A stretch of DNA of 64,000 bases from the NCBI RefSeq assembly GCF_000230735.2, contig NC_019962.1:248001-312000 (forward strand). The letters run 5' to 3'. The notes below the pieces were generated by a model that was given only the letters and a program-made list of their open reading frames with translations, was not told the origin of the DNA and did not search any database. Positions 1-64,000 of the stretch are shown one piece after another. The DNA comes from Natrinema pellirubrum DSM 15624 (lineage in GTDB: Archaea > Halobacteriota > Halobacteria > Halobacteriales > Natrialbaceae). How positions within the stretch are numbered: the stretch's first letter is position 1; each line of letters starts with the position of its first letter. Made by a program: the position numbers and the translations under genes.

Positions 1-2006
1 ATGACGAGCGTTCCGTCGGCGAGGATCTCGCCGTCCCAGTTCGGGGGGACGACCGTCGTACTCTCCGCCTGCTCGAGTACTGCCGGCCCCGGGACCGACG
101 CGCCGGTCTCGAGTCGCTCCCAGTCGTACACCGTCGTCTCGCGTGCGCCGGCCTCGGGGAAGTGTGCCTCCCGGGTGCCGACGACGGCAGCACCGCTGCC
201 CTCGTGGCTGATCCCCGGTTCGGTCCCCGGAATCGTCGCCGTCGTACGGAGGTTGACGACCTCGATCGATTCGTCCATCGCGTAGCCGTAGGTCCGCTCG
301 TGGGCCTCGTGGAAGCGGTCTGCGACCGCCGCCGCGTCGAACGTCTCGCTGACGGGGACCGTCAACTCGAAGCTCTGGCCCGCATACCGGCAGTCGGCGG
401 CCCGCTCGACTCGTGCCGCGTCCCGATCGGACGCATCCGCGAGGACGTCGGCCACGAGGTCGTCGTAGACGGCCTCGAGCGTCGTCGGGTCCGCACCCTC
501 GAGGTCGACGCCGACCGTTCGCACGGCGTCGTAACTTTCGTCGGCCGCGAGCAGGCCAAAGGCCGACAGCACCCCGCCCGGTCGCGGAACGACGACTCGA
601 TCGACCGACAGCGAATCGGCCAGTGCCGCGGCGTGCATCGGTCCCGCACCACCGAAGGCCACGAGCGCGAACTCGCGAGGGTCGTGGCCGCGCTCGACGG
701 TCACCGAGCGAATCGTCCGCGTCATCGTCGCGTTCGCCACCCGGTAGACGCCCTGTGCCGCCTCGAGGGGCCCCTCGAGGCCCGCTTCGTCGGCCAGTCG
801 GCCGAGCGCATCGCGGGCTGCCTCGACGTCGAGGGTCATCTCGCCGCCCAGTGCGGTCTCGGGGCCGATGTAACCCAGGACGACGTTGGCGTCCGTGACG
901 GTCGGTTCAGTCCCGCCACGGCCGTAGCAGGCGGGGCCCGGCTGGGAGCCCGACGATTCCGGGCCGACACGGAGCGCGCCGCCCGAATCGACCCACGCGA
1001 TCGAGCCGCCGCCCGCGCCGACGGTGTTGACGTCGACCATGGGCGTCCGGATCGGCAGTCCGTCGATTTCGGCATCGGTCGTCCGTTCTGCCCGACCGTC
1101 CCGGACGAGGCTCACGTCGCTCGAGGTGCCGCCCATGTCGAAGGTCACGAGCCCCTCGACATCGTCGTCGTCGACGGTCGCCGCGGCACCGACGACGCCG
1201 GCGGCAGGGCCTGATAGCGTCGTCGTGACGGCATGTTCGCACACGGTTTCGGGATCGGCGATCCCACCGTTGGCCTGCATGATCCGCGGTGCGGGGATGC
1301 CGGCGTCGCCGGCCTCGTCGACCAGCTGGCCGACGTAGGTATCGATCGCCGGGCGGACGTAGGCATCGACCGCGGTCGTCGACGTCCGCTCGAACTCGCG
1401 AAACTCCGCGAGTACCTCATGGGACGCCGAAACCGGCACGGCAAGTTCCTCGCGCAGCGTCTCGGCGACCACCCGCTCGTTTTCGGGATCCGCGTAGGCG
1501 TGCAACAGTGAAACTGCGACCGCCTCGACGTTGCGCTCGCGCAGCGTCGCCGCCAGCTCGCGGACCTCGCTCTCGGCGACCGGTCGCTCGAGCCCATCGG
1601 CGGTCGTCCGTTCGTCGATCTCGAACCGCCGGTCGCGGGGCACCAGCGGCTCCGGCTTCTCGGCCTCGAGATCGTACAGATCGGGCCGGTCCTGCCGGCC
1701 GATCTCGAGGACGTCCCGGAACCCCTCGGTGGTCACCAGCGCCGTCTCCGCGCCGCCGCGCTCGAGGAGGGCGTTGACCGAGACGGTCATCGCGTGGGCG
1801 AAGCCGTCGATCTCGCCGGGCTCGATGCCGGCGTCGTCGCAGGCCTTCTCGATCCCCTCGAGGACGCCGACGTGCTGGGGGTCGGTCGAGGGCACTTTGG
1901 CGGTGACGAGCCGGTCGTCGAGCGAGAGCGCCACATCGGTGAAGGTGCCGCCGACGTCGACGCCGATGCGAGTCCCGTCGCCGTCTCGAGTCGATTCGTT
2001 CGTCAT
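1..2006 (-). CDS. hyuA: Hydantoinase/oxoprolinase family protein, subunit A (3' end outside window)
   Basis: About 668 residues are visible, with no stop before the window edge; the family is usually about 650-700 residues, so little is missing. The protein opens with an actin-fold phosphate loop, GVDVGGTFTD at residues 15-24, and has a second GGTSSDV-type loop mid-protein, as in N-methylhydantoinase A and 5-oxoprolinase. The family performs ATP-dependent cleavage of cyclic amides such as 5-oxoproline or hydantoins, normally with a HyuB partner, which would lie outside the window to the left. The start ATG at 2006 follows the NRAMP-like gene by 45 bp on the same strand, so the two are probably co-transcribed. 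The exact substrate cannot be read from sequence. Confidence 0.9.
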   Translation of the reverse strand, partial: MTNESTRDGDGTRIGVDVGGTFTDVALSLDDRLVTAKVPSTDPQHVGVLEGIEKACDDAGIEPGEIDGFAHAMTVSVNALLERGGAETALVTTEGFRDVLEIGRQDRPDLYDLEAEKPEPLVPRDRRFEIDERTTADGLERPVAESEVRELAATLRERNVEAVAVSLLHAYADPENERVVAETLREELAVPVSASHEVLAEFREFERTSTTAVDAYVRPAIDTYVGQLVDEAGDAGIPAPRIMQANGGIADPETVCEHAVTTTLSGPAAGVVGAAATVDDDDVEGLVTFDMGGTSSDVSLVRDGRAERTTDAEIDGLPIRTPMVDVNTVGAGGGSIAWVDSGGALRVGPESSGSQPGPACYGRGGTEPTVTDANVVLGYIGPETALGGEMTLDVEAARDALGRLADEAGLEGPLEAAQGVYRVANATMTRTIRSVTVERGHDPREFALVAFGGAGPMHAAALADSLSVDRVVVPRPGGVLSAFGLLAADESYDAVRTVGVDLEGADPTTLEAVYDDLVADVLADASDRDAARVERAADCRYAGQSFELTVPVSETFDAAAVADRFHEAHERTYGYAMDESIEVVNLRTTATIPGTEPGISHEGSGAAVVGTREAHFPEAGARETTVYDWERLETGASVPGPAVLEQAESTTVVPPNWDGEILADGTLV

Positions 2007-2051
2007 TGCGTCCGCGTTCACGTCGCGTGCGTTTGAACCTGTCATTCGAAT

Positions 2052-3257
2052 TCAGACGAGGAGGACGTCGTAGAGCGTTCGGAGGCCGATACCGACCACG
2101 ACGAGCGTGACGAGCCCCCCGAGGACGTTCTGGAGGGTGGTGTTGGTGTACTCGCCGAGCAGGTCGCGGTTGTTCATCGCGTAGATGAGGAAGACGGCGA
2201 GGATCGGCAACAGGAGCCCGTTGGCGACCTGTGCGAAGACGATCACCTGCACGGGGTTGTAGTCCAGTGCGGAGAAGACGATCCCGACGCCGAGGATGGT
2301 CATCCAGATCGCCCGGAACCGCATCGAGGTCAGGTCCCGCTCCCAGCCCAGCGCGCCGGCGGTGGCGTAGGCACCGGCCAGCGGCGCGCTCATCGCGCTC
2401 GTGAAGCCGGCCGCGAACAGGCCGATCGCGAAGAAGGTCAGCGCGTAGCCGCCAAAGACCGGCTCGAGCTGGTCGGCCATCTCGCCGACGCCGGTGATCT
2501 GGGTTCCCTCGGGGAAGACGGCGGCGGCCGTGACGACGATCGCCGTCGTGATCAGGCCGCCGACGATGACCATCCCGATCGTGTCGGTCCGACACTCCGC
2601 GAGGTCCTCGGGACCGTCCCATCGCTCCTGAACGGTACTCGCGTGCAAGAACAGGTTGTAGCCGACGACGGTCGTCCCGACGAGACCGGCGATGAGGTAG
2701 GCCGATCCCTCCGGCACCGCGGGGACGAGCCCGGTCGCGAGCGACCCGAAATCGGGCCTGACCATGACGGCATTGAGCAGGAAGGCCCCGCCCATGATAC
2801 CGACGAGGCCGATGAAGACCCGCTCGATCAGTTTGTAGCTGCCGGTCCACAGTAGCGCGCCGGCGACGATCCCCATGATGGGACCCCAGACGTTCTCGCT
2901 GATACCGGTGATCGTCGACAGCCCGGCCGCGCCGCCGACGATGTTGCCCGTCTGGAACGCCGCCGTTCCGATGCCGATCGCGCTCACCACGAGCGCGATC
3001 GAGATCGTCCGCGGCACCGGATTGTCGAACTCGTCTCGGAACGCTTCACCCAGCCCTTCCTGCGTGATCAGTCCCAGCCGTGCGCTCATCTCCTGGAGGA
3101 CGATCGTCGCGATGATCGAGAACGCGATCGTCCACACGAGCAGATAGGCGTACTCCGCGCCGATCACGCTCGCGGTCGTTACCGTTCCCGGACCGACGAA
3201 CGCCGCCGCGACGAGCGCGCCCGGTCCGATTGCCTTGAGGCGGTCAATGACTCCCAT
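2052..3257 (-). CDS. NRAMP-family-like transporter lacking canonical metal-binding motifs
   Basis: A 401-residue membrane protein with about 11 hydrophobic segments that aligns by eye with NRAMP transporters. The TM1 motif that is DPGN in metal-transporting NRAMPs is here GPGT (residues 22-25). The TM6 Met-Pro-His metal-binding patch is Val-Gly-Tyr (residues 198-200), although the following NLFLH is kept. Known: the Bacillus NRAMP homologue YcsG sits beside the 5-oxoprolinase genes ycsF/kipI/kipA. Inference: with hyuA 45 bp downstream, this protein probably imports a cyclic amide or other organic substrate, or a non-canonical ion, rather than Mn/Fe. It is the first gene of the visible operon; the 174 bp upstream of it (3258-3431) holds no gene. 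Confidence 0.88.
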   Translation of the reverse strand: MGVIDRLKAIGPGALVAAAFVGPGTVTTASVIGAEYAYLLVWTIAFSIIATIVLQEMSARLGLITQEGLGEAFRDEFDNPVPRTISIALVVSAIGIGTAAFQTGNIVGGAAGLSTITGISENVWGPIMGIVAGALLWTGSYKLIERVFIGLVGIMGGAFLLNAVMVRPDFGSLATGLVPAVPEGSAYLIAGLVGTTVVGYNLFLHASTVQERWDGPEDLAECRTDTIGMVIVGGLITTAIVVTAAAVFPEGTQITGVGEMADQLEPVFGGYALTFFAIGLFAAGFTSAMSAPLAGAYATAGALGWERDLTSMRFRAIWMTILGVGIVFSALDYNPVQVIVFAQVANGLLLPILAVFLIYAMNNRDLLGEYTNTTLQNVLGGLVTLVVVGIGLRTLYDVLLV

Positions 3258-3431
3258 GCTGTGTAGTCACATTCCTCACTCGACGACACCCTCAAAAGGG
3301 TTGTTGAGAACCGAACATACGTTTTCTCCAGCGTGGTTCATCGATACGGACACCGTATGAAGTCGTATGAAAAAGTATGTGTACCCGGGCGGCACTGCCG
3401 ACCACGTCGGCAACCGCTTGTTCTCGGCACC

Positions 3432-3977
3432 TCAGTCGGCCGGCCGCTCGGTTACGATCGCCTTCGAAACCCCGTCCTCGAGATCGATCTCGGTGGGTAA
3501 CTCGGCGGTACTGCGTTCGATGAACCGGGTCATGAACCAGCGGATGGCCTCGGAGGGGAAGACGAGGTGATAGACGCCGTCGCCCTCCTCGCGGACGTCG
3601 AGGAAGCCACAGAACGCGAGCCACTCGAGGAGGTCGCCGACTGCATCGAACCGGGCCGCGTACTCGCGGGCGTGGTAGTCGGAGACCCGATCGGCCGCCG
3701 TGACGAACGCCGGATCGGGATCGCCGCCGGCATAACAATGCTCGAGGAAGGCATGCAGGAAGTCGATGTCCAGCAGGACGTGTTCCCCGGAGGCGAGCAT
3801 CCGGTAGTACTGTTCGAGGTTCTCGCTGGGCTGTTCGTTGGCCGCCTCGAAGTTCGCCACGTAGAAGGCGAGCGCACGGCGGACCACTTCACTCTGGCCG
3901 CCGCCGGTCTCCTCGACCAGCGTCTCGAGGGCCGCAGCCGAGTCGTCGTCGAGCGATACCGTTACGCGCCGTGTCAT
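3432..3977 (-). CDS. Ribbon-helix-helix (CopG-like) domain protein
   Basis: The start was placed at 3977 because the translation there begins MTRRVTVSLDDD, a typical RHH first strand; an upstream ATG at 4013 adds 12 residues with no family character. Residues 1-45 form the strand-helix-helix (a helix ending VVRRALAFYVANFEAA). Residues 50-181 are an acidic helical domain common in haloarchaeal RHH proteins, probably for dimer contacts or effector sensing. Likely a DNA-binding regulator; no target can be named. It is convergent with nothing and stands alone between the NRAMP-like gene and the phosphodiesterase. Confidence 0.75.
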   Translation of the reverse strand: MTRRVTVSLDDDSAAALETLVEETGGGQSEVVRRALAFYVANFEAANEQPSENLEQYYRMLASGEHVLLDIDFLHAFLEHCYAGGDPDPAFVTAADRVSDYHAREYAARFDAVGDLLEWLAFCGFLDVREEGDGVYHLVFPSEAIRWFMTRFIERSTAELPTEIDLEDGVSKAIVTERPAD

Positions 3978-4009
3978 ACTCTCACGGGGGGACCCGAGAC
4001 GGGTATAGT

Positions 4010-4588
4010 TCACGCTCGAGTGGCGCTGCCCTCACCCTCCCCGGTTCGCAACTCGACGGTCACGTCCCCATCAACGACGGTCGCGACGAACATCGTCTCG
4101 TGAGTCGTGGGTGCAGCGCCGGTAGCGCTCCCCGGATTGAGTAGCCGGATGTGACCGGCGGCCCGGCCCCCGTCGGCCGGCCGGGACTCGTCGAACGCGA
4201 CGGTCTCGTCGACCACCGCGTGGGTGTGACCGGCGACGGCAACGAGATTCGTGTCGGCCGTCGCGTCCGCGTTCTCGCGGGCCGTCTCGACGACTCGCTC
4301 CCGCCAGCTACCCGACGATCCGTCGCCGTGAGTGACGACGAACCGCACGCCGTCGACCTCGAGCGTGGCCGTCTTCGGCACGTCGAGCGTCGCCGGATCC
4401 ACGTTCCCCAGCACGGCAGTCAGCTCGCCATCCGTGCGGTCGACGATCCGCTCGTAGGCCCCGAACGACTCGAAATCGCCGGCATGGATGGTGTGGTCGG
4501 CGGCCGCTATCTCGGTGACGACCCACGCGGGAAGCTCCGGCTCTCGAGTGGGTACGTGGGTGTCGGAAACGATCGCGATACGTGTCAT
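4010..4588 (-). CDS. YfcE/MJ0936-like metallophosphodiesterase
   Basis: 192 residues carrying the full calcineurin-like metal set: SDTHVP near residue 8, HAGDFE near 36, LGNVD near 60, VTHGD near 86 and AGHTHA near 121. These are the ligands of the two catalytic metals in YfcE/MJ0936-type phosphodiesterases. The length is normal for the family (165-195). Expected to be a soluble enzyme hydrolysing phosphodiesters; the natural substrate is unknown for most archaeal members. It lies 32 bp upstream of the RHH gene on the same strand and is divergent from the Nudix fusion that starts at 4745. Confidence 0.9.
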   Translation of the reverse strand: MTRIAIVSDTHVPTREPELPAWVVTEIAAADHTIHAGDFESFGAYERIVDRTDGELTAVLGNVDPATLDVPKTATLEVDGVRFVVTHGDGSSGSWRERVVETARENADATADTNLVAVAGHTHAVVDETVAFDESRPADGGRAAGHIRLLNPGSATGAAPTTHETMFVATVVDGDVTVELRTGEGEGSATRA

Positions 4589-4744
4589 GGCCGTGCGTTC
4601 GTCGGCAGTCTGGAAAAGCGTTCGTCAGCGGACGACGAGGGGGCGTCCGTCTCGCTCGCTGACGGCCGGTTTCGGGTCGTCTGCCTCGGCGTTCCCAACG
4701 GCGCGTTCGAAAGCGACACGTTCCCGGTCGCCGTGGGCCATCGT

Positions 4745-6157
4745 ATGTGCCCGGACACCGACACCACGAGCGGCGATTCGGCTCACGTCGTCACCGCGTT
4801 CCTCCGCCATCGGAGTGACGTTCTTTGCTTGCGCCGCAGCGATGCCGTCGGCACCTACCGGGGCCAGTGGGGCGGCGTCTCCGGGTTCGCGGAGGGTAAC
4901 CCCGACGACCAGGTCCGCACGGAGATCCGCGAGGAGACCGGCCTCGAGCCCGGCGAGACGATCTCGTTCGTTCGGTCCGGACGGCCAGTCGAATTCGAGG
5001 ATGCCGATCTCGAGCGCGAGTGGGTCGTCCACCCGTACCTGTTCGACTGTAACACCCGCGAGGTCGAGTTGAGCGAGGAACACGACGCCGCCGAGTGGGT
5101 CCCGCCGACCGCAATCTTCGAGGACGACCGCGAGACGGTCCCGAAACTGTGGACCGCCTACGAGCGGGTCGCACCGACGGTCCGGTCGATCGCGGCCGAC
5201 GACGAACACGGGGCCGCTGCCCTCTCGCTGCGCGCGCTCGAGGTGCTGCGCGATCGCGCGGGGCTGCTCGTCGCGGAGCGGGCGGCGAGCAGCGAGGGAA
5301 CGGAGAGCCCTCGAGCGAACGGGGAACCCGTGAGCGAGGCGACATCGTCGCCTCGGAACGGCGAGCGGGACACCCGCGAATCCGGCCCCCAGCCCGCCGA
5401 CGAATGGGACGAACTCGCCGAACTCGCGGGCCGACTACTCGAGGCCCGCCCGTCGATGGCCGTCCTCCGGAACCGGGTCAACCGGGCGATGGCCGGCGCT
5501 GCCGGGGCTGACGGCGATCGACGGGACGCATCGGCCGTCCTCGAGTCGGCGCTGTCGACCATCGACCGTACCCTCGCAGCCGATACCGAAACCGCGGCGA
5601 TCGCCGCCGATCGGCTCGGCGGCAGCGTCGCGACCCTCTCGCGGTCGGGGACCGTCCTCGAGGCGCTCGAGACGGGCGAGCCATCCCGGATCTTCGTCGC
5701 GGAGTCCCGCCCCGCCCGCGAGGGGATCGACGTCGCCGAACGGCTGGCGGCGACGACCGATTGCACCGTGACGGTCCATACCGACGCGGCCGTCGCGGCC
5801 GTCCTCGCGCGTGACGACGTCGACCGGGTCGTCGTCGGTGCCGACACCGTCCTCCCCGACGGCTCGGTGGTGAACAAGACCGGGACCCGCACGCTCGCGG
5901 TCGCCGCCGCTCGTGAGGGGGTCCCGGTGTCGGTCGTCGCCGCCACGGCCAAGGTCTCGACCAGCGAGGCCGTCAACCTCGAGTCCGGCGACCGGTCGGC
6001 GGTGTACGATGGCGACGCCGCGATCGACGCGCTGAACCCGACCTTCGACGTGACGCCGGCCGACTGCGTGACCGAGATCGTCACCGAGCGCGGGGTACTC
6101 GAGCCCGCCGAAATCGATGCCGTCGCGGACGAACTACGCGATCTCGAGGCGTGGTAG
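4745..6157 (+). CDS. Nudix domain fused to eIF2B-alpha/ribose-1,5-bisphosphate isomerase-like domain
   Basis: The ATG at 4745 (MCPDTDTTSG) was chosen because the frame upstream has no family sequence and is antisense to the phosphodiesterase. Residues 10-145 are a Nudix fold: the box reads GFAEGNPDD..TEIREETGLE, keeping the EIREETGL catalytic half but with Gly and Thr at two usually conserved Glu and Arg positions. A low-complexity acidic/Ser linker covers about 175-225. Residues 230-470 are an eIF2B-alpha/R15P-isomerase fold with GADTVLPDG (Asp 367) and the following NKTGT. The catalytic Cys loop of true R15P isomerases appears as LSRSGT, without Cys. Isomerase activity is therefore doubtful; a sugar-phosphate-binding role is possible. 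Confidence 0.85.
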   Translation: MCPDTDTTSGDSAHVVTAFLRHRSDVLCLRRSDAVGTYRGQWGGVSGFAEGNPDDQVRTEIREETGLEPGETISFVRSGRPVEFEDADLEREWVVHPYLFDCNTREVELSEEHDAAEWVPPTAIFEDDRETVPKLWTAYERVAPTVRSIAADDEHGAAALSLRALEVLRDRAGLLVAERAASSEGTESPRANGEPVSEATSSPRNGERDTRESGPQPADEWDELAELAGRLLEARPSMAVLRNRVNRAMAGAAGADGDRRDASAVLESALSTIDRTLAADTETAAIAADRLGGSVATLSRSGTVLEALETGEPSRIFVAESRPAREGIDVAERLAATTDCTVTVHTDAAVAAVLARDDVDRVVVGADTVLPDGSVVNKTGTRTLAVAAAREGVPVSVVAATAKVSTSEAVNLESGDRSAVYDGDAAIDALNPTFDVTPADCVTEIVTERGVLEPAEIDAVADELRDLEAW

Positions 6158-6348
6158 TCAGTCAGTTCTCGCTGTGACGGTCGGTTGTCGGACCCTCGTC
6201 CGTGAGGTTTTTGCGGACGGCTGGTCTACGACCGCTAGGTGGCGATGACGAAAGTTACCCCCGCTTAGCCCTTTGTGATGAAATCTTTCACTGAGCCACC
6301 CTCGTTCCACCACCATAGATACATCTGTAGACCTCGTTCCGCGGAGTA

Positions 6349-6582
6349 TCATTTCCTATCGCTTGGCCACCAGACGATGGCACGCGCACCGACCTCTTTT
6401 CGTTCGACTCGTTCGTTTTCGTGTAGCTCATTGAGTCGACGGAGAACGGTTTGCCGGGAGGTATTCAATTGTGTCGCTAGTTCTGCTCCCGTCGCGACTG
6501 GAGCGTTCACCTCGCCGAACGCTGCCAGAACATCGTCTACAGTGATCTCGCGCGGCCGGCCTGGGTTCTCCCCCTCTGTCAT
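6349..6582 (-). CDS. Small winged-helix (MarR-like) DNA-binding protein
   Basis: 77 residues from the ATG at 6582 (MTEGENPGRPRE). An upstream ATG at 6639 would add 19 residues unlike the family. The core GRPREITVDD, then a helix-turn-helix at about 30-55 (TGAELATQLNTSRQTVLRRLNEL) and a C-terminal wing ending in VWWP are the pattern of a widespread small haloarchaeal HTH family, sometimes found beside toxins. It is divergent from tnpB, with 82 bp between the starts, so it could regulate that gene; this is inference. Downstream (6158-6348) holds no further gene. Confidence 0.75.
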   Translation of the reverse strand: MTEGENPGRPREITVDDVLAAFGEVNAPVATGAELATQLNTSRQTVLRRLNELHENERVERKEVGARAIVWWPSDRK

Positions 6583-6664
6583 GCCGTCTCGTTTTGTCCG
6601 GACCGGCATAAGTTCTGGAACTGGTTGTCCATAACACATTTATTATTGGGGCACGTGTTCCAAA

Positions 6665-8017
6665 ATGATGCGGCGTGTCAATACTTTCGAGATTCGTCCG
6701 CTCAGTGAGCGAGACGAGATACTGCTCTTCGAAATACTCGACGCGTCCGCATCGCTCTGGAACGAACTCACGTATCGCCGTCGACAAGCCTTCTACGCCG
6801 GCGAAGACATCTGGCAAGGTGACACCGGCCGGTATCGAAGCAAGTACAAGGGAACGATCGGTGCTGCAGCCGTTCAGCAAGTCATCCGCCGGAACGACGA
6901 AGCGTGGCGGGGCTTCTTCGGCCTCCTCGAAGAGGGATCGGACGCGAATCCTCCCGGATACTGGAAGGATGACGAACAGCGGAAACTACGGACGCTCGTT
7001 CGGAACGACCAGTACACTCTCGAGTGGGGAAAACGCAGCCGGTTAGAAATCCCGGTCGGACTCGATCTGAAGGAGAAATACGGGCTCGGCTACAACGAAC
7101 GCCTACGACTGGAAGCACGCGGTGACCCCCGATGGACGGGCAAGGGAGGTCGTCTCGGACTCGTGTACGATAGAGACACTGACTCGTTCAGGGCGCGACA
7201 ACCTGTCGAAAACGCTACTCGCCGACGACGGGAATCACTGGCTACCGTGTCGAGCGACGACGACGCGGTCGCAGCCCTGGACATCGGTGCAAATAACCTC
7301 GTCGCCGTCACGACGACTCGAGGCGACCAACTGCTCTACCACGGTCGCCCTCAGTTTCACCGCTTCCGCAGGACGACCGAGCGGATCGCGACCCTTCAGT
7401 CCCGTCTTGGACCAGAGAAGTGGACGAGTCGACGAATCCGTCGGCATTATCAGCAACGTAGTGATCGGCGCAATCACTTGCAGGATGCACTCATTCGAGA
7501 TCTCCGAGAGTGGTTACGAGATCGTAACGTCAGTTCCGTAATCGTGGGTGATCTCGGTGCCTTCTCCTCACACTGGTGTGCCCGGGTGAATGAAAAAGTG
7601 CATCTGTTCTGGGCGTACGGCAGGTTCCAACGGCGTCTCCGAGAGGTGTTACAGGGAGAATACGGTATCGACGTTCGGGAGGTGGACGAAAGCGGTTCGT
7701 CCTCGCAGTGCCCTCGGTGTGGTGGACAGAATATCAATCGGTGTAAGGATACGTTCCAGTGCCGTGAATGCGGTTTCGAGGGGCACAGCGACGTAGTCGG
7801 AAGCGAGAACCTCCTCTTCGAACATACTGACTGTGGGTCGATGGCTCGGCCCGCGGCCCCGGATCAGAACAGGTCCGGGGAAGGACACCGAGAGGTGCCT
7901 CGTCTCGAGTGGGACGATCACCGGTGGCAACGCCGGGATCGATCGACCAAAGAGAATCCCGTGAACCGGAGTACCTGGAACGGGAAATTTGCCGCTGGTG
8001 AGTCCGGAACGGCCTGA
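6665..8017 (+). CDS. tnpB: TnpB-like RNA-guided nuclease homologue of a solo IS200/IS605-type element
   Basis: 450 residues in TnpB layout: N-terminal helical region, RuvC-I ALDIGANNL with Asp 206, RuvC-II region VIVGDLG (residues 292-298), a Cys4 zinc ribbon (CPRCGG..CRECG, about 349-370) and RuvC-III GHSDVVGSEN with Asp 376. The Glu normally found in the RuvC-II (I/V)E(D/N)L position is Gly 295, next to Asp 296. No TnpA lies nearby, so the element cannot move on its own by the usual Y1 route. A tail of about 65 residues follows RuvC-III. A hairpin sits just past the stop (8032-8051). Either start codon, 6665 or 6668, is possible. Confidence 0.85.
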   Translation: MMRRVNTFEIRPLSERDEILLFEILDASASLWNELTYRRRQAFYAGEDIWQGDTGRYRSKYKGTIGAAAVQQVIRRNDEAWRGFFGLLEEGSDANPPGYWKDDEQRKLRTLVRNDQYTLEWGKRSRLEIPVGLDLKEKYGLGYNERLRLEARGDPRWTGKGGRLGLVYDRDTDSFRARQPVENATRRRRESLATVSSDDDAVAALDIGANNLVAVTTTRGDQLLYHGRPQFHRFRRTTERIATLQSRLGPEKWTSRRIRRHYQQRSDRRNHLQDALIRDLREWLRDRNVSSVIVGDLGAFSSHWCARVNEKVHLFWAYGRFQRRLREVLQGEYGIDVREVDESGSSSQCPRCGGQNINRCKDTFQCRECGFEGHSDVVGSENLLFEHTDCGSMARPAAPDQNRSGEGHREVPRLEWDDHRWQRRDRSTKENPVNRSTWNGKFAAGESGTA

Positions 8018-8031
8018 ACCACGCAGCGGAT

Positions 8032-8051
8032 CCTTACACAACCGTGTAAGG
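8032..8051 (+). terminator. Perfect hairpin at the right end of the TnpB element
   Basis: Arms CCTTACAC (8032-8039) and GTGTAAGG (8044-8051) pair perfectly around AACC, 15 bp after the tnpB stop. IS200/IS605 elements carry a subterminal right-end hairpin that is also part of the omega-RNA, so this may be the transposon end structure rather than a simple terminator. The exact element boundary is not visible because the family makes no target duplication. Confidence 0.6.
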
Positions 8052-8129
8052 TGGAAGTCAACCCAACTGAGCCCCGTTTACTGAAGAGAGGTACAAACCT
8101 TCAATTCGGATTCGTTCGTAGATCGCCCC

Positions 8130-9059
8130 ATGGAACTCGAACTCGAGCGGCTCGGGATTCACGAGTCCGTCGCGCAGGTCTTCCCGCCGGCGGAGTTGGC
8201 CGACTACCTCGCCGACCTGCCGGTCGCGGTGTCGGTGATCGGCGACGACGGGATCACCGCCTGCGACGCGGTCGTCACCCTCGAGTATCGCGAGGCCGTC
8301 CTCGAAGTCGACTGGGTTCACTCGATCCAGGCGGGGGTCGATCGGTTCCCGTTCGACGCGCTCGAGGACGCGGGCGTGGTCCTGACGAACAGCACGGGAA
8401 TCCACGATCGGACCGTCGGCGAGACGGTCGCGGGCTATCTGCTCTCGTTTTCGCGACGGCTCCACGACCACGTCGCCAACCAGCAAGAACGGCGGTGGGA
8501 GCGCCCCGAGTGGGACGCGGCGTTTACCCTGCCGGGTTCGACGGCCTGCGTCGTCGGGACCGGCACCCTCGGGACGGGCGTCGCGGAGACGCTGGGCGGC
8601 CTCGGCGTGGACCTGCGGGGGGTCCGGCGCTCGGGCGATCCGGTCCCCGGCTTCGGCGAGGTCTACGCCAACGACCGGCTGCTCGAGGCGATCGCGGACG
8701 TCGAGTTCGTGATCGTCACCGTCCCGCTGACCGACGAAACGCACCACCTCTTCGACGCCGCGGCGTTCGAGGCCATGCGTGACGACGCCTATTTCGTGAA
8801 CGTGGCCCGCGGGTCGGTCGTCGACGAACCGGCCTTGATCGACGCGCTCGAGGCAGATGCCCTCGCCGGCGCAGCGCTGGACGTCTTCGAGGAGGAGCCC
8901 CTGCCCGAGGACTCACCGCTGTGGGGGATGGACGAGGTGATCGTCTCGCCCCACTGTGCGGCCTATACCCGCGACTATTTCCGGGACACCGGCGACATCG
9001 TCCGCGAGAACGTCGATCGGCTCGAGACTGGCGAGGAATTCCACAACCGCGTGGTCTGA
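8130..9059 (+). CDS. ddh: D-2-hydroxyacid dehydrogenase (NAD(P)-dependent)
   Basis: 309 residues. The Rossmann loop VGTGTLGTGVAE lies at about 140-151. The active-site Arg is in NVARGSVVD, Glu in FEEEPLPEDSPLW and the catalytic His in VSPHCAAY, the Arg-Glu-His set of the D-isomer-specific 2-hydroxyacid dehydrogenases. The length and phrasing resemble the Haloferax mediterranei D2-HDH, which reduces 2-ketocarboxylic acids. Monocistronic: the gene starts 79 bp after the TnpB hairpin and nothing follows on the same strand. Cytosolic. The exact keto acid is not predictable. Confidence 0.92.
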   Translation: MELELERLGIHESVAQVFPPAELADYLADLPVAVSVIGDDGITACDAVVTLEYREAVLEVDWVHSIQAGVDRFPFDALEDAGVVLTNSTGIHDRTVGETVAGYLLSFSRRLHDHVANQQERRWERPEWDAAFTLPGSTACVVGTGTLGTGVAETLGGLGVDLRGVRRSGDPVPGFGEVYANDRLLEAIADVEFVIVTVPLTDETHHLFDAAAFEAMRDDAYFVNVARGSVVDEPALIDALEADALAGAALDVFEEEPLPEDSPLWGMDEVIVSPHCAAYTRDYFRDTGDIVRENVDRLETGEEFHNRVV

Positions 9060-9329
9060 TCGCGGGACCGGCTCGAGGCGGTGTGATCCTCATGTGAGTG
9101 AAGGTGCCGTGCGGTGGCCGGGCGCACGACTCGAGTATCACGAGAGTCGTGCAACTCGGGGGAGGGCAGGCGCTTACCCGATACCCTCCGTGAGCGAACC
9201 CGAAGGGTGAGCGAGCGGGCCGACGACTGATGTGAGTGACTGAAAGGAACGAACGGAAGGAGGAGTGCTTTTCATCAACGTTTTGCCGAGTGCGGTCGCG
9301 AAGCGACCGCACGCAGAGCAAAAGGTTGG
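9060..9329. other. Intergenic region with inverted repeats
   Basis: No gene was seen. It holds a hairpin with GCACGACTC/GAGTCGTGC arms near 9123-9152, several GTGAGTG/GTGAGCGA short repeats, and the strong hairpin listed at 9290-9312. Confidence 0.6.
9290..9312 (-). terminator. Hairpin downstream of engB
   Basis: Arms GTGCGGTCGC (9290-9299) and GCGACCGCAC (9303-9312) with a 3-base GAA loop, 18 bp past the engB stop. The position fits a terminator or mRNA 3'-end stabiliser; there is no clear T-run on the minus strand. Confidence 0.5.
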
Positions 9330-9959
9330 TCAGAAAAACTTGAACAGGTCGTCCCGCTGTTGCTCGTGGAGCTGGCTCCGGACGGCGTCGTTGAGCGGCT
9401 CGAGCTGGCCCTTCTTGGCACTGATGGGGGCGATGGTGTCTTGCCACTGTTTCCACGGCGGGTAGAGGCCGAGCCGGTCACAGAGGGCATCGAGGCGCTC
9501 GTCCTCGTCGTCGACCTTGTCCATCTTGTTGACGGCGACGACGGTGGGGATATCGAGGTCCCGCAGGAAGTGAAACATCTCGACGTCGTAGGGGATCTCG
9601 TCGGGGCCGGAGTGGCGGTCGATGATGTCGATGACGCTCTTGCCGTCGACGACGAGGACGGCAACGAGGATGTTGTCGGCGTAGTCCTCTAAGTAGTGGA
9701 CGATCTCGGTCTTGATCTCCTCGCGGAGGTCCTCGTCGACGCCGCTCATGAAGCCGAAGCCGGGGAGGTCGGTGATGACGAAGTCCTCGGGGGCCCAGTC
9801 GTAGTGGTTGGGCGAGCGGGTGACGCCGGGTTTGCCGCCGGTGTCGAAGCTGTGGCCGGTCAGTTCGCGCATGAGCGTGGACTTGCCCACGTTCGAACGA
9901 CCGACGAGGGCCACCTCGGCGTCCCGGTTCGGTCGCGTATCGAACTCGATCATGGCCAT
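9330..9959 (-). CDS. engB: EngB/YihA-type ribosome-biogenesis GTPase
   Basis: 209 residues from the ATG at 9959 ([10 protein letters not shown]); a second ATG at 9953 is possible. All G motifs are present: G1 GRSNVGKS, G2 region [11 protein letters not shown]3 DLPGFGF, G4 NKMDKVD and G5 SAKKG. EngB homologues assist large-subunit assembly in bacteria; archaeal members are annotated by homology. A TATAAA at 9978-9983 on the minus strand lies about 24 nt before the ATG, indicating a leaderless transcript. An in-frame extension upstream to 10031 crosses this TATA box and is rejected. The gene is convergent with ddh. Confidence 0.93.
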
Positions 9960-9977
9960 CTGTAGGCCGGTGTGACG

Positions 9978-9983
9978 TTTATA
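9978..9983 (-). promoter_or_regulatory. TATA box of engB
   Basis: Minus-strand TATAAA about 24 nt upstream of the start codon, the spacing expected when transcription begins at or near the ATG in haloarchaea. Confidence 0.55.
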
Positions 9984-10040
9984 GGCGTTGTAACTGGGCC
10001 CGGCCGCTCTCGGAACCCATCCGAGGCGCAATGGTCGAGA

Positions 10041-10514
10041 CTACACGCTCGTCGCAACGAACGCCCCGATTCCGAACGAGACGGCGACGAGGGCGGCGAT
10101 CGCGACGAGTCGGCGACTCGAGGGCGTCGCCTTGAGGTCGACGTGGCGACTGTCGCGGGCGGTCTGGACGCCGAACCAGGCCATCGACGTGCCGCCGGCC
10201 AGCATCGCCGCGGCGAAGATCCACGACGCCGTATCGCCGTCGACGAGGGCGGATCGGACCGCCGACAGCGTGACGACGGCCGCCAGGAGGACGTCGCCGA
10301 CGCCGATGACGACGTTCCACGGGACGGGTCGGTCGCCGACCGGTATTGAGTCGACGAGGCCGCCGACGATCATGAGAACCGCCGAGAGGACGAAGCCGGC
10401 CAGGAGGGCCCCGGCGAGCGGTCCGGTGAACACGCGCGGACCGAACGCGGCAACGTATACACTGACAAGCCCGAGCATGACGATGCCCAGCGGGAGGGCC
10501 ATCCGGCGCTTCAT
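10041..10514 (-). CDS. Multi-pass membrane protein of unknown function
   Basis: 157 residues from the ATG at 10514 (MKRRMALPLGIVMLG). It has four to five hydrophobic segments (about 5-25, 30-52, 65-85, 92-110 and 135-155) with short charged loops and a positive N-terminus, which suggests a cytoplasmic N-end. No catalytic motif or family was recognised; the layout is that of the many haloarchaeal-specific small integral membrane proteins. It is divergent from the DUF389 gene at 10642 (127 bp between starts) and lies 27 bp upstream of the region before engB, so it could be co-transcribed with engB. The 54 upstream in-frame residues are not conserved-looking and were left out. Confidence 0.7.
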   Translation of the reverse strand: MKRRMALPLGIVMLGLVSVYVAAFGPRVFTGPLAGALLAGFVLSAVLMIVGGLVDSIPVGDRPVPWNVVIGVGDVLLAAVVTLSAVRSALVDGDTASWIFAAAMLAGGTSMAWFGVQTARDSRHVDLKATPSSRRLVAIAALVAVSFGIGAFVATSV

Positions 10515-10641
10515 ACCGGGGATTGTTGGCTGTCCTACAATAACCTTTTGCGGTGAGCTGGCCGTCGCTCGAGTCGATCCGACCGACGGGATGGGGCGGA
10601 ATGCCCCGGAGTTATGGGCCCGGGGTTCGTCAGGGCCTGCT

Positions 10642-11943
10642 GTGCGGCTCGTACAGTTGACGATCCCGACGGGCAAGCGGGAGACGATCCTCTCGATCCT
10701 CGACGAGCGGGGGATCGACTACGTCGTGACCGACGAGACCAGCAGCCGGTCGTATACGGGAGTCACGTACTTCCCGCTGCCGGATGCGGCCGTCGAGCCG
10801 GTGTTGGACGAGATTCAGGACGCAGGGATCGAGGAGGACGCCTACACCGTCGTCGTCGACGCCGAGACGGTCGTCTCGCGGCGGTTTCAGGCGCTCCGCG
10901 ACGAGTACGAGAACGGCGATGTCGGTTCGGACCGCATCTCCCGGCAGGAACTGCAGGCCGAAGCCGACGATCTGACGCCGAGCTTTCCCGTCTACGTGGT
11001 GATGACGGTCATCAGTGCCGTCGTCGCGACCGCCGGGCTCTTGCTCGATTCGCCGGCGGTCGTCGTCGGCTCGATGGTGATCGCCCCCCTGATCGGGCCG
11101 GCACTCGGCGCGAGCGTCGGGACGGTAATCGACGACGAGGACATGTTCGTCGAGAGCGTCACCTATCAGATCATCGGCGTCGTCGTCGCGATCGTGGCTG
11201 CGGCGATCTTCGCGTTGGTCGTCCGGTCGCTGAACATCGTCCCGCCGGACCTCGTCCTCTCGAGCGTCGGGGAGATCTCCGAGCGGCTCGCGCCGGACCT
11301 GCTGTCGCTGGCGATCGCGCTCGGGGCCGGCGTCGCGGGGGTCGTCAGCATCGCGACGGGGACTGCGGTCGCGCTGGTCGGCGTCATGATCGCGGCGGCG
11401 TTGATCCCGCCGGCCGGCGTCGCGGGTATCGCCATCGCGTGGGGGCAGCCGACGTCGGCGATCGGCGCGACGGTGCTGGTGTTGGTCAATCTGCTGTCGG
11501 TCAATCTCGCCGGGCTGGTGACGCTGTGGTACGCCGGCTACCGTCCGGAGAGCCTGTTCTCGCTCGGCGAGACCGAACAGCGCCTCCGTAAGCGGATCGC
11601 CGGGCTCGTCGTCATCGTCCTCGTTTTCGCCGTCTTTCTCGGCGGTATCACCTACGCCTCCTACGAGTCAGGGAACTTCGAACAGGACGCTCGCGACGAG
11701 GTCGAGAGAGTCCTCTCCCAGGAGCAATACGAGGACTATCAGCTGCTCGAGTTCGAAGTCGTGATGGACGATAATTACCCGTTCCGGAACCCAGAACGGG
11801 TGATCGTCACCATCGGCGGGCCACCTGGCGAGTCCGCGCCCGCACTGGCCGATACCCTCCACGAGCGGATCAACGACCACGCCGACGGCTCGGTCGCCGT
11901 CGAAGTCAGGTACGTCGAAGTCACCGAACGGGGAGCCGGCTGA
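10642..11943 (+). CDS. DUF389 (TIGR00341) membrane protein, copy 1
   Basis: 433 residues from the GTG at 10642 (VRLVQLTIPTGKRE). Residues 1-115 are a soluble ACT-like domain (VRLVQLTIP, EPVLDEIQDAGI). The membrane core at about 120-320 includes the family signature VVVGSMVIAPLIGPALG, and a soluble C-terminal domain follows. The family is widespread in archaea and cyanobacteria; transport or sensing is presumed but unproved. A paralogue lies at 36246-37679 with the same domain order and matching LLLDS..V.VG.MVIAP phrases. A long in-frame extension upstream runs antisense to the membrane gene at 10041-10514 and was rejected. Confidence 0.87.
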   Translation: MRLVQLTIPTGKRETILSILDERGIDYVVTDETSSRSYTGVTYFPLPDAAVEPVLDEIQDAGIEEDAYTVVVDAETVVSRRFQALRDEYENGDVGSDRISRQELQAEADDLTPSFPVYVVMTVISAVVATAGLLLDSPAVVVGSMVIAPLIGPALGASVGTVIDDEDMFVESVTYQIIGVVVAIVAAAIFALVVRSLNIVPPDLVLSSVGEISERLAPDLLSLAIALGAGVAGVVSIATGTAVALVGVMIAAALIPPAGVAGIAIAWGQPTSAIGATVLVLVNLLSVNLAGLVTLWYAGYRPESLFSLGETEQRLRKRIAGLVVIVLVFAVFLGGITYASYESGNFEQDARDEVERVLSQEQYEDYQLLEFEVVMDDNYPFRNPERVIVTIGGPPGESAPALADTLHERINDHADGSVAVEVRYVEVTERGAG

Positions 11944-12018
11944 CGGGCGGCGAGGCGGGAACCGCTGGCGAGTTCGAGTGCTGGAAATCCTTTCGGTACT
12001 CGCCCTCGTAGCGCGACT

Positions 12019-12240
12019 ATGCCCACGACCGCCGCGACGCCGGACGCGAACGAGGAGTGTACCTACTGTGGCTCGCGGATCTTCGATCACGATCCGATCT
12101 GCGTCCGCGACTGCACCGACGACTGCGGCTCGCCGACTCACTTCTGTCACTACGCCTGTCTCTCGGCACACATCGAGGAGAACGACCTGACGGCGGGCGA
12201 CGCCTGCGAGTGGTCGCCCGACGAACCCGGCTGCTCGTGA
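12019..12240 (+). CDS. Small Cys/His zinc-finger protein
   Basis: 73 residues. CTYCGSRIFDHDPICVRDC near 15-33, then CG..HFCHYACLSAH near 38-52, give a C-x2-C...C-x3-C...H-x-CH-x2-C spacing consistent with one or two zinc sites. The acidic C-terminus ends WSPDEPGCS. Small zinc-finger proteins are abundant in haloarchaea and several affect stress or motility phenotypes; no role can be assigned to this one. It follows DUF389 copy 1 by 75 bp on the same strand and faces the NOG1 gene. Confidence 0.72.
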   Translation: MPTTAATPDANEECTYCGSRIFDHDPICVRDCTDDCGSPTHFCHYACLSAHIEENDLTAGDACEWSPDEPGCS

Positions 12241-12353
12241 CCGGGGTCCGCGGCGACGCCGCGACCGCCGTCACGACGGGTCCGTTCTCGAGCGAGCCGT
12301 TCGCTCACGGCTCACCGAGTCGAGGGACGTGCAGTCGAAGATCGGTCCCCGCG

Positions 12354-13340
12354 TTATCCGTCGAACGGCAGTTCGGGCTCGTAGTCGATCGCCGCGACGG
12401 CGGCATCGAGGACCGTCTCGACGTCGTCGCCGGTCTCGACGCTCATGGTGTAGTCGGCGTCGAGGTTCTCGAGCGACTCGTTCCAGACCGCCTGCCGGTC
12501 GACCTTGTTCGCGACCGTGAGGACGGGGATCTCGTCGAACCGGGCCGCGATCGCGTCCCGTAACTCGAGCTGCGAGCCGATCGGGTAGCCACACTCCCCC
12601 GAGGGATCGAGCATGACGAGCATGCAGTCCGCGAGGTGTTCGATGGCGCTGACCGCCTGGGACTCGATCTCGTTGCGTTCCTCCGGCGGCCGGTCGAGCA
12701 GCCCGGGCGTGTCGACGATCTGGTAGCGGATGTGGTCCCGTTCGAAGTGGCCGACGCCGATCCCCTTCGTCGTGAACGGGTAGGAGGCGGTCTCGCCCCG
12801 GGCGCTGGTGACGCCGTTGACGAACGAGGACTTGCCGACGTTGGGGTAGCCGGCGACGACGATCGTCGGCTCGTCGGGGTTGATCTCGGGCAGGTCCCGC
12901 AGGTCGTTGCGCGACTCGTTGATGTAGAGCAGGTGGTCCTCGACCTGCTCGACGATGTCGGCCAAGCGGGCGAAGGCCTGCTTGCGGTGCTTGCGCGCGG
13001 TGTCCACGTCGGTCTTGCGCAGCCGCGGCTGGTACTCCTCGTGGATCTCGCGGGCCTTCCGGCTGGCCCACATTACTTCCGACAGCGCCTGTCGGAGCCG
13101 GTCGACGTCGACGATCGCGTCCGCCAGCTCGTAGTAGAACGGGTGGGCGTCGTACTCGAAGTCCGGCCACGCCGTCACCACGTTCTCGAGGTTGTCCGAG
13201 ATGATGTTCGCCGCCGTCTGGAGCATCGACTGCTGGGCCTCGAGGCCGCCCTTGGCCTTGCCGGCCCGTGCCGCCCGCGAGAACGCCTTGTCGATCAACT
13301 CTTCCGACGTGGGCGTCGTCGGAAGGTCTTCGAAAATCAT
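12354..13340 (-). CDS. NOG1-family (Obg-like) GTP-binding protein
   Basis: 328 residues. Residues 1-150 are the N-terminal helical bundle typical of archaeal NOG1 (LIDKAFSRAARAGKAKGG). The GTPase core follows: G1 GYPNVGKSS, G2 YPFTTKGI, G3 DTPGLLDRP, G4 NKVDRQ, and a late VETGDD G5-like site. NOG1 proteins act in large-ribosomal-subunit maturation; the archaeal form is shorter than the eukaryotic one, as here. The ATG at 13340 (MIFEDLPTTP) is a standard start for the family. It is convergent with the small zinc-finger gene and divergent from the DUF5518 gene at 13423. Confidence 0.92.
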   Translation of the reverse strand: MIFEDLPTTPTSEELIDKAFSRAARAGKAKGGLEAQQSMLQTAANIISDNLENVVTAWPDFEYDAHPFYYELADAIVDVDRLRQALSEVMWASRKAREIHEEYQPRLRKTDVDTARKHRKQAFARLADIVEQVEDHLLYINESRNDLRDLPEINPDEPTIVVAGYPNVGKSSFVNGVTSARGETASYPFTTKGIGVGHFERDHIRYQIVDTPGLLDRPPEERNEIESQAVSAIEHLADCMLVMLDPSGECGYPIGSQLELRDAIAARFDEIPVLTVANKVDRQAVWNESLENLDADYTMSVETGDDVETVLDAAVAAIDYEPELPFDG

Positions 13341-13422
13341 GGGAAGCGGTAGGAGCCGCGACCATAAAAGGGCGTCCGTTGGCCGCCGTCAGCTTATCCC
13401 TGCCGCCTGCCTACGGGGAGCC

Positions 13423-13794
13423 ATGACAGATTGGCGCGCGGTGTTCGTCGGCTTCCTCGTCGTGACGGTGGTGGGAATCGTCGGCCTCGTGGTCCCCGGG
13501 ATCGGCCAGATCGTCGCGGGGCTGGCCGGCGGGTTCGTCGCCGGCTACATGGCCGGCGGCGGGCTGGGACGTGGCTTCTGGCACGGTCTGCTCGCCGGCT
13601 CGCTGGGCGGAATCATCGGCGGCCTGTTGATCGGCGTCGCCGTCGGTCTGGCCGGGCTGGCGCTTGGCCCCGTCGGCGGCGCGATCTCGGGGGCCGCTGG
13701 GGTCGGGATCTTCGCGCTCGCCGTCGCCGTCTCGCTCGTAATGGCCATCGAGAGCGCGATCGCGGGGATCGTCGGCGCGGCGGTCAGCGACTGA
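13423..13794 (+). CDS. Glycine-rich membrane protein, DUF5518-like
   Basis: 123 residues from the ATG at 13423 (MTDWRAVFVGFLV). Hydrophobic over nearly its full length, with Gly-rich transmembrane segments at about 8-28, 30-50, 55-85 and 92-118 (GLAGGFVAGYMAGGGLGRGFWHG). This matches the haloarchaeal DUF5518 style, where GxxxG packing and a conserved W..G loop recur. Function unknown. It is divergent from the NOG1 gene, with 82 bp between the starts, and is followed by the convergent copper-storage gene. Confidence 0.75.
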   Translation: MTDWRAVFVGFLVVTVVGIVGLVVPGIGQIVAGLAGGFVAGYMAGGGLGRGFWHGLLAGSLGGIIGGLLIGVAVGLAGLALGPVGGAISGAAGVGIFALAVAVSLVMAIESAIAGIVGAAVSD

Positions 13795-13819
13795 TAAAAA
13801 AAGCTGTCTCGAGTCCCCC

Positions 13820-14170
13820 TCAGGCAGCCATCTCCCGGCAGCTCTCGGCACATTTTGGCAAGATCTCCGCACAGGCCTGACAGTGGTCGTGGTCGTGCTG
13901 CTTGCACTCCTCGGCACACTCCTCGCAGAGGTCCGCACAGATCTCGCCCAGTTCCCCGTGGTAGCCGGAGTTGCGGGCCATAAAGCGTGCGTGCAGCGAG
14001 GCGATATCGGCCACGTCCCGACAGAGTCGGATACAGCGGGCCATGTCCTCACCCTCGCCCGCACAGGCGTCGGCACACCACTCACAGACCTGCGCGGCCT
14101 CGAGGCAGTTGTCGATACACTCCTGCATCTGATCGTCCGAGTGCGCGTTTCGGAGTTGTTGAAGCGCCAT
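13820..14170 (-). CDS. Four-helix-bundle copper-binding (Csp-like) protein
   Basis: 116 residues from the ATG at 14170 (MALQQLRNAHSDDQ). Cysteines fall on helix faces in repeated C-x2-C and C-x3-C spacings (CIDNCLEAAQVCEWCADAC; CIRLCRDVAD; CADLCEECAEECKQH; CQACAEILPKCAESC), with a His-rich HDHDHC stretch. This is the DUF326/Csp pattern, in which Cys residues line the core of a four-helix bundle and bind many Cu(I) ions. No Tat or Sec signal is present, so the protein is probably a cytosolic copper store. An in-frame upstream ATG at 14221 adds 17 residues not typical of the family. Confidence 0.88.
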   Translation of the reverse strand: MALQQLRNAHSDDQMQECIDNCLEAAQVCEWCADACAGEGEDMARCIRLCRDVADIASLHARFMARNSGYHGELGEICADLCEECAEECKQHDHDHCQACAEILPKCAESCREMAA

Positions 14171-14272
14171 CACCGGGACGGACGCCACGCGGATGGATGA
14201 ATTTGTGTTCGGCGACTGCAAGTCGGCCGCCGGCTGCGACTAGCGTCGGTCGTCGGCTCCGACGCCACGTGA

Positions 14273-14557
14273 TCAGCGACGCGCCTCGAGTTCCGCCTCG
14301 AGGTCCGCCAGTTCCATGTCGTTCATCGCCAGCAGGACCAGCAGATGATAGACGATATCGGCGCTCTCGTGGGCGATCTCCTCGCGGTCGTCGTCCTTGG
14401 CCGCGAGGACGAGTTCGGTCGTCTCCTCGCCGAGTTTCTCCAGGACCGCGTTCTCACCTTTCTCGTGGGTGAACAGCGAGGCGGTGTAGGAGTCCTCGGG
14501 CAGCGTTTCCTTCCGGTCCTCGATCACGGCGAACAGCTCCTCGATCGTCTCCTCCAT
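14273..14557 (-). CDS. hisE: Phosphoribosyl-ATP pyrophosphatase
   Basis: 94 residues, the usual length. MazG-fold motifs are present: EKLGEETTELVLAAK (metal-binding E-E/E-x2-E helix) and HESADIVYHLLVLL. It catalyses the second step of histidine biosynthesis, PRATP to PRAMP. The ATG at 14557 directly abuts the TAG stop of the bifunctional-nuclease-like gene (14558-14560), with GGTGA about eight bases upstream inside that gene, so the two are probably translationally coupled. No other his gene is in the window, as is common in archaea where his genes are scattered. Confidence 0.95.
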   Translation of the reverse strand: MEETIEELFAVIEDRKETLPEDSYTASLFTHEKGENAVLEKLGEETTELVLAAKDDDREEIAHESADIVYHLLVLLAMNDMELADLEAELEARR

Positions 14558-15025
14558 CTACATCTCACCCGACACGTTACGGATGTCTTCGAGGTCGGCG
14601 AACTTCTCCCTGTCGTCTCGGCTGTCCGCGAACACGTCCTCGGTGATCTCGATGCCGGCGTCGGTCCGGGCGGCAAGCGCAAGCGAGTCGCTCGGCCGGG
14701 CGTCGACGACCGTCTCTCCCCGTGGCGTCTCGAGGTGGAGGTCGGCGATGTAGGTTCCGCCCTGCCCGCTCTCGCGTTGTTCGATCTCGGTGACGACGAC
14801 GCGGTCGATTCGGCTACCCAGTTCCTCCATGACATCGAGCAGGAGGTCGTGGGTTAGGGGCCGTCCGATATCCTCGGCCTCGAGCCCGCGGGCGATGCTG
14901 GTCGCCTCGCTGAACCCGATGAAGATCGGGACGACGTCGTCTTCGCCCTCGACGGTAAGGACGACGACCGGGACCGGTCCCTCCGGGGTCCCCGCGACCC
15001 GAACCGCGTCGATGGATGCCTGCAT
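14558..15025 (-). CDS. Bifunctional nuclease family (BFN/DUF151) protein
   Basis: 155 residues from the ATG at 15025 (MQASIDAVRVAGTP). The fold signature VVPIFIGFSEATSIARGL at about 31-48, RPLTHDLLLDVMEELG and DARPSDSLALAARTDA are the conserved blocks of DUF151, named after plant proteins with nuclease activity. Archaeal function is not established. It is joined head to tail with hisE (stop and start abut). An upstream ATG at 15079 adds 18 residues lacking family match and was rejected. Confidence 0.9.
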   Translation of the reverse strand: MQASIDAVRVAGTPEGPVPVVVLTVEGEDDVVPIFIGFSEATSIARGLEAEDIGRPLTHDLLLDVMEELGSRIDRVVVTEIEQRESGQGGTYIADLHLETPRGETVVDARPSDSLALAARTDAGIEITEDVFADSRDDREKFADLEDIRNVSGEM

Positions 15026-15144
15026 ACCCCTACCCTCGGGTAGGAGGGAGAAAACAGGTCCGGTCGCGAATGCATGCACGCGGGACCGTCAACGGCGGCC
15101 GAAACGGGCGACACCGGACGCGAGCGCCACCGCGACCCGGACGG

Positions 15145-15762
15145 CTACTGTGCCTCCTCGATTCCCGGCACCCTTGCGGCCTCGTTCTCGAAGAACGCGA
15201 GGCCGTGAATCCGGCTGTCGGGGGTCAGTTCCGGATGGAACGCGGTACCGACGACCGGCCCCTGTCGCACGGCGACCGGCCGGTCGTTCCACGAGGCCAA
15301 GACCTCGGCGTCGCCGACCGAATCGATGGCCGGCGCGCGGATGAATACCGCCGGATACGGCTCCGCGAGTCCCGCGACCTCGAGGGGCGCTTCGAAGCTG
15401 TCCTTCTGGCGGCCGAAGGCGTTGCGCTCGACGCTCACGTCGAGCAGGCCGAGCTGATCGACCCGGTCGTCGTTCGGGTCGCTCGAGGCGACGATCAGGC
15501 CGGCACAGGTCGCCAGCAGCGGTTTGCCGGCGGCGACGTGGTCCCGAATTTCGGGGGCGATTCCCTCGTCACGGATCAGCCGCGATATCGTGGTCGATTC
15601 GCCGCCGGGCATCGCCAGCAGGTCGCAGTCGGGGACGAGCCCCGACTCGCGGATCTCGTGGACGGTGACCTCACGGTCGTGGGCCCGCGCAGTGCGTTCG
15701 ATGGCGGCCGCGTGTTCCTCGACGTCGCCCTGGACCGCGACGACGCCCGCAGTCAGTGACAT
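15145..15762 (-). CDS. pdxT: Pyridoxal 5'-phosphate synthase glutaminase subunit
   Basis: 205 residues from the ATG at 15762 (MSLTAGVVAVQGDVEEH). Triad glutaminase features are visible: PGGESTTIS oxyanion loop, nucleophile Cys in ATCAGLIV, and His in TAFHPELT with the following Glu. It supplies ammonia to PdxS for PLP synthesis from ribose 5-phosphate and glyceraldehyde 3-phosphate; the pdxS partner is not in the window. Nine in-frame residues upstream are not conserved in the family, so the ATG at 15762 was preferred over 15789. The gene ends 119 bp before the BFN-like gene start on the same strand. Confidence 0.95.
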   Translation of the reverse strand: MSLTAGVVAVQGDVEEHAAAIERTARAHDREVTVHEIRESGLVPDCDLLAMPGGESTTISRLIRDEGIAPEIRDHVAAGKPLLATCAGLIVASSDPNDDRVDQLGLLDVSVERNAFGRQKDSFEAPLEVAGLAEPYPAVFIRAPAIDSVGDAEVLASWNDRPVAVRQGPVVGTAFHPELTPDSRIHGLAFFENEAARVPGIEEAQ

Positions 15763-15888
15763 GGCCGCGGCTACGGAGGGGGAAGTCAAAAACGTCGCGC
15801 CACCGACTCGGCCGCGGCGTCCGCTTCGACCGATCGTGACATGCCTGCCCCATCCTTACTGCCCTCGGACACGTGTGACGAACCGGAG

Positions 15889-16104
15889 ATGAGCCGATCC
15901 GACGCGCGCCGATGGGAGTACAGGACGCTCAGGCCGTCCCGCGGCGAAACGAAAAAGGAGGCCGAGGACCCGCAAGCGGCGCTGAACGAGTATGGCGCTG
16001 ACGGCTGGGAACTCGTCGAGACGATCGACTACACGGGTGGCGGGACCAAGTATCTGGTATTCAAACGCCCCGCCGAGACGACTACCGGTGCCGATGACGG
16101 GTGA
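15889..16104 (+). CDS. DUF4177-like small protein
   Basis: 71 residues from the ATG at 15889 (MSRSDARRWEYRT). The pattern WEYRTL, a central ALNEYGADGWELVE and a final KYLVFKRP is the DUF4177 fold: an initial strand, a helix with GxxGWELV, and two closing strands. An alternative ATG at 15841 adds 16 residues; a CCTTACT-like TATA element near 15853, about 30 bp upstream, favours the shorter form. Function unknown. The membrane protein gene follows after 6 bp on the same strand, so the pair is likely an operon. Confidence 0.72.
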   Translation: MSRSDARRWEYRTLRPSRGETKKEAEDPQAALNEYGADGWELVETIDYTGGGTKYLVFKRPAETTTGADDG

Positions 16105-16110
16105 CTCGCC

Positions 16111-17181
16111 GTGACCGGCACCGATGACGCCGAAAGCGGAACGGCCGGCGACGCCGACGTCGAGACGGCCGGCGACTCCGACATCGCGACGGCGAACACG
16201 ATGCGCGAACGCGCCGGCGAAAGTCGGCTCAAACTCTGGCTCCTGCTCAGTGCCTCTCGGCTGCAGGTGACCGCCGTCCTGGCACTTGGCGTGTTCGTCT
16301 CGTTCGTGGTGTTCGTCACCCTCACGCCGTCGCCTCTGTACCCACAGCTACAGACCGGCGACACGATCGAGACGATGTTCTCGACGATGATCGGGGCGAT
16401 CATCACCGGTACCACGCTCGTCGTCACCATCGGCCAGCTGGTCCTCTCCCAGGAGAACGGTCCGCTCGGCGACCAGCGCGACCGGATGGAGAACGCGATG
16501 GACTTCCGCGATTACACCGAGGAACTCATCGGGTCGCCCAGTCCGGCGGATCCGTCGGAGTTCCTCCGCCAGCTCGTCTTCGTGGCCGAACTGCGGGCGA
16601 AGACGCTTCGCGACGGTGTCGCCGACACCGACGACGACCGGCTCCGCGCGGAGGTCGACGAGTTCACCGACAGCCTCGTGGGCAACGCCGAACTGGTCAT
16701 CGATCAGCTCGAGGGCGCGACGTTCGGGGGCTTCGACGTCCTCTCCGCCGCGTTGAACTTCAACTACGGCTGGAAGATCTTTCAGGTCGAACGGATCGCA
16801 AACGAGTTCGAAGACAGCCTGAGCGACGAATCGCTGTCCGATCTGGAGGACCTGAAGACGTCGCTCAGCCTGTTCGGGCCGGCGCGAGAACACGTCAAGA
16901 CGCTGTATTTCGAGTGGGAACTCGTCACGCTCTCACAGATGATCCTCTACGCGGCGGTTCCGGCGCTGGTCGTCGCCGGCGTCATGCTTACCGTCGTCGA
17001 CGCGGGCACGTTCCCCGGGAGAACGCTCGGCGTGGCGAACGTCACGTGGGCGATCGGTGCGGCGTTTACGGTGACGCTCGTGCCGTTTCTGCTGTTCGCG
17101 GCCTACGTCATCCGAATCGTGACCGTCGCCAAGCGAACGCTCGCCATCGAACCGCTGATCCTCCGCGACTCCCAGCGGTAG
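16111..17181 (+). CDS. Membrane protein of unknown function
   Basis: 356 residues from a GTG at 16111. An acidic 45-residue N-terminus precedes TM1 (about 55-75, LALGVFVSFVVFVTLTP) and TM2 (about 92-113, MIGAIITGTTLVVTIGQLVL). A soluble helical region of about 150 residues follows, then TM3 (about 275-298) and TM4 (about 310-335). The arrangement, a large cytoplasmic helical domain between two hairpins, is seen in an uncharacterised haloarchaeal family. No catalytic residues were recognised. It lies 6 bp after the DUF4177-like gene. It is not a known channel by any motif visible here. Confidence 0.75.
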   Translation: MTGTDDAESGTAGDADVETAGDSDIATANTMRERAGESRLKLWLLLSASRLQVTAVLALGVFVSFVVFVTLTPSPLYPQLQTGDTIETMFSTMIGAIITGTTLVVTIGQLVLSQENGPLGDQRDRMENAMDFRDYTEELIGSPSPADPSEFLRQLVFVAELRAKTLRDGVADTDDDRLRAEVDEFTDSLVGNAELVIDQLEGATFGGFDVLSAALNFNYGWKIFQVERIANEFEDSLSDESLSDLEDLKTSLSLFGPAREHVKTLYFEWELVTLSQMILYAAVPALVVAGVMLTVVDAGTFPGRTLGVANVTWAIGAAFTVTLVPFLLFAAYVIRIVTVAKRTLAIEPLILRDSQR

Positions 17182-17289
17182 CGATCGTTCGGCTGCCGAG
17201 CCCAGCGTGGCCGATCGCGTCCCATCCGCGAGGGGTTCCGGCGACGCTGCGGCTACTCGAGGCGGTGGTGAAAGAAAGCGGGCAGCGCG

Positions 17290-17451
17290 TTACGAGACGA
17301 GCGTCAGCAGCTGGACCACGACGCCCAGCATGACGCCGAAGGCGATGACCGTCTTCGGGTCGATTCGGATGGCGTTCGAGTCCTCGGAGTCGAAGTACCG
17401 GACCAATCCGGCACTGGACATCAGCCCGCCGGTGTTCTGTCCTTTGTCCAT
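17290..17451 (-). CDS. secG: Preprotein translocase Sec61-beta (SecG) subunit
   Basis: A 53-residue gene found by reading the minus strand from the ATG at 17451: [20 protein letters not shown], then [20 protein letters not shown] and a single hydrophobic segment ending [10 protein letters not shown]. The N-terminal GL.SSAGL.RYF, the RIDPK.V motif and one C-terminal TM are the archaeal Sec61-beta signature. It forms the small non-essential subunit of the SecYE-beta protein-conducting channel. It stands alone, convergent with the membrane gene at 16111 and divergent from thioredoxin. Confidence 0.93.
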
Positions 17452-17660
17452 ACCCGTTCCTATGTCCCCCCGGAACTAAACCTTTCGACCGACTCCGGCC
17501 CGCGCTTTCGGGCGGGTTCGCTCGAGCCAGGGATTCCGTCTCTCGGCGGCCGTTCGCTCCGTTTCCAGCCGGTGTCGTCCTCGCTCGCGTCACCGATTCC
17601 GGCAATCGGTTGTCGGTGGGAAACCCTTATGCGCGGCGCGTGGCAACTAGCGATGACCGC

Positions 17661-17930
17661 ATGACTGTCACACTGAAGGATTTCTACGCGGACTGGTGTG
17701 GCCCCTGCAAGACCCAGGACCCGATCCTCGAGGAGCTCGAGGACGACTGGGAGGGCCGATTCGAAGTCGAGAAGGTAAACGTCGACGAAAAACAGGACGT
17801 CGCAAACGAGTATCAGGTTCGCTCGCTGCCGACGCTGATCATCGAGAACGACGACGGCATTGTCGAGCGCTTCGTCGGCGTCACCCAGCGCGACGACATC
17901 GAGGACGCCCTCGAGTCGGCCGGCGCGTAG
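17661..17930 (+). CDS. Thioredoxin
   Basis: 89 residues from the ATG at 17661 (MTVTLKDFYADWCGPCK). The active site WCGPC is at 12-16, the cis-Pro loop SLPTLII near 56-62, and the length matches minimal archaeal thioredoxins. It reduces protein disulfides. The extra 17 in-frame residues from an ATG at 17610 do not fit the first strand of the fold. An AACCCTTATG element near 17622 could be its TATA region. It is the last host gene before the IS insertion at 18024. Confidence 0.93.
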   Translation: MTVTLKDFYADWCGPCKTQDPILEELEDDWEGRFEVEKVNVDEKQDVANEYQVRSLPTLIIENDDGIVERFVGVTQRDDIEDALESAGA

Positions 17931-17993
17931 CCGACGCGGCCGCTTTCTCTCGACCGATCGATCCCGTAGCCGCCGGCTCGCCCGCCCGGTCGG

Positions 17994-18001
17994 TATTTAT
18001 A
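17994..18001 (+). promoter_or_regulatory. TATA box orphaned by an IS insertion
   Basis: TATTTATA lies 15 bp before the left target repeat of the IS. With the IS and one repeat copy removed, this box is 23 nt upstream of an ATG that now sits just past the element (19309), the spacing of a leaderless haloarchaeal promoter. Confidence 0.45.
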
Positions 18002-18016
18002 CGTCAGGCGGTCTAG

Positions 18017-18037
18017 TGACGTACTCAGCTTTGCACG
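18017..18037 (+). repeat. Left target duplication and terminal inverted repeat
   Basis: Target copy TGACGTA (18017-18023) followed by inverted repeat CTCAGCTTTGCACG (18024-18037), an exact complement of 19287-19300. Confidence 0.9.
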
Positions 18038-19300
18038 TTGAAGTAGGAGCGTGACGTAGGCGGTGGCAAAGACGGATGATGCCGATTACGGACTTCTTGT
18101 CGTGTACGCGTGCGTTCGACGAGTTCGAGTCGCTGTCTCCAGCACAACGTCATCACGCCAAAACCTACGCCACAGGTCTTGTTGCGGCCAGCAACAAGAC
18201 CGTGGCGGGCATCGCACGCGAAGTCCTTCCAGCCAACAGCAAACGCGCTCTCAACAAGTTCCTCACCGAGTACGACTGGGACGAACAGCAGTTCAACCAC
18301 GAACGCCTTGAAGAACTCCAGAAACACGGTGAAACACGCTGGTCAACGGATGGCTACATTATCCTCGACGACACGATCACCGAGAAAGCCGGGGACGAAG
18401 TCCCCGGCGTCGGCCACTTCTACGATCACGCCGAAGGTGACACTGTCTGGGGGCAAGACCTCATCTACGCCTTCTACGCTGACGACAAAACCGCTTACCC
18501 GCTCACCTTCCGCCTCTACGAAAAGCAAGACGAGGATGACCAAGACCACGACACCAAGTACGACCTCGCCCGCGAGATCATCACCGAACTCGAAGAAGAG
18601 GTAGGTGTGCCTGCGAACACCTACCTCTTCGACTCGTGGTTCGCTCACGATTCTGGCCTTCCTGAACACATCGAATCCTACGGCAAGGACTGGATCGGCC
18701 CGCTCCGGAGCAATCGACAGGTGACTTACGCCGGCAAAGAGCTCCGCGTCGATGCGCTGGAAGAGCGCATCGACACGGTTGAGCGCGATATTGACGACGA
18801 AACCTATCACATCTGGACGAAGAAGCTTCCCGTCTCCCAGTTGGGAGACGTGAAGCTGGTCATCGCAGAGAAAGAGACCGACGGAGACGAAGATAACCCG
18901 ATCAAGTACCTCGCTACGAACAAGACCGACGCACCAACCGCCCACATCATTCGCTCCTACGGGATGCGCTGGCGCATCGAGACGTTCTTCGAGGACTCGA
19001 AGCAGGATCTCGGCTTGGGAGACTGCGAGCTGCAGACTGACGGAGGTGCCAGTCGCCACTGGCACCTCCTGATGGCTGCCTACAGTCTCGTTCGTCTTGA
19101 TCCCGATTCGAGCGCCTTGGGAACGGTTCGCTCGAAGGCGTCATCGCTTCGAGCGAACCTCGAACACTCCCTGAAGGAAGCCGTCTACAACCTTCTCTCG
19201 TGGGTTCGAGACAATGATGACCGCGGTGTTGATGACCTTATGACCGAGATCGATCATCTCTTCGTTCACTCAACAACCGAGGCTAGCGTGCAAAGCTGAG
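18024..19300 (+). mobile_element. Intact IS4-superfamily insertion sequence, 1277 bp
   Basis: Bounded by perfect 14-bp inverted repeats (18024-18037 and 19287-19300) and flanked by perfect 7-bp target repeats TGACGTA, so the copy is complete and recently inserted. It carries one transposase gene filling almost the whole element. The subfamily was not assigned: the transposase has the IS4-type Y-x2-R-x3-E-x6-K motif, but a 7-bp duplication is not diagnostic. The inside of the element contains at least seven perfect coding hairpins (see findings). Confidence 0.92.
18076..19299 (+). CDS. DDE transposase, IS4 superfamily (YREK; IS701-like)
   Basis: 407 residues. The YREK block YGMRWRIETFFEDSK lies at about 295-309; the catalytic Asp residues are probably in IILDDTIT (about 97) and YLFDSWFAH (about 188), giving a DDE triad with Glu in RIETFF. 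The reading frame is full length with no disruption, and the stop lies at the outer edge of the right inverted repeat. The start is at 18076, with a second ATG one codon later; the left inverted repeat lies 38 bp upstream. It catalyses cut-and-paste movement of this element. Confidence 0.9.
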   Translation: MMPITDFLSCTRAFDEFESLSPAQRHHAKTYATGLVAASNKTVAGIAREVLPANSKRALNKFLTEYDWDEQQFNHERLEELQKHGETRWSTDGYIILDDTITEKAGDEVPGVGHFYDHAEGDTVWGQDLIYAFYADDKTAYPLTFRLYEKQDEDDQDHDTKYDLAREIITELEEEVGVPANTYLFDSWFAHDSGLPEHIESYGKDWIGPLRSNRQVTYAGKELRVDALEERIDTVERDIDDETYHIWTKKLPVSQLGDVKLVIAEKETDGDEDNPIKYLATNKTDAPTAHIIRSYGMRWRIETFFEDSKQDLGLGDCELQTDGGASRHWHLLMAAYSLVRLDPDSSALGTVRSKASSLRANLEHSLKEAVYNLLSWVRDNDDRGVDDLMTEIDHLFVHSTTEASVQS

Positions 19301-19307
19301 TGACGTA
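19287..19307 (+). repeat. Right terminal inverted repeat and target duplication
   Basis: Inverted repeat 19287-19300 followed by the second TGACGTA copy (19301-19307). Confidence 0.9.
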
Positions 19308-19308
19308 G

Positions 19309-19374
19309 ATGTTCGACGCACTGCTCGCGGCCGGGATCGATGGGCTCGTCGCCGCCGGTCCGGGCCCGCTGTAG
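19309..19374 (+). CDS. Possible 21-codon leaderless mini-gene cut off from its promoter
   Basis: ATG at 19309, product MFDALLAAGIDGLVAAGPGPL, then TAG. It begins one base after the right target repeat of the IS. Removing the IS puts it 23 nt behind TATTTATA at 17994-18001. Whether it is a real peptide gene is uncertain; the promoter spacing is the only support. No family was recognised. Confidence 0.3.
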   Translation: MFDALLAAGIDGLVAAGPGPL

Positions 19375-19425
19375 TCCGACGCCGCGATCACGTGATCGCG
19401 GGTGCGAAAACTCGAGTCGCCGTCC

Positions 19426-20094
19426 CTAGATCCACTTGACGCCGACGTCGTGCATGTCCTCGTTGTACTTCGCGATGTTGATGACAAGCGGCGTGACGCT
19501 CTCGACCTCCGCGGCGTTGGCAAGCGGCCCGGCCTCGAGCGCGCGCAGGCCGTCGATCTCGTTGGCGACCGTCAGGACGGTCGCTTTGGCGTCGTCGTCG
19601 TCGGCGACGACGAGCGTATCGAGGTCCAGCTCGTTCTCGAGGTTCGAGAGGGCGTCGGCCGCGAGGTTGTGGAAGGCACCGACGACCGGCACCTCGTCGG
19701 GCGCTCGCTGCGCGACGAGTTCGGTGACGCTGCCGGCGTCGGGCGGGTGGTAGTGCAGGCCGTCCTCGTCGCCCTGCATCCCGACCGCGGGGGTTACGAG
19801 GATCGAGTCCGAATCGAGGCTGTCCGCGACCGCCTCGACGGTGTCACCGACGTAGTACGGCGGGACGCTGAGGATGACGATATCGGCGCGGTCGGCCGCC
19901 ATCTCGTTGTCGAAGCCCTTCAGCTCGGCGTCGGCATCGCGGGCTTCGAGTTCGGCCTCGTAGTCCGCGACCGCGTCGCGGGCCTTTTCGGGGTCGCGCG
20001 AGCCGATGAGGATCTCGTGGCTCGTATCGCGTGCAAAGCGCAACGCGAGTCCTTCGCCGATGTCGCCCGTGCCGCCAAGTAGTGCGATTCGCAT
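19426..20094 (-). CDS. npdG: F420-dependent NADP(+) oxidoreductase
   Basis: 222 residues from the ATG at 20094 (MRIALLGGTGDIGEGLALRF). The Rossmann loop GGTGDIGEGLA at 7-17 is followed by GSRDPEKA, an NADP-type ribose-phosphate site. VPPYYVGDTVE and GAFHNLAADAL are conserved in Fno/NpdG. It transfers hydride between reduced coenzyme F420 and NADP. The start at 20115 adds seven residues ahead of the first strand and was rejected. It is preceded on the same strand by the 85-residue gene at 20200-20457 with a 105 bp gap. Confidence 0.92.
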   Translation of the reverse strand: MRIALLGGTGDIGEGLALRFARDTSHEILIGSRDPEKARDAVADYEAELEARDADAELKGFDNEMAADRADIVILSVPPYYVGDTVEAVADSLDSDSILVTPAVGMQGDEDGLHYHPPDAGSVTELVAQRAPDEVPVVGAFHNLAADALSNLENELDLDTLVVADDDDAKATVLTVANEIDGLRALEAGPLANAAEVESVTPLVINIAKYNEDMHDVGVKWI

Positions 20095-20199
20095 ACCAAC
20101 GCCTCCGGACGGCACCCGAATAAAAGGGCCGGAGCGCGGCCGATCTCGCCGGGTTCTCGGACGCCGGCGAGACCGCCGTAGACGGCCGCAATCGCATCG

Positions 20200-20457
20200 C
20201 TACGGCGCGTCGTCTTCTGCCGGGTTCATCGCCGACCCCAGCCCGCCGTCGTAGGCGTCGCGCTCTCGCACCTCGCGGATCCGCTGTGCGAGACGGCGCT
20301 CGAGGGCCGTCCGCCGGTCCTCGTCGACATCGGGGTTGTTCGCCAGGTCCCGGACGTCTTGCCGGGCGGTCCGCAGGACCGACACGGCGTCCTCGGTCTC
20401 GAGGTCGGCGGCGCGGTCCAGCGCGCGTTCGACGTCCGCAAGCGTGGGTTCGGTCAT
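20200..20457 (-). CDS. Small acidic coiled-coil-like haloarchaeal protein
   Basis: 85 residues from the ATG at 20457 (MTEPTLADVERALDRA). Almost entirely helical, with heptad-like spacing (VERALDRAADLETEDAV; VLRTARQDVRDLA; RRTALERRLAQRIREVRER), and acidic at its C-terminus. No catalytic motif. It is probably a conserved haloarchaeal protein of unknown role. Upstream in-frame sequence (to 20541) lacks this character. It sits between npdG and the divergent GDPD gene at 20556. Confidence 0.65.
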   Translation of the reverse strand: MTEPTLADVERALDRAADLETEDAVSVLRTARQDVRDLANNPDVDEDRRTALERRLAQRIREVRERDAYDGGLGSAMNPAEDDAP

Positions 20458-20555
20458 ACCGGTGATTGGCGGGGCACACGCATCAACGCCGGGCCGGGAA
20501 CTGCCACGTCGTCCCGTAGCGCAGTTTACATTACCCGTCACGTCAACGATCCGGT

Positions 20556-21386
20556 ATGGTCCGCCCTGCCGTCATTGCCCACCGCGGCTACGCCGGCGTC
20601 GCTCCCGAAAACACGATCGCTGCTGCCGAACGCGCCGCCGCACGCGACGGGACGGTAATGCTCGAGATCGACGTCCGACCGGCCGCCTGTGGGACTCCGG
20701 TCGTCGTCCACGACGAGCGCCTCGACGGGACCCGCGACGGCCGCCCGCTGACCGACGCGACCGGTCTCGTCCGGGAGACGCCGCTCGAGGAGCTGCAGGC
20801 GACACGAGTACTGGGAACCGACGCGACGGTCCCCTCTCTCGCCGCCCTGCTCGAGGCGGTCCCCGAGTCGGTCGGGGTCAACGTCGAACTGAAGAGTCCG
20901 GGCACCGCCGATCTGCGAACCGGCGAGGCACTGCCCCCGGACGATCGCGACCGGCGTCGCCGGACGTGGCGACCGTTCGTCGAACGCGTCGTCGCCGACT
21001 GCGAGGCCTTCGGCGGCGACCTGCTGTTTTCCTCGTTCTGTGAGGGCGCGATCGCGGCGCTGCGCGAGGTCGCCGACTACGCCGCCGCCCCGCTGGTCGG
21101 TGAGGACCTCGCGGCCGGCCTCGAGATCGCGAGCCGATACGACTGCGAAGCGATTCATCCACCCCGAACCGCGATTCTCGACCCCGAGTCGGCCGAGCCG
21201 GCGACGGTCGGGGACGCGAACGACGGCTCCGGGGTCGACCTCCTCGAGCGGGCCCACGAGGCGGGGCGGGCGGTCAACGTCTGGACGGTGCGAAACTGGG
21301 TCCAGTTCGACCGGCTCGCGGCCGCCGGCGTCGACGGGATCATCGCCGACTACCCGGGGCTGGGAGCGGCCGCCGGCGACCGATAG
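20556..21386 (+). CDS. Glycerophosphodiester phosphodiesterase
   Basis: 276 residues. HRGYAGVAPENT at 9-20 (catalytic His, Arg and Glu-Asn), MLEIDV near 35-40 and VVHDERLDGT near 50 (second catalytic His) form the TIM-barrel GDPD active site; NVELKSPG and the final IIADYPGLGA are also family blocks. It hydrolyses glycerophosphodiesters to sn-glycerol phosphate and alcohol; in archaea the natural substrate could be a lipid headgroup of the other stereochemistry. No signal peptide, so cytosolic. Monocistronic. Confidence 0.92.
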   Translation: MVRPAVIAHRGYAGVAPENTIAAAERAAARDGTVMLEIDVRPAACGTPVVVHDERLDGTRDGRPLTDATGLVRETPLEELQATRVLGTDATVPSLAALLEAVPESVGVNVELKSPGTADLRTGEALPPDDRDRRRRTWRPFVERVVADCEAFGGDLLFSSFCEGAIAALREVADYAAAPLVGEDLAAGLEIASRYDCEAIHPPRTAILDPESAEPATVGDANDGSGVDLLERAHEAGRAVNVWTVRNWVQFDRLAAAGVDGIIADYPGLGAAAGDR

Positions 21387-21480
21387 CGCCGCCGTCACGC
21401 GAACGGCCGTCGAACGGTACAAGTATCGCCTGCAGGCGCACCGGACACCTTGATACGACGAATCGTACTGAGGTAGCGGT

Positions 21481-21594
21481 ATGGTCTCCGTCGCGCCCTC
21501 GCCGTTTCGTCGGTTCCGGCACGTCGCGACCGTTTTCGATCACGTCGCCGTCAGTGATACCGCACGACGGATCGAACGGGAGGTGACCCGATGA
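21481..21594 (+). CDS. 37-residue gene translationally coupled to the oxidase gene
   Basis: ATG at 21481, with GAGGT about eight bases upstream. The product is basic (MVSVAPSPFRRFRHVATVFD...RRIEREVTR). Its TGA stop (21592-21594) overlaps the oxidase ATG (21591-21593) as ATGA. No transmembrane segment or known motif. Such overlap normally signals coupled translation, so this may be a leader peptide or a small partner of the oxidase. It is too short for similarity to be judged by eye. Confidence 0.55.
   Translation: MVSVAPSPFRRFRHVATVFDHVAVSDTARRIEREVTR
21579..21586 (+). promoter_or_regulatory. Strong Shine-Dalgarno of the oxidase gene
   Basis: GGAGGTGA four bases before the ATG at 21591, a near-full match to the anti-SD of archaeal 16S rRNA. 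It fixes the start inside the preceding 37-codon gene. Confidence 0.75.
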
Positions 21595-24059
21595 GCGATT
21601 TCCCGCCGCGAACGACGGTCAAGCGGTGGCTGGTTACGACCAATCACAAGGACGTCGGCATCCTCTATCTGGCGACGGCGATTTTCTTCCTTCTGGCTGG
21701 CGGGATCCTCGCGTTGCTGTTCCGCGCACACCTGTGGAAAGCCGGCGGCACCGGCCTCCTGACGAACACCCAGTACAATCAGTCGGTCTCGATCCACGGC
21801 CTCCTGATGGTGTTCTGGTTCATCTCGCCGCTCGGCTTCGCGTTCGCGAACTACCTCGTCCCCTTACAGATCGGCGCGAACGATCTGGCGTTTCCCCGGC
21901 TGAACGCATTGAGCTACTGGTTTTACCTGTTCTCGGGACTTCTCGTCCTGGTCTCGTTCTTCCAGGGGACGACGTGGGCCAACGGCTGGTATATGTACGC
22001 CCCGCTGAACGTCCCGATCTACAACCCCGCCTACACGCTGACGATGGGTGGGAACACGACGATCCTGGCCCTGACGCTGTTCGTCATGTCGACCACCCTC
22101 AGCACGGTGAACTTCCTGACGACGATCCACACCCGTCGCGCCGAGGGGCTCGGGCTCTGGAACATGCCGCTGTTCACGTGGGGGACGCTGCTGACCGTCT
22201 GGATGATGCTCTTTGCCTTCGCGGCGCTTTTGGCCGCGCTGATCCTGCTGTTGTCCGACCGACTCTTGCTGACCCAGTACTTCGGCACCGATCAGGGCTC
22301 GAGCCTGCTGTGGGGCCACGTGTTCTGGTTCTTCGGCCATCCGGAGGTGTATATCGTCTTTTTCCCCGCGCTGGGGATCATGTTCGAGACTGTCCAGACG
22401 TTTACGGGCCGGCGGTTAGTCGGTCGCAAGTGGGTCATCATCGCGATGGTGCTGGTCGCGGTCCAGTCCTTTCTCGTCTGGATGCATCACATGTTCCTGA
22501 CGACGATCAACCTCCCGATCAAGACGCTGTTTATGGCCACGACGATCGGCATTTCGCTGCCGTTCGATCTGATGGTGTTTTCGTTGATTTACACCATGGT
22601 CAAGGGCCGCGTGCGGTTTACCACGCCGTTTCTCTTCACCATGGGGGCGCTCGTGTTGTTCATCATCGGCGGCATCACGGGCGTGTTCCTCGGTGCGGTC
22701 GTGTTAGACTACGAGTTCCGTGGCACCTACTGGGTCGTCGCTCACTTCCACTACGTGATGGTCGCCGGGGTCACGGCACTGATCGGCGGCCTCTACTACT
22801 GGTGGCCGAAGATGACCGGGAAGATGTACTCCGAGCGACTCGGGAAGCTCAGCTTCGCCGTCTACTTCTTCGGCTTCAACCTGCTGTATTTCCCGATGTT
22901 CATCGCCTGGGAGACGCCCCGGCGGGTCTTTCACTACGGCGAGGGCGCACAGCTCTACCACCAGCTGGCGACCGTCGGCGCGTTCGTCCTCGGGACGTCG
23001 GTCCTGTTGGTTCTCGTCACGCTCGGGAAGAGTCTGATCTCGGGGCCCGACGCGCCCGATAACCCGTGGGCGTACGCCCGGACCGCCGAGTGGGCGACGA
23101 CCTCGCCGCCGCCGCTTGAGAACTGGCCCGACCGACCCAGCTACGCCTCCGGCACGCTCGAGTTCGTCGACGACGCGACGGCGGCCGATGGCGGGGCGGC
23201 TACCCACGAACGGGCCGATCAGATCGACTCGCTCGAGGGGGATCACGAGGACCACGCGAGCATCTGGCCGTTCGGAATCGGGGTCGGGATGTTCGTCACG
23301 TTTCTTGGCCTGTCCGGGTTGACGCCGTACGTCGCCTCGTTCGCGGTCGAACGCGGGGCGGAGCTGGCCGGTTCGACCGCCGGCTCGACGGACGGTCTCT
23401 ACCCCGTGATCTCGGTGATCGGCGTCGCGATCCTCGGTTATTCGCTCTTCGAGTACGGCCGCGAGCGGTTCAACGCACCCGGGATGGCGATCGCCGAACG
23501 CTGGCCGTTCGAGGGCGTCGGGACGACCAAGACCGGCGTCTGGTTCTTCCTCGCCTCGGACGTGGTCGTCTTCGGTGCCGTCATCGGGGCGTATATTTTC
23601 ATGCGGATCCACAACGGCTGGGGGAGCTTCGAGACCGTCCCGCCGTCGGCGACCGTCGGCCTGGTCAACACCTACGTCCTGCTGACCTCGAGTTTCACGG
23701 TCGTGCTGGCGCTTGTGATGGCCGAACGCGAGAACAAGCGCGGCCTGCTGGCATCGATGGGGGCCACGCTCGCGCTCGGGCTCCTGTTTCTCGGCATCAA
23801 GGGCTATGAGTGGAACTACGAGTTCTCCCACGGGGTCTACTGGTTTACCGACCTCGAGTACTCGCTGTATTTCGTAACGACCGGGCTCCACGCCTTCCAC
23901 GTCATCCTCGGGCTGCTCATCGCCGCGTTCATGATCTATCGGACCCTCTCGGTCGACGCCTATCTCACGGATCATCGGCCGGTGGAGTACTTCGGTCTCT
24001 ACTGGCACTTCGTCGACATCGTCTGGGTGTTCCTGTTCCCCATCTTCTACCTGATGTAG
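21591..24059 (+). CDS. Fused cytochrome c oxidase subunits I and III (haem-copper oxidase)
   Basis: 822 residues. Residues 1-490 are subunit I: 12 hydrophobic segments, a haem His in SVSIHGLLMVFW, CuB His and cross-linked Tyr in FFGHPEVYIVFF (E present, as in A-type oxidases), the His pair in WMHHMFLT, and the haem ligands in VVAHFHYVMV. A hydrophilic linker (about 500-550) joins residues 555-822, a seven-helix subunit III with the SDVVVFGAVIGAYIFMR and GLHAFHVILGLL blocks. The I-III fusion occurs in several haloarchaeal oxidases. It reduces O2 to water and pumps protons. Subunit II is not in the window. Confidence 0.95.
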   Translation: MSDFPPRTTVKRWLVTTNHKDVGILYLATAIFFLLAGGILALLFRAHLWKAGGTGLLTNTQYNQSVSIHGLLMVFWFISPLGFAFANYLVPLQIGANDLAFPRLNALSYWFYLFSGLLVLVSFFQGTTWANGWYMYAPLNVPIYNPAYTLTMGGNTTILALTLFVMSTTLSTVNFLTTIHTRRAEGLGLWNMPLFTWGTLLTVWMMLFAFAALLAALILLLSDRLLLTQYFGTDQGSSLLWGHVFWFFGHPEVYIVFFPALGIMFETVQTFTGRRLVGRKWVIIAMVLVAVQSFLVWMHHMFLTTINLPIKTLFMATTIGISLPFDLMVFSLIYTMVKGRVRFTTPFLFTMGALVLFIIGGITGVFLGAVVLDYEFRGTYWVVAHFHYVMVAGVTALIGGLYYWWPKMTGKMYSERLGKLSFAVYFFGFNLLYFPMFIAWETPRRVFHYGEGAQLYHQLATVGAFVLGTSVLLVLVTLGKSLISGPDAPDNPWAYARTAEWATTSPPPLENWPDRPSYASGTLEFVDDATAADGGAATHERADQIDSLEGDHEDHASIWPFGIGVGMFVTFLGLSGLTPYVASFAVERGAELAGSTAGSTDGLYPVISVIGVAILGYSLFEYGRERFNAPGMAIAERWPFEGVGTTKTGVWFFLASDVVVFGAVIGAYIFMRIHNGWGSFETVPPSATVGLVNTYVLLTSSFTVVLALVMAERENKRGLLASMGATLALGLLFLGIKGYEWNYEFSHGVYWFTDLEYSLYFVTTGLHAFHVILGLLIAAFMIYRTLSVDAYLTDHRPVEYFGLYWHFVDIVWVFLFPIFYLM

Positions 24060-24119
24060 CGCCGCTCGGCGTCTATTTTCGCGCTGTTCCCGTCCGGCTG
24101 CTCGCCGGCGAGCGGGCCG

Positions 24120-24449
24120 TCACTCTAGATATCGGTGCAACTCGTCGATAACCCGATCCGTGAACGAGTCGGTCACCCGGCCTTGCCACGCGATCATGTC
24201 CTCGCGACGGGGTGAGTGAACTGCCCACGGGGAGACGAACGACTCGCGCGGCACACTGCCGATCTCCCAGACCTCGGAATCGAGCGCGATCGATCGCTCG
24301 TATCGGTTGGTCGAGACGGCGACAGCGAGGTACTGCTCCCCGCTGAACGGGTGTCGTTCGTTGCTGACGATCAACCACGGCCGTTGTTTCTCCGTCCCGA
24401 GTTTGAAGGGGTCCTGGCTCCGGACGATATCGCCTCGCTCCGGTCGCAT
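24120..24449 (-). CDS. MazF/PemK-like toxin
   Basis: 109 residues. RGDIV at 5-9, then KQRPWLIVSNERH near 22-34, is the MazF/PemK beta-barrel signature; LAVAVSTNRYERSIAL and SFVSPWAVHSPRREDM complete the core, where a conserved Ser/Thr and Arg form the RNase site in the family. The MazF fold cleaves mRNA at short sequences. It starts 3 bp after the stop of the HTH gene at 24453, so the two form one transcription unit with the regulator first, a common antitoxin-toxin order. It is convergent with the oxidase gene. Confidence 0.85.
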   Translation of the reverse strand: MRPERGDIVRSQDPFKLGTEKQRPWLIVSNERHPFSGEQYLAVAVSTNRYERSIALDSEVWEIGSVPRESFVSPWAVHSPRREDMIAWQGRVTDSFTDRVIDELHRYLE

Positions 24450-24452
24450 CGA

Positions 24453-24827
24453 TCAGTTGTCCTCGTCGGCGGACCGTTCACTCGGATGGGACGTATCGGG
24501 GGCAGCTGCCTGCCACTCGTCGGGATCGATGCCACCGTCGGATTCGTCGAGACGCTCTGTGGCCGCATGGAGATCGTACGCGGCGGCCACGCGTTCGCGA
24601 TCTGCGGTGAGAGCCCAGTACCGTCCCTTGTGACGAACCAGATCACGATCTTTCAGCCTCGAGAGAGCGGTTCCAACGGTATTCGTGTCCTCATTGATTG
24701 CCGTTGCGATCTCCGATCGCGTAAAGGCCTTGTCGCGGTTATCCGCCAGAAACCCGACGACCTGTTCCGGAACGGTCGTCTCTTGGGGTACGTTCCCGGA
24801 CTCGAAATCGTCGATACTCACGGGCAT
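24453..24827 (-). CDS. Winged-helix DNA-binding protein, likely antitoxin of the MazF pair
   Basis: 124 residues from the ATG at 24827 (MPVSIDDFESGNVPQE). A winged helix-turn-helix lies at about 20-75 (VVGFLADNRDKAFTRSEIATAI; VGTALSRLKDRDLV; HKGRYWALT), followed by an acidic disordered tail (about 85-124) ending in PSERSADEDN. In many type II systems the unstructured tail wraps the toxin, so DNA binding at one end and toxin neutralisation at the other is a reasonable inference. It is not of the AbrB or Phd/YefM antitoxin families; a MarR-like antitoxin for MazF is a haloarchaeal pattern. Confidence 0.75.
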   Translation of the reverse strand: MPVSIDDFESGNVPQETTVPEQVVGFLADNRDKAFTRSEIATAINEDTNTVGTALSRLKDRDLVRHKGRYWALTADRERVAAAYDLHAATERLDESDGGIDPDEWQAAAPDTSHPSERSADEDN

Positions 24828-24956
24828 GTTGCGTACTTCTTGTGCTGGCGTAATGAGCGTACCGCCGTACGTACGGGCCGATGGGTCCGTGATCGAAGCG
24901 GTCGACCCCTCGCGCGATCAGCCGGATACAAGGTGATCTCCCCCTAACCCACTGGT

Positions 24957-25724
24957 ATGCAACTCTCGAGCGTCGTCGATCGACTCGACGAGGAACTGCG
25001 AACCGACGACTACGCCGACATCGACGCGAGCGCGAACGGACTCCAGATCGGCCCCGAGGAAGCCGAGATCGAACGGGTCGCGTTCGCAGTCGACGGCGTC
25101 CGCGAGACGATCGACCGGGCGATCGACGCCGACGCCGACCTGCTGGTCGTCCACCACGGACTCTCGTGGGGCGGCTTCGACCGCGTGACCGGCCGGACCT
25201 ACGACCGGATCGCGCCGCTGATCGAGAACGACCTCGCGCTGTACGTCTCCCATCTCCCGCTGGACGGCCACCCGGAACTGGGCAACGCCGCCGGCGTCGC
25301 CGACCTGCTCGACCTCGAGGACTTCGCTCCCTTCGGCGAACACGGCCCCGAGTACATCGGCCAGCGCGGGACGGCCGCTGACCCCTACGCGCCAGACGAC
25401 TTGTGCGATCGGCTCGAGACGGATCTCGAGACCGGCGGTCAGTCGGTCCAGCATCTCGACTTCGGCCCCGACGAGATCGAGGAGGTGGCGATCGTCACCG
25501 GCAGCGGCACCGACTGGCTCGACGAAGCCGTCGAAGCGGGCGCGGACGCGCTCGTTACTGGCGAGGGGAAACAGGCGGTCTACCACGAGGCCCGAGAGGC
25601 AGGGATCCATGTCTTCCTCGCGGGCCACTATGCGACGGAGACGTTCGGCGTGCGATCGTTGCAGGGCCTGATTGAGGGGTGGGGGCTCGAGACGACCTAT
25701 CTCGAGGTCCCGACGGGGCTCTGA
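24957..25724 (+). CDS. Nif3-like dinuclear metal centre protein (GCH1 type 1-like)
   Basis: 255 residues. Metal ligands are visible: LLVVHHGLSWGG (His-His), YVSHLPLDGH, and LAGHYATETFG with a following E, the set of the Nif3/YbgI family that forms toroidal hexamers with a dinuclear metal site. Residues about 118-215 form the inserted regulatory lobe. The biochemical role is debated; GTP cyclohydrolase I-type activity has been reported for some members. The start MQLSSVVDRLDEEL is standard. It is divergent from the HTH-MazF operon. Confidence 0.9.
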   Translation: MQLSSVVDRLDEELRTDDYADIDASANGLQIGPEEAEIERVAFAVDGVRETIDRAIDADADLLVVHHGLSWGGFDRVTGRTYDRIAPLIENDLALYVSHLPLDGHPELGNAAGVADLLDLEDFAPFGEHGPEYIGQRGTAADPYAPDDLCDRLETDLETGGQSVQHLDFGPDEIEEVAIVTGSGTDWLDEAVEAGADALVTGEGKQAVYHEAREAGIHVFLAGHYATETFGVRSLQGLIEGWGLETTYLEVPTGL

Positions 25725-25855
25725 CAGTCGTTCGTCGGCAGGGAACGGTCGTCGTCCCTGCAGGAATCGGTGCGTGAGTCGACGAGCCGAGCCCAACCCA
25801 GCAGTGGCGAACGCGGATGCGCGGCCATACCTTTTCGTTCGAGCAGCCAGCATTC

Positions 25856-26146
25856 ATGTCTATGGACATTTACATTTCGGAGTTCTTTTCCGAACCGGGC
25901 GGCTGGGACGAGGCGCGAATATCCATCGGTAGTTCGCTCGCTTTCTTCGGGATATACGCGAGCTTCGAACTCCTGTACAACAGCGGTTCGCTCCCGTTGC
26001 TAGTTCTCGGCGGCGCGACGGCGCTGTCCGGTATCGCGGAACTGTTGCCGAAGAACCGACGGCGATCCGCGATCGTACTCCGGGTCACGGCGATCGTCCT
26101 GCTCGTCGCGCTGATCGCGACGGCGCTGCGCTCGCTGCTGTCGTAA
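25856..26146 (+). CDS. Small membrane protein, three transmembrane helices
   Basis: 96 residues from the ATG at 25856 (MSMDIYISEFFSEPGG), or from 25862. Hydrophobic helices lie at about 22-40, 44-60 and 70-93, with a charged loop PKNRRRS. No family was recognised. Its stop codon overlaps the next frame at 26146, but the deoxyhypusine synthase ATG is 120 bp further on. The start at 25817 adds 13 residues and was considered less likely. Confidence 0.6.
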   Translation: MSMDIYISEFFSEPGGWDEARISIGSSLAFFGIYASFELLYNSGSLPLLVLGGATALSGIAELLPKNRRRSAIVLRVTAIVLLVALIATALRSLLS

Positions 26147-26265
26147 TGTGCGAGCTGGGGTCGGTCGGAGGGCACGTTGCAGCGGGACCCCACTACGGGA
26201 GACACGGACGCCTCGAGGGACGGACCGACGGAATCGCGACGTTGAAACCGCTGGCTCGCGGACGC

Positions 26266-27324
26266 ATGGACATGAGCGACGACCACGATCACGACGGCGA
26301 GGCAGACGGTCACCACGAGCCCGAGCGGGAGACGTTCTCGCACGACCCGGTCGGCCACGCCGAGGTCCGGGCGGGGATGACCGTCGGCGAACTCGCCGAC
26401 GAGTACGGCGAGGCGGGCGTCGGCGCGGCCGACCTCCACGAGGCCGTCGACGTCACTGAGTCGATGTTCGACGACGACGTGACCGTCTTCTTCGGCCTCG
26501 CGGGCGCGATGGTTCCGACGGGGATGCGAGCGATCGTCGCCGACCTGATCCGGGACGGTTACATCGACGTCCTCGTGACGACCGGCGCGAACCTCACCCA
26601 CGATTCCATCGAGGCCATCGGCGGCAAACACCACCACGGCGCGGTCCACGCTGAGGGCAAAACCGAGCGCGAACACGACGAGACCTTACGCGACGAGGGC
26701 GTCGACCGTATCTACAACGTCTATCTCCCACAGGAGTTCTTCGCCGACTTCGAGTCCCATCTGCGCGAGGAGGTCTTCCCCGTCCTCGAGGCCGAGTGCG
26801 AGGAGGAGGGGGCCGTCTCGATCCAGCGGCTCACAGAGGAACTCGGTCGGGCCAACGCCGAGATCAACGAGCGAGAGGACGTCGACGAAGACGCCGGCAT
26901 CGCCGCCGCGGCCTACGAGAACGACGTGCCGATCTACTGTCCGGCCGTCCAGGACTCCGTGCTGGGCCTGCAGGCGTGGATGTACTCTCAGACCGGCGCG
27001 TTCACGCTGGACGCACTGGCCGACATGACGCCGCTTACTGACATCGCCTTCGAGGCCGAGGAGGCCGGCGCGTTCGTCGTCGGCGGCGGCGTCCCGAAGA
27101 ACTTCACCCTCCAGACGATGCTGGTCTCGCCCGACGCCTACGACTACGCCGTCCAACTCACGATGGACCCCAAACAGACCGGCGGCCTCTCCGGCGCGAC
27201 GTTAGACGAGGCCCGCTCGTGGGGCAAACTCGAGAAAGACGCCGACAACGTCTCGGTCTACGCCGACGCGACGATCACGCTGCCACTGGTAGTCGCGGCC
27301 GCGCGGGAACGGCTCGAGAACTGA
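26266..27324 (+). CDS. dys: Deoxyhypusine synthase
   Basis: 352 residues from the ATG at 26266 (MDMSDDHDHD; 26272 is an equal alternative). An acidic His-rich N-terminus precedes the NAD-binding fold: FFGLAGAMVPTGMRA, VTTGANLTHD, and GGGVPKNFTLQTML. Active-site Lys is in RSWGKLEKDAD and the DATITLPLV end is conserved. It transfers the aminobutyl group of spermidine, or agmatine in haloarchaea, to a Lys of translation factor aIF5A. The long upstream in-frame region from 26146 lacks family sequence. Confidence 0.95.
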   Translation: MDMSDDHDHDGEADGHHEPERETFSHDPVGHAEVRAGMTVGELADEYGEAGVGAADLHEAVDVTESMFDDDVTVFFGLAGAMVPTGMRAIVADLIRDGYIDVLVTTGANLTHDSIEAIGGKHHHGAVHAEGKTEREHDETLRDEGVDRIYNVYLPQEFFADFESHLREEVFPVLEAECEEEGAVSIQRLTEELGRANAEINEREDVDEDAGIAAAAYENDVPIYCPAVQDSVLGLQAWMYSQTGAFTLDALADMTPLTDIAFEAEEAGAFVVGGGVPKNFTLQTMLVSPDAYDYAVQLTMDPKQTGGLSGATLDEARSWGKLEKDADNVSVYADATITLPLVVAAARERLEN

Positions 27325-27369
27325 GCGCAGGACGCCGGGGGTACTATCCGGCACGCCGACTGCACCGTC

Positions 27370-27804
27370 TCACTCGAGGTCGTCGTCGTAGGTCCGGTAG
27401 GTCGCCGAGCCGACGTCGATCCGAACGAGCGTGTTGTCGTCGTAGGCGTCGTGCGCTGCGTCGTATTTCTCGTTGATACGTCGCCGGGCTGCGTCGGTTT
27501 CGTCCGCGTCGTCGACGACCGTCGCCGTCCCCAGCAGCGACACCATCCATCGTGCGTGGCCGGCCTCGTCCTGCTGGATCGACAGCGATACCCGCGGGTT
27601 CTCTCGGACATTTGCCAGCTTACGCCCTGTCGTGACGATCTCGACGATCTCGTCGTCGGGATCGTACCGGTACCAGACCGGCGCGACGTGCGGTCGCCCC
27701 TCGACGCAGGTGCCCAGATGGGCCATCAGCGGCTCGCTCTCGAGCAGTCGCTCGGCCGCCGGTGAAACGGTAGACACGCCCGGAGTGCCTACCGAGAGCG
27801 ACAT
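27370..27804 (-). CDS. Pyridoxamine 5'-phosphate oxidase-like FMN/F420-binding split-barrel protein
   Basis: 144 residues from the ATG at 27804 (MSLSVGTPGVSTVSPAAE). Split-barrel features: MAHLGTCVEGRPHVAPVWYRYD, TTGRKLANVRENPRVSLSIQ and WMVSLLGTATVVDD. The family covers FMN or F420-dependent reductases of small substrates; no PNP-specific Arg/His set is visible, so true PdxH activity is unlikely. It is convergent with deoxyhypusine synthase and divergent from the sensor kinase. A second, distinct member lies at 44866-45330. Confidence 0.82.
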   Translation of the reverse strand: MSLSVGTPGVSTVSPAAERLLESEPLMAHLGTCVEGRPHVAPVWYRYDPDDEIVEIVTTGRKLANVRENPRVSLSIQQDEAGHARWMVSLLGTATVVDDADETDAARRRINEKYDAAHDAYDDNTLVRIDVGSATYRTYDDDLE

Positions 27805-27910
27805 AAGGGGTCCGCATGGCGGTGCCGGGCGCGGTCCGGTCGTGCCCTCGACTGCCACACCGCTTATTAGCTCATCGTTCCTTGACGGTACGTATTCAGG
27901 AGCCTCTGTC

Positions 27911-30217
27911 ATGACCCGACCGACCGCCGCTGCGGCCGAGGCGGAGCCAGCGACCGCCGAGATCACCGTCTGCTACGTCGACCCGGAGCCGACGGCCACC
28001 GAAGTCCCGACCGCCCTCGAGCGGGCGAGCGACCGCCTCGTCGTCGAATCCGTCGCGTCCGAGGACGCGGCGCTGGCCCGCCTCGAGTCGGCCGCCGTCG
28101 ACTGTCTCGTGTGCCGAGCGGCCGGCGACGATATCGGCGACGACACCTTGCTCGCCAGCGCCCGTGCGGAGTGGCCAACGCTGCCGATCTTTCTCGTCGT
28201 CGATGCGTTCGACGAGGCCGACGCCAGTGCCGCGCTCGAGGCCGGTGCGACCGGCTGTGTCTCCGTCTTGACCGCGGAACACGGGACGCGACTCGCGATA
28301 CGGATCGAACGCGCGGTCGACGCGGCGACCGAACGTCGCGACCTCGAGGCAGCGGCCGCCCGGTTTCGCGCCCTCACCGAGAACGCTTCCTTCGCGGTAA
28401 TCACGGCGGGCGATGACGGGACGATCCGGTACGCGAACGACGCAGTCGAGTCGCTGTTCGGGTACGCGGCCGACGACCTCGTCGGCGACCGTATCTCGAC
28501 GCTCGTTCCGGCGAAGTATCGGAACAGCCACCGCGATACGATCGCCCACTACCTGCGGACCGGCGAGCAGACGCTCGACTGGAACTGGGCCGAACTCGAT
28601 GCGCTCCACGCCGACGGTCACGAAGTACCCGTCGGGGTCTCCTTCGGCGAGGCCGCCGTCTCCGGCGAACACCTCTTTACCGCCGTCATCCGGGACCTCT
28701 CCGATCGCAGGCGACTCGAGCGGGAGCGCGAGGCCACGCTCGAGCGGATCGGCGACGCCTTCGTCTCGATCGACCCCGACTGGGCGTTTACCTACGTCAA
28801 CGACCAGGCGGTCGAACTGTTGGGCCGCCCTCGCGAGGAACTGCTCGGGCAATCGCTCGGAACGGCGTTCGAGGCCGTCGCGGGGACCGAGTTCGAGCGC
28901 GAACTCGACCACGCCTTCGCCGAACAGACGACGGTCAGTTTCACCCAGTACTTTGCCGCCCTCGAGCGCTGGTTCGAGGTCCGGGCCTACCCCTCCGCGG
29001 ACGGCCTTTCGGTTTTCTTTACCGACGTGACCGACCGAGTTCGGGCCGAGGAGGAACTCGAGGCCAGCATCACGGCGCTGCAGGCCCTATACGATATCTC
29101 GACCAGGGCCGACGCGTCGTTAGACGAGAAGGTGCCCGAACTGCTGGAGTTGGGCTGTGAATCGTTGGGCCTGTCCTACGGGTTCCTCACCCGGATCGAC
29201 CTCGACGAGCGGACCCAGACCGTCGTCCAGTCCCGAGGTGATCACGCCCTGCTTCAGGCCGGCGAGTCCTGCCCGCTCGCGGAAGCGTACTGCCGCAAAA
29301 CGATCAAGACCCACGAACTGGTAACCGTCGCGAACGCACCCGATGAGGGTTGGCTCGGCGACCCCGCGTACGAACTGTTCGAACTCGGCAGCTACGTCGG
29401 CGCGAAGGTGACCGTCGACGGCTCCATCTGGGGCACCCTCTGTTTCGCCTCGAGCGAGCCCCGCGAGGGCGACGGCTTCTCCGAGGCCGAGCGGACGCTG
29501 GTCAAGCTGATGGCCAAGTGGGTCAGCTACGAGACCGAACGCCAACAGTCCCACGAGACCTTGGCGCGTCAGAACGAGCGACTGCAGGAGTTCACCAGCG
29601 TCGTCTCCCACGATCTGCGGAACCCGCTGAACGTCGCCCAAGGCTCACTAGATCTCGCGCTCGAGGGTGACGACACCGCGCTCGAGGCCTGCGAGGAGGC
29701 CCTCGAGCGGATGGAGCAGTTGATCGACGAACTGCTCTCGCTGGCCGAACAGGGTGCGACGACGGCCGACCTCGAGCCGGTCGCGCTGCGCGACCTCGCG
29801 ACGAAGGCGTGGTCGATGGTCGATACTGGCGACGCCACGCTGGCGTTCGACGGTGCGGGTCGGATCCGGGCCGACCCCGAGCGGCTCCAGCAACTGCTCG
29901 AGAACCTGTTTCGGAACGCGCTCGATCACGGGGTGCCCGCCGAGGGCACCAGCGCCGACCTAACGGTGACCGTCGGCGACCGCGAAGGCGGGTTCTACGT
30001 CGCCGACACCGGACGCGGCATCCCCGTCGAGGAGCGTGAGTCGGTCTTCGACATCGGCTTTACGACCGCCGAGGAGGGGACCGGGTTCGGGCTGGGAATC
30101 GTCAAGCGGGTCGCCGACGCCCACGACTGGGGCCTCGCGGTGACCGAGGGCGACGCGGGGGGTGCGCGGTTCGAGATCACCGGCGTCGATACGCCGCGTC
30201 CTGCCGGCTCGAGGTGA
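27911..30217 (+). CDS. PAS-PAS-GAF sensor histidine kinase with degenerate receiver-like N-terminus
   Basis: 768 residues from the ATG at 27911 (MTRPTAAAAEAEPA). Order: receiver-like domain (about 20-140) in which the usual phospho-Asp strand reads VDCLVCRA, so no acceptor Asp; PAS1 (about 150-265); PAS2 (about 275-385); GAF (about 395-550); HisKA with VVSHDLRNPLN, phospho-His at 567; HATPase with N box NLFRNALDHG, G1 DTGRGIP and G2 GTGFGLGIVKR. No transmembrane segment, so it is a cytosolic sensor, typical of haloarchaea. Its response regulator is not adjacent. The 146 in-frame codons upstream are antisense to the previous gene and were excluded. Confidence 0.9.
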   Translation: MTRPTAAAAEAEPATAEITVCYVDPEPTATEVPTALERASDRLVVESVASEDAALARLESAAVDCLVCRAAGDDIGDDTLLASARAEWPTLPIFLVVDAFDEADASAALEAGATGCVSVLTAEHGTRLAIRIERAVDAATERRDLEAAAARFRALTENASFAVITAGDDGTIRYANDAVESLFGYAADDLVGDRISTLVPAKYRNSHRDTIAHYLRTGEQTLDWNWAELDALHADGHEVPVGVSFGEAAVSGEHLFTAVIRDLSDRRRLEREREATLERIGDAFVSIDPDWAFTYVNDQAVELLGRPREELLGQSLGTAFEAVAGTEFERELDHAFAEQTTVSFTQYFAALERWFEVRAYPSADGLSVFFTDVTDRVRAEEELEASITALQALYDISTRADASLDEKVPELLELGCESLGLSYGFLTRIDLDERTQTVVQSRGDHALLQAGESCPLAEAYCRKTIKTHELVTVANAPDEGWLGDPAYELFELGSYVGAKVTVDGSIWGTLCFASSEPREGDGFSEAERTLVKLMAKWVSYETERQQSHETLARQNERLQEFTSVVSHDLRNPLNVAQGSLDLALEGDDTALEACEEALERMEQLIDELLSLAEQGATTADLEPVALRDLATKAWSMVDTGDATLAFDGAGRIRADPERLQQLLENLFRNALDHGVPAEGTSADLTVTVGDREGGFYVADTGRGIPVEERESVFDIGFTTAEEGTGFGLGIVKRVADAHDWGLAVTEGDAGGARFEITGVDTPRPAGSR

Positions 30218-30243
30218 GACGCCGGCGTCGTCGCCGTTCGCGT

Positions 30244-30921
30244 TCACTGGGCCGCCCGGAGCCGCTCGAGGTCGAGTCGCAGGTAGTGGCCCAGCGTCCC
30301 GGTCAGCCCCAGGTCGGCGATCCGGCGGCCGGAGTTCTCGACCAGCACGGTCCGCCGGTAGCCGATCGGATAGCGGGCGGCCAGCAGCCGGCTGAACGCC
30401 GTGTCCTCGTTTGGGACGTCGGGAAACCCGCCGACGTCCTCGAACGCCCGCCGGTGGACCAGACAGCTGAACCCGGGCAGGATCGGTCGCTCGAGCCGCG
30501 AGAAGCCGTGGTTGATCGTCGCTTCCATGAGCTTCGCCCGCCGCGGCCCGGTGATTCGGCAGTAGGAACTGGCCGCCGCCAATCCCTCGCGTTCGGTGAA
30601 CCCCAATAGTTCGGTCAGATACGTCGCCCGGACACGCGTGTCGGCGTCGATAAAGGCTAGCCACTCGCCGGCGGCGCGCTCGGCCCCGAGGTTCCGGGCC
30701 GCGGCGATGCTGTGGCCGCCCTCCTGGATCACCGCTGCCTCGTACTCCCGGGCGATCTCGCGGGTGTCGTCGCTCGAGTCGCCGTCGACGACCAACACCT
30801 CGTACTCGTAGGCGGTGTCCAGCGCGGCCAGACTCGCGAGGGCCCCCCGAAGGTAGTCTCCCTCGTTTCGCGCCGGTACCACGAAACTGACATCGACCGT
30901 GTCGTCTCCAGCGCCCGTCAT
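30244..30921 (-). CDS. Family 2 glycosyltransferase
   Basis: 225 residues from the ATG at 30921 (MTGAGDDTVDVSFVVPARNEG). GT-A features: SFVVPARNEGDYLRGAL, VVDGDSSDDT, AARNLGAERAAGEWLAFIDADT with the DxD-like metal site, and a PNEDTAFS acceptor-side motif. No membrane helix. It probably adds a sugar to a lipid carrier, glycan or protein; the acceptor is unknown. It is convergent with the sensor kinase and stands alone. The longer start at 31050 adds 43 basic residues not typical of the family. Confidence 0.87.
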   Translation of the reverse strand: MTGAGDDTVDVSFVVPARNEGDYLRGALASLAALDTAYEYEVLVVDGDSSDDTREIAREYEAAVIQEGGHSIAAARNLGAERAAGEWLAFIDADTRVRATYLTELLGFTEREGLAAASSYCRITGPRRAKLMEATINHGFSRLERPILPGFSCLVHRRAFEDVGGFPDVPNEDTAFSRLLAARYPIGYRRTVLVENSGRRIADLGLTGTLGHYLRLDLERLRAAQ

Positions 30922-31171
30922 CGTGCTACTCGAGCCCTCTCTGGGGCGACTTCTCAAGCTATCGGAGTCCGACCGCCTGGCGAGTGCCGTGGGAACACGC
31001 CTCGCGAGAGTTGATTTCACCCCTCGGCTCCCGGAGAACAGGTCTATCACGAACTTTTATAATCATGGGGTTGGTATGGTGGGGTAAGCAATGTCGGTCG
31101 TACACGTACGCGCCTGAATCAGTCGCTGCCGACGAGTACCGATTTTCGACGACATCCACAACCCGACCGAC

Positions 31172-31378
31172 ATGAGTACCCAACACCTCACCCAACCCGA
31201 CGCCGAACCGACGCCCAACCGCACCCGACCCACACCCTCGAGTACGCTCGAGGACCCCCGGACCGCGACCGACCGCGCCCCACGGACGTTCTCCCACCGC
31301 GACGGGGGGCGACTCGAGAACCTGATCGACGAGTGGAACTCGGCCTTTGCCAACGCCGGCGGCGACGAAGCGGCGTAA
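31172..31378 (+). CDS. Small proline/threonine-rich haloarchaeal protein
   Basis: 68 residues. Residues 1-40 are Pro/Thr/Arg-rich and disordered-looking (PDAEPTPNRTRPTPSS). Residues 45-68 form one amphipathic helix (GGRLENLIDEWNSAFANAGG). No known motif. Its composition differs from neighbours, with few hydrophobic residues before the helix. It is the last high-G+C gene before the AT-rich island at about 31510. Confidence 0.5.
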   Translation: MSTQHLTQPDAEPTPNRTRPTPSSTLEDPRTATDRAPRTFSHRDGGRLENLIDEWNSAFANAGGDEAA

Positions 31379-31588
31379 TCGCTCGAGCGAACCCTAATCC
31401 AAACCGTCTTTGGAGCGACGCGTGTAGCGTCGCACGGCCGATGACGATCCACTCGCTCCGAGCCGGACTCGGCACCCGGTGGTGACGAGCCCTATGAGTG
31501 CCGAGGCCGAACTATTACCGTCCCTTCATTTCTCGTATCCCATGAAGAATATTGGTTGCAGGTAGCCAGCGGCAAGGCTCCTTCCCTA

Positions 31589-31613
31589 TAGTTTCCGGTA
31601 GTGTTCAGATAAG
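31589..31613 (-). repeat. Left target duplication and inverted repeat of the IS6-type element
   Basis: Target copy TAGTTTCC (31589-31596), then an inverted repeat GGTAGTGTTCAGATAAG (31597-31613) that matches the complement of 32277-32293 at 15 of 17 positions. Confidence 0.85.
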
Positions 31614-32293
31614 CTGATTCCATGCGAAGGCGAACGCTTGGAGCCAATTTTCGACGGTGTCTGCTTCAGCATGGCTAAAACAGTTTGAGAACTGGTTAGT
31701 TCGGCGTTTTAGTTCTCGAAATACACGTTCGACACTGTTCCGATTACCGTGTTTTTCGTATCTGTAATCGAGGCCATGTCGGTGGAGTGCCGCTTGCAGC
31801 CACGGTGCAGAATCGACGAGAAAGAGCGCGTCATCGACGAGATGTTTGTCGCGGAGTTCCGCGAGGAACATCTCGGTAATTGCTTGATTTCTCGTCGGTG
31901 AGAGCTTGACGTGTAGCAAGCGGTTTGTTGCGGGATCAACGGCGGCGTACAGCCAGAATCGTTCGTCATTCAGTTGGATCACGGTCTCGTCAACCGCGAC
32001 GTGATCCGGATTTGCGCCATCAAGCGGCTGTAAATCTGCCTTCTGCACCCAGTTGTGAACGGTCGATCGACAGCGTTCGACACCCAACCTCTCGAGAATA
32101 GAGATGGTATCCGAAAGTGATAGTCCAGCCAGATGGAGCCGGATACCGAGCTTCATCGCGGGCTCGGGTGTCGCCTCTCGCTCCAGAAAATCTAACTCGA
32201 AGCAGTCGCTACCTCTGTTGAGGCGGGCGGTTTCGAGCATAGACCACTCAAAAATCGTTCCGCCTCACCCTTCATCCTTATCTGAACACCGCC
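31597..32293 (-). mobile_element. IS6-family insertion sequence, 697 bp
   Basis: 17-bp imperfect inverted repeats (31597-31613 and 32277-32293, two mismatches) and a perfect 8-bp target duplication TAGTTTCC (31589-31596 and 32294-32301), the duplication size typical of IS6. One transposase gene fills the element. It is inserted 54 bp upstream of the island gene at 32348, leaving that gene's likely promoter in place. Confidence 0.88.
31605..32240 (-). CDS. IS6-family DDE transposase
   Basis: 211 residues. Catalytic core: VAVDETVIQ (Asp, about 83), FLVDSAPWL (Asp, about 142) and GNRNSVERVFRELKRR (Glu, about 177), the IS6 D-D-E spacing. The N-terminal AGLSLSDTISILERLGV with TVHNWVQKAD is the helix-turn-helix that binds the ends. 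The frame is complete. The family transposes by replicative cointegrate formation or by excised circles. Confidence 0.92.
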   Translation of the reverse strand: MLETARLNRGSDCFELDFLEREATPEPAMKLGIRLHLAGLSLSDTISILERLGVERCRSTVHNWVQKADLQPLDGANPDHVAVDETVIQLNDERFWLYAAVDPATNRLLHVKLSPTRNQAITEMFLAELRDKHLVDDALFLVDSAPWLQAALHRHGLDYRYEKHGNRNSVERVFRELKRRTNQFSNCFSHAEADTVENWLQAFAFAWNQLI

Positions 32294-32301
32294 TAGTTTC
32301 C
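32277..32301 (-). repeat. Right inverted repeat and target duplication of the IS6-type element
   Basis: Complement of the left repeat (32277-32293) followed by TAGTTTCC (32294-32301). Confidence 0.85.
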
Positions 32302-32311
32302 CAGAAAAGAT

Positions 32312-32318
32312 ACTAATA
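32312..32318 (+). promoter_or_regulatory. Possible TATA element of the island gene
   Basis: ACTAATA about 30 bp before the ATG at 32348, just outside the right target repeat of the IS6-type element. The spacing suits a leaderless transcript. Confidence 0.35.
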
Positions 32319-32347
32319 GGCTCGTACGGAAGTAGTCCTCTATAGCA

Positions 32348-34111
32348 ATGTTTTCCACTCGTTCGTCTCCCGTGCCTCGTGATGTTATTTCCCGATGGTT
32401 AGAATTCGAAGATGCAAGTTCGTTTTCACCTATCTTGGGGAATTGGACGCGAGTATATCAGTCAGGGGACAAGATATTTGAGGCAGATTACGGCAGTCTT
32501 CGGCAAGCATACAATGTTCAACCTGTGCTAGTCGACTTAGATGATATTGATGAATTCCTTGATGGAGACCCTAAATCGCAAGCTCCCCGCTTGATATTCT
32601 CAGGAGGGACTCCTGCTTGGAGTTCTGAAGAGGGGGACCACTGGGACGACGAATCTACGAAGTCTGTCAACGGAGTAGAAGCAAGCCGTTTTCTCACGAA
32701 ACTTCGGCATGATGCACCTCGAGTTGAACACGGAATTCTGAGCTTCCACACACTCGTAGAAGATGGTCTGAGGAATTTTCGCTCCCATGAAACTGACGAC
32801 CATGTCATCCGGTTTGATGAGGATGCTTGGGAGGAACGGGCGGAACAATCTGGATTCATTACAGACAATCTACTGTCAATGGATATCCAAACCGGATATC
32901 TATTAGACTATCTTGATGCTCGAAATGCAGCGCTCGTTCTAGCATATTTCCAATCACGGAGTCTCCGCGAATCAACTATAGAAGTTGATATTGACGATGA
33001 CGGCTGGACTGAGTTAGAAATAGATGAATTTCCTGCAAAGAAACTCTCACGGTACGTTGATGGGCTAGATGAGCGATACCCGCATATAGAATTACATTGT
33101 TTCTATGCAATTTTGCCTTCTTCAGCAAACCGGAGTGCAGAGGAAGAAGCTAGCCAGAATCGAGAAATTCCCTTTAGAACAATTCGTGGGGATTCCTATT
33201 CACCGGATGACGTGGAAAATCAGCGGGGATTCAAGGATGCCGGATTAAAACGTCCAGCACATGGAGCACAGAGCTTAGAAGAGGCAATGAGCTTCTACGA
33301 TTGGGTCTTCTTCGATATGAGTGTGCTGGAAAAATACATCCAGGCTGATGACGGACATGTGAATTGGTGGTCTCGGCAAGGAGGGGACGTTGCTTGGAAG
33401 GATATCTTCTCTGAACGAGTTTATCGGAACGACGAGTTCGAAGTCGCGTTACTACTTGACGACTTAGCGCACATTCCTGACCAAGAGATTCCTCACTGGA
33501 AGACTCATAATATCGCCCCGTCAGGTGGTATTCCAGAGGAAGGAATTACGAATTTTGTATTGGGCGAATTTGTCGACACAGAGTCGTACAGCGGCCAGGT
33601 ACTGAATGCGATTACATCACTAAATGAGATAGTTGAAGATGAATATAGCAAATCGATTTTTGAAACTTTAGAGGAGTCCGATCCGGCTCATCTCGTAATT
33701 ATGCCTCCACGGAACGAGCAAGATGCCCTTTTAGATAGCATGGATGCACTAAATAAGGTGTTTTTTGAGAGAATTGACACTGGGAGTATTCGAGAAATCC
33801 TTCCCGAGGAACGGGAGGAGGATGTCGGGGGGTCAAAATCAGCCTTGTTTGAACTTGCAGCTGACCATCTGGGTAATGAGGAGGCGGTAGAAGTGTTTGA
33901 ACCAATAAACGGAATCTATGACCTGAGGGTCGTAGCAGACCATCGGAGTGCGTCAAGTAAATGGGAGCGAGGAATGGACTCATTCGGCATCTCTCCTGAT
34001 ACGGCGAACTACCGCGAGGCCTACTGCAACATCATGGAACAGCTTTCTGAAGCAATTATTAGGATTAGTGATGCCATCGACACTTCTGCTACAGAAGATT
34101 CCCCTGAGTAG
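32348..34111 (+). CDS. 587-residue island protein of unknown function, possible HEPN-like C-terminus
   Basis: No family was recognised. The gene is AT-rich (33001-33060 holds 26 G/C of 60) against about 65% in the host genes, and its codon use differs, which suggests transfer. Visible features: a central block at residues 350-395 (WKDIFSERVYRNDEFEV, DDLAHIP, PHWKTHNI) that looks like a conserved core, and a helical C-terminal domain (about 480-580) with LRVVADHR, an R-x4-H motif (Arg 527, His 532) as found in HEPN ribonucleases. No signal peptide, transmembrane helix or nucleotide-binding loop. It is flanked by two ISs, neither of which breaks it. A defence or abortive-infection role is inference from this context. 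Confidence 0.8.
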   Translation: MFSTRSSPVPRDVISRWLEFEDASSFSPILGNWTRVYQSGDKIFEADYGSLRQAYNVQPVLVDLDDIDEFLDGDPKSQAPRLIFSGGTPAWSSEEGDHWDDESTKSVNGVEASRFLTKLRHDAPRVEHGILSFHTLVEDGLRNFRSHETDDHVIRFDEDAWEERAEQSGFITDNLLSMDIQTGYLLDYLDARNAALVLAYFQSRSLRESTIEVDIDDDGWTELEIDEFPAKKLSRYVDGLDERYPHIELHCFYAILPSSANRSAEEEASQNREIPFRTIRGDSYSPDDVENQRGFKDAGLKRPAHGAQSLEEAMSFYDWVFFDMSVLEKYIQADDGHVNWWSRQGGDVAWKDIFSERVYRNDEFEVALLLDDLAHIPDQEIPHWKTHNIAPSGGIPEEGITNFVLGEFVDTESYSGQVLNAITSLNEIVEDEYSKSIFETLEESDPAHLVIMPPRNEQDALLDSMDALNKVFFERIDTGSIREILPEEREEDVGGSKSALFELAADHLGNEEAVEVFEPINGIYDLRVVADHRSASSKWERGMDSFGISPDTANYREAYCNIMEQLSEAIIRISDAIDTSATEDSPE

Positions 34112-34130
34112 ACCATCTGTTCTAGTTTAG
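34104..34130 (-). repeat. Left target duplication and inverted repeat of the ISH8-type element
   Basis: CTGAGTAGAC (34104-34113), which includes the stop codon of the island gene, followed by CATCTGTTCTAGTTTAG (34114-34130). Confidence 0.88.
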
Positions 34131-34316
34131 TGACGGAGTGAAGCAGGATCTCAGCGGAGACTATACCGAATTGAGGCGGATTAGCTCAGGAGACTGGGTT
34201 CGCTGGAGCAGGCAGTCGCTGATTTGTTGTGTGATACCTTCGAGGCGGCGCACTCACAGCCGTGAGTGCGTCGCCGTTCCAGCGCTGCCGCTATCGACAC
34301 AGGTGCTTCCCCGGTC

Positions 34317-34349
34317 GTCAGGCGAGTTCGTTACCAGAACTCGCCTGAC
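34317..34349 (-). terminator. Perfect 13-bp hairpin at the end of the ISH8-type transposase gene
   Basis: Arms GTCAGGCGAGTTC (34317-34329) and GAACTCGCCTGAC (34337-34349) around seven bases. It overlaps the transposase stop region on the minus strand, so it could end the transposase mRNA or block read-in. Confidence 0.55.
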
Positions 34350-35665
34350 TCAACCTGCTCACGTAACCGCGGTCGATGCGGATTTGGATCACGTGAAGCC
34401 CACAGCAACAACTCATCTAAATCCGGAAGTTCGTACCCTAAATCGAGCATCACGTACAACTGAATCAGGTGTGAATGGCGTTCGACAGCGTGAGAACATC
34501 GTCGACGAGGAAGTTGCGGCGACGACGCTGTGGCGTCGTCGGCGCTTTCCCGTTGTTTCACGTCCAGTTTCCGGAGTTCATCGACGATAACACGGCTCAT
34601 CAGCAGTGAGATTGCGGCCATGATGACCAGAGCTTCGATGATGTACGGATCGGTCGTGTTGATTTCGTCAAGTCCGAAGCGTGATTTCAGTTCTTTGAAC
34701 AATAATTCTATTTCCCAGCGCGCCCGATAGAGCTGTGCGATATCGGGCGCACTATAGTCGTCTTTCGAGAGATTTGTCAAATAGAGATGGTACTCTTCAG
34801 TATCCTCGTTCCAAACACCGACCAGTCGGAACGTTCGGGTCGTGCTGGTGCACGACCCTCGCTTTCGCTCGAACGAGAGGGTGATGCGAACATCGATTTC
34901 CTGTCGCTGCAGGTCGTCAAGGACGTCCTGCAGCGACTCTCCTTCGAGCGGGATACTGTTCCCCCGCCACGTCCGGAGCTCTTCGACGATCTCGAAGTTT
35001 GCGTCGTCTTTCACACGGGAGACGAACCAGCCGTTATTCTGGTCGATGCGGTCGAACAACCAGAAGTCGTAGAAACCGAGATCGAGCAAGACAAGTGCGC
35101 CAGCTACCCACTCGCCGGTGGGTAGCTGGCTCCGTTCTTGGGTTTTAGCGTCAGTTGTTCGGTACCGTGTTGGAAGGCCAGTTGAGAGTGATTCTGTTAG
35201 GTGAAGTTTCAGACCGGCCTGATCGTCACCGGTCGCAGCGTACACATCCGCGGCGTCTTGATAGAGAGAAACAATGCTCCCATCGGCAATGAGGACGTCT
35301 CGAAAGCGTTCGAGACGTCCGCTAAGGTCGGCATTTCTGGTATCGAGATTCTCGATGGCATCATCGAGAATCTCTCGAAGGAGTGCAACGAACGGTGGAG
35401 AGAACCACCCGTGGAAGGTTGCATAGGAGAGTTCATCGCAGTCGGACATTTCGACGAATCGTTCGAGAAAAGCCTGTACAGATCGGTCTGACCCAGCAGC
35501 GAAGCCAAGTGAAAGCGTGTAGAACAGCGCAACAGCGTCGAATTTCCGTTCACGCTCGACGAGATTCGTTGCGCGAGCGCGCTCGCGCAACTCATCGGAG
35601 GGAAACGCTCTTTGAATCCGATCAACAATCACTGAATCCGGTGGGGAGTAAGTCACACTATCCAC
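34331..35665 (-). CDS. IS4-family (ISH8-type) DDE transposase
   Basis: 444 residues. The YREK motif YRARWEIELLFKELK is complete; Asp residues in VLIADGSIV (about 148) and LLDLGFYDFWLF (about 225) complete the DDE set. The C-terminus continues with KSRFGLDEINTT and an arginine-rich tail. The frame is intact. It is the only gene of the element at 34114-35738. Confidence 0.92.
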   Translation of the reverse strand: MDSVTYSPPDSVIVDRIQRAFPSDELRERARATNLVERERKFDAVALFYTLSLGFAAGSDRSVQAFLERFVEMSDCDELSYATFHGWFSPPFVALLREILDDAIENLDTRNADLSGRLERFRDVLIADGSIVSLYQDAADVYAATGDDQAGLKLHLTESLSTGLPTRYRTTDAKTQERSQLPTGEWVAGALVLLDLGFYDFWLFDRIDQNNGWFVSRVKDDANFEIVEELRTWRGNSIPLEGESLQDVLDDLQRQEIDVRITLSFERKRGSCTSTTRTFRLVGVWNEDTEEYHLYLTNLSKDDYSAPDIAQLYRARWEIELLFKELKSRFGLDEINTTDPYIIEALVIMAAISLLMSRVIVDELRKLDVKQRESADDATASSPQLPRRRCSHAVERHSHLIQLYVMLDLGYELPDLDELLLWASRDPNPHRPRLREQVESGEFW

Positions 35666-35721
35666 CGGATTTCTCTGACTGGTAGTTACAACGATATCTA
35701 ATCAGACGACGGTACACTCTG

Positions 35722-35748
35722 CTAAACTAGAACGGATGCTGAGTAGAC
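35722..35748 (-). repeat. Right inverted repeat and target duplication of the ISH8-type element
   Basis: Inverted repeat 35722-35738 followed by CTGAGTAGAC (35739-35748). Confidence 0.88.
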
Positions 35749-35881
35749 AGCCGCGCCGCCTATCGATTTGAGCGAGAATCGAATTTCGCTTCATAAGTAG
35801 TCTCGCGAGTCGGTAATAGTTACTAGTTCGAGTGCCGAGGCCACATCTCCGTAGACGTATTCTCTCCTACCGGTACACGCG

Positions 35882-36052
35882 TTAGTCGGCGATATACCGG
35901 GCGAGGACGACGATCGGCAGGACCGGGATCACCAACCCCGTCGCGATGAGGACGACGGCGACGATCGCCTTCTCGAGCGTACTCGAGTCGTCCCAGACCG
36001 ATCTGGAGAGGCTGTCGATTCCCGCCGCGGTGCGTTGGAGGAGTTCGGCCAT
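35882..36052 (-). CDS. 56-residue single-helix membrane protein
   Basis: Reading the minus strand from the ATG at 36052 gives MAELLQRTAAGIDSLSRSVW, then DDSSTLEKAIVAVVLIATGL and a final VIPVLPIVVLARYIAD before TAA. An amphipathic N-terminal helix leads into one long hydrophobic segment (about 29-51). No family was recognised with certainty; small one-helix proteins of this kind are common and uncharacterised in haloarchaea. It is divergent from DUF389 copy 2. Confidence 0.6.
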   Translation of the reverse strand: MAELLQRTAAGIDSLSRSVWDDSSTLEKAIVAVVLIATGLVIPVLPIVVLARYIAD

Positions 36053-36245
36053 CGCGACTAGCTACCGCGTCAGGGGGTGTAAACCCTCTTCGTCCGGAGC
36101 GGACAGTCAGCGACGCTGAACCGACGCGCCACGGACTTGTCACGCGGTCGGCGCTGTCACTGACAGAACATGTACTGGTCCCATACGCTCCTGGGACGGC
36201 CAGTAGTCGGCCGTTAGTAAATGGCGCGTCCGTCGACCGAGCGGT

Positions 36246-37679
36246 ATGCGACTCGTGCAGGTCTTCGTTCCCAGCGAGGACCGTGCCGCGGTGCGGGAGA
36301 CGCTCGCCGAGATGGAGGTGGAATTCGTCTTCAGCGACGCGGCCGATCACCGGGACGGGAGCCTGGCGAACGTCCCGGTTCCGGCGGGGGCCGTGGACGC
36401 GGTCCTCGAGCGGCTGTACGACGCCGGGCTCGACGAGGACACCTACACCGTCGTCACGGAGGTCGACCGGGCGACCGTTCCGAACGCCGACGAGTTGACG
36501 GACCGCTACGTGGAGGGGCCGAAAGGGGAGCGGGGCGCGTCCCACGCCGAGATCCGGGAGCGCGCGGCGGACCTGACCCCCGACACCGCCACCTACCTCG
36601 CGTTCGCGATCGCGAGCGCGATCGTCGCAGTCGGCGGCCTCCTGCTGGACTCCGCCATCGTCATCGTCGGCGCGATGGTGATCGCGCCCTTCGCGGGGTC
36701 GACGCTCTCCGCGAGCGCCGGCGCGGTCATCAGCGACCGCGAGATGGTCGTCGACAGCGCCACGTCGCAGGTGACGGGGCTGGTCGTCGCCTACCTCGGC
36801 GCGGTCGCGATGAGCGTATTCCTGCAACGGTCGGGGTTCCTCCAGCCGACGCTGGATGTCGGTCGCGTCGGGCAGGTCGGTGCCTTCGCCACGCCGAACC
36901 TCCTGACGCTGGTCATCGCCATCGCGGCCGGGTTCGCCGGCGCGCTCGCGCTCGCGACCGATCTCCCCGTCTCGCTGGCCGGCGTCGCCGTCGCGGCGGC
37001 TATCGTCCCCGCCGCTGCTGCGGCTGGCATCGGGACGGCCTGGGGCGAACCGATCATCGTCGCTGGCGGACTCGTCTTGCTCCTGATGAACATCGTGTTC
37101 ATCAATCTCACCGCGTATCTGACGCTCATCGCGCTCGGCTACCGCTCGTCGGTGATCCGCAACGTCCGCGAGAACGCGACCGTTTCGCTGCGTACGGGCG
37201 CGTACGCCGTCATCGTCCTCGTCTTCCTCGTCGTCGTCGCGCTGACCGCCGTCGGGACCTACCAGCACCTCGTCTTCGAACAGCGGGTCAACGGCGAAGT
37301 GCAGGACGTCCTCGAGGAGCCCGAGTACGGCTCGCTGGAACTCGCCGGCGTCGAGACCGAGTACAACGACGGGAGCGTGTTCAGCGACGAGGTCTCGGTG
37401 ACGGTGACCGTCGGACGCTCGAGCGCCCTCGAACACGAGGGGCTGGCGGACGACTTGCAGACCGAAATCGATGCTCGGACGAGCCGAGCCGTCAGCGTCG
37501 ACGTTCGGTTCGTCGAGTATCAGCGCGCGGCGGCGGTCGGCAGCGACGACGAGCGGAGCGCATGGTGGCCCATCGACGAGTGGCTGCCGACCTCGACGAG
37601 TCCCTCAGTCGCGCAGCCGGCGCCACAGGTTGCGGCACTTCCCGCGGACCTTGTTGAGCAACGAGCCGACCCGGCGTGA
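36246..37679 (+). CDS. DUF389 (TIGR00341) membrane protein, copy 2
   Basis: 477 residues. The N-terminal soluble domain (MRLVQVFVPSEDRAAV..LYDAGLDEDTYTVV) and membrane core (LLLDSAIVIVGAMVIAPFAGS) match the copy at 10642-11943. A C-terminal soluble domain ends near residue 430. The last 25 residues (QPAPQVAALPADLVEQRADPA) are read from DNA antisense to the C-terminal coding region of the voltage-sensor gene at 37605-38000, giving a 75-bp convergent overlap. The tail therefore probably arose by loss of an earlier stop. Function unknown in the family. Confidence 0.85.
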   Translation: MRLVQVFVPSEDRAAVRETLAEMEVEFVFSDAADHRDGSLANVPVPAGAVDAVLERLYDAGLDEDTYTVVTEVDRATVPNADELTDRYVEGPKGERGASHAEIRERAADLTPDTATYLAFAIASAIVAVGGLLLDSAIVIVGAMVIAPFAGSTLSASAGAVISDREMVVDSATSQVTGLVVAYLGAVAMSVFLQRSGFLQPTLDVGRVGQVGAFATPNLLTLVIAIAAGFAGALALATDLPVSLAGVAVAAAIVPAAAAAGIGTAWGEPIIVAGGLVLLLMNIVFINLTAYLTLIALGYRSSVIRNVRENATVSLRTGAYAVIVLVFLVVVALTAVGTYQHLVFEQRVNGEVQDVLEEPEYGSLELAGVETEYNDGSVFSDEVSVTVTVGRSSALEHEGLADDLQTEIDARTSRAVSVDVRFVEYQRAAAVGSDDERSAWWPIDEWLPTSTSPSVAQPAPQVAALPADLVEQRADPA

Positions 37680-38000
37680 CCCGGAGAGGAGTCGGAGCGC
37701 GCGGACCGACCGCCCGATGCGAAGCAACCGAAACGGGCGGAACCAGGGGACGACGGTGAGGATCAGGAACCAGTTCGAGCGGACGAACGCCCGTGGGTCC
37801 TCGTCCGACCACCGGTAGAGGAGCGCGAGATCGAGAAGGAAAACGACGAGGAGCCACTGGAGGACAGCGCGGACCGTCACCGCGAACGAGTCGGAGACGA
37901 CGAGTACGTCGACGCTGATCGCGACGTCGACGACGAACAGGGCGATCCACGCGAGGGCCACGATCTCGACGAAGGGTGGCCACCAGCGCTCGGCGTCCAT
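37605..38000 (-). CDS. Voltage-sensor-like membrane protein without a pore
   Basis: 131 residues. Hydrophobic helices lie at about 9-30, 43-63 and 77-90, then an S4-like stretch WFRPFRLLRIGRSVRALRLL (about 85-104) with Arg every third or fourth position, and a basic C-terminal helix (RRVGSLLNKVRGKCRNLWRRLRD). There is no pore loop or selectivity filter. This resembles the S1-S4 module of voltage-gated channels alone, as in voltage-sensing proteins or degenerate channel relatives. It overlaps the end of DUF389 copy 2 by 75 bp on the opposite strand. Confidence 0.65.
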   Translation of the reverse strand: MDAERWWPPFVEIVALAWIALFVVDVAISVDVLVVSDSFAVTVRAVLQWLLVVFLLDLALLYRWSDEDPRAFVRSNWFLILTVVPWFRPFRLLRIGRSVRALRLLSGSRRVGSLLNKVRGKCRNLWRRLRD

Positions 38001-38174
38001 CTCCTGGTACGTAGGACGTGACGACCCAAAACGTTGGGTCAGTCGAGTACGAGTGACTTCTTCGCGACCGTCGTGGTACTGCTGTCCCCTCGAGTGGGTC
38101 TCCCACTGGCGAAGGTCGATCGTCTTCGAGACTGACTGTCGACGGCCCCGCCTCCAACGCGCTGGAAATCGGGC

Positions 38175-39170
38175 TTAGCTCGAGGATGCGGGGACGCCGA
38201 GAAAATCGAACGGGTCGGTCTCGACGAGGTCGTCGGCGACGTCGCCAGCGAAGACGGTCGTCTGGTTCTCACCGAGCGACAGCGATCGAACGCCGGCATC
38301 GGTCTCGAACTCGACCTCGTCGAGGTCCAGCCAGAAGACGTTCGGTGAGAGCGCCGACTCGAAGTAGTAGCGTCGGTCCCGATGATCGGCCACCGTGCGC
38401 CAGCGCGTCGAGGAGATATGCGGTTCGTTCGGCGTACTGATTCCGTAGGGGACGGAGACGTTGCGGATCGCGCCGAAGACGCTCGCCGTTGCGGTTCGAC
38501 GGTCCTCTGTCTGTGGGATCGCGTCCACGTAGAAACTCGCACGAGCGAACCGGTCGGCCGGGCGATTCGTCCCCGGTAACATGGCCGTGCCACCGATCGC
38601 CGACCAGTACGCGTCGAGTGCGAGTTGCTGGTCGAACGGCGGGGAATTCGTCAGCACCTGATATTCTCGATCGTGATGGATCGTTAGCTCGCCGTCGACG
38701 TACTCGAGGATGGCGCTGTCACCCGTCGCGTCCGAGATGGACAGATGCAGGGTCGCGAACCGACCCTCGTCCGGGATCTCGTCGGATACGACGGTGAACT
38801 CCTCGTTCCGGTGGTTCTCGACCGCCTCCGCGACCGTTGCGAAGTTATCGAGGACGTACTGTGCCCACAGCGAGATCGACAGTCCGGGTGTCTCGCCGTC
38901 CCACTCGGGGTAGTCGGACTCGGTGAGCCACAGGACGTTCGCGACCAGCCCGGCTTCGTTCATCCCATCGGTCGTCGCGATATCGTATGCGGAGGCGACG
39001 ACACTGCCGTACTCGGCGGTCCACTCCATCGATGACGGACCGACTTCACCCGTTCGCTCCATGCCGCGCGGGAAGACCCAGATGTTGGTCCCGATTTCGC
39101 CGTGCCAGTCCATCGACCGGCCGGTGAGGACGATGTCTTCGGGGCCGAGATACACCAGTCGCGTACACAT
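38175..39170 (-). CDS. Linear amide C-N hydrolase (choloylglycine hydrolase-like Ntn hydrolase)
   Basis: 331 residues. Met1-Cys2 with TRLVYLG puts the nucleophile at the N-terminus after Met removal, as in the choloylglycine hydrolase and penicillin V acylase family. Other family points: GRSMDWH near 17-23 (Arg 18, Asp 21), DGMNEAGL near 68-75, VLTNSP near 172 and the Arg in the late STRWRTVADH. Cleaves linear amides such as bile salts, penicillin V or N-acyl homoserine lactones in known members; the haloarchaeal substrate is unknown. No signal peptide. Confidence 0.9.
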   Translation of the reverse strand: MCTRLVYLGPEDIVLTGRSMDWHGEIGTNIWVFPRGMERTGEVGPSSMEWTAEYGSVVASAYDIATTDGMNEAGLVANVLWLTESDYPEWDGETPGLSISLWAQYVLDNFATVAEAVENHRNEEFTVVSDEIPDEGRFATLHLSISDATGDSAILEYVDGELTIHHDREYQVLTNSPPFDQQLALDAYWSAIGGTAMLPGTNRPADRFARASFYVDAIPQTEDRRTATASVFGAIRNVSVPYGISTPNEPHISSTRWRTVADHRDRRYYFESALSPNVFWLDLDEVEFETDAGVRSLSLGENQTTVFAGDVADDLVETDPFDFLGVPASSS

Positions 39171-39491
39171 CTACGGGTCCCCTCCAGTCTCTCCGCTGTC
39201 GTGTCTCGTCGGCCCGGACATGGGACTGTCATACCGTAAGCAGGATCATAAGTTGCGTTCGGTCCGAGCTGATACGTCTTGGCCGCTGGAGTATCACCGG
39301 CCGGCGGCGGCCGGCGATGCCGCTGACGAGACTCCTCATCCGTGCAGTTGCTGAACAGGCCGTGGCCCTTCCGGCGGACATCGTCGAGGAACGAGCCGAT
39401 CCGGCGGGGGAGCCCGAGCGCGACGCGATCGGTGAGAAACAGCCCCACCGCCTCGTCGCACGTCCCGAGCGGTCGCCGACTCCGTCTCCAG
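39171..39491. other. Intergenic stretch with a relic of the voltage-sensor gene
   Basis: No intact gene. Between 39355 and 39412 the minus strand encodes LPRRIGSFLDDVRRKGHGLF, resembling the C-terminal SRRVGSLLNKVRGKCRNLW of the gene at 37605-38000, and the DNA is roughly three-quarters identical to 37625-37682 by eye. Confidence 0.55.
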
Positions 39492-40661
39492 TCAGGGATC
39501 CAGTACGACCTTGATACAGCCGTCCTCCTTGTCGCGGAACGTCTCGTACATCTCGGGCCCCTTCTCGAGCGGTTCCCGATGGGTGACGACGAACGAGGGA
39601 TCGATCTCGCCGTCCTCGATCTTCGCGAGCAGCGGCTCGAGATACCGCTGGACGTGCGTTTGCCCCGTATTGACGGTCAGGGCCTTGTTCATCAGCGGGC
39701 CGACGGGAACGTTGTCCGCGTGGCCGACGTAGACGCCGGGGACCGAGAGCGTCCCGCCCTTCCGGCAGCACTTGATCGCCTGTCGGAGGACGTGGGGCCG
39801 ATCGGCCTCGAGGTTCACCTGCTGTTTGGCCTTGTCCGTGAGGCCCATGAGACCGGTCCCGTGGGCCTCGGTGCCGACCGCGTCGATACAGCGGTCCGGG
39901 CCGCGGCCGCCGGTCATGGCCATCAGCCGGTCGTAGACGTCCTCCTCCTCGAAGTGGATCGTCTCGGCGTCCCCGTGTTCGCGGGCCATCGCGAGCCGTT
40001 CGGGGACGCGGTCGATCGCGATGACGCGGCCGGCGTCGAACAGCCAGGCGCTCTGGATGGCGAACTGGCCGACCGGGCCACAGCCCCAGACCGCGACGGT
40101 GTCGTCTTCTTCGATCTCGGCGTTCTCGGCGGCCATGTATCCCGTCGGGAACACGTCCGAGAGCAACAGTACCTGCTCGTCGGGGAGGTCCGAGTCGACC
40201 GTGATCGGGCCGACGTCGGCGAAGGGGACCCGCAGGTACTCCGCCTGTCCACCGGCGTAGCCCCCCAGCATGTGCGAGTAGCCGAACAGCCCGGCCGGCG
40301 ACTGGCCCATCGTCTTCCGGGCCAGCTCGGCGTTGGGGTTCGAATTGTCACACAGCGAGTACATGTCCTGCTCGCAGAACCAACAGGAGCCGCAGCTGAT
40401 CGTGAAGGGAACGACGACCCGGTCGCCCTCTTCTAGGGTCTCGACGTCCTCGCCGACCGCGACGACCTCGCCCATCGGTTCGTGGCCGACGATGTCGCCC
40501 TCCCGCATCGAGGGGACGTAGCCGTCGTACAGGTGCAGATCGGAGCCACAGATCGCCGTGGCGGTGATCTCGACGATCGCGTCGTGGGGGTTGGCGATCT
40601 CGGGGGCGGGCACCTCGTCGACCCGGATGTCCCCCTCGCCGTGCCAGCACAGCGCCCTCAT
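39492..40661 (-). CDS. Zinc-dependent alcohol dehydrogenase (formaldehyde-dehydrogenase-like MDR)
   Basis: 389 residues. Catalytic zinc Cys in [12 protein letters not shown] and the conserved GHEPMGEV; structural zinc Cys4-type loop [18 protein letters not shown]; Rossmann loop [12 protein letters not shown] followed by AIDRVPERL (Asp, so NAD preferred). The inserted [21 protein letters not shown] is typical of the glutathione-independent formaldehyde dehydrogenase-like group. It oxidises an alcohol or aldehyde adduct. Its ATG overlaps the SRPBCC stop by 4 bp (40658-40661), so the two are translationally coupled. Confidence 0.92.
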
Positions 40662-41518
40662 AGGGCATCACCCGCGCCGCGGGCGGAGGGGTTCGACTCG
40701 AGCGTGGGTATCTCGCCCGTCTCGACGAGGCTCTTGAACCGGTCGAGGACGACCGCCGCGAGCGACTCCGGGACGATCCCGAGGCGGTCGGTCACCGCGG
40801 TGCCGACGGGGCCACCCGGGGGCTCGAACCGAAAGTGGAAGGTCACTTCCGTCCCGCGGCCGGCCGGGGCCTCGCGGAAGCGGACCGAGCCCTCGCTGTC
40901 GACGGGCGCGTTCCCGAGCGACTCCCAGCGCAGGCGCTCGCCGGGGCGGTCCTCGATGACCCGCGTGTCCCACGAGACGCTCGCGCCGAGGGGGCCGCTC
41001 GCGGTCCAGTGCCAGCGATTCTCGCTTCGCGCAGTGACCTCGAGCAGGCCGCCGTAGAGACGCGACATCGTCTCGGGGTCGCGCCAGCGCTCATAGACCT
41101 CGTCCGTCGGCGCGCCGACCGTGACGGAGCGGGTCGTTTCCACCGCGGTCGTCGCGTCCTCTCGATCGGCCTCGCCTGCAGAACGCGTCCCTTCCGCATC
41201 GCTGTCTGCTCGGCCACCGACGAGTCCCCGGTAGAGCAGCCAGCCGCCGGCGACCGCCGCCGTGACGCCGCCGAGCGATCGTCGCCTGAGCCCAAGCACC
41301 AGCAGGGTGCCGCCGGCGGTCGCTGCGGCGAGTCGGCCGCCCCGGCCCAGTGACCGCCGCGACGGGCCCGACTCCGGGAGCCGCGGCTCCGCGATCGTTA
41401 CGTCCTGGCGATCGGCCGCCACGAGTCGCTCACCTCCGGACGGATCCGCTGGTTGGTTCGTCGGCGCTGGCGGCGTCGCCCCGTCGCCGGCCGTCGGTCC
41501 ACCGATCTGCCCGGACAC
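40658..41518 (-). CDS. SRPBCC (START/Bet v1-like) domain protein with membrane anchor
   Basis: 286 residues. Residues 1-55 are disordered. Two hydrophobic segments at about 60-78 and 82-97 ([35 protein letters not shown]) are probably membrane-embedded. Residues 130-265 form an SRPBCC cyclase/dehydrase-type fold ([53 protein letters not shown]). The fold binds hydrophobic ligands. Coupled by a 4-bp ATGA overlap to the alcohol dehydrogenase, so it may deliver or sense a lipophilic substrate. Confidence 0.85.
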
Positions 41519-41761
41519 GGCCTCTCGTTTCGTGTAAGAAGGGATCGCCTCATTAGTTCCGTCGCGACGTTCACCGACCGGTCGTTTGTCAGTGGGCCCC
41601 GCAAACGCAGGCTCGAGCAGTCCCGTTCCGGGCCGATACGAGAGCGACCGGCCCGCTTCGAGGCGACACGCCCTCGAGTGAATATCGGTCCACCGATCGC
41701 AACTGACGGTCCTCGTGGATCCGAGGGCCTACGTGTCTCGCTCGTGGAATGCGACTGTCGG

Positions 41762-42601
41762 ATGCCTACTGACGCCGCGCCCGGGAGCCGCGATCGCCGC
41801 GAGACCGTCCGGTTCTACCTGCTGGATCACCGGACACTGCTGGGGAAAGCGATCGACATTGCGCTGCTCGTGTTGAACCTCGTCTTCGTCGCCGTCTTCG
41901 TCGCCGAGACGTATTCGCTCCCCGCGGAGCTACGGACACGACTTTGGGGAGTGGAGGTCGCGATCGCGGGCGTCTTCCTGGTCGAGTACGTCCTGCGGCT
42001 GTACGGTGCCAGAGACCGCCTCGCGGAGGCGATGAACCCCTACACCGTGGTCGACCTGCTCGCGATCCTCCCGACGCTGCTCGTGGTCCTCCTGCCGGGG
42101 ACCGGGACGGTCGCCGGGATCGGGTTCCTTCGGGTCGTTCGGGTGGTTCGGGCCCTCCGATTCTATCGGTTCACGCAGGACGCGGAGTTCTTCTTCGGGA
42201 CGATTTCGGACAACGCCCTGCGCGCGTCGAAGTTGCTGTTGACGGTGCTGGTTCTCCTGTTCGTTTCGGCTGGACTGTTCTACAGCGCGGAACACGCAGC
42301 CAACCCCGACGTCGCCACGTTCGGAGATGCGTTCTACTACGTCGTGGTGGCGCTGTCGACGGTCGGGTTCGGCGACATCGTCCCGATCACGGCCGCGGGG
42401 CGGTGGATCACGGTGGCGTCGATCCTGGCCGGGATCATCGTCCTCCCGTGGCAGGCGAGCAAGATCGTCCGGGAGTGGAGTCGCCGGGAGAAGATCGATG
42501 TCACCTGTCCGAGCTGCGGGCTGTCGTCGCACGATCGGGACGCCACCCACTGCAAGGCCTGCGGTCACGTCATCTATCAGGAGGTCGACTCGAGCGAGTG
42601 A
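41762..42601 (+). CDS. Voltage-gated potassium channel with C-terminal zinc ribbon
   Basis: 279 residues from the ATG at 41762 (MPTDAAPGSRDRRE). Six-helix layout: S1-S3 at about 33-110, S4 RVVRVVRALRFYRF (Arg at every third position), S5, the pore loop with selectivity filter TVGFGD at about 201-206, and S6. Residues 250-275 carry CPSCGLSSHDRDATHCKACG, a Cys4 zinc ribbon not part of the standard Kv module. It probably conducts K+ in tetramers; the ribbon may gate or anchor it. The upstream in-frame region to 41453 was rejected because it lacks any channel sequence. Confidence 0.88.
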   Translation: MPTDAAPGSRDRRETVRFYLLDHRTLLGKAIDIALLVLNLVFVAVFVAETYSLPAELRTRLWGVEVAIAGVFLVEYVLRLYGARDRLAEAMNPYTVVDLLAILPTLLVVLLPGTGTVAGIGFLRVVRVVRALRFYRFTQDAEFFFGTISDNALRASKLLLTVLVLLFVSAGLFYSAEHAANPDVATFGDAFYYVVVALSTVGFGDIVPITAAGRWITVASILAGIIVLPWQASKIVREWSRREKIDVTCPSCGLSSHDRDATHCKACGHVIYQEVDSSE

Positions 42602-43011
42602 CCCAGCGGCCCTGTCAGATCGCGATGAAACGCCGGTGTCGTTTCCGTCCGGTCCGACGATCCGTTCCGACGGCTGCCCATCGTGGCCGACTCGATGTAG
42701 CTATCACCCGAGCATCACGATCGAACCGATACGTCGACTGTCGATAGAACGCGCGGGGTATCTACGGTCGAATCGGGCCGAAACGAACGGTTTGTACCGG
42801 CATAGCAGCCCGGTGTCCAGGTGATGGAGACGGTAAAAACACCCGATATGGCGGGCCTGTTGTCGAATATTGCGCTGATGCGTCCGAGCGATGGAACCGA
42901 ACGCCAGCCACGTCGATACACATATCGACGACTGTCGAGGTACGGATCGAAAAAATATGAGTTATACGTCTGGAGTCGAGGGGATGCACTACGGACTCAC
43001 ACGATCCAATA
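42602..43011. other. Intergenic region before the FAD oxidoreductase
   Basis: 410 bp with no convincing gene on either strand. The last 120 bp are AT-richer and probably hold the promoter of the gene at 43012 (AAAAAATATGAGTTATACG near 42950). Confidence 0.5.
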
Positions 43012-44394
43012 ATGTCTGGTAAATACGATCTCGTCATCGTCGGTGGGGGTATCAGTGGCGCATCGCTGCTCTACACGACCGCGAAGTTCACTGACATCGA
43101 CTCGATCGCCCTGATCGAGAAGGAGTCGGAGGTCGCGGCGATCAACTCGCATCACACGAACAACTCCCAGACGCTGCACTTCGGGGACATCGAGACCAAC
43201 TACACGCTCGAGAAAGCCGAGGAGGTCAAGGAGGGCGCGGAACTGCTCGCCGGCTACCTCGAGAACTACGACCCCGACCGGGAGATGCACGACAAGCGCA
43301 GCAAGATGGTACTCGGCGTCGGCGAGGACGAAGTCGCCGAACTCGAGGAGCGATACCACGACGAGGGCTTCGGCGACCTCTTCCCGAAGCTCCGCCCGAT
43401 CGACCGCGAGGAGATCGGCGAGATCGAACCCAAGGTCGTCGAGGGACGGGACCCCTCGACGGAGATGCTCGCGCTGCAGACGCCGGACGGCTACGTCGTC
43501 GACTACGGTCAGACGACCAAATCCTTCGTCGAGGAGGCCGAGGAGGAGGCCAACGTCGACGTCTTCACCGGGACCGAGGTCACGGACATCACGCCCACGC
43601 TGGACGGCTACACGATTGAGACCGACGCGGGCCGGTTCGACTGTGACGCGACGGTCGTCGCCGCCGGTTCCCACAGCCTCCAGATGGCCAAGGAACTGGG
43701 CTACGGTCAGGACAAGGTCCTGCTGCCCATCGCGGGGAGTTTCTTCCTCGCCGACGACCTCCTGAACGGGAAGGTCTACACGCTCCAGATGAAGAAGCTG
43801 CCCTTCGCGGCCGTCCACGGCGACGCCGACGTCCACGACGACTCGATCACCCGGTTCGGCCCGACCGCCAAGCTCGTCCCCGCCCTCGAGCGCGGTCGCA
43901 TCTCGACGGTCAAGGACTTCCTCGACGTCTTCGGGCTGAACGCGGCCGCCTTCCTCAGCTACGCCAACATCCTCTCGGATCGGGTCCTGCTGCCCTATGT
44001 CCTCCAGAACCTCGTCTACGACCTCCCGAACGTCGGCCGGAAGCAGTTCCTGCCCCACGTCCAGAAGGTCGTCCCGAGCGTCGAACTCGAGGACATCGAA
44101 CGCGCGAAAGGCTATGGCGGCGTCCGACCGCAGATCGTCGACACGAAGAACAAGTCCTTGGACATGGGCGAGGCCAAGATCGTCGGCGACGACGTCATCT
44201 TCAACATCACGCCGTCGCCGGGCGCCTCGACCTGTCTCAAGAACGCCATGCGGGACACGCACACGCTGCTTGACTTCCTCGAGGGCGACTACGAGTTCGA
44301 CGAGGAAGCGTTCCGCGAGGAGACGATCGACAACTTCCCCCGTGGCGACGATTCGGCCGGCAAGAAAGTCGCCGCGCCCGGCGCGGACGACTGA
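43012..44394 (+). CDS. FAD-dependent oxidoreductase, malate:quinone oxidoreductase-like
   Basis: 460 residues. Dinucleotide-binding VIVGGGISGASLLY at 9-22, then IALIEKESEVAAINSHHTNNSQTLHFGDIETNY, the Mqo-like S/N-rich stretch; a late FAD block ITPSPGASTCLKNA near 401-414. The overall length and the SH-HTNN-SQ region fit malate:quinone oxidoreductase or L-2-hydroxyglutarate oxidase relatives. It would feed electrons to the quinone pool as a peripheral membrane flavoprotein. Stands alone downstream of a 410-bp gap. Confidence 0.85.
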   Translation: MSGKYDLVIVGGGISGASLLYTTAKFTDIDSIALIEKESEVAAINSHHTNNSQTLHFGDIETNYTLEKAEEVKEGAELLAGYLENYDPDREMHDKRSKMVLGVGEDEVAELEERYHDEGFGDLFPKLRPIDREEIGEIEPKVVEGRDPSTEMLALQTPDGYVVDYGQTTKSFVEEAEEEANVDVFTGTEVTDITPTLDGYTIETDAGRFDCDATVVAAGSHSLQMAKELGYGQDKVLLPIAGSFFLADDLLNGKVYTLQMKKLPFAAVHGDADVHDDSITRFGPTAKLVPALERGRISTVKDFLDVFGLNAAAFLSYANILSDRVLLPYVLQNLVYDLPNVGRKQFLPHVQKVVPSVELEDIERAKGYGGVRPQIVDTKNKSLDMGEAKIVGDDVIFNITPSPGASTCLKNAMRDTHTLLDFLEGDYEFDEEAFREETIDNFPRGDDSAGKKVAAPGADD

Positions 44395-44478
44395 GACGGT
44401 CCGTCGGAACGGGTTCCCGGTGAAACCGCACACGTCGCGCTCGCGCTGGAAACGACTTTCGACAGTCCGTCTGGCCCG

Positions 44479-44691
44479 CTAGCCGAGTACCGCTCGGATC
44501 CTGTTCGATAGCCGTTCGAAAACCGACGACGGGTCGTCGTCTCGAGCGGTCGCCGCCGATGACGAGTCGGCTCGTACTCCGCCGGCCGCACGGTCACAAT
44601 ACGGGCAGGTATCCGTCTCGCTGCCGTAGTACGGCAGGCCACACTCCTCGCAGGTCGTTCGCTGTTTTCGCGTGGCTGTGTCGGAACTCAT
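44479..44691 (-). CDS. Small zinc-ribbon protein
   Basis: 70 residues from the ATG at 44691 (MSSDTATRKQRTTCEECGL). CEECGLPYYGSETDTCPYC is a Cys4 rubredoxin-knuckle zinc ribbon (about 14-32), followed by a Ser/Ala/Asp-rich linker and a short amphipathic C-terminal helix ending RAVLG. Start at 44691 avoids 15 unlike residues from 44736. No partner evident; function unknown. Confidence 0.62.
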   Translation of the reverse strand: MSSDTATRKQRTTCEECGLPYYGSETDTCPYCDRAAGGVRADSSSAATARDDDPSSVFERLSNRIRAVLG

Positions 44692-44865
44692 TGGCCCGCT
44701 TGGGATACGGTACCAATCGAAATATAGCTGTGTCATCGCTGACCGAACTGACAGCCGTACTGACTGGTTCGCGATCCCCTCGGCGGCGGTCGGCCGGCCC
44801 GGCTCGCATCGCCACCGCCGTTTCCGCGAACGGGCGCGAGTCGTGATTGCAGCCTCGAGCCCGCG

Positions 44866-45330
44866 CTACACCGTTTTTTCGCCCGCTTCCCGTCCCATCC
44901 GCTTGCTGTAGTCCCAGCTGTAGATCTCCCGGGGCTCGATCCGAACGCGGACCTCCTCGCGGTCGTCGTCGAGCAGCCGTGTTGCCAGCGGTGAGTCCGT
45001 GTCGCCGAGGTAGCGTTCGATCAGCGCCCGGAGGATGGCCTTGTCCTCGTCGGGTGCGATCTCGGCGGTGCCGGTCCCCCTGATCCCGCGGTAGGGCACG
45101 TCGTTCGTCGAGATGTCGAAGCCGACCGCCGGCTCGCGGCGGAGGAACCGAACGACTGCGGCGTTCGCACCGGTCGCACACTCGAGGGCACCGTCGCGGT
45201 AGCGATACCACAGAGCGACCGGCCACAGCGACCCGTCGGGCCTGTGGGTCGCGAGCCGGATCGGGATGGTCGCCTCCTGGAGGAACGCTTCGACGTCGTC
45301 TTCGTCCCACGCGCCGCGGAACTCGGTCAT
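44866..45330 (-). CDS. Pyridoxamine 5'-phosphate oxidase-like split-barrel protein
   Basis: 154 residues. IPIRLATHRPDGSLWPVALWYRYRDG, CATGANAAVVRFLRREPAVGFDI and YRGIRGTGTAEIAPD are typical of the family. It binds FMN or F420 in relatives. It differs from the member at 27370-27804. It is divergent from the GMC oxidoreductase at 45522 with 191 bp between starts. Confidence 0.8.
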   Translation of the reverse strand: MTEFRGAWDEDDVEAFLQEATIPIRLATHRPDGSLWPVALWYRYRDGALECATGANAAVVRFLRREPAVGFDISTNDVPYRGIRGTGTAEIAPDEDKAILRALIERYLGDTDSPLATRLLDDDREEVRVRIEPREIYSWDYSKRMGREAGEKTV

Positions 45331-45521
45331 ACGGAACCGCTTCGGAGAGCAGACTGAAAAAGCTCGACCCCGCTGTTCGACTCGGGTCGATCACTCGAGT
45401 GCGTCGGGGCCGTCCTCGAGGGCCACCAGGAACGGCTCGAGAGACTGTGCCCGCCGCCCCACGTCGTGGTCTGCCGTCGGGGATACTACTATTAGGTCCC
45501 CGTTATATGGTGTGTGGTAGC

Positions 45522-47114
45522 ATGACGGGAAGCGGGGGCGGCTACGACTACGTGATCGTCGGTGCGGGGCCCGCGGGCTGTGTCCTCGCGAACCGGCTGT
45601 CGGCCGACGGCGACGAGGTACTGCTGCTCGAGGCGGGCGAGCCCGACGAGCAACGCGAAATTTCGATTCCGGTGGCGTTTTCGGACCTCTTTCAGTCCGA
45701 CGTCGACTGGAACTACCACACCGAGCCCCAGTCGGCACTCGACGATCGGGAACTCTACTGGCCCCGCGGGAAGACGCTCGGCGGCTCGAGTTCGATCAAC
45801 GCGATGATCTACGTGCGGGGCCAGCCCGAAGACTACGACCGCTGGGCGGAACTGGGCAACGAGGGCTGGGGGTACGAGGACGTGTTGCCCTACTTCAAGC
45901 GGGCCGAGGACAACGCCCGCGGCCCGTCGGCGTACCACGGGATCGGCGGGCCGCGACACGTCGACGATATTCGGTCGCCGAACGAACTCAGCGAGGCCTT
46001 CGTGAAAGCGGGGCAGGCGGTCGGACTGTCCCACAACGCGGACTTCAACGCCGGCGAGCAGGCGGGGGTCGGCTTCTATCAGGTGACCCAGGAGGACGGT
46101 CGCCGCCACAGCGCCGCCGACGCCTATCTGAAACCCGTCCTCGATCGGCCGAACCTGACCGCGGTGACGGAGGCACGGGTCACGCGGATCCGGTTCGACG
46201 GCCAAACGGCCGTCGGCGTCGAGTACGCCCGCGACGACGGCGACGGCAGCCCCGCGACGGTTGATGCGAGCAAGGAGGTGATCTGTGCGGCCGGCGCGAT
46301 CAACTCGCCGCAATTGCTCATGCTCTCGGGTGTCGGTCCGGCCGACCACCTCGAGCGCCACGACATCGACGTCGTTGCGGACCGCCCGGGCGTGGGCCGG
46401 AACTTGCAGGACCACCTGCAGGTCGGGGTCAACTACGAGTGCGAGGAGCCGATCAGCCTCGCCGACGCGGACTCCTTGCTGAACCTCGCGACGTTCTTCC
46501 TCCTGAAGCGGGGGCCGCTGACCTCGAACGTCGCGGAGGCCGGCGGCTTCGCGACCGTTACCGACGACGCCGACCGCCCCGAGATCCAGTTTCACTTCGG
46601 CCCGTCGTATTTCGTCGAACACGGCTTCGACAACCCCGACGGCCACGGCTTCTCGCTCGGTGCCCTCCGCCTGCGTCCCGACAGCCGCGGCCGAATCACG
46701 CTCCAGTCGGCTGACCCCTTCGACGAGCCGGCCATCGATCCACAGTACCTGACCGAGGGAGACGACCTCGAGGTGTTGCTCGAGGGGATCAAGCTGGTCC
46801 GGGAGATCCTGCAGACCGAGCCGTTCGACGAGTACCGCGGCGAAGAGGTGGTGCCGGGATCGGACGTCCAAAGCGACGAGGCACTGATCGAGTACATCCG
46901 CGAGACCGCCGAGACGCTGTATCACCCCGTCGGCACCTGCAAGATGGGCGACGACGAGCTGGCGGTCGTCGACGACCGGCTCCGGGTACGGGGGGTCGAG
47001 GGTCTGCGCGTCGTCGACGCCTCGGTGATGCCGACGATCACGAGCGGCAACACGGACGCGCCGACGACGATGATCGCGGAGAAGGCGGCCGACCTCGTTC
47101 GAACCGACAACTGA
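45522..47114 (+). CDS. GMC-family oxidoreductase (choline dehydrogenase-like)
   Basis: 530 residues from the ATG at 45522 (MTGSGGGYDYVIVGAG). FAD loop VIVGAGPAGCVLANRL at 11-26, GMC signature 1 PRGKTLGGSSSINAM near 84-98 and signature 2 GAINSPQLLMLSGVGP near 259-274. The catalytic His is in YHPVGTCKMG near residue 468, and the final NTDAPTTMIAEKAAD block completes the FAD site. Oxidises an alcohol, such as choline in relatives, and passes electrons onward. No adjacent betaine aldehyde dehydrogenase, so the substrate is open. Confidence 0.9.
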   Translation: MTGSGGGYDYVIVGAGPAGCVLANRLSADGDEVLLLEAGEPDEQREISIPVAFSDLFQSDVDWNYHTEPQSALDDRELYWPRGKTLGGSSSINAMIYVRGQPEDYDRWAELGNEGWGYEDVLPYFKRAEDNARGPSAYHGIGGPRHVDDIRSPNELSEAFVKAGQAVGLSHNADFNAGEQAGVGFYQVTQEDGRRHSAADAYLKPVLDRPNLTAVTEARVTRIRFDGQTAVGVEYARDDGDGSPATVDASKEVICAAGAINSPQLLMLSGVGPADHLERHDIDVVADRPGVGRNLQDHLQVGVNYECEEPISLADADSLLNLATFFLLKRGPLTSNVAEAGGFATVTDDADRPEIQFHFGPSYFVEHGFDNPDGHGFSLGALRLRPDSRGRITLQSADPFDEPAIDPQYLTEGDDLEVLLEGIKLVREILQTEPFDEYRGEEVVPGSDVQSDEALIEYIRETAETLYHPVGTCKMGDDELAVVDDRLRVRGVEGLRVVDASVMPTITSGNTDAPTTMIAEKAADLVRTDN

Positions 47115-47207
47115 TCGGTGCGCTCGAGCGCCACCGCCGTCGTCTCGCGGCACGGAATTGATGGATGAGTAACTATTTCATCGTCCCCTTCGAACCCTCG
47201 AGTGACT

Positions 47208-47873
47208 ATGGACGTCGACGAATTCGTCACCGAGAACGAACCGAAAGCCGGCGGCGAGGCCTTCCAACTCGAGAGCGACAAGCTGCTCGACGTCGCCGTC
47301 GACGGCTCCGTGATCGCCAAGGCGGGTTCGATGATCGCCTACGACGGGGACCTCTCCTTCGAGGGGATCTCCTCGGCCGAGGGCGGCATCACCGGCTTCC
47401 TCAAGGAGAAGGCGACCGGGGAGGGGACCCCGGTCATGGAGGCGACCGGCACCGGCCACCTCTATCTCGCCGATCAGGAGAAGAAGATCCAACTGCTGGA
47501 ACTCGATGCCGGCCAGTCGATCTCGGTCAACGGCAACGACGTCCTCGCGTTCGAGCCGAGCGTCGACTACGAGATCAGGACCGTCGAGAGCATCGCCGGC
47601 TTCTCGGCCGGTGGATTGACCAACGTCTTTCTCGAGGGACCGGGGACCGTCGCGATCACGACCCACGGGGAGCCCCTGGTCTTGCGACCGCCGGTCAGGA
47701 CCGACCCCAGTGCGACCGTCGCCTGGAGCGGGACGACGCCGGGCAGTCACGTCGACAAGGCGTTCTCGAATATGATCGGGCAGTCCTCCGGCGAGACCTA
47801 CCAGCTCGAGTTCACGGGGTCGGAGGGGTTCGTCGTCGTCCAGCCCTACGAGGAGCGGACGCCACAGCAATAG
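47208..47873 (+). CDS. AIM24 family protein
   Basis: 221 residues from the ATG at 47208 (MDVDEFVTENEPKAG); a GTG at 47202 is possible. The double-psi-like beta-helix pattern of AIM24 is visible: SVIAKAGSMIAYDGDLSF, GHLYLADQEKKIQLLEL, LAFEPSVDYEIR and GPGTVAITTHGEPLVL. AIM24 was named for a yeast mitochondrial protein; in bacteria and archaea it is soluble and of unknown function. It stands between the GMC gene and the antiporter on the same strand. Confidence 0.88.
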   Translation: MDVDEFVTENEPKAGGEAFQLESDKLLDVAVDGSVIAKAGSMIAYDGDLSFEGISSAEGGITGFLKEKATGEGTPVMEATGTGHLYLADQEKKIQLLELDAGQSISVNGNDVLAFEPSVDYEIRTVESIAGFSAGGLTNVFLEGPGTVAITTHGEPLVLRPPVRTDPSATVAWSGTTPGSHVDKAFSNMIGQSSGETYQLEFTGSEGFVVVQPYEERTPQQ

Positions 47874-47942
47874 CAGGCATCACCGGCATCACACCGTCCC
47901 ACGTATCACCGGTGGACCGGTACGCGTTCCTAGACGACTTCC

Positions 47943-49328
47943 ATGAAACGACGAGCGCTCGGCGCGATTTCGGTCGCGGTCGCACTCACTCTCCCCTGGG
48001 TCGCCGTCGTGGGGGCAACCGACTTCCTCCCCTGGGTTGCGACGACGGTCGGGGTCGGGTACGAAGCGCCGGCTGCGCTCCGAACGCTCTCGACGCTCGC
48101 GACGGTGATCCTCACGGGGCTTGCCGTCCTCGGTGCTGCGTTCCTGCTCGCGTGGGCCGCCGAAACCGCCGAGAAAGACGTTCCACAGGCGTTCGCGATC
48201 GCCGTCCTCGCCGTGTTAGCCGTCGCACCCGAGTACGCCGTCGACGCGCTCTATGCCTGGAACGCTGGCGTGTTCGCCGGGACCGAACGCGGGATGGAAG
48301 CCGGCAACTTGGCCGTCGCCAACATGACTGGCGCGAACCGCATCCTCATCGGCATCGGCTGGGCCGGCGTCGCCCTCTTTACGATCTACCGTAGCGGGTC
48401 GTCGGCGGACCCCGCCGTCGAGCGACGCGACGGGTTCCTCTCGGACGTCGTCGTCCTCGACCGGGAGATCGGCCTCGAGATCGTCTTCCTGTTGCTCGCG
48501 ACGCTGTGGGCCTTTCTCGTCCCGCTCAACGGCGGGATCGATGTTTTCGACATGCTGTTTCTGGTCGGGCTCTACGTCTGTTATATCGCGGTCATCCTCC
48601 GGGGCGAGGTCGAACCCGACATGGACCACGTCGGCGTTCCGGCGTACCTCCAGTCGTTCCCGAAGCCTGCCCGGATCGCGACCGTCCTCCTGCTGTTTGC
48701 CTACTCCGGCGTGATGATCTTCACCGCCGTCGAACCCTTCGCCCACGGCCTCGAGTCCCTCGGCGAGAGCGTCGGGATCCCCTCGTTTTTCATGATCCAG
48801 TGGATCGCGCCGCTGGCCTCCGAAGCGCCGGAACTGATCGTCGTCGTCTACCTCGTCAACAAGGCCCGCTCGACGGCGGGCTTCAACGCCCTGATCTCGT
48901 CGAAGCTCAACCAGTGGACGCTGCTGATCGGGACCCTCGTGGTCGTTCACTCGCTGGCGCTTGGCAGCTATGGCGTCCTCGCGTTCGACTTCAAACAGTC
49001 CGCAGAGATCTGGCTGACCGCCGCCCAATCGTTCTTCGCGATCTCCCTGCTGATCCGCTTCGAGATCTCCGTGAAAGAAGCGGTCACGCTGTTGATGCTG
49101 TTTCTCTCGCAGGTACTGCTCGAGTTCGCCATCATCCGGGCGTTCGTCGCGTTGCCCGTCTCGAGTACCGACCTCCTGTTGCTCTACAGCGGGCTTTACC
49201 TCGTTCTCGGGACGGCGCTGTTCGTCCGCCGTCGGCGGGCGCTCGGGCGCCTCGTTCGCCGAACCGCGGGAACCGTCGGGGACGCGATATCGACCGGCGA
49301 TGAACGGCCCCACAGCGCTGACGACTGA
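47943..49328 (+). CDS. Sodium/calcium exchanger family (CaCA) protein
   Basis: 461 residues, with about eleven hydrophobic segments. The two inverted alpha repeats carry LAVAPEYAVDALYAW (about 93-107) and APLASEAPELIVVVYLV (about 289-305), in which the conserved Pro-Glu pairs form the ion site. A long cytoplasmic loop lies between about 150 and 245. An N-terminal signal-like helix precedes the core. Expected to exchange Na+ or H+ for Ca2+. Downstream genes at 49379 and 50184 lie on the same strand. Confidence 0.88.
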   Translation: MKRRALGAISVAVALTLPWVAVVGATDFLPWVATTVGVGYEAPAALRTLSTLATVILTGLAVLGAAFLLAWAAETAEKDVPQAFAIAVLAVLAVAPEYAVDALYAWNAGVFAGTERGMEAGNLAVANMTGANRILIGIGWAGVALFTIYRSGSSADPAVERRDGFLSDVVVLDREIGLEIVFLLLATLWAFLVPLNGGIDVFDMLFLVGLYVCYIAVILRGEVEPDMDHVGVPAYLQSFPKPARIATVLLLFAYSGVMIFTAVEPFAHGLESLGESVGIPSFFMIQWIAPLASEAPELIVVVYLVNKARSTAGFNALISSKLNQWTLLIGTLVVVHSLALGSYGVLAFDFKQSAEIWLTAAQSFFAISLLIRFEISVKEAVTLLMLFLSQVLLEFAIIRAFVALPVSSTDLLLLYSGLYLVLGTALFVRRRRALGRLVRRTAGTVGDAISTGDERPHSADD

Positions 49329-49378
49329 ACCGGCCGGCCATAGACATACGGAGCCGGAGGTGGTGACGCCCTCGTAGC

Positions 49379-50113
49379 GTGTCCTCGATCGGCCCGCTTC
49401 CCGCCGATGCGGCGCTCGCTCCCGCGCTCGCAGTCGCCCTCGCACTGGTGCATCTGTTCGCCGGCCGACTGGGCGTCGGCGGGCGGATCCCGCGGAGCCG
49501 GTGGCTCTCCCTCGCCGGCGGCGTCTCGGTCGCGTACGTGTTCGTCCACCTCCTGCCCGAGATCGGCGCGGCCGCGACGACGCTCGGGGCCCGCGGGGCG
49601 GCGACCGGCGAATCGGCTGGCTACCTGATCGCCCTGCTCGGCTTCGTCGCCTTCTACGGTCTCGAGCAGTTCGCCCGGCGGTCGACCCTCGATCCCGGCG
49701 CGGACGGCGACCGGTCCGGGACCGCGGTGTTCTGGATTCACGTGGGCTCTTTCGCCGTCTACAACGCGATCGTCGGGGCCCTGCTTCTGGACCGCGAACT
49801 CGGCGGGCTCTTCCCCTTCTTCGTCGCGATGGCGCTGCATTTCCTCGTCACCGACGACGGCCTTCGGAACCACCACGGTCCGACCTATCGGCACCGTGGC
49901 CGGTGGGTGCTGTCGGCCGCGGTTCTCGTCGGCGTCGTTGTCGGATACGCCCTCGAGGACACCGATCTCCTCGTCTCGGTGTTCGTGCCCTTTCTGGCCG
50001 GCGGGATCGTCCTCAACGTGATCAAGGAGGAGCTGCCGTCCGACCGCGAGAGTCGGTTCCCGGCGTTCGCCATCGGAGCGGCGGGGTACGCTGCGCTGTT
50101 GCTGTTCGTCTGA
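49379..50113 (+). CDS. Multi-pass membrane protein, ZIP-like topology
   Basis: 244 residues from a GTG at 49379. Eight hydrophobic segments; YVFVHLLPEIGAA near 52-64 recalls the metal-binding HxxE-type helices of ZIP transporters, and MALHFLVTDDG near 155-165 could be the second ligand helix. The canonical ZIP HNxxDG motif is absent, so metal transport is a guess. It lies 50 bp after the antiporter on the same strand. Confidence 0.65.
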   Translation: MSSIGPLPADAALAPALAVALALVHLFAGRLGVGGRIPRSRWLSLAGGVSVAYVFVHLLPEIGAAATTLGARGAATGESAGYLIALLGFVAFYGLEQFARRSTLDPGADGDRSGTAVFWIHVGSFAVYNAIVGALLLDRELGGLFPFFVAMALHFLVTDDGLRNHHGPTYRHRGRWVLSAAVLVGVVVGYALEDTDLLVSVFVPFLAGGIVLNVIKEELPSDRESRFPAFAIGAAGYAALLLFV

Positions 50114-50183
50114 ACGGTTCCGCTGCCGGGTGCCGGCACTCGACAAACGGGGGCGTTTTACCGCTCCGCTATAATCGACCGCT

Positions 50184-50636
50184 ATGAAACTTCGACGGCC
50201 GCGCCGGCCGCGGGACTTCCGGCTCGCGGACTCGGCCCAGCAGATCGTCGGCGGGTTCCTGCTCGCCGGCCCGTTCGTGGTCACCGAGGAGGTCTGGACG
50301 CTCGCGGCGAGCATGAACCTCTTCCAGGCGATCGGGACCGTGATCGTGGTGTTCGGGATCGGCTACGGCGCGCTGTATACCGCCGACACGACCCGCGACG
50401 TCGACGACGAGCAGGAGGTCGCCGGGATTCCGTTGCGCTTCATCTCGCTGATGATCGTCTCCTTCGGCGCGGTGACCGTACTCGCGCTCTTACTGGATGC
50501 CCCCGACACGTTCCTCGAGGACGCCGAGACGACCCGCGAAGTCGCACAGACGACGTTCAAGGCCATCAGCGTCGGCTCGGTGTTCAGCGTCGTCGGTGCG
50601 GCGACGGCCGACAGCATCTTCGCGAAGAACGGTTAG
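50184..50636 (+). CDS. DUF2391 (TIGR02587-like) membrane protein
   Basis: 150 residues. GGFLLAGPFVVTEEVWTLAASMN near 22-44, the following helix FQAIGTVIVVFGIGYGALY, the VAGIPLRFISLMIVSFGAVTVLALLL block and the final SVFSVVGAATADSI helix are the conserved points of DUF2391. Four transmembrane segments. Function unknown. Its stop codon (50634-50636) overlaps the stop of the disrupted gene on the opposite strand (50633-50635). Confidence 0.85.
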   Translation: MKLRRPRRPRDFRLADSAQQIVGGFLLAGPFVVTEEVWTLAASMNLFQAIGTVIVVFGIGYGALYTADTTRDVDDEQEVAGIPLRFISLMIVSFGAVTVLALLLDAPDTFLEDAETTREVAQTTFKAISVGSVFSVVGAATADSIFAKNG

Positions 50637-50988
50637 AGCCGCGAGTCGTCGTACGACTCCTTGGACCGCTCGGCGTGGTCGTTCCCGCAGTCGGGACAGG
50701 CGAGCCGCTCCATGTTGTCCATCGAGACCGCGAGCGAGCCGCAGTTCGCACAGTAATAGCCGTACTGCTGTTTTCGGTCCTCGTCCTCGTAGGTGTGGAA
50801 AAACGGCGCCGCGGTGCCGGATTCGGCCTCGTCGCGGTCGATGTAGACCGTCGTCCCGTCGTCGGTCGCGGTCAGATCGCCGTCGGTCGTCTCCGTCCCG
50901 GGGAGGTCCTCGTCGGCGGTGTCGGCGGTGTCAGCCTCGTCGGCGCGCGAGTCCGTCGGCAGATCGACGTCCGTCTCCGGCCCAGTAT
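50633..50988 (-). pseudogene. 3' part of a GNAT-zinc-ribbon fusion gene, cut off by an ISH3-type element
   Basis: No start codon lies between the IS edge and the first conserved residues, and the frame meets a stop just inside the IS. It encodes an acidic linker (about 40 residues with ADTADTADED repeats), then TTVYIDRDEAESGTAAPFF, and a zinc ribbon YYCANCGSLAVS..LACPDCGN of the DUF5816 type. Joining it to 53631-54113 through one copy of the AGTAT target repeat restores a continuous frame of about 277 residues. Confidence 0.85.
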
Positions 50989-51004
50989 CAGTACCTCACA
51001 AAGC
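50984..51004 (-). repeat. Left target duplication and inverted repeat of the ISH3-type element
   Basis: AGTAT (50984-50988) followed by CAGTACCTCACAAAGC (50989-51004); the other end at 53615-53630 matches at 15 of 16 positions. Confidence 0.85.
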
Positions 51005-51163
51005 ATCGCCGGCTAATCCGACTTGAGCCATCTGTTCTGTTGTGGTGAGTCGTCGATCACGGTTGAGCAACGCTGATCGAAGGCGGAGCTGTCGCTGTCG
51101 GCGGCGCTCAGCCGCCGACGCGACAGCGTTGCCACTTGCGGAGACGCCGTACTCGGTGGGTGA

Positions 51164-52330
51164 CTACCGGTGGAACCGGTCGTCTGGTGGCCGGTTCGCG
51201 GGGACGGCCCGACGCACCGCGAGGGCCGTCCACGCTGCCCGTCGAACCATATTCACGAACTCCTTGTACGGCCACCACCAGAGGCGACGCCCGCCTCGGC
51301 GCGGCGTCGCCACGTATTCGTAGTGCAGATACCGCCACGTGTTCTGCAACAGCAGACTCACCACGACGTACAGCAGTCTCACCGTGGAGTCTCGCGTCGT
51401 TGTCGTCGCTATCGCTTGCTCAGACAACCGATAGCTCGACTCGATACCGAACCGTTTCGAGTAGTGGTATCGAGCGTCGCGTGGATTCTCGATGAACGGC
51501 GCGTCAGCGGCGTAGCCGTGACGCGCCACGCCGTGCTCGTCGTACCGTCCGTTCAGGTACGTACAGTCGATGTAGACGGGAAACTCGACGGTCCAGCTGT
51601 GACCGTCGAGTTTCCCCGTCAGATCGTGTTGGATGACGCGACTCCACCCTTCCGAGAGTTCCTGCTGAATCGCTTCACCCCACCGGATGATCGGGACAAC
51701 GTAGGCGTAGTTGTGCGTCTGTAACAGCGTGAGACACTTGCTGTCGTAGAATCCGCGATCAAGATAGACGGCCTTGACGTCGGTGTCAAGGCCGTCGAGG
51801 ACACCGAGGAACTCAGCGAGGACGCTGCTGGCGGTGTCGCCGTCTTCGAGACGGCGCACCGCCAGCGTGTAGCGTTTGTTCTTCACACGCGCGTAGAGTG
51901 TGGCGTAGGCGTGGAATGCGGTGGTTCCACGCTTGGCTTCCGAGTGATAGAGGTTCTCCGTGTCGTCTTCATCACCGTAGTAGGGCCGCAGGTGGAGGTC
52001 TGCGCAGACCTCCACCTGCTCGGGGAGCAGTTCGACGATGTCTCGGCGAAGAAGCGTGTTAGCGACGCGTTCGAGCCGTTCCGGCTCGAACTTCGTCCGT
52101 AGATGATAGAGAATCGTGTTCGCCGATGGGGAGTCTTCACTGGAGTTGCACAGCGTCGAGATCGAGGTCCCGTCGGCGGTCGCGCCGACGAGGACCTCGT
52201 AGATGTCCTCTGCACCGATTTCAGCGTTGTTGGCGAGGTTGAGAGAAACTTCCTCGTCAAGGCAGTTGACGAGGAAGTTAAGGAGCTGGTCCTCGTGAAT
52301 CTCACTGTCTGCTTGCTGGGTCGTAGACAC
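51164..52330 (-). CDS. ISH3-family transposase
   Basis: 388 residues, the standard ISH3 length. DDE elements: VKAVYLDRGFYDSKCL (Asp, about 192), DLHLRPYYGDEDDT (Asp, about 112) and YSKRFGIESSYRLSEQA near 288 (Y-x2-R-x3-E). The frame is intact. A 32-nt perfect palindrome lies inside it (51988-52019) together with other perfect hairpins. Confidence 0.9.
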   Translation of the reverse strand: MSTTQQADSEIHEDQLLNFLVNCLDEEVSLNLANNAEIGAEDIYEVLVGATADGTSISTLCNSSEDSPSANTILYHLRTKFEPERLERVANTLLRRDIVELLPEQVEVCADLHLRPYYGDEDDTENLYHSEAKRGTTAFHAYATLYARVKNKRYTLAVRRLEDGDTASSVLAEFLGVLDGLDTDVKAVYLDRGFYDSKCLTLLQTHNYAYVVPIIRWGEAIQQELSEGWSRVIQHDLTGKLDGHSWTVEFPVYIDCTYLNGRYDEHGVARHGYAADAPFIENPRDARYHYSKRFGIESSYRLSEQAIATTTTRDSTVRLLYVVVSLLLQNTWRYLHYEYVATPRRGGRRLWWWPYKEFVNMVRRAAWTALAVRRAVPANRPPDDRFHR

Positions 52331-52340
52331 ACCTTCAGCA

Positions 52341-52350
52341 AGCAGACGTT
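52341..52350. repeat. Direct repeat flanking the nested insertion, left copy
   Basis: AGCAGACGTT, repeated at 53595-53604. It brackets the whole MITE-spacer-IS block. Confidence 0.75.
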
Positions 52351-52499
52351 AGCGTGTCATAGAATACGTCTCATACCCTCAACTTGGCGATTATACAGCT
52401 TCCAATTCGCGTGTAATCCTATGAATTTCGTCAGTCATGGGTTTTGCTCAAGGGCGAAACCGTGAACAACGCCTCCTGAGAACTATTCTATGACACGCT
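52351..52499. mobile_element. 149-bp MITE sharing ends with the neighbouring IS
   Basis: Perfect 16-bp inverted ends AGCGTGTCATAGAATA (52351-52366 and complement 52484-52499). The first 14 bases equal the ends of the IS at 52525-53592. No coding sequence. A 4-bp CGTT lies on both sides (52347-52350 and 52500-52503). It is a non-autonomous derivative likely moved by that transposase. Confidence 0.82.
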
Positions 52500-52524
52500 C
52501 GTTGTTACTATAACTGGCTGGTGG

Positions 52525-53592
52525 AGCGTGTCATAGAAACGTTCTCAACGAAGGCAGCAGGGTGTGGAAACTATGTCCAGCAGCGCCACAACCCTGCAAG
52601 GCGTAGCTTCGGTTGACGACTTCTTGAATGTCGCGGCTACGGAGACAGCACCGCTATTCGAGTACTTAGAGTTCGAGTTTCTGCTGGAGTACGACGTGTT
52701 CGCCCCCGCTTCGAGGGGGCGAACACGAGTCCACAAGCCCCCAGAACTCTTCAAAGGCTTCCTGCACTGCTACTACAAAGGCATCTACGGCCCACGACCA
52801 GTCACACGAGAACTCCACAATACACTCACTTGGCTCTCCTGCGGTTTCGAGAAGCCGCCCTCACGAGACACTGTTGATCGGTTTCTCACCGATCTTGAAT
52901 TGGTGGTGGATGATGTCTTCGACCGCCTCGTCGAGCAGGCCGCCTGCCGGGGCCTGCTCGACTCCACATACCGCATCGATTCGACTCACGTCACTGCAAT
53001 CCAGTACAACGATGAAGCGACGTGGAACTACGACTCAACGGCTGAGGAACACTACTACGGATTCGGCTGTGTGATTGTGTCGGCCGGGCCAAAGATTCCG
53101 ATTGCTGCAGAGTTCACACAGCGAAAGCAGATCGATGCTGAGACGGCGATGCGCGTCACGAAGGACGCGCTCGCCGTCGATACACCGATCTGGATGCTCG
53201 GAGACAGCGCTTACGACGTGCTGGAGTGGCACGACTTCCTGCTGTCGCAGGGAGTCGTGCCGATTGCGCCGTACAACCCACGCAATACGGACGATCCGCT
53301 TGACATCGAATACAGGGTCGAGGACCGCATTGACGAACACGCCGAAGACATCAGTCTCAAACAATCAGTACTCGCCGAGACGTATGATCATCGGACGCAA
53401 GTGGAACGAACAAACGAAGCCTGCAAGGACTGCGGCCTCGGGCACGTCCGCGCCCGAGGCCGCGTACATGCACGAACACAGGTGTTCCTTGCACTGAGTC
53501 TCCGCGTGATCGTCGCAGTTACCAACTACGAAAGAGGACACAATCCCGGACGAACGAAGCTCAAAACCCTGTGATCGATTCTATGACACGCT
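52525..53592 (+). mobile_element. IS5-family (ISH11-like) insertion sequence, 1068 bp
   Basis: Ends AGCGTGTCATAGAA (52525-52538) and their complement (53579-53592). The 1068-bp length agrees with my memory of ISH11. It carries one complete transposase gene. No separate target repeat directly flanks it; the matching direct repeats lie outside the MITE plus IS block (52341-52350 and 53595-53604). Confidence 0.82.
52564..53574 (+). CDS. IS5-like (ISH11-type) transposase
   Basis: 336 residues. DDE candidates: YRIDSTHVTAIQY (Asp, about 139), WMLGDSAYDVLEW (Asp, about 219) and QVERTNEACKDCG (Glu, about 281). The N-terminal region TRVHKPPELFKGFLHCYYKG resembles other IS5 relatives. Complete frame. 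Contains three perfect coding hairpins with 12-13 bp arms. Confidence 0.88.
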   Translation: METMSSSATTLQGVASVDDFLNVAATETAPLFEYLEFEFLLEYDVFAPASRGRTRVHKPPELFKGFLHCYYKGIYGPRPVTRELHNTLTWLSCGFEKPPSRDTVDRFLTDLELVVDDVFDRLVEQAACRGLLDSTYRIDSTHVTAIQYNDEATWNYDSTAEEHYYGFGCVIVSAGPKIPIAAEFTQRKQIDAETAMRVTKDALAVDTPIWMLGDSAYDVLEWHDFLLSQGVVPIAPYNPRNTDDPLDIEYRVEDRIDEHAEDISLKQSVLAETYDHRTQVERTNEACKDCGLGHVRARGRVHARTQVFLALSLRVIVAVTNYERGHNPGRTKLKTL

Positions 53593-53594
53593 CA

Positions 53595-53635
53595 GCAGAC
53601 GTTCTAACTAAGCGGCTTTGTGATGTACTGAGTAT
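53595..53635. repeat. Right flanking repeats: nested-insertion copy and ISH3 end with target repeat
   Basis: AGCAGACGTT (53595-53604), then ISH3 inverted repeat (53615-53630) and AGTAT (53631-53635). Confidence 0.8.
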
Positions 53636-54113
53636 AGACGTACTTGACGAGCGATTCGCCGGCGATCTCGACCTCCCGATCGCCGTCGTGTTCGAGGCCG
53701 AACCGTTCGACGAACCCGTGGCCCTCGGTGTTCTCCTCGAGGACGGTCACGCGGACGTGGTCGGCCCCGCGTTCGCGGAGGCGCTCGGTCACCGTCTCGT
53801 AGAGTTCCGTCCCGATCCCCTTGCCGCGGTGTTCCGGATCGACGAACAGCCAGTCGATCTCGCCCCACCCGTCCTCGAGTCGGCCCTCGACGACGCCGGC
53901 GATGGTTCGGTCCTCGATCTCCGCGCCGGTCTCGACGACGTAGAGGACGGTCTCGTCGTCCTCGAGTCGGTCGCTGACGGCGTCGTCGGCGAACTCCTCG
54001 TCGGTGATCCCGTCGATCTGGCCCGGGCTGAGCCTGAACGAGGTCGTCATCGAACTCTCTACCACGTCCCGGATCCGCTCGCTCTCGTCCGGTTCCGGCT
54101 CCCGTATCTCCAT
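53631..54113 (-). pseudogene. 5' part of the GNAT-zinc-ribbon fusion gene (N-acetyltransferase domain)
   Basis: 161 residues from the ATG at 54113 (MEIREPEPDESERIRD). GNAT fold: acetyl-CoA loop PEHRGKGIGTELYETV near 93-108, VRVTVLEENTEGHGFVERFG and a final beta strand SLVKYVYT. The frame then enters the ISH3 end and stops at 53604 after eight foreign residues. The acetyltransferase domain is complete, so a truncated protein may still be made; the zinc ribbon is separated. Substrate unknown. Confidence 0.85.
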
Positions 54114-54193
54114 ACTGGGTAGTCGACGCCGATCCGGATAAGATGGCTGCCGGCAGAAACAGCCGACGTTACGAGCGGGAACGGTCTGTCATA

Positions 54194-54616
54194 TTACTCC
54201 CCGCCGCCGCCGGTGACGATGACCGGCCGATCGGACCTGAGGATCACGCCCTGCGTGGTGCTGCCGAAGATCGCCTTGCCGACGGGCGAGCGCTTCCGGC
54301 CGCCGAGAACGATCGAATCGACGTCGTAGCCCTCGGCCTCCTCGAGGATGTCGTCTTCCGTATCGCCACTGTCCTCGATCAGGGTCACATCGACGCCGGC
54401 CTCCTCGAGGCGCTCCTTCGCGCGCCGGACCGAGCCGATCCGGGAGGCGGACTTGAACTTCTCGAATTCCTTCGGGAGCTTCTCGCTGTTTTCGGTGAAG
54501 ACGAAGAGGATGTACGCTTCGACCGACTCCGCCGCGTCGGGCAGCGACGCGACGTACTCGGCCTGTTCGACTGCGCGGTCCTCGTTGGCATCGACGGGCA
54601 TCAACACGCGGTACAT
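54194..54616 (-). CDS. Universal stress protein A family
   Basis: 140 residues from the ATG at 54616 (MYRVLMPVDANEDRAVEQ). The ATP-binding pattern G-x2-G-x9-G-S/T appears as LGGRKRSPVGKAIFGSTTQGV near 108-128, with the first-strand VLMPVDAN. It binds ATP and forms dimers in relatives; many haloarchaeal copies respond to stress. Monocistronic. The longer start at 55027 runs antisense to nothing useful and was rejected. Confidence 0.9.
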   Translation of the reverse strand: MYRVLMPVDANEDRAVEQAEYVASLPDAAESVEAYILFVFTENSEKLPKEFEKFKSASRIGSVRRAKERLEEAGVDVTLIEDSGDTEDDILEEAEGYDVDSIVLGGRKRSPVGKAIFGSTTQGVILRSDRPVIVTGGGGE

Positions 54617-54722
54617 GCGCAGTGGTTGGCATTCGGCAACAATAAAACCGGCCGTGACTGTCACCGCGCCGGAGGGGTTCGACCGCGCTCGAGCGGTTCG
54701 GACGATCCCCACGCCCGACGGG

Positions 54723-56432
54723 TTACTCGTCGGTTCCGTCGCCCTCGCGCAGGGACCGGCGGCGGATCTTGCCGGTCGTCGTCGTCGGCAGCCGCTCGAC
54801 GAACTCGATGTGTTTCGGATACTCGTACTCGGCGAGGCGGTCCCGGACCAGGTCACGGATCTCCGCACGGAGTCCCTCGGGGTCGTAGTCGTCGACGGCC
54901 GGCTTGACGAAGGCCTTGATCGCCTCGCCACGTGTCTCGTCGGGGACGCCGACGACACCGGCCTGTTCGACGGCCTCGTGGGCGAGGACCGCGTCCTCGA
55001 CCTCCGTCGGTCCGACGCGGTAGCCACTGGTAAGGATCACGTCGTCGGCTCGCGAGTGGAACCAGACGTAGCCGTCCTCGTCGCGCTCGACCAGATCGTC
55101 GGTCAGGAACCACCTTCCGGAAGACCGTTGCTCTTCCGACTCCCCGCTCGCTCCGCTCGCGGGGACGTCTTCGGTCCGCTTGTTCGCCGTCTTCTCCGGC
55201 AGGCCGTGGTACTCGTCGAAGAAGACCCGCCGGTCGCCGGGTTTGACAGCCAGTTCGCCGACCTCGCCGCGCTCGAGGCGCTCGCCCGTCTCGGGGTCTA
55301 CCACCGCGATCTCGTAGCCGGGCAGGGGCTTGCCCATGCTGCCGGGGCGGGTATCGAACCACCGCGCCGCGTTCCCGACGACGAGGTTGAGTTCGGTTTG
55401 GCCGTAGAACTCGTTGATCGCGACATCGTCGAACGTCGACCCGACCCAGTCGACGACCTCCGAGGTGAGCGGTTCGCCGGCCGACGCGAACGTCCTGATC
55501 GAGAGATCGTACCGATCTTCGGGGTCGTCGACGCCCATCAGCAACCGGAGTGCCGTCGGGGGCATGAACGCCTCGGTCACGTCGTGGCGCTCGAGCAGGT
55601 CGTAGACATCGTCGGGATCGAACTCGTCGCGGGGCCAGCCGACGACCGAGCAGCCGTGGTGCCAGGCCGCGAAGAGCGTGCCGCCCAGTGCCGCGCCCCA
55701 CGCCCAGTCGGCGGGTGTCCAGAGCGTGGCCTCGCCGTCGGCCAGTCCGCCGTCGAAGTAATTGTAGGCCGCGGCGGCCCGCCCGAGCCAGAGCGCGTGG
55801 CTGTGTCGAACGCCTTTCGGCGGCCCCGTCGATCCGCTCGTATACATGATCGCCGTCGGTGTCTCGGGCGTCGCGTCGTAGACGTCGATCCCGGGCTCAT
55901 GTGCTGCGATCAACTCCTCGAACGAGTGGGCGTCGCCCCGTACCGCGTCGCCGTCGTCGAGTTCGATCACGGCCTCGAGGGCGGGACACTCCTCGCGGAT
56001 CTCGTCGACGGTCTCGCGGACGCTCGGATCGACGACGACCGCTTTCGCCTCGCTGTCCGCGAGCCGGTACTGTAAGGCGTCGCGGCCGAACAGGACCGTC
56101 AGCGGCACGGACACCGCACCGAGTTTCCAGTTCGCGAGGTGCGTGATCGGGTTCCCCGGTTTCTGCGGGATCACGACGCCGACCCGATCGCCCGCCCCGA
56201 CGCCGAGGTCGGCGAGTGCGGCGGCGAGCCGATCCGACCGGTCGTCGAGTTCATCGAAGGAGTAGGTCTCGAGGCCGCCTTCGGGGGTCTCGTACCGCAG
56301 CGCCGTTTGACTCGTGTCCTCGTGTTTCCGGAGGAAGTCGACGGCGGGGTTGTACTCGTCGGGGAGGTCCCACGAGAACGATTCGCGGGCCCGCTCGTAC
56401 GACTCGAACGCCGGCATGACCGTCCAGCTCAT
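54723..56432 (-). CDS. Acyl-CoA synthetase (AMP-forming)
   Basis: 569 residues from the ATG at 56432 (MSWTVMPAFESYERARE); 56417 is a second option. Motifs: A3 IMYTSGSTGPPKGVRHSH near 188-205, A5 INEFYGQTELN, A7 WFLTDDLVERDEDGYVWFHSRADD and A8 SGYRVGPTEVED, with the catalytic Lys in TTTGKIRRRSLR near 555. The overall pattern fits the medium-chain/benzoate-type acyl-CoA ligase group. A 20-residue acidic/Ser insert near 445-465 is unusual. It activates a carboxylic acid to its CoA ester. Confidence 0.92.
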   Translation of the reverse strand: MSWTVMPAFESYERARESFSWDLPDEYNPAVDFLRKHEDTSQTALRYETPEGGLETYSFDELDDRSDRLAAALADLGVGAGDRVGVVIPQKPGNPITHLANWKLGAVSVPLTVLFGRDALQYRLADSEAKAVVVDPSVRETVDEIREECPALEAVIELDDGDAVRGDAHSFEELIAAHEPGIDVYDATPETPTAIMYTSGSTGPPKGVRHSHALWLGRAAAAYNYFDGGLADGEATLWTPADWAWGAALGGTLFAAWHHGCSVVGWPRDEFDPDDVYDLLERHDVTEAFMPPTALRLLMGVDDPEDRYDLSIRTFASAGEPLTSEVVDWVGSTFDDVAINEFYGQTELNLVVGNAARWFDTRPGSMGKPLPGYEIAVVDPETGERLERGEVGELAVKPGDRRVFFDEYHGLPEKTANKRTEDVPASGASGESEEQRSSGRWFLTDDLVERDEDGYVWFHSRADDVILTSGYRVGPTEVEDAVLAHEAVEQAGVVGVPDETRGEAIKAFVKPAVDDYDPEGLRAEIRDLVRDRLAEYEYPKHIEFVERLPTTTTGKIRRRSLREGDGTDE

Positions 56433-56520
56433 GGCTCGTGATACCGAGGCCAGCACATAGCCTCTTTCGACACGCGCGAAAATGAGAAGTGGTCGACGGG
56501 CCGGCGACCACGGGGCCGAA

Positions 56521-56787
56521 TCAGTCTTCTTCGCTTTCCCCGTCCGCCTCGGATTCTTCTTCGTCGTTGCTCGCCTCGGGTTCCCCGTCCGTTTCGGACG
56601 CTTCTTCCTCGTCGGCCGTCGTTTCCCCGTCTTCGCCCTCGACTTCGATCTCCGCTTCGACCTCGATCGAGAGTCCGTCGGCCTCGAGTTCGCCCTCGAA
56701 CTCGCGTTCGTCGCCGACCTCGATCTCGAGTTCGTTCGAATCCACTTCGACTTCGACCTCGACGTCGACGGTGACTTCGTCGTCCAT
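56521..56787 (-). CDS. Highly acidic low-complexity small protein
   Basis: 88 residues with about half Glu/Asp. Residues 1-50 alternate hydrophobic and acidic residues (VTVDVEVEVEVDSNELEIEV), a pattern that could form exposed beta strands; residues 51-88 are an acidic Ser/Glu-rich tail. Haloarchaeal by composition. No known family. It is convergent with nothing and divergent from the Rieske gene at 56899. Confidence 0.55.
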   Translation of the reverse strand: MDDEVTVDVEVEVEVDSNELEIEVGDEREFEGELEADGLSIEVEAEIEVEGEDGETTADEEEASETDGEPEASNDEEESEADGESEED

Positions 56788-56898
56788 ACGCCCGCTTCGC
56801 CGGGCACCCCTAAAGTGGTATCGCGCGTTTTCGGGAGTCGAACACGCCCGCTGTCGCCCGTCCGGAACCTATTTTTAGGCCGGCCGAAAAAGAGGGAT

Positions 56899-57447
56899 AT
56901 GACCGATCCCGTCCGGGTGACGCTCGAGGACGACGACGACGCGACCTCGGTCCGAGTTTACGACGACGAGGGCGACGTTTCGACCGACGGCGCGACGTTC
57001 CGGTTCAGCGTCGACGGGGACGGAAGCGGCGGCGACAACGCCGGCGCGGAACCGGCGGGGACCGATCCCGACCGCGAGCCACGCTACGTCGCACCGCTGT
57101 CGGCCGTCCCGACCGACGGCACGCTTCGCTGTGAGGCCCGCCGGGACCGTTGCGGGACCGAACTGATCCTCCGACGACGCGGTGACGACGTCCTCGCGTG
57201 GCGCAACTCCTGTCCCCACAAGCCCGAGGTCCGACTCGATCCCGGCCCTGGCGCGATCGTCAGGGACGACCAACTGGTGTGTCACGAACACGCCGCTCGC
57301 TTCGACTGTGACGACGGCGTCTGTACGGCCGGTCCCTGCCGGGGTGACGCCCTCGAGGAAATCGCGGTCGCCGTCCGCGACGGCAACGTCTATCTGACCG
57401 ACGACCGGTTCGATTCCTGCCGGCGGCTCGACGAGCCACGCGCGTAG
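56899..57447 (+). CDS. Rieske [2Fe-2S] domain protein
   Basis: 182 residues from the ATG at 56899 (MTDPVRVTLEDDDDATS). Residues 1-60 are an acidic N-terminal part. The Rieske cluster ligands are Cys-x-His in NSCPHKPEVRL (about 104-106) and Cys-x2-His in LVCHEHAARFDC (about 130-133). No oxygenase catalytic domain follows, so it is a stand-alone ferredoxin-type Rieske protein. A truncated receiver domain follows at 57476 on the same strand. Confidence 0.88.
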   Translation: MTDPVRVTLEDDDDATSVRVYDDEGDVSTDGATFRFSVDGDGSGGDNAGAEPAGTDPDREPRYVAPLSAVPTDGTLRCEARRDRCGTELILRRRGDDVLAWRNSCPHKPEVRLDPGPGAIVRDDQLVCHEHAARFDCDDGVCTAGPCRGDALEEIAVAVRDGNVYLTDDRFDSCRRLDEPRA

Positions 57448-57475
57448 TCCAGCCCCCGATATCCCCTCGGAACTG

Positions 57476-57676
57476 ATGTCCGAACCCGAACTGCGGTCGA
57501 TCCCCGTGATCGTGCTGACGAGTTCGCCCTCGGCGGAGGATCTCGCTCGCTCGTCCGACCCGCACGCCAACGCCTCCGTTCAGAAACCCGTCGAGCCCGA
57601 GGCGTTCATCGAACGCGGCCGCTCGTTCGAGGACTTCTGGCTGACGTTCGTCCGGTTTCCCGGCGACGCGCCCTGA
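57476..57676 (+). pseudogene. Truncated response-regulator receiver domain
   Basis: 66 residues matching the C-terminal half of a haloarchaeal receiver: PELRSIPVIVLTSSPSAEDL (the fourth strand with Thr/Ser switch) and VQKPVEPEAFIE (conserved Lys-Pro) ending in FWLTFVRFPGD. The N-terminal half with the acidic pair and phospho-Asp is missing; the in-frame region upstream is the end of the Rieske gene. It is a remnant of deletion or of recombination next to the Rieske gene. Confidence 0.75.
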
Positions 57677-57695
57677 CGGCCTGCGTGTCTCCCGC

Positions 57696-58577
57696 CTACG
57701 ACTCGAGCAGGTCCGGCACGTCGTTGACCGACTCGAGGACCGCCGCCGCACCGTCGTCTTCGTACTTCCGACGGCCCTCGTCGCCGGTCAGCCCGCCAGT
57801 GAGGACGCCGATGCCGTGGTACTCGCGGTCCGGGTCGGCGTCGCTCGCGTTGACCGCCGTCCGCACGTCGTCCAGCGTGTCGCCGACGAACGCGACCGAA
57901 TCGGCGTCGAACCGCCCGGCAAGCGTCGTCAACGCCCGCGGATGCGGCTTGCCCTCCTCCCAGTCGTCCATCGTGAAGCGATGCTCGAGCGGCACCGCGT
58001 CGTCGAGGCCAACCCGCTCGAGGGCGATCTCGGCCTCGGCCGCCGGGCGCCCCGTCAGCACGCCAACGTCCCACGACGCGAGCAGCCGATCGCGCGTCTC
58101 GGGCTCGAGCAACACCGGCTCGTCGTGAATAAAGCCCGGCGTCTCGCGCTCCAGATCGGGCTCGCCGCCCTCGAGCCCGCGGTAGAGTTCGTCGCCGAGA
58201 TACAACTGTTGGAAGACGTCCCGCAGCCGCTCGCGGTCCCAGCGGCCGGTCACGCGCTGGGTCGCCCGCGCGCCGATCCCGTCGCGAACGACGCTTTCGG
58301 CCGCCTCGAGGCCGCCGCCGTTCGCAGCGATCCCGTCGGTGAAGATCTCGAGCGACTCGTCGTACCCCTCCTCGGTCGCGAGGATGTACAGCGCGGCGGC
58401 GTACGTTAGTTCCCAGTCGTTGTTGAACCCGCCCGCGTCCTTGAACCGCTGGATGCCTGCCTTGCGGATCGTCCGGTCGTAGACCGCCTCGACGGACTCG
58501 ACGATCGCCCGGCGGTAGGAGTCGGCGACGTCGACGAGTACTCCGTCGACGTCAAGCACGACGGCGTCTGCGTTCAT
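57696..58577 (-). CDS. HAD-superfamily phosphatase, TIGR01548 type
   Basis: 293 residues. HAD motifs: [12 protein letters not shown] (7-17), [11 protein letters not shown] near 171, [11 protein letters not shown] near 210 and [14 protein letters not shown] near 228. The long helical cap between about 25 and 165 fits TIGR01548. It is a phosphatase of unknown small-molecule substrate. It is convergent with the receiver remnant and downstream of the M50-like gene on the same strand. Confidence 0.9.
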
Positions 58578-58617
58578 ACCCGTCCCGACGGGCCCGCGGA
58601 AATAAAGGGGACCGATT

Positions 58618-59283
58618 TCAGAGGCCGACTGCGCCGAAGACGGCGAACGCGACGATCGCGATGCCGACGGCGTAGAGCAGATCGGCCCACAGCCACGACA
58701 GGACGTTGACGACGTAGATAGCGACGACGACCGGGACCCCGAGCAGGACGATCGGTGACCGCCGCCACTCCGCCCGCGAACGGGTCCACAGCGTGTTCGC
58801 GTCGCCGAAACTCGGGAAGGCCTTCGCGCCGACGGCGAGGCCGATCCAGCCGAGGCCGATCGCCAGCGCGAGCGTCGGCGTCGAGGCGCCGCCGAGGACC
58901 TCGACCAGTTCGAGCAACGCCTCTAGCGACGACCGACTGTCGGCCGCCGTCGTCGCGACCGCGGCGAGGGCGAGAAAGGCGACGAACGAGAGGGCGGTGT
59001 TGACGAGAAACGGGGCGACGCTGATGACGAACGTCTCCCGATACCGGTCGGGCTGGCCGTGGCGGACGTATCCCGCCGGAGACCCGAGCCGGAAGTATTC
59101 GACCTCGACGACTGGCACGCCGACGAGATCGCAGGCCCGCTTGTGAGCGAACTCGTGAACGACGGTCCCGGGCGCGGCTGCGAGTCGAAACGGGAGCGAC
59201 ACCAGGTGACCGGCGCCGGCGATCCACGCGAGTACGACGACCACGACCGCGAGCGCGAAGACGTGGTCGACTCCGATAGCCAT
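58618..59283 (-). CDS. Membrane metalloprotease-like protein (HEFAH)
   Basis: 221 residues. The motif [16 protein letters not shown] (about 42-57) carries HExxH inside the first cytoplasmic stretch after TM1, as in M50-type or related membrane metalloproteases. Further hydrophobic segments lie at about 88-112, 135-155 and 175-217. The second M50 motif (N/D-x2-PG-Asp) is not obvious; a DxNTLW at about 162 is the nearest match. It could be a site-2-like protease or an inactive relative. No neighbour suggests a substrate. Confidence 0.75.
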
Positions 59284-59364
59284 CGCTTCCCGGAACGGTC
59301 CATCGGGTGATAACTCATTCGAACCGAACTGTCGTCGTCGTCGCGCCGATCGCGATCCGACCGT

Positions 59365-59769
59365 CTACTCTCCGCGCGCTCGAGCGACGTACAGCGTCCC
59401 CGTCTCGATCGTTTTCCGTTCGACCGGCACTGCAGACGGGTCGCCGCCCAGCGTCGTAAACAGGAACTCGGCGTCGGCGGTCCGGGCGACCTCGAGGGCC
59501 GGGCGATGCAGTTCGGGCGGCAGGTTCCGCGCGTAGATCGCGTCCGCGTCCGCGTAGACCGCCGGCTCGGGATTGACGATGTCGTCGCGGACGAACGCCA
59601 CGCCCGCCGGCACGTCGCGCTCGTGGACGTCCGTCGCGGTGACGGCGACCCCGTGGTCGGCCAGCGCTCGCGCTAGATCGGTCCGGCGGCCGATTCCGAT
59701 CTCGACGACGCGATCGTAGTCCGCGAGGACCTCGAGCAACGCGTGGGGATTCCGGCGAGAGTGGGCCAC
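59365..59769 (-). CDS. UPF0146 family protein
   Basis: 134 residues from a GTG at 59769 (VAHSRRNPHALLEVLA). The VVEIGIGRRTDLARALAD loop, TATDVHERDV and IYARNLPPELHRPALEVA are the conserved blocks of UPF0146, a compact methyltransferase-like fold lacking an obvious catalytic motif. Divergent from amzA with only 39 bp between the starts, so their promoters overlap. Confidence 0.85.
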   Translation of the reverse strand: MAHSRRNPHALLEVLADYDRVVEIGIGRRTDLARALADHGVAVTATDVHERDVPAGVAFVRDDIVNPEPAVYADADAIYARNLPPELHRPALEVARTADAEFLFTTLGGDPSAVPVERKTIETGTLYVARARGE

Positions 59770-59808
59770 GGCGGGACGTTTATGCCACCCGCGGCCATAG
59801 CCCTTGCT

Positions 59809-60330
59809 ATGCTCGTCGATATCGTGCCGGTCGGCAGCGTCCCCGCCGAGGTCAAGCGGGCGGCCTCCGCCGCGTTGCGATCGGTCTACGACTGCGACGT
59901 CTCGATCAACGACTCGCAGTCGGTCCCCAACGGTGCCTACGACTCCGACCGGAACCAGTACTCCGCCGAGACCTTCATCCAACTCGCCGAACGGGTCGGT
60001 CGCGGCGAGAAAAACATCGCGATTACCCCCCACGACCTCTTCTATCGGCGGCGAAACTACGTCTTCGGTCTCGCCTATCTCGACGGCAGCGGGAGCGTCG
60101 TTTCGACCTACCGGCTCCAGACCTCGAGCGACGGCGGCTTCTCGAATCAGAGCGCGGCCGATATCTTCGAGGACCGCGTCCGCAAGGAGATCGTCCACGA
60201 GATCGGCCATACCTACGGCCTCGAACACTGCGACAACAACCGCTGTGTGATGAACTTCTCGCCGACCGTCCGTGAGGTCGACATCAAAGAGGAGAACCTC
60301 TGTGGGAGTTGTCAGCGGCTGATTGGTTGA
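59809..60330 (+). CDS. amzA: Archaemetzincin
   Basis: 173 residues from the ATG at 59809 (MLVDIVPVGSVPAEVK). The zinc-protease motif VHEIGHTYGLEHCDNNRCVMNF (in blocks HEIGHTYGLEHC and CVMNFS, about 138-158), the Met-turn and the late CGSC form the HExxHxxxGxxH plus Cys4 signature of archaemetzincins. It is a soluble zinc peptidase; substrates are unknown. Its promoter region is shared with UPF0146. Confidence 0.93.
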   Translation: MLVDIVPVGSVPAEVKRAASAALRSVYDCDVSINDSQSVPNGAYDSDRNQYSAETFIQLAERVGRGEKNIAITPHDLFYRRRNYVFGLAYLDGSGSVVSTYRLQTSSDGGFSNQSAADIFEDRVRKEIVHEIGHTYGLEHCDNNRCVMNFSPTVREVDIKEENLCGSCQRLIG

Positions 60331-60529
60331 CTGTTATATTACACCATTTGCCCATCCATTTGTATAAGCAAGCTCTACGGTTGATCGAACCAGTAAATCA
60401 TCGTTGCTGCTATACTATTCCGGAAATTGGCCTCTCAAGCTAATAAACACTCTCACAGGCGGTCAGAAACGTTCATTCACATAATGTTTGCTACATTCAT
60501 AAATTATATCTAATCCATATTGATTTTTC
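60331..60529. other. AT-rich spacer at the start of the second island
   Basis: No gene seen; base composition drops sharply after the amzA stop. Confidence 0.5.
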
Positions 60530-60796
60530 TCAGCGAAGAACTAATAGAACAACTCCCACAAGACCAATTGCAGCGAACAGTACTGACAGCCATACTAAAA
60601 TGGGGTTTGGATCAAAATTGGCAGAACGCTTCCCGACTAATCGATACCCGGAACTGAGAAACATGCCAACACCTCCGATGAGCATGAGTGTAGTGACTAT
60701 ATTCGAATCATTGTTGGCTATACTCAAGAGAGAAATTACTGCAAGAGCGCCACCACCTATCAATCCAGAACCATGGAATAGGTTTTTCTTATCCAT
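60530..60796 (-). CDS. Small three-helix membrane protein of the halocin-like island
   Basis: 88 residues from the ATG at 60796 (MDKKNLFHGSGLIGGGA); a GTG at 60802 is possible. Hydrophobic segments lie at about 9-28, 34-50 and 66-87. AT-rich, like the two genes upstream on the same strand. It lies 88 bp past the cysteine-rich gene. Position and topology suit an immunity protein for a secreted peptide, but this is inference only. Confidence 0.55.
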   Translation of the reverse strand: MDKKNLFHGSGLIGGGALAVISLLSIANNDSNIVTTLMLIGGVGMFLSSGYRLVGKRSANFDPNPILVWLSVLFAAIGLVGVVLLVLR

Positions 60797-60884
60797 ACCC
60801 ACACTTTAATTCCGGTCTTGAAATAGCTTTGGGCACTATAATATTAATATGATATATTTCAGAAGATTTGAAGAAGGGGCGGCC

Positions 60885-61499
60885 TCAGAAGCACGTATTA
60901 TCATTACACCCCTCATTGACGCAAATAGCGCCCTCTGTAGTGCCAGATGCGGCGATGTAGTCCGGAAGTGATAGATATGATTTTGCCGCTGCGCAGAGCG
61001 TTGACGATCGTTCACCGAGACAACAACCGAGTCCACAGCCACATGAGGCACAGCCGATACAACCGAAGATTGCCGTCGGATTACCTATTGAAAGGCTACC
61101 ACAATTGGAACATGAGGCTCCACAACCAGCGATTGTACCGAGAATGACCGGAATGCTGTCGGGACAAGATGTCGCGGCGGTGGTCACACCTCCGTCGGTT
61201 GTATCAGTTCCCCTAACGCTCGAACCGCTAATTCGCTTTACTGTTTCTGTGTCCATATCTACTGTCATTACGAATGGCGTTGAATCAGTCTGGGATTCCA
61301 CTGTTGCTCTCTGCTCCGATTTTCCTCCGATTTGAGACGACAATTCAATAGCGTGGCTTTCGGTTTCGATTACTTCTGTCCCGAGAATGGATCCGGTATT
61401 ATCCTGTTCGGGAATTACATTGATTCCCTTGGTGACCTTTTCAGCACTACCGGTCACGATTGCGAACCCATTCAATGGTTCAGTGCTCTTCCATACCAC
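60885..61499 (-). CDS. Cysteine-rich C-terminal part of a halocin C8-like precursor
   Basis: 204 residues if read from a GTG at 61499 (VVWKSTEPLNGFAIV). The first about 105 residues resemble a pro-region. The last about 95 residues hold 14 Cys in clusters (CGASCSNCG, FGCIGCASCGCGLGCC, CNDNTCF), a hydrophobic disulfide-rich peptide like halocin C8, which has 10 Cys. The frame upstream stays open to about 61566, so this probably was the C-terminal part of the gene that starts at 61920. Alternative: an independent secreted or lipid-linked cysteine-rich protein. Confidence 0.6.
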   Translation of the reverse strand: MVWKSTEPLNGFAIVTGSAEKVTKGINVIPEQDNTGSILGTEVIETESHAIELSSQIGGKSEQRATVESQTDSTPFVMTVDMDTETVKRISGSSVRGTDTTDGGVTTAATSCPDSIPVILGTIAGCGASCSNCGSLSIGNPTAIFGCIGCASCGCGLGCCLGERSSTLCAAAKSYLSLPDYIAASGTTEGAICVNEGCNDNTCF

Positions 61500-61602
61500 G
61501 TGACCGAATTCAATGATATTAGTTTCTGAACTGAGGCTTTTCGACTTTGGTATTTGCCAAGAGGGTTATTATTTTCCTTCTGAAGGAGAGGTAGGAAGAC
61601 AG

Positions 61603-61920
61603 TCACGGCTTTTCTCTTCCATTTGTGACCTCGTTGGTCACCATTGCATCTTCTGCTGTTACTTTGTATCCTCGCTTGGAAAGACGTTCTCTGAGCGGTG
61701 CGTAATTGTTTCTCTCGGCGATGTCAAATATAGCCTTCTCGATATATCTGTTTGCTTTTCGTCCGTTTACTTCAATCACTTGATTTTCTCTTGCCTTGTC
61801 CACCGCGCTGACGCTACTCGTGACCGCTCCAGCACCGATTCCGGTTACGGTTGCCACGCTAGTGGTTTTGAGTAATCTCCGCCTGCTCAACTTTTGTTCT
61901 CCGCTATCTTCTCCACTCAT
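61603..61920 (-). CDS. Tat-signal N-terminal part of a halocin-like precursor
   Basis: 105 residues from the ATG at 61920 (MSGEDSGEQKLSRRRLLKTT). SRRRLLK plus a hydrophobic helix (ATVTGIGAGAVTSSVSA) is a twin-arginine signal. The region VNGRKANRYIEKAIFDI..LRERLSKRGYKVT resembles the pro/immunity region of halocin C8-type precursors in style. It ends at a TGA 104 bp before the GTG of the cysteine-rich frame, which is in the next frame (+1). A single gene broken by frameshift is the simplest reading. Confidence 0.6.
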   Translation of the reverse strand: MSGEDSGEQKLSRRRLLKTTSVATVTGIGAGAVTSSVSAVDKARENQVIEVNGRKANRYIEKAIFDIAERNNYAPLRERLSKRGYKVTAEDAMVTNEVTNGREKP

Positions 61921-62161
61921 TCCAATGGCAATTTATATTCTATGAGTAGTAAAACTTACTGAGGAACAGGATGTGTTATGAGAAAATGGCCATATGGAAA
62001 ATTACTACTATATGGCGTAATTTTCGACATTAATTGTAATATAATGGTGTACACTAAATAATTTAACAATAAGGATTAAAAAACTCGAAGAATCAACTTT
62101 CCTCCTTCCTTGATCAAATCTCTCCTCGTCTGATCCTCTAGAAGACGCTATTTGTTCTCGT
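61921..62161. other. AT-rich non-coding end of the island
   Basis: No gene seen. A hand count of 61921-61980 gives 20 G/C of 60, far below the 65% of host genes. It probably holds the promoter of the halocin-like gene. Confidence 0.5.
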
Positions 62162-63976
62162 TCAGGGCGCGTAGTAGTACTCGCCCTCGTCTTTCTGCTG
62201 GCGGTCCAGCTGGGACTCGGGTTTGTTGATCCGCGGTCGGGAGGTGCGCTCGTCGCGGCGGAACGTGACCTCGAGGTTCGCGAGGAACTCGTTCATGCCG
62301 TCGCGCATGGACTGGGGTTGGCCGGCACGGCCCTGAACGGCGGGCTCGCCGTCGAAGACCATCAGCCGGTCGGCGAGCAGGTCCATCATGTAGATGTCGT
62401 GGTCGATGACCAGCACGGTGGCGTCCTGCTGTTCGGCGTAGCGCCGGATCGCCTTCGTGGCCTGGACCCGCTGTTCAACGTCGAGGTGGGCCGAGGGTTC
62501 GTCGAGCAGGTAGAGATCGGCCGAATCGGAGAGACAGGCCGCGATGGCGACCCGCTGGCGCTCCCCGCCCGAGAGGTCCGAGAGGTTCTGCTCCATGATC
62601 CGCTCTAACTGCAAGGGCTGGGCGATCTCCGTGTTCCAGTACGAGGAGCCGAACTGGTCGGTGATCGACGAGAGGAACGCATCGACCCGCATGTGCTGGT
62701 CGATGGTGACGTACTGGGGCTTGTACGAGATGTCCAGATCGAGGTCGGCGTCGCCCACATCGGGCTCGAGGTTCCCTGTTAGCAGCTTCGCGAAGGTCGA
62801 CTTCCCGATCCCGTTGGGACCGACGACGCCCAGGACTTCGTTCTCCCGGATCGTGCCGCCCTCGACCTCGAGGGTGAACTCACCGTCGCCGTAGCTCTTG
62901 GTGAGGTCGGGATACTCGACGAGCGTATCGGCACGGCTCACGCTCCGGGGTGCGTGTTCCTCGAACTCGATCGGGTTCGGTCGGATCCGCATGTTCTCGT
63001 TGTCGAGATAGCCCGAGAGGTACTCGTTGATCCCGTTGCGGACGGACTTCGGCGAGGTGATGACCCCGTACGCGCCGGGTTCACCGTAGGCGACATGGAG
63101 CGTGTCGGCCAGCAGGTCCAAGATCGCGAGGTCGTGTTCGATGACCAGCATCGACTTGTCCTCCTCCTCGGCGAGTTCCCGGATCAGTCGCGCCGCGGTC
63201 ACGCGCTGGCCGATGTCGAGATACGGCGTGATCTCGTCGAGGAAGTAGAAGTCAGTGTCCCGGGCCAGCGTGGCCGCGATGGCTACCCGCTGGAGTTCCC
63301 CGCCCGAGAGGTCGTCGATCGACTGGTCCATGACCGGCCCGATCTCGAGGCGTTCGACCAGCGAGTCGAGGGCACCGCGCTCGTCGGTCCGCTCGAGCAG
63401 CTCGCGGGTGTTACCGTCGAAGCTCTCGGGGATCTGGTCGACGTACTGGGGTTTTCGGGAGATCGTCACGTCGCCGTCCCGGACGTCCGCGATGTAGTCC
63501 TGCAGTTCGGTCCCTCGGTAGGCTTCCAGCACTTCGTCCCAGCCCGGTTCCTCCTCGTGACGGCCGAGGTTGGGCTCGAGTTCGCCGGCCAGAATGCGGA
63601 CGGCGGTGGTCTTCCCGATCCCGTTCGGGCCGAGGATGCCGGTGACCTGTCCCTCCTGTGGAGCGGGCAGGCCGTACAGCGAGAAGGCGTTCTCGCCGTA
63701 GCGGTGAACGGGCTCGTCCTGCAGTTCCTGGGGCAGGTTGATGATCTCGATGGCGTCGAACGGACACTTCTCGACGCAGATCCCACAGCTCTCACCCAGG
63801 CAGATCTCCTCGGAGATGTGGATCTGCTCGGGCTGGCCCTCGGCGGCCTCCTCACCGCGGAGGGTAATACACTCCTTCCCGGTCCGGTTGGGCGGGCAGT
63901 AGTTCTTGCACTCGTAGCCACAGCGATCGGGCTGGCACCGATCGAGGTCTACGACGGCGATGCTGTCGTCGGCCAT
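62162..63976 (-). CDS. rli: Ribosome recycling ATPase ABCE1/RLI
   Basis: 604 residues. The N-terminal iron-sulfur domain has CGYECKNYCPP and LGESCGICVEKCPF (two 4Fe-4S sites). Two ABC cassettes: Walker A GPNGIGKTT and GPNGIGKST, signatures LSGGELQR and LSGGERQR, Walker B FLDEITPYLD and LLDEPSAHLD, and switch His in IEHDLA and IDHDIY. It splits terminated ribosomes with aPelota/aRF1 and is essential in archaea. The start at 63976 is standard. A few codons of another gene may lie just upstream (63978-64000). Confidence 0.97.
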   Translation of the reverse strand: MADDSIAVVDLDRCQPDRCGYECKNYCPPNRTGKECITLRGEEAAEGQPEQIHISEEICLGESCGICVEKCPFDAIEIINLPQELQDEPVHRYGENAFSLYGLPAPQEGQVTGILGPNGIGKTTAVRILAGELEPNLGRHEEEPGWDEVLEAYRGTELQDYIADVRDGDVTISRKPQYVDQIPESFDGNTRELLERTDERGALDSLVERLEIGPVMDQSIDDLSGGELQRVAIAATLARDTDFYFLDEITPYLDIGQRVTAARLIRELAEEEDKSMLVIEHDLAILDLLADTLHVAYGEPGAYGVITSPKSVRNGINEYLSGYLDNENMRIRPNPIEFEEHAPRSVSRADTLVEYPDLTKSYGDGEFTLEVEGGTIRENEVLGVVGPNGIGKSTFAKLLTGNLEPDVGDADLDLDISYKPQYVTIDQHMRVDAFLSSITDQFGSSYWNTEIAQPLQLERIMEQNLSDLSGGERQRVAIAACLSDSADLYLLDEPSAHLDVEQRVQATKAIRRYAEQQDATVLVIDHDIYMMDLLADRLMVFDGEPAVQGRAGQPQSMRDGMNEFLANLEVTFRRDERTSRPRINKPESQLDRQQKDEGEYYYAP

Positions 63977-63977
63977 G

Positions 63978-64000
63978 TTAGCCCGTGACCTCCGCCGTCA
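63978..64000 (-). CDS. Possible end of an upstream gene, cut by the window edge
   Basis: Minus-strand codons ending TAEVTG and TAA, one base before the rli ATG. Too short to judge; if real it would be an operon partner outside the window. Confidence 0.25.

Follow-up and report, generated by a model that had tools for sequence, protein, structure and literature searches.

The DNA between two core genes of Natrinema pellirubrum DSM 15624, those for archaemetzincin and ABCE1/RLI, raises the question of whether a cysteine-rich, halocin-like peptide precursor is encoded there and, if so, whether its gene is whole. The window, that is, the whole stretch of 64,000 nucleotides that was analyzed, carries on one strand a Tat-signal ORF, a frame rich in Cys and a short hydrophobic ORF. 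The original prediction took these for a broken precursor gene and a possible immunity gene. Our analysis indicates that the first two are probably the remains of one decayed gene for a Tat-exported, Cys-rich peptide precursor of the general halocin C8 type, belonging to a rare variant group with 12 to 18 Cys. The features of the locus are as follows.

59803–60330, (+) strand: archaemetzincin, flank of the insert.
60331–62161, no strand: AT-rich insert of about 1.8 kb and about 45% GC, between archaemetzincin and ABCE1/RLI.
60530–60802, (−) strand: hydrophobic protein of 90 residues with roughly three predicted transmembrane helices, which either is a candidate for immunity or occupies the site independently.
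60885–61565, (−) strand: 3′ piece of the putative broken precursor, with the rest of the pro-region and the Cys-rich C-terminus (226 codons from stop to stop).
60891–61166, (−) strand: putative mature 14-Cys peptide domain; all 14 Cys align with those of homologue L092, and the C-terminal profile has matches in five genomes.
61548–61619, (−) strand: interval holding both frame changes, from frameshift-aware alignment to homologues L092 and L137 and the stop positions in each frame.
61603–61920, (−) strand: 5′ piece of the putative broken precursor, the Tat-signal ORF (ATG start, 105 residues, twin-arginine motif SRRRLLK), with the Tat signal and the first part of the pro-region; stop at 61605–61603.
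62162–63976, (−) strand: ABCE1/RLI, flank of the insert.

The predicted coordinates of the Tat-signal ORF, the Cys frame and the hydrophobic ORF were re-read from the sequence and are correct. The Cys frame, read from GTG at 61499 to 60885, has 204 residues, and the predicted cluster of 14 Cys is present in its last 95 residues. When the insert was shuffled 500 times by dinucleotides, no shuffle reached 14 Cys per 95 residues (maximum 9, mean 5.1), and an open frame of at least 226 codons arose in one of the 500. The Tat-signal ORF scores 17.5 bits against TIGR01409, for which the cut-off is 16.7. The island is AT-rich as had been described, with a GC content of 48% for the precursor region and 44% for the membrane gene, compared with 64% for the whole window.

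The arrangement in homologues should be noted first, since it bears on whether the two frames belong together. All homologues found carry the Tat signal, the pro-region and the Cys-rich C-terminus, in this order, within a single ORF (L024, L005, L015, L018, L021 and L032/L038, with L092 and L136/L137 added by profile searches), whereas in the window copy these parts are spread over different frames. The uninterrupted ORFs encode 318 residues with 14 Cys in L092, about 319 residues with 18 Cys in L136/L137 and 286 residues with 12 Cys in L024, and about 15 more Tat/Cys-rich precursors have the same order. The frames are thus not always separate genes, and the view of a single, broken gene stands.

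When the window DNA was aligned to L092 with frameshifts allowed, the alignment ran from the Tat-signal ORF through a stretch in the third frame into the Cys frame. The frame changes near 61604 and again near 61548, and the score is 274, compared with 225 when no frame change is allowed. In an independent alignment to L137, the changes fall near 61619 and 61554; for L024, the most distant relative, the program returns a single change together with a stop. Upstream of the Cys frame, the DNA scores 82, 62 and 80 against the N-termini of L092, L137 and L024, respectively (shuffle maxima 42, 36 and 48). The exact break points are uncertain because the linker between the ORFs is poorly conserved and, taken alone, does not score above shuffles against the same three N-termini. 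The Tat frame is closed at 61605 and the Cys frame at 61571 and 61568, and the sole open frame between 61605 and 61571 is the third one. With stops at these positions, a single frame change is not sufficient to connect the two ORFs, and the minimum is two frame changes or one combined with a read-through stop. The predicted break is accordingly retained, with the refinement that one change is not enough, and the precursor gene reads as at least doubly broken or twice mis-assembled. Programmed frameshifting was rejected as an explanation, since two changes are needed and no such case is found in the relatives.

Alternatively, the two frames could be separate genes working together, one for a short Tat-exported protein and the other for a cytosolic Cys-rich protein. 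In favor of this, each frame offers a possible start codon and stays open over a useful length. However, the homologous pro-region extends well to either side of GTG at 61499, which has no ATG ahead of it in the Cys frame and is unlikely to be a start codon. The Cys-rich part would also be left without an export signal, and both parts are in one ORF in every homologue found. Two cooperating genes are thus very improbable.

A gene that is intact in the organism deserves more weight, though it is still unlikely. The two frame changes would then be sequencing or assembly errors in short A or C runs, and a working 14-Cys halocin-like precursor would be encoded. The stretch is AT-rich, and each of the inferred changes is close to a short homopolymer run; all 14 Cys and the 226 open codons of the 3′ frame also survive, which means that the break must be recent if it is not an assembly error. 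On the other hand, two errors within about 70 bp would be required. Of the 21 ORFs in the close genome G005 with a match in the window, none has a broken frame (the one split match consists of two pieces 2.6 kb apart), and the three other halocin-type precursors of the window genome are intact, two of them being AT-rich. These two observations favor a real, recent pseudogene over an assembly error.

With the pseudogene as the preferred reading, the closest intact counterpart found is L092, in genome G155. All 14 Cys of L092 are in register with those of the window copy, with 44% identity over 88 C-terminal residues, and the two are alike in layout; L092, with a GC content of 47%, differs in being one open frame. 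A helix-turn-helix gene and a 143-residue four-helix membrane gene lie upstream of L092, and no small membrane gene lies downstream. In class-wide searches of 391 genomes, the C-terminal profile gives E-values of 2.7e-35 for L136/L137, 1.8e-30 for L092 and 5e-16 for L024. At convincing E-values, both samples searched, each of about 390 genomes, yield the same five genomes and no others (5/391): the window genome, G155, G075, G349 and G367, which represent four genera and two families. The intact 12- to 18-Cys precursors are found in the four other genomes, from three genera and two families. DNA-pattern scans of genome contigs and viral contigs, and tblastn against plasmids, revealed no further relatives. 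In the first protein search, most matches (those longer than 1000 residues, L004, L007) were chance Cys-rich or unrelated frames and were discarded. An AlphaFold model of intact L092 from four sequences has a pLDDT of 30 and was set aside. At L015 424–1398 and L136/L137 2587–3294, Cys-rich precursors from two different haloarchaeal families adjoin a gene that has the motif PEYTGENRCxxC and no NCBIfam match.

The cassette has entered a site that is variable among genomes. The archaemetzincin gene is present in all 29 genomes of the genus, and its distance from ABCE1 is 23–148 bp in most of them versus 1.83 kb in the window. The flanks are 96–97% identical to the closest genomes up to the borders of the insert, where similarity ends at 60332 and 62162. 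In the three closest genomes (G004, G005 and G007), the gap is 406–436 bp and its sole content is a gene of 64% GC for a relative (30–34% identity) of the 90-residue protein of the window. Among the genomes compared, the AT-rich precursor cassette occupies this site in the window genome only, and a few others have unrelated inserts here. The gap is thus filled differently across genomes, and the intergenic site is an insertion spot. Different genes are found at the site in L060–L063, L068, L069, L073 and L079, among which L068, L073 and L079 have an esterase-like gene with a GxSxG motif. A search of the insert for direct repeats or obvious integration borders gave nothing convincing.

In the original prediction, the 90-residue protein that follows the precursor could give immunity. 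Of 20 distinct Tat/Cys-rich precursors, 8 are followed within 350 bp by a small multi-helix ORF on their own strand, versus 1 of 65 control genes (Fisher p 2e-5); when either strand is counted, the figures are 12/20 and 5/65 (Fisher p 3e-6). Both comparisons are weakened by the control genes, whose GC content exceeds that of many precursor loci. The counts leave out window 56482–57447 (a Rieske-like frame) and L132 6483–7265 (an antisense frame), two automatic precursor calls that were discarded. This enrichment is what would be expected if the three-helix protein (60530–60802) were the dedicated immunity protein of the precursor. Contrarily, the small membrane proteins beside different precursors are unrelated to one another by blastp. 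Relatives of the 90-residue protein are widespread (47 of 199 genomes), no Cys-rich precursor lies within 1.5 kb of them in the 19 loci examined, and in the three closest genomes they occupy this very site alone. A PHROGs search gave no convincing match (best 0.003, for the membrane protein). The evidence is thus mixed, and the original suggestion is weakened: immunity through the three-helix protein is possible, but a dedicated immunity protein is somewhat doubtful. Elsewhere, tandem pairs of Tat/Cys-rich precursors accompanied by one two-helix membrane gene occur at L097/L005 (G045) and L093/L094 (G036, G162); these pairs are candidates for two-peptide halocins.

The relationship with halocin C8 differs between the two halves of the precursor. 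A profile of the pro-region, built from the window copy and its relatives with the Tat signal left out, matches halocin C8 precursors at 95% (E 3.3e-8, for a single comparison), and at 98.5% when the Tat signal is included. The Tat signal recognized by TIGR01409 is thus followed by a pro-region related to that of halocin C8, and together with the single-ORF homologues this bears out the predicted layout of signal, pro-region and Cys-rich C-terminus. The C-terminal Cys-rich profile, by hhalign, gives 0.3% with the halocin C8 peptide and is not aligned. TIGR04449 (halocin_C8_dom) has no match above its curated cut-off in the window ORFs, L092, L137 or L024, in line with the predicted Cys spacing, different from and denser than that of halocin C8 (14 versus 10 Cys); PF22862 (Hac8_like_N) likewise has none above its gathering score in the window ORFs or the intact relatives. 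Judged by its sequence, the window gene is halocin-precursor-like in layout, but the models that were tested place it outside the halocin C8 family proper.

This divergence leaves room for a Cys-rich domain that is not antimicrobial but a signaling, adhesion, metal-binding or redox peptide, with the halocin-like N-terminus serving merely as a shared device for export and folding. No profile similarity links the C-terminal domain to halocin C8, and it has no sequence match in Pfam, NCBIfam or, by profile search, the PDB. Nevertheless, the gene plan is the same, and the patchy distribution (5/391), the AT-rich inserts and the frequent small-membrane-protein neighbors are as expected for bacteriocin-type genes. 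We regard a non-antimicrobial role as rather unlikely and retain a halocin-type peptide.

The window genome also encodes three intact halocin-C8-domain (TIGR04449) precursors, L107 (G000:C1:3772296), L123 (C1:2343158) and L038 (C1:2069264), which points to a halocin-type producer lineage; across the family, 22 of 125 genomes have such precursors. L107 very closely resembles halocin C8 precursors from other genomes in this family. Its model has a confident pro-domain at residues ~46–156, two helices followed by five strands, and an unreliable Cys-rich part. Comparison of the model with PDB structures gave no clear match (best Foldseek E 0.09; best Z 6.3 in a second comparison), a result that speaks neither for a known fold nor for a new one. 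The predicted pro-domain fits the helix-loop-helix motif that, according to the title of a paper cited in PMC11509114, is reported for HalI immunity.

By analogy with halocin C8, the intact relatives would act as follows. A precursor of about 290–320 residues would be exported by Tat, and a protease would then free a C-terminal peptide of about 90–100 residues, whose 12–18 Cys would form disulfides. The released peptide may inhibit related haloarchaea, while the producer may be guarded by the pro-domain, as by HalI for halocin C8, and/or by a small membrane protein. In the window copy, the frame seems to have been lost at least twice inside the pro-domain, the region corresponding to HalI. Unless the assembly is in error, this damage would prevent production of both the exported peptide and the complete pro-region.

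Sequences are known for very few halocins, and halocin annotation rests on two models, both of which miss this 12- to 18-Cys group. The window copy is probably dead; its interest lies in the intact precursors to which it points in four other genomes, which can be expressed and tested, and in the idea of one pro-region carrying unrelated Cys-rich effectors. It is conceivable, though less likely than not, that halocin-C8-type precursors are modular, a shared Tat signal and pro-region for export and self-protection carrying exchangeable, unrelated Cys-rich effectors. The window copy and the four intact precursors related to it would then form an effector class of their own, with a previously undescribed disulfide pattern. 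The window copy also suggests that the pro-region may serve to find more Cys-rich peptides of unrelated sequence.

Among known systems, HalH4 with HlyR4 and HFX_0892 likewise involve a secreted precursor from which a protease frees the active fragment (PMC12893001), a likeness of description; HFX_0892 releases an N-terminal helical fragment rather than a Cys-rich C-terminus. The closer parallel is ProC8, which is exported by Tat and then cut into the immunity part HalI and a mature peptide of 76 residues (PMC11509114). The halocin C8 precursor (ProC8/HalC8) and the variant group share a Tat signal, a related pro-region, a Cys-rich hydrophobic C-terminus and a length of about 280–320 residues. 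They differ in the C-terminal peptide, which has about 92–100 residues, 14 (12–18) Cys and CxxCxxCxC and CC motifs in the variant group, whereas that of halocin C8 has 76 residues and 10 Cys; the window copy differs further from the halocin C8 precursor in its broken frame.
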